Below are positions 1 to 13,085 of a DNA stretch of 13,085 bases, in pieces. The first letter of the stretch is position 1; every line of letters starts with the position of its first letter. The notes under the pieces are model-generated. The model was not told where the DNA came from. It did not search any database and saw only the letters and a program-made list of their open reading frames with translations. Both the position numbers and the translations under genes were made by a program. Origin of the DNA: an uncultured archaeon (lineage in GTDB: Archaea > Thermoproteota > Nitrososphaeria > Nitrososphaerales > Nitrosopumilaceae); NCBI GenBank assembly GCA_937896495.1, contig CALBNQ010000118.1:1-13085 (forward strand), read 5' to 3'.

Positions 1-42
1 GAATAATAGTTCATTAGTGGTAATTTTTAAAAAATATTGTAA

Positions 43-2661
43 ATGAAATTCTGTTCTAGTTGTGATACCAAACTTACACAAAATTTAGCAGATGTTGGGG
101 CGCCAGGCATTTGTCCTAAATGCAATCCAGAATTAATCATACCAAGAAAGCCAACATATGGTTATAATTTTTCAGGTAGAACCAAACAATGTTCCAAAGG
201 TTGCGGTTCAGAAATCTATTGGGATGAAGAATTCAAATCAGATAGTGGAAAGTTTATCCCTATTGATTCAAGGACAGATGAACCACATAGATGTGATGGT
301 AACACTGAATCAAGCCAATCATACTATCCAGATGAAATCAAAAAAATTGCAAAAATAATTCCATCAGAATCAAAAATTGCAATATCAAAAGAAATTTTAT
401 TTGATATAAATAAAATTCCAAAATCATTAATTGAAAATGATTCAATAATTGAGAAAATTATCGAAGGACATACAAATGAAACATTAGGAATTATTCATTA
501 CGAAAGAAGAATAGCACCAGAGCCTGAAAAGATTCCACTAGATGAACTCAAAAATATATTATCTGAAAAAATTATTTCAGGATTAAAAAAATATGGTTTT
601 ACAGGCCTACTTCCGTTTCAAAAAGATTCAATTCATTCAATCCTTATGAGTAAAAACACCATAATTTCAGCACCTACAGGTTCAGGAAAAACTGAAGCAT
701 TTACCATCCCGATTTTGGAAAAGATTTTGAAAAATCATACTCCAGGAGTGTTTGCATTATTTGTATATCCATTAAATGCATTAATTGATGATCAAATTTC
801 CAAGGTTTCAGAACTAATTGATAAGTGTGGATTAAATGAAAAAATTGCAGCTTTTTCAATCCATGGAGGACAGAGTACAGAATACAAAAACATGATACTT
901 GCTGAATCAAATAAAAAAGCAATAATTATTGCTACAAATTTTGATTTTATCAACTATCATTTAATTTTACAAGATAAGAAATGGAATATTTTATTCAAAA
1001 ATGTAAAAATCATAGTAATGGATGAAGCACATTCTTACACAAGTTTTCATGGATCAAATGTGTATCACGTTCTTAAAAGAATGCAAAGACATATGGGAAA
1101 TATTCAGTTCATTGGGTCTTCTGCAACTTTAGATAATTCCAAAGAATTTTTTTCAAACATGTTTGAATTACCTGAAAAATCATTCTCATATGTAAAAAGT
1201 CAGTTTAGAAGAAAACAAAATATGCATATGTTCTTTATCATGCCACGAAAATATGGGCAAAGGTCTACAATGGAGTTATTGTCATCAATTTGTTACAAAA
1301 ATCAATCAACTCAATTAGTTTTCAGTAATTCCCATAATGATGCAGAATTTCTTGCATCAAATGTTGAAGAATCTAACAAAGGAATTAAAATTCAAATCCA
1401 TAGGGGAGGCCTTGATCAAAGTGTCAGAAAAATATATGAATCTCAAATGAAAGCAGGAGAACTTGATGTTCTTTCATGTACCCCAACATTAGAGTTAGGT
1501 GTAGATATTGGACATGTGGATGTAGTAATTTCAGCATTCAAAAGTGAATATGATTCATTTGTTCAAAGAATTGGACGTGCAGGAAGAAAAGGACAAAAAT
1601 CGTATTCCATATGTGTTTTTGATCCTGAAGATGCGACATGCCACTATTTTGCACGTCATATTGACGAATATCTTACACAAAATCACGTAATTCCGATTAA
1701 TAAAGAAAATCCAATCATTTCAAATAAACATATAGAATCAATTGAAATTGAAAAAAAATCATCTAAAGAATCAGACAAATCACAATTTTTTGATTTTGCA
1801 AACAGTGTAAATCTGCGTGGCACATCAGGAGAAATTGAAATTTACTCTAATTCCAAAAAAATAGGTACACGAAATGTACCAACAGGATATTATCAATTAC
1901 ATCAAAAAGCAATTTATCATTTTAATAAAATTAATTATGAAGTAGAAAATTTAGTGAAATTACAAAATATCACAAAAGCATATCTAAAAAAATCAATAGA
2001 AAAAGGAAAGAGAACAACACCGATTGTCAAAACTAAAATGGTACATACATCAAAGAAAGATGAAATTCACAAAGATATAATTTTTAAAAATAAAAAAATC
2101 CTATTACGATATGGAATCATCGAACTGAATAGAACAATTACAGGATATTTGAAAGGAAATTATAATGAAACAACAGATAAGTTTGAAACATTTAATGGAA
2201 ATTCAATTTCTGGGTGGAGTGATTTTCATTGGAAATCAAGACATTCATCAGTAGGAATCGAACTACCATCAGAGAGTATACCAAAAATTACATCAGAGTC
2301 AAAAAGTCCGATTATCCAAGATTCAAAAATTCATTCGATTGCACATGTGTTAGTTAATGCAAGTAAAATTTTAACGAAATCTGAATCAAATGACATTGAT
2401 GTCTATTATGAAAATGGAATAATCTATTTGTACGATAATTCATCAGATGGGTATAATGGATGTAGTAAAATTATTTATGATAAATTTGATAGTGTATTAA
2501 ATACATGTAATTCGATTCTAAATGATTGTGATTGTTCTAAAGGAAAGCAAGATGATTGGGAAGGATGTCCAAAATGTACGTTTACAACCAACTATTGTCA
2601 AACAAAAAATCGTCAATTATCAAAAAACAAGGCAAAAGAGTTCTTTTTAGCGTTCAAATAG
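43..2661 (+). CDS. DEAH-box helicase, MrfA/YprA/Hrq1-like, with N-terminal zinc-finger-like extension
   Basis: ATP-dependent superfamily 2 helicase, probably acting on DNA in repair. Seen in the 872-residue product: motif I APTGSGKT (about 210-217), DEAH (327-330), SSAT (359-362), PTLELGVDIG (481-490) and QRIGRAGR (508-515). The C-terminus carries a YDNSSDGYNG stretch and a cysteine cluster C829, C831, C842, C845, C852, resembling the DUF1998 region of Bacillus MrfA, a DNA-repair helicase. The first 85 residues hold two further cysteine sets (C4/C7/C24/C27 and C50/C54/H82/C84) that look like zinc-binding modules and are not part of the usual MrfA core. The ATG at 43 follows a T/A-rich box at about 22-32, and an in-frame stop lies at 4-6. 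It stands alone and converges on the next gene with a 7-nt gap. Helicase assignment is firm; the DNA-repair role is inferred from the family. Confidence 0.9.
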   Translation: MKFCSSCDTKLTQNLADVGAPGICPKCNPELIIPRKPTYGYNFSGRTKQCSKGCGSEIYWDEEFKSDSGKFIPIDSRTDEPHRCDGNTESSQSYYPDEIKKIAKIIPSESKIAISKEILFDINKIPKSLIENDSIIEKIIEGHTNETLGIIHYERRIAPEPEKIPLDELKNILSEKIISGLKKYGFTGLLPFQKDSIHSILMSKNTIISAPTGSGKTEAFTIPILEKILKNHTPGVFALFVYPLNALIDDQISKVSELIDKCGLNEKIAAFSIHGGQSTEYKNMILAESNKKAIIIATNFDFINYHLILQDKKWNILFKNVKIIVMDEAHSYTSFHGSNVYHVLKRMQRHMGNIQFIGSSATLDNSKEFFSNMFELPEKSFSYVKSQFRRKQNMHMFFIMPRKYGQRSTMELLSSICYKNQSTQLVFSNSHNDAEFLASNVEESNKGIKIQIHRGGLDQSVRKIYESQMKAGELDVLSCTPTLELGVDIGHVDVVISAFKSEYDSFVQRIGRAGRKGQKSYSICVFDPEDATCHYFARHIDEYLTQNHVIPINKENPIISNKHIESIEIEKKSSKESDKSQFFDFANSVNLRGTSGEIEIYSNSKKIGTRNVPTGYYQLHQKAIYHFNKINYEVENLVKLQNITKAYLKKSIEKGKRTTPIVKTKMVHTSKKDEIHKDIIFKNKKILLRYGIIELNRTITGYLKGNYNETTDKFETFNGNSISGWSDFHWKSRHSSVGIELPSESIPKITSESKSPIIQDSKIHSIAHVLVNASKILTKSESNDIDVYYENGIIYLYDNSSDGYNGCSKIIYDKFDSVLNTCNSILNDCDCSKGKQDDWEGCPKCTFTTNYCQTKNRQLSKNKAKEFFLAFK

Positions 2662-2668
2662 GCACGAA

Positions 2669-2869
2669 TTATTTAGAATCAAGTTTATTGTTAAAATCAT
2701 CAACTTTACGATTGTATTCATCAATTTCTGCATTTTCTAAATCAATAGAATCTTCAAATAACTCAGGATTTTCTTGTTGTGCTTTTTTCATTAATTTTTT
2801 AAAAGTATCAGGATCATCTTTTTGTAAATCTAAAAGAATTTTTCCAATAGATTCATCGATGTTGCTCAT
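2669..2869 (-). CDS. Small acidic helical protein, unknown function
   Basis: Encodes 66 residues with no recognised domain. The composition is rich in D, E, K, N and Q, with a regular spacing of hydrophobic residues (I, L, F) in the first 40 positions that suggests amphipathic helices. There is no cysteine, signal peptide or membrane segment, so a soluble cytoplasmic protein is expected. The ATG at 2869 begins MSNIDES. No Shine-Dalgarno site is visible, and an AT-rich box (about 2881-2897) lies at a distance suiting a nearly leaderless transcript. It converges on the helicase gene. The gene upstream on the same strand is 200 nt away, separated by the candidate RNA. Small size and lack of recognised relatives limit certainty, but the reading frame is clean and the start is conventional. 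Confidence 0.65.
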   Translation of the reverse strand: MSNIDESIGKILLDLQKDDPDTFKKLMKKAQQENPELFEDSIDLENAEIDEYNRKVDDFNNKLDSK

Positions 2870-2880
2870 AATACAAATAA

Positions 2881-2890
2881 TAATTTAAGA
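2881..2890 (+). promoter_or_regulatory. TATA-like box for the candidate RNA at 2912
   Basis: The sequence TAATTTAAGA is centred about 26-27 nt before 2912, the first base of the closing stem of the structured RNA. This is the spacing expected between an archaeal TATA box and a transcription start. The same AT-rich stretch could also serve the minus-strand gene that starts at 2869, so its direction is not certain. Confidence 0.35.
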
Positions 2891-2911
2891 CATATTTTTG
2901 TTATTCTAAAT

Positions 2912-3017
2912 AATAACGAGAGTACATGGAAAACACCTTTCTACAGGACGTTTCCATAACATGAAGTGTTTTCCAACCAATCACTCTACGACGCAGACAT
3001 GACGGTTTCTCGTTATT
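2912..3017 (+). ncRNA. Candidate structured RNA with a three-way junction
   Basis: Two perfect 10-bp helices nest in a 106-nt segment with no convincing reading frame. The closing stem P1 pairs AATAACGAGA (2912-2921) with TCTCGTTATT (3008-3017). A G-U pair at 2922/3007 extends it only if the plus strand is transcribed. P2 pairs TGGAAAACAC (2927-2936) with GTGTTTTCCA (2966-2975) and can continue as TTT/GAA past a bulged C. A weak P3 (2976-3006) is bounded by ACC/GGT and then TCA/TGA. The helices abut without spacers except for TACA at 2923-2926, which gives a compact junction. By hand count GC is about 41%, above the AT-rich flanks. A TATA-like box sits about 26 nt before it, and T-rich sequence follows P1. 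A second TATA-like stretch at 3033-3041 would suit the opposite strand. No C/D or H/ACA boxes, SRP, RNase P or tRNA signature was recognised. Confidence 0.55.
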
Positions 3018-3052
3018 TCTATTAAGAGAATATACTATTTAACAATGATCTA

Positions 3053-3078
3053 TATTTTCACATGAAAATAATTTTCAT
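3053..3078. repeat. Overlapping inverted repeats of a TTTTCA half-unit
   Basis: TATTTTCA (3053-3060) and TGAAAATA (3063-3070) form one dyad around CA. ATGAAAAT (3062-3069) and ATTTTCAT (3071-3078) form a second perfect dyad around one base, sharing the middle arm. The run touches the stop codon of the minus-strand gene ending at 3075. It could be a 3' hairpin for that gene or a protein-binding site for the RNA promoter region. Confidence 0.45.
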
Positions 3079-3269
3079 TGTCGAGTGCATCCGCATTTTA
3101 CATAAACCACTTTGAATTCACCATCAGTCTTTATGTTGTGTGAAATTGGCCTATGACAATATTGACAATTAACAAATCCATGATATTCTTCAACTGGGAT
3201 CATTTTGTATTTCCAAGATTTTGTAGAATCATCCCAATACACAGAATTAATCTCAGTTGGGTCACTCAT
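3075..3269 (-). CDS. Small zinc-ribbon-like protein, unknown function
   Basis: Encodes 64 residues. Two cysteine knuckles are visible: C35-x2-C38 (NCQYCHR) and C59-x-C61 (KCGCTRQ at the extreme C-terminus), with H39 and H44 between them, so one bound metal ion is plausible. The N-terminal half has aromatic residues (YWDD, SWKY, EEYHGF) and no membrane segment. The ATG at 3269 is directly preceded by AATATTTGAGAT, an element also found before the start codons at 3718 and 4527. No Shine-Dalgarno site is present. The family is not recognised; nucleic-acid binding would be a guess from the cysteines alone. Confidence 0.65.
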   Translation of the reverse strand: MSDPTEINSVYWDDSTKSWKYKMIPVEEYHGFVNCQYCHRPISHNIKTDGEFKVVYVKCGCTRQ

Positions 3270-3283
3270 ATCTCAAATATTTA

Positions 3284-3718
3284 TCAAGAAAGGTTATTCG
3301 TATTCTCAAAAGATACAGGGGCAAACAATGACAACCAATTTTGAATGATTTTTTGGTTTGACTTGTCAAAGAATTGCTCATTATCGTTCCAAACTTTTGC
3401 ATAATCTTTTCCAAATTCTATAGATTTTATAATAATTTTATGACATGATGATCTGTATTGAACAATCTCATCATTGATGTTTTCAATTAATTTTTGATTA
3501 GACTCAGGAAGTGCAAATCCAAATTCTGTACTCAGATTTTTGTATAATGAAATATTCGAATTTACAAAGTTTTTCCATATTTTATAATATTCATTTTGAT
3601 AATCAAATAGAGATTGTTGTAAATGAGGCACATATTGTTCAATTTCTGAAAAATATTTTTGTGTCATCCTATCCACGGATCCTAAATTATTCTTTGAAGA
3701 ATTTTTAGACAATATCAA
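3284..3718 (-). CDS. Helical, possibly phasin-like protein; start uncertain
   Basis: The maximal frame gives 144 residues, strongly helical and rich in aromatic and N/Q/K residues (EQYVPHLQQSLFDYQNEYY), with no signal peptide, cysteine cluster or transmembrane segment. The long amphipathic helices resemble phasin/PhaE-like granule proteins in general character, but no diagnostic motif is seen and this is only a suggestion. Starts in frame are TTG 3718, TTG 3712, GTG 3676 and ATG 3667. A TTTAAA box centred near 3737 and an AATATTTGATAT element right before 3718 favour one of the TTG codons on a leaderless mRNA. The ATG at 3667 would give 127 residues and a 5' leader. The gene ends 14 nt before the zinc-ribbon gene start, so the two may be co-transcribed. 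Confidence 0.65.
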   Translation of the reverse strand: MILSKNSSKNNLGSVDRMTQKYFSEIEQYVPHLQQSLFDYQNEYYKIWKNFVNSNISLYKNLSTEFGFALPESNQKLIENINDEIVQYRSSCHKIIIKSIEFGKDYAKVWNDNEQFFDKSNQKIIQNWLSLFAPVSFENTNNLS

Positions 3719-3753
3719 ATATCAAATATTCTAGAATTTAAAGAAGAGGGGAA

Positions 3754-3966
3754 TCAAGGTTTGAAATTTTTTATTTCAAGACATTTTGAATCAAATTCAT
3801 TGAGGTATTTTTTACCTCCAATTTGAGGATCTTTTATGTATAATTCACATGTTTGTGGATCAATTAAGGTACTAGAATTTTGTTCATTTGATACATACTG
3901 TAAAATCAATATCCCAATAAGAACAATTATCAAAACCACAGGTAATCTTTTTTGATAAATATTCAT
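3754..3966 (-). CDS. Single-pass membrane-anchored small protein
   Basis: Encodes 70 residues. A short basic N-terminus (MNIYQKR) is followed by a hydrophobic segment at about residues 8-25 (PVVLIIVLIGILILQYV), then a polar tail of about 45 residues containing two cysteines (in QTCEL and SKCLE). By the positive-inside rule the tail should be outside the cell, where the two cysteines could form a disulfide. It may instead be an uncleaved signal anchor. No recognised family. The start is ATG 3966, with an AT-rich box about 20-25 nt upstream and no Shine-Dalgarno site. Neighbours on both sides are on the same strand with short gaps, but nothing links them by function. Confidence 0.65.
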   Translation of the reverse strand: MNIYQKRLPVVLIIVLIGILILQYVSNEQNSSTLIDPQTCELYIKDPQIGGKKYLNEFDSKCLEIKNFKP

Positions 3967-4008
3967 AAAAGATGCTAGATAATTTTTGAACTTAAGCTTA
4001 TGGTTTGC

Positions 4009-4527
4009 CTAAATTTTAGACAAGATCTTTTTCTTTTTTTCTTGAAATTCAGCTGCAGTGATAATGCCAGATTTTTTTAAATGACCCAATTTTTCCAACA
4101 GATCAAGTTGTTCAGATTTAGTAGTTAGGAATTTGCTAGTTGCCGTATTTTTGAGTAATTGTTTTTTATTTTTTAATTTTGATTTAAGACGTGTACTTTT
4201 CTTTGCAATTTTTTGGCTTATTTCATATCCTTTTTTCTTTGCGTGTTGAATGATTTCATCTGATTTTTCTCTAGTAACATCATCAACTAATTTTTGATTT
4301 TTAGCCATAGTACCCAACTCACGAGTTTTCTTTTTTGCAAGATTTGCATGATATTTCAAATCTTTCACCAATTCGTTTTTAGATTTTTGTTTAAAACGTC
4401 GAGTATATTCTTCGATGAGTAAAACAGGAAATGGAGTATATTCAACATCCAAATAATACTTGATAATCGTATCATCAGGTAATGTTTTAAGATATTCTTT
4501 GATAGATTTTTCAGATTTTAGATTCAT
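4009..4527 (-). CDS. SHOCT-domain protein with basic helical middle
   Basis: Encodes 172 residues. The C-terminal 32 or so residues (about 141-172, LDLLEKLGHLKKSG then IITAAEFQEKKKKIL) match the SHOCT pattern: a short helical pair with a G-I/L-I/L-T-x-x-E-F-x-x-K-K core, usually found at protein ends and thought to mediate oligomerisation or binding. The middle (about 45-130) is very lysine-rich and probably helical or coiled. The N-terminal 45 residues form a separate, more hydrophobic module (PFPVLLIEEYTRRF). There is no membrane segment. The start is ATG 4527, immediately preceded by AATATTTGAT, with a TTTTTAA box about 25-30 nt upstream. SHOCT recognition is good; the cellular role is unknown, and the basic middle could bind nucleic acid. 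Confidence 0.75.
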   Translation of the reverse strand: MNLKSEKSIKEYLKTLPDDTIIKYYLDVEYTPFPVLLIEEYTRRFKQKSKNELVKDLKYHANLAKKKTRELGTMAKNQKLVDDVTREKSDEIIQHAKKKGYEISQKIAKKSTRLKSKLKNKKQLLKNTATSKFLTTKSEQLDLLEKLGHLKKSGIITAAEFQEKKKKILSKI

Positions 4528-4570
4528 ATCAAATATTCAAAGTATGCTCTTAAAAAGATTCAACATATTT

Positions 4571-5068
4571 TCACCACAAATTTCCTTCTTTTTTAAGAAG
4601 AGATTTCACTTCATCAGAAACGGTGTTCAAAGTATACAAATCATAATTTGCACCATCAAAAATTATTGAATCCATAATTGCACCATCAAAATTTGCATGT
4701 CTAAGATTTGCACCACTAAGATTTGCATTAGTTAAATCAGCTGTTCTTAAATCAGAATAGAACAGATCAGTTGATTTTAAATTAGCATTATGTAAAATTG
4801 CACCATACAATTCAGCATCCCAAAGTTTTGCATTTGAAAGGTTGATCTGTCTCATATCAGAGCCCCTCATTTTAACATAAAAAAGAATTGTGTCACTTAA
4901 ATCAGCATCACTCAAATCACAACAACTCAAATCAGCATGATGAATATCTCTATTTTTCAAAGTTACCCCAGATAGATTAGAATCAGATAAATCTCTGCCA
5001 ATCAGATCTTCAAATTCAAAATCTACTTTTGTGAAATTTCTTTTTCGGAAGAAATCAGCTGGTTTCAT
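4571..5068 (-). CDS. Pentapeptide-repeat protein
   Basis: Encodes 165 residues. From about residue 20 to 145 the chain is a near-continuous run of A(D/N)LxX repeats, for example ADLSC, CDLSD, ADLSD, ANLKS, ADLTN, ANLSG, ANLRH and ANFDG. Such repeats fold into a right-handed quadrilateral beta-helix. The repetition shows in the DNA as well, as recurring TTTGCA-type units around 4680-4735. There is a short N-terminal lead (MKPADFFRKRNF) and a polar tail (SLLKKEGNLW). No signal peptide or membrane segment is seen. Family members range from DNA mimics that bind gyrase to proteins with no known role, and nothing here separates these options. The fold call is firm; the function is open. Confidence 0.9.
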   Translation of the reverse strand: MKPADFFRKRNFTKVDFEFEDLIGRDLSDSNLSGVTLKNRDIHHADLSCCDLSDADLSDTILFYVKMRGSDMRQINLSNAKLWDAELYGAILHNANLKSTDLFYSDLRTADLTNANLSGANLRHANFDGAIMDSIIFDGANYDLYTLNTVSDEVKSLLKKEGNLW

Positions 5069-5134
5069 TAATTTAGGTAGTATTATCTAGTATCTAATTT
5101 GTACTATCGACAACATTAAGTTCAGAATAATTTT

Positions 5135-5221
5135 ATGCAAAATATGAAATTGGGAATTAAAATTGCAATAATTATAGCTGTTGCAATAATCGCTCAAATT
5201 TTTGGCAACATATTGTTTTAG
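5135..5221 (+). CDS. Possible 28-residue membrane peptide
   Basis: A short frame from ATG 5135 to TAG 5221 encodes 28 residues: a small basic start (MQNMKLGIK), then an unbroken hydrophobic stretch of about 18 residues (IAIIIAVAIIAQIFGNILF). It fills the gap between the divergent starts and ends of minus-strand neighbours and overlaps the stop codon of the gene at 5218-5757 by 4 nt. Small single-helix proteins of this kind are common in archaea. No strong Shine-Dalgarno or TATA box is seen, so it could be a chance frame in AT-rich DNA. Confidence 0.35.
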   Translation: MQNMKLGIKIAIIIAVAIIAQIFGNILF

Positions 5222-5757
5222 AGTATGCTTCGTTGCCCATATTTTTTGAATGTGGTATTTGCACTGTTTAACAAAGTAAAGACATTAGGGTATTGGGAAT
5301 TTTCTAACAAGTCATTTTTAATCAATGTTAAATGATGTCTATTTTGTCTAATTTGCCTCATAATTTTTGATTTGGATGCTTTGAGATATTTTAAATCACT
5401 TAGATTGGCTGAGATATCACATAGTTTGATCAGTTTTGCATCAAATGATGCCTCTTTGAGTTGTTTTGTGAATTCTTTATTCCTCTGTTTTCTGGGAATG
5501 GTCATATCTTTAGAGATTGAAGATACCAATACTGCAACAACATTGCCAAATTTTTGATATACATCATCAAATGTAGTGTCAGTATTTTCAAGTACATTAC
5601 ATAGCCATCCAGCACATAAAACATCATTATCAATTACACCCAAACCTTTGAGTCTATTTACTACATCTTCTAGATGTTGAGTATACGTGATACCGTTAGT
5701 AGTTTTTCCAGCATGACAATCTTTGGCAAACAATTCTGCATTTTCAATTAATTCCAT
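5218..5757 (-). CDS. MESH1/SpoT-type HD-fold protein with altered metal site
   Basis: Encodes 179 residues matching the (p)ppGpp/NADPH hydrolase domain of MESH1 and SpoT along its length: a CHAGKTTNGITYTQHLEDV start, an ENTDTTFDDVYQKFG block, then AKLIKLCDISANLSDLK. In active members the metal is held by a histidine (here H28), an H-D pair and a later aspartate (here D114). The H-D pair of the usual LLHDTVEDT block is C53-N54 here, and the catalytic E-D is E57-N58. H28, E57, D114 and N118 are kept. The sequence therefore suggests a non-catalytic binding protein or one with changed chemistry, rather than a normal hydrolase. No synthetase domain is attached and no (p)ppGpp synthetase is seen nearby. 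ATG 5757 is the start, with a TTATAAT box centred about 30 nt upstream. Confidence 0.85.
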   Translation of the reverse strand: MELIENAELFAKDCHAGKTTNGITYTQHLEDVVNRLKGLGVIDNDVLCAGWLCNVLENTDTTFDDVYQKFGNVVAVLVSSISKDMTIPRKQRNKEFTKQLKEASFDAKLIKLCDISANLSDLKYLKASKSKIMRQIRQNRHHLTLIKNDLLENSQYPNVFTLLNSANTTFKKYGQRSIL

Positions 5758-5844
5758 ATGTAATTTTCAAATTAAAATAAGAGATTATAATGTTAAGTTT
5801 TGAAAATATTTGTTATTTTTAGTGTAAAATATTTTAAAAAAAGA

Positions 5845-6255
5845 CTAGTAGCCTTCTTCTCCAGGGAAAAGAAGACACCAATATTTTGCACTAGTTTTTG
5901 CAGATATTTTTTGACCAATTTTACATGGACCGAATACCTTTCCTGCATTCAGTTCAGATTTGTAATTTGGTACTCGTTGAATCTGTTTGACAATAGCTGG
6001 TGTTACAAAAAAAGAACTTACTTTTTGATTTTGTACATCAAAAGTTTCTACTGTGTCAATTACGTTATAATCAGTCATTCCATCAGCCCCAATGAATTCT
6101 TTTGGAGTGTATGGAGAAGGCTTTCCCCGATTTGTTTTGAAATCTTTGATGTTAATTATTTTGTCTAGAATTTTTCCAATTCCTACGGCCTTAGTTTGTT
6201 CTTGTGGTTTGTTGTAATCACCCAAATTGATTTGAGTTTGTTTCATTTCATTCAT
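5845..6255 (-). CDS. Hypothetical protein, 136 residues, family not recognised
   Basis: Encodes 136 residues with no domain I recognise. The first 25 residues are polar and likely flexible (MNEMKQTQINLGDYNKPQEQ). The rest is a mixed alpha/beta-looking soluble chain with many T, V, I and K. Two cysteines lie near the C-terminus (C111 in GPCKIG and C127 in KYWCLLF), and the end FPGEEGY is acidic. No membrane segment. A conserved-looking six-residue string ISAKTS (118-123) also occurs in the product of the next gene upstream (6407-6586). The start is ATG 6255, with a second in-frame ATG at 6246. There is no Shine-Dalgarno site, and a small dyad (6261-6275) sits just upstream. The clean frame and good composition support a real gene. 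Confidence 0.7.
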   Translation of the reverse strand: MNEMKQTQINLGDYNKPQEQTKAVGIGKILDKIINIKDFKTNRGKPSPYTPKEFIGADGMTDYNVIDTVETFDVQNQKVSSFFVTPAIVKQIQRVPNYKSELNAGKVFGPCKIGQKISAKTSAKYWCLLFPGEEGY

Positions 6256-6260
6256 TTGCT

Positions 6261-6275
6261 GTTAATAGAATTAAC
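6261..6275. repeat. Small dyad just before the start at 6255
   Basis: GTTAAT and ATTAAC are perfect inverted arms of 6 bp around AGA. They lie 6 nt before the ATG of the minus-strand gene, where a bound protein would block a leaderless start. In DNA this AT-rich, chance occurrence is quite possible. Confidence 0.3.
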
Positions 6276-6361
6276 AAATAATTTCTAAAGAGTTGTTTGT
6301 TTTGTATAATACCAAGTAATAGTCAAAACATAATCAATAATCAAATCATTAGAATGCGCAC

Positions 6362-6382
6362 ACATATTGAAGATAAATATGT
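6362..6382. terminator. Possible hairpin after the minus-strand gene ending at 6407
   Basis: ACATATT (6362-6368) and AATATGT (6376-6382) form perfect 7-bp arms around a 7-nt loop, 25-45 nt past the stop codon of the gene at 6407-6586. No T-run directly follows on the minus strand, so it would be a weak terminator at best. The rest of the 6256-6406 gap shows nothing I can name. Confidence 0.25.
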
Positions 6383-6406
6383 TTCAAAAAAGAAAAACTT
6401 TGTAAA

Positions 6407-6586
6407 TTATTCTAATTCGTAATGGACATCACAAAATAAAACTATGCCATTAGGAGATGTTTTAGCAGATATGCTATGACCATCTTGCAATCCTTTCCCA
6501 CAAACACAACATTCTACTTTAGACACACTGGTTTTATTTTCAATAATTTGAAAGTTTTGTAATATTGTTTGATTCATGCCACGCAT
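6407..6586 (-). CDS. Mini zinc-binding protein (C-x2-C, C-x2-H), unknown function
   Basis: With the chosen start the product is 59 residues (MRGMNQTILQNF onward). A metal site is likely from C26-C27-V-C29 and C52-D-V-H55, that is two knuckles of C-x2-C and C-x2-H type about 23 residues apart. It ends in an acidic tail. No family is recognised. In-frame starts are TTG 6604, ATG 6592, ATG 6586 and ATG 6577. A TTTATA box on this strand (6611-6616) sits about 27 nt before 6586, which favours that ATG on a leaderless mRNA. The gene is divergent from trpE and shares its upstream region, including the 17-bp dyad at 6619-6635. A regulatory link to tryptophan synthesis is conceivable, but is inference only. 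Confidence 0.65.
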   Translation of the reverse strand: MRGMNQTILQNFQIIENKTSVSKVECCVCGKGLQDGHSISAKTSPNGIVLFCDVHYELE

Positions 6587-6610
6587 AAACATAATAGCGA
6601 TCAACTTAAC

Positions 6611-6616
6611 TATAAA
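6611..6616. promoter_or_regulatory. TATA box in the divergent region
   Basis: TATAAA on the plus strand reads TTTATA on the minus strand. On the minus strand it lies about 27 nt before ATG 6586. On the plus strand it lies about 28-30 nt before ATG 6644 of a 10-codon mini-frame. Either or both directions could be used. Confidence 0.4.
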
Positions 6617-6618
6617 GG

Positions 6619-6635
6619 TACCGTACTATACGGTA
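6619..6635. promoter_or_regulatory. 17-bp dyad, likely operator
   Basis: TACCGTA-CTA-TACGGTA is a perfect inverted repeat with 7-bp arms. It has more G/C than the DNA around it, which makes chance less likely. It starts 2 nt past the TATAAA at 6611-6616, so a dimeric repressor bound here would cover the core promoter used in either direction. It is unlike the TGTACA-type TRP boxes known for Methanothermobacter TrpY. The controlled gene could be the zinc mini-protein, the trp operon, or both. Confidence 0.5.
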
Positions 6636-6701
6636 ACTAATCTATGCCTGGAAAATCAATAATTATTGAGGAGTAAAGAACAGATCACGTATTCTCATCA
6701 A

Positions 6702-6709
6702 TTTAAATA
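6702..6709 (+). promoter_or_regulatory. trp operon TATA box
   Basis: TTTAAATA is centred 30 nt before the GTG start of trpE. Transcription would start near 6732, giving a leaderless or nearly leaderless mRNA. This agrees with the absence of a Shine-Dalgarno site before that GTG. Confidence 0.5.
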
Positions 6710-6735
6710 ATAAACCTCCAAAATTTCTGTCATGG

Positions 6736-8082
6736 GTGGACACTTTTGGAAAAACAACAGTAAAAGTAATTCCTCTAGATTTATCTGAAAACCAATTTCA
6801 AATTTATAATAAAATTTCTCGTAACTATTCACATTCATTTCTTTTTGAATCATTATCAGGTCCAGAGGTATTGGCTGAAACATCAGTAATGGGATTTGAT
6901 CCAAAAATAATTCTAAAAGGATATGCAGATAAAGTCGAAATTATTGAAAATAATTCAATTAAAACTATTTCAACTACAGAACCTTTTGAAGAATTAAAAA
7001 AATTATTAGGAAAATGTGATAATCAAACATATAGGTATCTTGGAGGTGCTGTGGGCGTAGTAAATTATGACGCAGTTAGATTAGTTGAAAAAATTTCTAA
7101 ATCACAAGAGTCAACAGAACCATTAATGGAATTTGGAATATATGATGATGGAATAATTTTTGATAATTTACAAAAAAAACTATTTTATTTTTATCATGAT
7201 GAAAATAGATTTAATAAATTTATTATGAATGATGATTCATTTGGAGAATTTCATTCAAGTGAAGTTATTCCAAATATGAATAAAGAAAAATTTTCAGAGA
7301 TTGTAAACAAAGCAAAGAAGTTAATTCATGATGGAGATATTTTTCAAGTTGTATTATCTAGAAAATTTGCTTTTGATGTATCAGGGGATAACCTCACATT
7401 ATACAAAACATTACGAAAACTAAATCCGTCACCCTACATGTATCACTTAAAACAAGATTTTAAAACAATTATTGGTGCATCACCTGAAATGTTAGTAAGA
7501 ATAACAAATGATAAAGTAGAAACATTTCCAATTGCAGGGACTAGGAAAATTACAGACAATGAAGAAAAAAACAATCAATTATCTAAAGAACTGATCAATG
7601 ATGAAAAAGAATTGGCAGAGCATACAATGCTGGTAGATCTTGGAAGAAACGACATTGGAAAGGTTTGCAAATATGGAACCGTACATCCAGAATCACTTAT
7701 GCAAATAAAACGATTCAGTCATGTTCAACATATTGTTAGTCATGTTGTAGGGAATTTATCGCCTGAAAATGATATGTTTGATGCGTTTCAGGCAGTATTT
7801 CCAGCAGGTACAGTTTCAGGTGCTCCAAAAGTTAGAGCTATGCAGATTATAGATGATTTAGAGACAGAAATTAGAGGACCTTATGCAGGAGCAGTAGGTT
7901 ATTTCTCATATAATGGATGTTGTGACTTTGCAATTGCAATTAGAAGTATATTCATCGAAAATGATAAAGGGTTTGTACAGTCAGGAGCTGGAATTGTATC
8001 AGATTCTATTGCAGAAAACGAGTTCAAAGAAACAGAGCACAAAGCAGGAGCAATGCTTCAAGCATTAAAGGAGACAAAATGA
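6736..8082 (+). CDS. trpE: Anthranilate synthase component I
   Basis: Converts chorismate to anthranilate, using ammonia delivered by TrpG; first step of tryptophan synthesis, in the cytoplasm. The product has 448 residues. The N-terminal part has SFLFES (34-39), the place of the LLES tryptophan-binding motif, so feedback inhibition is likely kept. The chorismate-binding half shows PSPYMYH (231-237), IIGASPEM (245-252), PIAGTR (265-270), [13 protein letters not shown] (294-306), [11 protein letters not shown] (355-365), PYAGAVGYF (382-390) and GAGIV (417-421). The start is GTG 6736; the only nearby ATG (6732) is out of frame, and no in-frame ATG occurs before the conserved region. The frame stays open upstream to 6670 but without a standard start. 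It overlaps trpG by ATGA. PabB is the closest alternative, but the operon settles it. Confidence 0.96.
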
Positions 8083-8675
8083 AATTTTTAATTATAGATA
8101 ATTATGATTCGTTTGTGTATAATATTGCCCAGTACTTGGGAGAATTAGGAGTAGATTGTGATGTGATTAGAAATGACAAAATTACAATACCGCAAATTAA
8201 AGAAAGAAATTATGATGCAATAATTATTTCTCCAGGTCCTGGAACTCCAGAAGACAAAAAATATTTTGGAGTATGTTCAGAAGTGATTAGTTCAATGGGA
8301 GAACAAACACCAATATTTGGAGTTTGTCTTGGACATCAAGGAATTATTGCAGCATTTGGAGGTAAGGTAACTAATGCAGAATGTGTTAGACACGGTAAAA
8401 CAAGTCCTGTAAATCATACAGATGCAAAATTATTCAATGGTGTAAAAAATCCATTTAGGGCAACGCGGTATCATAGTTTAGTTGGAGATAAAACAATAAT
8501 TCCTGATGTATTACAAGTGATTGCAATTGCAAAAGATGATGGAGAAATAATGGCAATCCAACACAAAGATCGTTTAATTCAAGGAGTACAATTTCATCCA
8601 GAATCAATTATGACTGAAGATGGTAAAAAAATTCTAGGGAATTTTGTATTACAAGTAAAGGAGCAAAAAAAATGA
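8079..8675 (+). CDS. trpG: Anthranilate synthase component II (glutamine amidotransferase)
   Basis: Class I glutamine amidotransferase that frees ammonia from glutamine for TrpE. The product is 198 residues, typical for a stand-alone TrpG not fused to TrpD. It opens with IIDNYDSFVYNIAQYL (5-20), has the oxyanion region SPGPGTPED (51-59), the nucleophile C83 in GVCLGHQ, and the triad partners H173 and E175 in FHPES. The ATG sits inside the ATGA overlap with the trpE stop, and its own stop overlaps trpD in the same way, so translation is likely coupled along the operon. The same subunit may also serve PabB if the cell has one; that cannot be told from here. Confidence 0.96.
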   Translation: MKFLIIDNYDSFVYNIAQYLGELGVDCDVIRNDKITIPQIKERNYDAIIISPGPGTPEDKKYFGVCSEVISSMGEQTPIFGVCLGHQGIIAAFGGKVTNAECVRHGKTSPVNHTDAKLFNGVKNPFRATRYHSLVGDKTIIPDVLQVIAIAKDDGEIMAIQHKDRLIQGVQFHPESIMTEDGKKILGNFVLQVKEQKK

Positions 8676-9718
8676 TCTCAGATTTGATTTCAAAACTACA
8701 AGAAAAAACAGATTTGAGTTATGATCAGATGAACAATATCATGACTGATATGCTATCTGGAAAAACTACAGATATCGAAAATATAGATTTTCTATCAAAA
8801 CTTGCACAGAAAGGAGAAACCGATGACGAATTATTAGGAATGCTAGATAAGATGCAAGAGTTTTCCCTCAAGATAGATACCCAGAATTCAGGGACAGTTA
8901 TTGACATGTGTGGTACAGGAGGAGATTCACTCCAGACATTCAATGTTTCTACTACTGCATCATTTGTAGTAGCAGCATCAGGTGGAATAGTTGCAAAACA
9001 TGGAAATCGTTCTAGTTCTGGAGTTTCAGGAAGTGCAGATATTTTTGAATATTTTGGATATGATTTAGGTTCAAATCCAGCTCAAATTTCAAAAGTTTTA
9101 CAAAAATTCAATATTTGTTTTATGTTTGCACAAAAATTTCATCCTGCAATGAAATATGTATCATATGCAAGAAAACAGTTGGGAACTAGAACTGCATTTA
9201 ATTTACTTGGACCATTATCTAATCCTGCAGGAGTAAAAAATCAATTGATTGGTGTTTTTTCAATTGAATATCTAGATAGACTTCCTGCAATTCTCAAAAG
9301 AAAAGGTGCACAAAATATTATGACAGTTCGTTCAGATGATGGAATGGATGAATTTTCAACTAGTTCAACAAACAGAGTGTGTATTTTACGAAACGATAAA
9401 GTATTGATGAATGCAATTGATCCAGAAGTAGTAGGATTACATAAATCAACATTGGCAGATATTCAAATTAAATCAAAACAAGATGCAATAGAATCATTTG
9501 TAGGAGTGTTAAACAATACTGCAAATCAAGCCATGATTGAAACCACAGCATTAAACGCAGCTGGAGGGTTAATTGTGGCAAATATTGCAGATAATTTTGA
9601 ACAAGGAGTGGAAATTGCACTAAAAACAATCAAAGATGGAAAAGCATTTTCATTGCTTGAAAAATTTGTTGAGGAGACTGGAGATATTTCAAAACTAAAG
9701 GAGATTACAGATGGCTGA
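8672..9718 (+). CDS. trpD: Anthranilate phosphoribosyltransferase
   Basis: Joins anthranilate and phosphoribosyl pyrophosphate to give N-phosphoribosyl-anthranilate. The product is 348 residues, the normal family length. Seen: the glycine-rich PRPP loop GTGGD (81-85) followed by NVSTTAS, the KHGNRSSSGVSGSAD segment (109-123), and RTAFNLLGPLSNPAG in the middle. The paired acidic residues of DDGMDEFS, which bind magnesium in the family, are present. The N-terminal helical domain (1-70) is the usual dimer region. ATG 8672 overlaps the trpG stop as ATGA, and the 3' end overlaps trpC by 8 nt. Thymidine/pyrimidine phosphorylases share the fold, but the motifs and the operon fit TrpD. Confidence 0.96.
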   Translation: MISDLISKLQEKTDLSYDQMNNIMTDMLSGKTTDIENIDFLSKLAQKGETDDELLGMLDKMQEFSLKIDTQNSGTVIDMCGTGGDSLQTFNVSTTASFVVAASGGIVAKHGNRSSSGVSGSADIFEYFGYDLGSNPAQISKVLQKFNICFMFAQKFHPAMKYVSYARKQLGTRTAFNLLGPLSNPAGVKNQLIGVFSIEYLDRLPAILKRKGAQNIMTVRSDDGMDEFSTSSTNRVCILRNDKVLMNAIDPEVVGLHKSTLADIQIKSKQDAIESFVGVLNNTANQAMIETTALNAAGGLIVANIADNFEQGVEIALKTIKDGKAFSLLEKFVEETGDISKLKEITDG

Positions 9719-10487
9719 GAATATTTTAAGAAAGTTAGTAAACAATTCCCAAATGGCAATAGATGACGGAACATACGACGTAGATTGTAATTTAGAAAAA
9801 TCAAGTAAAGATTTCAAACAAATTATTAAAACAAATCCTCATGCAACATTACTAACTGAAGTAAAATTTTCATCGCCATCACTGGGAAAAATTAGGACAC
9901 AAAGTGATCCTGCAAATATTGCAAAACAGATGATTAGAGGAGGCTCTAAAGCATTATCAGTATTAACTCAACCACACCTATTTCATGGATCTCCAGAATA
10001 TTTCATGAAAGTTAGGAATGCAGTGGATGTGCCATTGTTAATGAAGGATATCATGATTGATAAAATTCAGATTGATACTGCAAAAAAAATTGGTGCAGAT
10101 TACATGTTAGTGATTCAATCCCTATTTGATCAAAAGTTTTTGTCAGATATTGATGAATTCATTTCATATGGTCATAAACAAGGACTAGAAATTTTACTCG
10201 AAGTTCATACCAAAGATGAATTTACAAATGCTCTAAAAACTGAGGCAGACATCATAGGTATCAACAACAGAAATTTAGATACATTGGATATTGATCTAAA
10301 AACTACCGAAACAGTTCTTCAAGGATATGATGAATCTAGAATTATTTTATCTGAAAGTGGAATTCAAACACCTGAAGATATTCAGTATCTAAAAAAATGT
10401 GGTGCAGATGCATTTCTAATAGGTTCAAGCATTATGAAAAGTGATAACATTGAAGAACAGGTAAAAAAATTGGTGAATGCATATTGA
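9711..10487 (+). CDS. trpC: Indole-3-glycerol-phosphate synthase
   Basis: Closes the ring of carboxyphenylamino-deoxyribulose phosphate to indole-3-glycerol phosphate. The product is 258 residues with a TIM-barrel layout. All expected catalytic positions are visible: E50 and K52 in [10 protein letters not shown]112 in LLMKDIM, E164 in LLEVHT, N185 in GINNRNL and E215 in LSESGI; the C-terminal phosphate-binding segment is FLIGSSIM. It is a stand-alone enzyme with no TrpF domain fused. The ATG at 9711 lies inside the 3' end of trpD (ATGGCTGA overlap), and its TGA stop overlaps the TTG start of trpB. The substrate comes from TrpF, whose gene is not in this window. Confidence 0.96.
10472..10476 (+). 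promoter_or_regulatory. Shine-Dalgarno site deciding the trpB TTG start
   Basis: GGTGA lies 7 nt before the TTG at 10484 and can pair with the usual archaeal 16S rRNA tail (complement of GGAGGTGATC). It supports use of the non-ATG codon within the trpC/trpB overlap. Confidence 0.45.
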
Positions 10488-11674
10488 AATATCCAAAAGA
10501 TGGTAAATTCGGAGAATTTGGTGGAAAATATATTCCAGAAACTCTAGTTCCGGCAATTGAAGAGTTGGAAGAAAATTATCTAAGATTCAAAAATGATAAA
10601 AAATTCAAAAAAGAATTAGATTATTATCTCAAAGTGTATGCAGGAAGACCAACACCTCTATACTATGCAAAAAATTTATCTGAAAAAATTGGCGGAGGTA
10701 AAATCTATCTCAAAAGAGAGGACTTGTTACATGGTGGCGCCCATAAAATTAACAATACATTGGGACAAGCATTACTTGCAAAAAAAATGAACAAGAAAAG
10801 AATTATTGCAGAGACAGGAGCAGGTCAACACGGGGTTGCAACTGCAATGGCATGTGCAGTTTTAGGATTAAAAGCTGAGGTATACATGGGATACAAAGAT
10901 ACCATTAGACAAAAGCTAAATGTATTTAGAATGAATATGTTAGGTTCTAAAGTTCATCCAGTAAAATCAGGTTCAAAGACACTCAAAGATGCAATTAATG
11001 AAGCAATTCGTGATTGGATTACAAATGTAGAAGATACATACTATTTGTTAGGCTCTGCAGTTGGGCCTCATCCATATCCTGTAATGGTTCGTGATTTTCA
11101 AAGTGTAATTGGAAACGAAATAAAATCTCAAATGAAAAAAATTAACAATAAGATTCCAGATTATACCATTGCATGTGTTGGTGGGGGATCTAATGCCATT
11201 GGTACATTTTACCCTCTAGCTGATACTAATTCTGAAATAATAGGAGTGGAAGCTGCAGGTCATGGATTAAAATCAAACAAACATTCAGCAACATTGTCAG
11301 CAGGTTCCAAAGGAGTGATTCACGGAATGATGACATATCTATTACAAGACAAAGAAGGACAAGTTACTGAGACCCATAGTATATCGGCAGGATTAGATTA
11401 TCCTGGAGTGGGCCCTGAGCATTCATTTTACAAAGACACAAAACGCGTAAAGTATCATTCAGCAACTGATAAAGAAGTGATTGATGCATTTCTATTACTT
11501 ACTAGAACTGAAGGAATAATTCCTGCATTGGAATCATCTCATGCAATTGCAGAAGCTGTAAAGGTTGCAAGAAAATCAAAATCATCAGAATCAATTGTAG
11601 TTACACTATCAGGTAGAGGAGATAAGGATGTAGAAGAAGTGCAGAATTATTTGAATACACATAACAAGAAATAG
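10484..11674 (+). CDS. trpB: Tryptophan synthase beta chain (TrpB1 type)
   Basis: Pyridoxal-phosphate enzyme that joins indole and serine to give tryptophan. The product has 396 residues. Seen: the PLP lysine K88 in GGAHKINN, the catalytic E110 in [22 protein letters not shown] (142-154), the phosphate loop GGGSNAIG (233-240), [10 protein letters not shown] (304-313) and LSGRGDKD near the end. The length and motifs fit TrpB1, the form that normally works with TrpA, and not the longer TrpB2. The start is TTG 10484, sharing TTGA with the trpC stop. No in-frame ATG occurs before the conserved [14 protein letters not shown] segment, so the TTG is well supported. Unusually, trpA does not follow; the next gene encodes an unrelated secreted protein. 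Confidence 0.96.
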
Positions 11675-11734
11675 AAAAATCCAATATCAAAAAGAAGTGA
11701 ATCAACGTTAAAGATAATTGAGAAGCATTACAGG

Positions 11735-11740
11735 TTTTTT
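11735..11740 (+). terminator. Possible T-run terminator of the trp operon
   Basis: A run of six T lies about 60 nt past the trpB stop, followed by AAATT. Archaeal transcription commonly ends at such T-runs without a hairpin. No strong stem precedes it. Confidence 0.35.
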
Positions 11741-11770
11741 AAATTAAATAATTTCTCGGTTGATAAAATA

Positions 11771-11789
11771 ATCTATGTTTAATATAGAT
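11771..11789. repeat. Dyad before the secreted-protein gene
   Basis: ATCTAT (11771-11776) and ATAGAT (11784-11789) are perfect 6-bp arms around a 7-nt spacer, ending 8 nt before the ATG at 11798. The spacer and right arm contain a TTTAATATA sequence resembling a promoter element. An operator is possible, but so is chance in AT-rich DNA. Confidence 0.3.
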
Positions 11790-11797
11790 GAGATTTG

Positions 11798-13085
11798 ATG
11801 TCGTGCGTGAAAGAAATTCTATTACAAGTGAGTCTATTAATTATTTTAACAGGGGTCGGATTTTCAAATTTATCTTACGGCCAGGAATCTCAAACATCTA
11901 ACGGAATAAATATTGATGGTACGTGGTATTTAGGCGAAGGTCTCAAAGTAGGAGATTATTTTGAATATTCATTATGTGAAATTAATCTAAATGATTGTTC
12001 ACTAATCACATTAAAAATTTGGATTCAAGGAGAAGTACAAAATGTCAGCGAAATATTATGGGATGCTCAAGTACTGGTAATGGATAATGAAAAAATAATC
12101 AAAGGTTCAATGGGTCTGGGCAAAACAACGCCTGAACCAATAATATTTGATGATGAACTTTCTGATTATGCTATTGCATTAAGATCTTCACTAATGTGGC
12201 TATCTGCTTTTGCAACTGCAAACGAAGAGGACAGGATTCACGGGCCACAAGAATTTAGATCATCCACATGGGGAGATTTAGGTCCAGTGGGTGGAGGAAC
12301 TAATGCTCATCTAAATCCAAACAGAATTGAAACAATAGAAACTCCACTTGGAATAGTAGATACAATTGTTCTTGGATGGTATGGGAATAATGTTAACGAA
12401 ATAACAATAGTAGATAATTTTCCATTTCCTATCAAGGCATCAACTTTTGCAGGAATCAATGTTGAGAATGCCCCAATAATGTACCAATTTGATTTACTAC
12501 AGTATAAAGAAAATGTCAGAGATGATCCTTTTAGTAATATTAAAAAAACAATTCAAAAAGAAGAGGCTCTAAAATGTCCTACAAAATTTTACGATTATGA
12601 AAGTGGACGAATTTCTACCAATACACATTCCATGATGATTCAATACAATTACTCTCCAGAAAATCCCATCGAAGGTTGTAACATTGATTGGAAAATAAAT
12701 TTTGTTAGCAAGTATAACGACATGGAAATTTTAGATCAAGTTCATTATGACATTTGGGTAGTAGATGAAAATGGTAACAGACTTCGTTCATATGCACAAG
12801 AAATTGAAAAAAATAATTTGTTTAATGAGTTTGGTCAAGTTCATCACCTTCTACCAATAAAAGAAGAATCAGGGATTGCCAGATATGCAATCTTTGTTCA
12901 CGGTACAGGACCAGAACAAGAAATTCCAGATGTAACCATGGCAGGATTTGCAATTATAGAGATAAACATTGAAGAAAATCCACTGCTAGAAAAATTTAAT
13001 GAGAAATCTAATGTCGCAGAAATTCCATCCTGGATTAAAAATAATGCAGGTTGGTGGGCAGAAGGCATCATAGATGATGAGGCAT
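11798..13085 (+). CDS. Secreted protein with W-I-K-N-N-A-G-W-W segment, cut by the window end
   Basis: An open frame runs from ATG 11798 to the last base: 429 complete codons, no stop. Translation by eye gives an N-terminal signal-like segment: MSCVKEILLQ followed by a hydrophobic core (VSLLIILTGVGF) and a likely cleavage near SYG-QE at about residue 28. The long middle is polar, with aromatic and acidic residues and few cysteines, as expected of an exported domain; no enzyme motif was found. The last residues (about 409-429) read IPSWIKNNAGWWAEGIIDDE, a segment that recurs, often in tandem, near the C-terminal end of many thaumarchaeal surface proteins. An in-frame TGA at 11789-11791 limits the start to TTG 11795 or this ATG. 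It is downstream of trpB on the same strand, behind a T-run, and probably a separate unit. Confidence 0.85.
   Translation, partial: MSCVKEILLQVSLLIILTGVGFSNLSYGQESQTSNGINIDGTWYLGEGLKVGDYFEYSLCEINLNDCSLITLKIWIQGEVQNVSEILWDAQVLVMDNEKIIKGSMGLGKTTPEPIIFDDELSDYAIALRSSLMWLSAFATANEEDRIHGPQEFRSSTWGDLGPVGGGTNAHLNPNRIETIETPLGIVDTIVLGWYGNNVNEITIVDNFPFPIKASTFAGINVENAPIMYQFDLLQYKENVRDDPFSNIKKTIQKEEALKCPTKFYDYESGRISTNTHSMMIQYNYSPENPIEGCNIDWKINFVSKYNDMEILDQVHYDIWVVDENGNRLRSYAQEIEKNNLFNEFGQVHHLLPIKEESGIARYAIFVHGTGPEQEIPDVTMAGFAIIEINIEENPLLEKFNEKSNVAEIPSWIKNNAGWWAEGIIDDEA

Follow-up and report, generated by a model that had tools for sequence, protein, structure and literature searches.

A probable gene for a small folded RNA shared by many ammonia-oxidizing archaea of the Nitrosopumilaceae

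The window, by which we mean the whole 13,085-nucleotide stretch of archaeal DNA under study, contains a gene for a DEAD-box helicase with an MrfA zinc-binding domain and a cluster of overlapping frames for tryptophan biosynthesis. The best NCBIfam matches of the cluster are anthranilate synthase I and II, trpD, trpC and trpB, those to component I and trpC falling below the curated cut-offs. A further short protein resembles part of RelA/SpoT, at a score far below the curated cut-off. Between the helicase gene and small reading frames lies the interval 2912-3017, which is very probably the gene for a short, folded, non-protein-coding RNA common to many ammonia-oxidizing archaea (Table 1).

Table 1. 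Features of the RNA locus and of its surroundings in the window
Feature	Position	Strand	Basis or remark
DEAD-box helicase with MrfA zinc-binding domain	43-2661	+	convergent with the RNA
66-aa reading frame, possible read-through partner	2669-2869	-	starts 43 nt after P1; ORF list
Predicted ncRNA transcript, ~105 nt	about 3014 (5′ end) to 2907-2912 (3′ end); entry 2907-3015	-	cmsearch match and promoter/3′ columns
Covariance model match (cmsearch)	2910-3018	-	93.5 bits
T-rich 3′ end, putative terminator	2905-2916	-	T in 76-82 of 98 copies, last four model positions
P1 closing helix, 3′ arm UCUCGUUAUU	2912-2921	-	
P3 helix, 3′ arm GUGUUUUCCA	2927-2936	-	perfect complement and 101-copy pairing
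Near-invariant strand of P3, UCAUGUUA; candidate site for pairing or binding	2957-2964	-	CATGTTA in 96/101 copies, TCATGTTA in 91/101
P3 helix, 5′ arm UGGAAAACAC	2966-2975	-	perfect complement and 101-copy pairing
P2 arm ACCGUCAUGUCUGC-GUC-GUAGAGUGAUUGGU	2976-3006	-	fold and covariation
Near-invariant P2 tip UCUGCGUCGUAGA	2985-2997	-	CTGCGT[ACT]GTAG in 88/101 copies
P1 closing helix, 5′ arm AAUAACGAGA	3008-3017	-	perfect complement of 2912-2921
P1 5′ arm, conserved portion UAACGAGA	3008-3015	-	
TATA box TTAAATA	3036-3042	-	each base in same column in 88-98 of 100 copies
Upstream promoter element GATCA	3046-3050	-	each base in 85-92 of 100 copies
Short protein like part of RelA/SpoT	5218-5757	-	far below curated cut-off
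Tryptophan biosynthesis cluster	6736-11674	+	overlapping frames

The initial annotation had seen here a structured RNA built on two perfect 10-bp helices, and this observation as a whole is confirmed. A script check found both helices intact and in place: AATAACGAGA (2912-2921) and TGGAAAACAC (2927-2936) are exact reverse complements of 3008-3017 and 2966-2975, respectively. Two such pairings were held to be improbable by chance, and so they proved, since two nested 10-bp helices never arose when the 106 nt were shuffled 20,000 times with dinucleotide composition preserved; any perfect 10-bp helix arose in 75 of the 20,000. Along the window, such a nested pair is contained in 2 of 1,297 overlapping 120-nt frames, and both of these frames are at this site. 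The GC content, said to exceed that of the flanks, does so strongly on the left and modestly on the right (0.38 for 2900-2999 vs 0.22 for 2800-2899, and 0.28-0.33 for frames in 3000-3199).

Comparison with related sequences reveals abundant compensatory changes, in support of a structured RNA. An alignment of 18 sequences (A2) was made with MAFFT before any model was built. In this alignment 99.0% of 593 cells pair, and 8 of 33 pairs exhibit double changes. None of 500 shuffles reached any of five measures, and slid controls paired 40-57%. RNAalifold applied to the same alignment gives the same fold with one extra outer P1 pair (34 pairs, 8 with double changes). A larger alignment of 101 copies (A3) gave 93.7% paired cells and double changes in 24 of 33 pairs, with slid controls at 40-53%, counts that lean toward the structure because this alignment was fitted to its own covariance model, as A2 was not. 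The 101 copies came from a search of 100 source sequences, excluding duplicates, the weak loci L098, L099, L101 and L102, and the loci of chance blastn matches (L028-L030, L032-L037). L003 contains Ns, and was excluded both here and from A2 and A1; the latter, an alignment of 30 sequences, has the P3 3′ arm misplaced in one subgroup and was unused for counts. One member of A3, L097, was later classed with the second type of RNA described below, and is also contained in model R2 and in all the 101-copy counts. RNAs resembling that of the window are termed type I.

The initial annotation named no strand; the RNA strand is the minus strand. Folding this strand gives -37.0 kcal/mol with z = -5.6, a value equaled by none of 200 shuffles. 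G-U cells outnumber A-C cells by 86 to 2 in A2 and by 409 to 49 in A3, and thus the modeled strand is the RNA. A plus-strand RNA was considered and rejected. Its fold is weaker (-25.8 kcal/mol, z = -3.1, equaled by 1 of 200 shuffles), and its cells pair at 84.8% (A2) and 82.7% (A3) vs the 99.0% and 93.7% of the minus strand.

A check for protein-coding frames found none conserved across the interval: 58 of the 101 copies have no frame open throughout, and the commonest open frame is found in 18. A peptide within the RNA (ATG TTA ...) was rejected, being unconserved by eye. ARAGORN returned no tRNA or tmRNA gene in the window, and neither C/D boxes nor a K-turn plus ACA box were noticed by eye, the formal scan for such motifs being that of Rfam. 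As the initial annotation had anticipated, no RNA class was matched. Rfam 15 gave 4 matches in the window at E ≤ 5, all under threshold and none within the interval. The type I loci L007 and L090 and the type II locus L412 likewise gave matches that were all below the gathering threshold, the best reaching 21.2 of 86 bits.

The RNA folds into three helices. P1, formed by UAACGAGA and UCUCGUUG, is the closing stem of the molecule, and 97.2% of its cells are paired in the 101 copies. At one of its pairs, the G-C of the window copy corresponds to A-U in another copy from this genome, on contig C208. The third arm (ACC/GGT, TCA/TGA), previously described as weak, is a true helix, P2, and is not weak, having 13 model pairs on the minus strand with G-U included. 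Much of the covariation is located in P2, below a tip UCUGCGUMGUAGA that is nearly fixed (88/101 copies). For three pairs of the tip (columns 28-30 with 43-45), the predominant base pair is present in 96, 99 and 98 of 100 copies. P3 begins with the base GGAAAAC/GUUUUCC, followed by the internal-loop strand UCAUGUUA and then a small apical helix. UCAUGUUA is nearly fixed, while the strand facing it varies in both length and sequence. The predicted openness of UCAUGUUA differed between the three copies for which it was computed. It is largely open in L090. In the window copy the first part is open, with unpaired probabilities along CAUGUUA of 0.96, 0.99, 0.84, 0.96, 0.34, 0.25 and 0.24, and in L007 the final four bases are mostly paired (unpaired 0.15, 0.12, 0.14 and 0.01).

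The TATA-like box and T-rich DNA pointed out in the initial annotation are both present, the box on the minus strand, although the run of T in the window copy is interrupted (TTATTATTTAG). Flanking sequence was sufficient upstream for 100 of the 101 matches and downstream for 98. Counting from the first base of P1 in 100 copies, GATCA occupies -35 to -31 and TTAAATA -27 to -21, followed by ATTTT at -18 to -14 (83-93 of 100) and aCgTA at -12 to -8 (62-93). A TATA-like sequence is counted in 96/100, a figure that permits any place from -38 to -14, and it is the column counts that support the fixed spacing. The other flank columns examined (63 before and 25 after) are little conserved. GATCA is also present before the TATA box in G245, a genome of the genus Nitrosotenuis.

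Archaeal TATA boxes lie around 26 bases upstream of the start, which would place the start of transcription here on the first bases of P1. Transcription itself, and both ends of the transcript, are predicted from the DNA. The full promoter pattern, with 3 mismatches allowed, matches 11 times in 8 genomes, and 10 of the 11 directly precede a copy of the RNA; the eleventh (G064:78438) lies just ahead of an apparent protein frame, and the reversed pattern matches once in the 8 genomes. GATCA is a possible site for a dedicated regulator, the full pattern being almost confined to type I RNA in these genomes.

The distribution of the RNA was studied with blastn and with covariance models. By blastn, 27 of 37 genomes of the same genus (its own included) match at E < 1e-9, and none of 24 genomes of other genera match below 0.03. 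With E ≤ 1 as the cut-off, the model R1 matched 67 of the 95 genomes of the genus, and 45 of the 56 near-complete ones. The remaining 28 of the 95, incomplete genomes among them, give no type I match, and thus either the RNA is not needed by all or it goes unrecognized there. Among 300 genomes sampled evenly across the order R1 matched 55, all of the same family, with G240 and G303 detected only at E = 0.64 and 0.18. A broader model, R2, gave matches at E ≤ 0.1 in 89 of the 250 genomes of the family, 67 of them belonging to the genus and the other 22 to different genera. Four of these 22 matches are weak (E from 1e-4 to 0.05). By sequence and predicted fold those in G355, G358 and G322 are classed as type II, and that in G333 (L387), which resembles neither type, is probably due to chance. 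R2 also matched 71 of 300 evenly sampled genomes from the class, all in Nitrosopumilaceae. These covariance searches, run as even samples of the order and class and as scans of the genus (95) and family (250), with stricter filters throughout at the cost of weak matches, found no relative outside Nitrosopumilaceae in the sampled genomes.

A search using a DNA pattern returned 15 viral stretches and at least 120 genome stretches. Among the matches listed (95 loci, 15 viral and 80 genomic), the model confirms 22 loci with 23 matches at E ≤ 2e-6. Viral or bacterial homologues were thereby rejected among the matches listed, none of the 15 viral loci being confirmed and all the confirmed loci being archaeal by title. 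The assignment to the Nitrosopumilales lineage fits, since these 22 loci are titled Nitrosopumilus, Nitrosotenuis, Nitrosopumilaceae, Thaumarchaeota or 'archaeon'. Matches at L217 (other strand, E = 0.16) and L176 (E = 0.66) are taken as chance.

Genomes of the genus that bear the RNA have 1-4 matches each. The genome of the window (G000) contains three copies, on contigs C118 (the window), C208 and C209, the latter two being C208:1159-1268(+) and C209:1839-1948(-) (L038 and L100). Each is nearest to a different copy in genome G086, with identities of 0.91, 0.81 and 0.76, and the identity between different paralogue groups of the two genomes is 0.50-0.78. This pairing of the copies suggests that the paralogues are older than the split between these genomes. 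CGUGUUA replaces CAUGUUA in the C209 copy and also in the nearest match of that copy in G086 (L105).

The weak R2 matches led to a second type of RNA, which has in common with type I the closing stem, the base of P3 and the layout of the promoter, and differs in its outer arms. Type II was found at L400-L429, L383, L386, L388, L390, L384 and L097 (e.g., L412:1501-1636), and measures about 103-141 nt in 32 loci. P1 is similar to ACGAGGA/UCCUCGU, with ACGAG or GCGAGG in 32/32, and the P3 base is similar to GGAAAAC/GUUUUCC, with GGAAAAC or GGGAAAC in 24/32. The TATA promoter has a layout like that of type I by eye. P2 is usually long, and the tip of P3 is a hairpin GAT[AG]GAAG[CT]ATC in 16/32, with variants in the rest; CATGTTA is found in none of the 32. 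Eight examples folded with z from -3.0 to -6.1. In an alignment of the 32 loci (A7), pairs are kept in 97.5% and 10 of 24 exhibit double changes, with none of 500 shuffles as high; these counts lean toward the structure because the alignment was fitted to its own model, six of whose training sequences it includes. That model, R3, was built from these six type II sequences with P2 left unpaired. R3, run with the same stricter filters as the searches above, matched 89 of 400 genomes in an even sample of the order at E ≤ 0.1, a good part of these being cross-matches to type I copies; one match outside the family (G143, E = 0.05) is taken as chance. No type II was found in G000, whose two R3 matches are type I copies.

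The genes next to the 101 copies belong to many unrelated clusters, with the adjacent gene frequently on the opposite strand. Such varied neighbors indicate a stand-alone gene, and not the leader of one gene. The commonest neighbor is an 84-aa protein with no Pfam match (25 cluster members), which lies upstream or downstream depending on the locus; in L021 its frame is at 362-616 after the RNA start. A member of the helicase cluster is found in five other RNA neighborhoods. A cis-acting leader, i.e., a riboswitch or attenuator of a downstream gene, would here control the 66-aa frame, which is on the same strand a short distance downstream and has no Pfam match. L103, L118 and L120 have frames of 65-66 aa about as far from the RNA, a likeness in size and distance. 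The diversity of downstream genes largely refutes a leader, an RNA that closes upon itself before T-rich DNA also speaks against it, and we regard it as improbable. Less probable still is a small mobile DNA element of the MITE kind, with P1 as its terminal inverted repeats. The repeat is perfect and the copies occupy many genomic places at low number, but the conserved promoter lies outside the repeat amid flank columns that are otherwise little conserved, compensatory changes occur in three separate helices with a strong G-U strand bias, and the G000/G086 paralogue groups are old and diverged.

Our preferred interpretation, to which we give a probability of about 0.5, is that the locus encodes a stand-alone regulatory RNA acting in trans, in which UCAUGUUA pairs with target RNAs. 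The minus-strand gene would be driven by an archaeal promoter of its own (GATCA, TTAAATA, ATTTT, aCgTA), with transcription beginning at the first bases of P1 and stopping in T-rich DNA just past P1. With such a start and end the RNA would be a closed three-way junction of P1, P2 and P3, of ~105 nt. Both types would have a common core made up of P1, the junction and the P3 base, probably bound by one protein, and the working surface would be UCAUGUUA in P3, perhaps together with the tip of P2. UCAUGUUA most likely pairs with target RNAs and would so control their translation or stability; a start codon lies within its complement UAACAUGA. A gene that stands alone, has its own promoter and gives a closed RNA with a near-fixed loop strand suggests action in trans, which, like protein binding and mRNA pairing, is inferred.

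Possible targets were sought in 7 genomes as sites complementary to the strand. The complement CTAACATGA was not enriched, its 102 sites comparing with 106 of the reversed pattern, although G000 taken by itself has 15 vs 8. Inspection of 90 of the 102 sites revealed no start-codon target common to several genomes, and 12 groups of homologous sites had no clear shared start. One inspected site, L293, is a copy of the RNA itself. A 55-aa frame in three genomes (L320, L329, L367) is open for 17-20 codons upstream of the ATG, which is thus not shown to be a start, and one group of five sites lies deep within a conserved coding frame. The single sites L299, L306 and L328 may be real starts, with frames of 164-441 aa, and do not recur in the other genomes of the set.

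The lack of enrichment, the lack of a shared target start and the partial pairing of the strand make it nearly as likely that the stand-alone RNA serves as a protein scaffold, decoy or ribonucleoprotein core and pairs with no target, its invariant stretches being sites of protein binding or tertiary contact. The tip of P2 is conserved in stem and loop alike, as in a recognized hairpin; part of CAUGUUA is predicted to be paired in two of the three copies; and type II retains P1 and the P3 base yet lacks CATGTTA. The variable strand opposite the near-fixed UCAUGUUA, however, is also expected of a pairing seed. A more specific protein partner is suggested by Y RNAs, which have paired ends, a U-rich tail and paralogues, as has this RNA, and bind the Ro60 (TROVE) protein. 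TROVE (PF05731) was found in none of the 60 genus genomes searched, in a search for which Deinobacterium chartae was the one positive among 14 control genomes, and no Y RNA was among the Rfam matches. An RNA of this kind is very improbable here.

Ammonia-oxidizing archaea of the Nitrosopumilaceae rank with the most abundant cells of the ocean, and earlier surveys of ocean small RNAs may contain these transcripts. A full-text literature search, with subscription papers and preprints outside its coverage, found no earlier description of the RNA. The family and its two-type layout appear to be undescribed; a lineage-specific structured small RNA is of a known kind. A dedicated promoter, together with a shape maintained by compensatory mutation across genera, is strong evidence at the sequence level for an RNA-based function. 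Two features of a structured trans-encoded small-RNA gene are found here in the sequence, i.e., a conserved structure with compensatory changes, and an apparent promoter and 3′ end of its own that are independent of the neighbors. The gene supplies defined probes, a target for deletion and covariance models with which existing metatranscriptomes can be re-read.

A 2012 review describes intergenic trans-encoded sRNAs in archaea such as Methanosarcina mazei and Haloferax volcanii, reports that in vitro one M. mazei sRNA masks its target at the predicted ribosome binding site and start codon, and states that no thaumarchaeota organism had been analyzed for sRNAs (PMC3432209). The type I RNA resembles these in being a small intergenic RNA gene, and differs in that it matches no Rfam family and in that the search described above found no target. 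Tan1 (Thalassoarchaea ncRNA 1) is reported as a 229-nt RNA from metagenomes of Thalassoarchaea, within the Euryarchaeota (PMC5069720). It is similarly a conserved structured RNA of planktonic marine archaea with no function assigned in that account; by this description it differs from type I RNA, which is ~105 nt and belongs to the Nitrosopumilaceae.

A broader interpretation, which we put forward tentatively and at somewhat less than even odds, is that the two types belong to a modular superfamily of RNAs, so far known only in Nitrosopumilaceae. This would comprise at least two types with similar TATA promoters, a shared protein-binding core of P1 and the P3 base, and exchangeable outer arms. 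The arms would be UCAUGUUA and UCUGCGUMGUAGA in type I, and a hairpin like GAUGGAAGCAUC together with a usually long P2 in type II. If true, this would be a new class of ribonucleoprotein regulator in ammonia-oxidizing archaea, in which type II replaces type I in some genomes. Six genus genomes with no type I match (G009, G082, G091, G096, G104 and G118) carry type II at E ≤ 1.1e-11, and in G095 both types are present on one strand, 334 bases apart.
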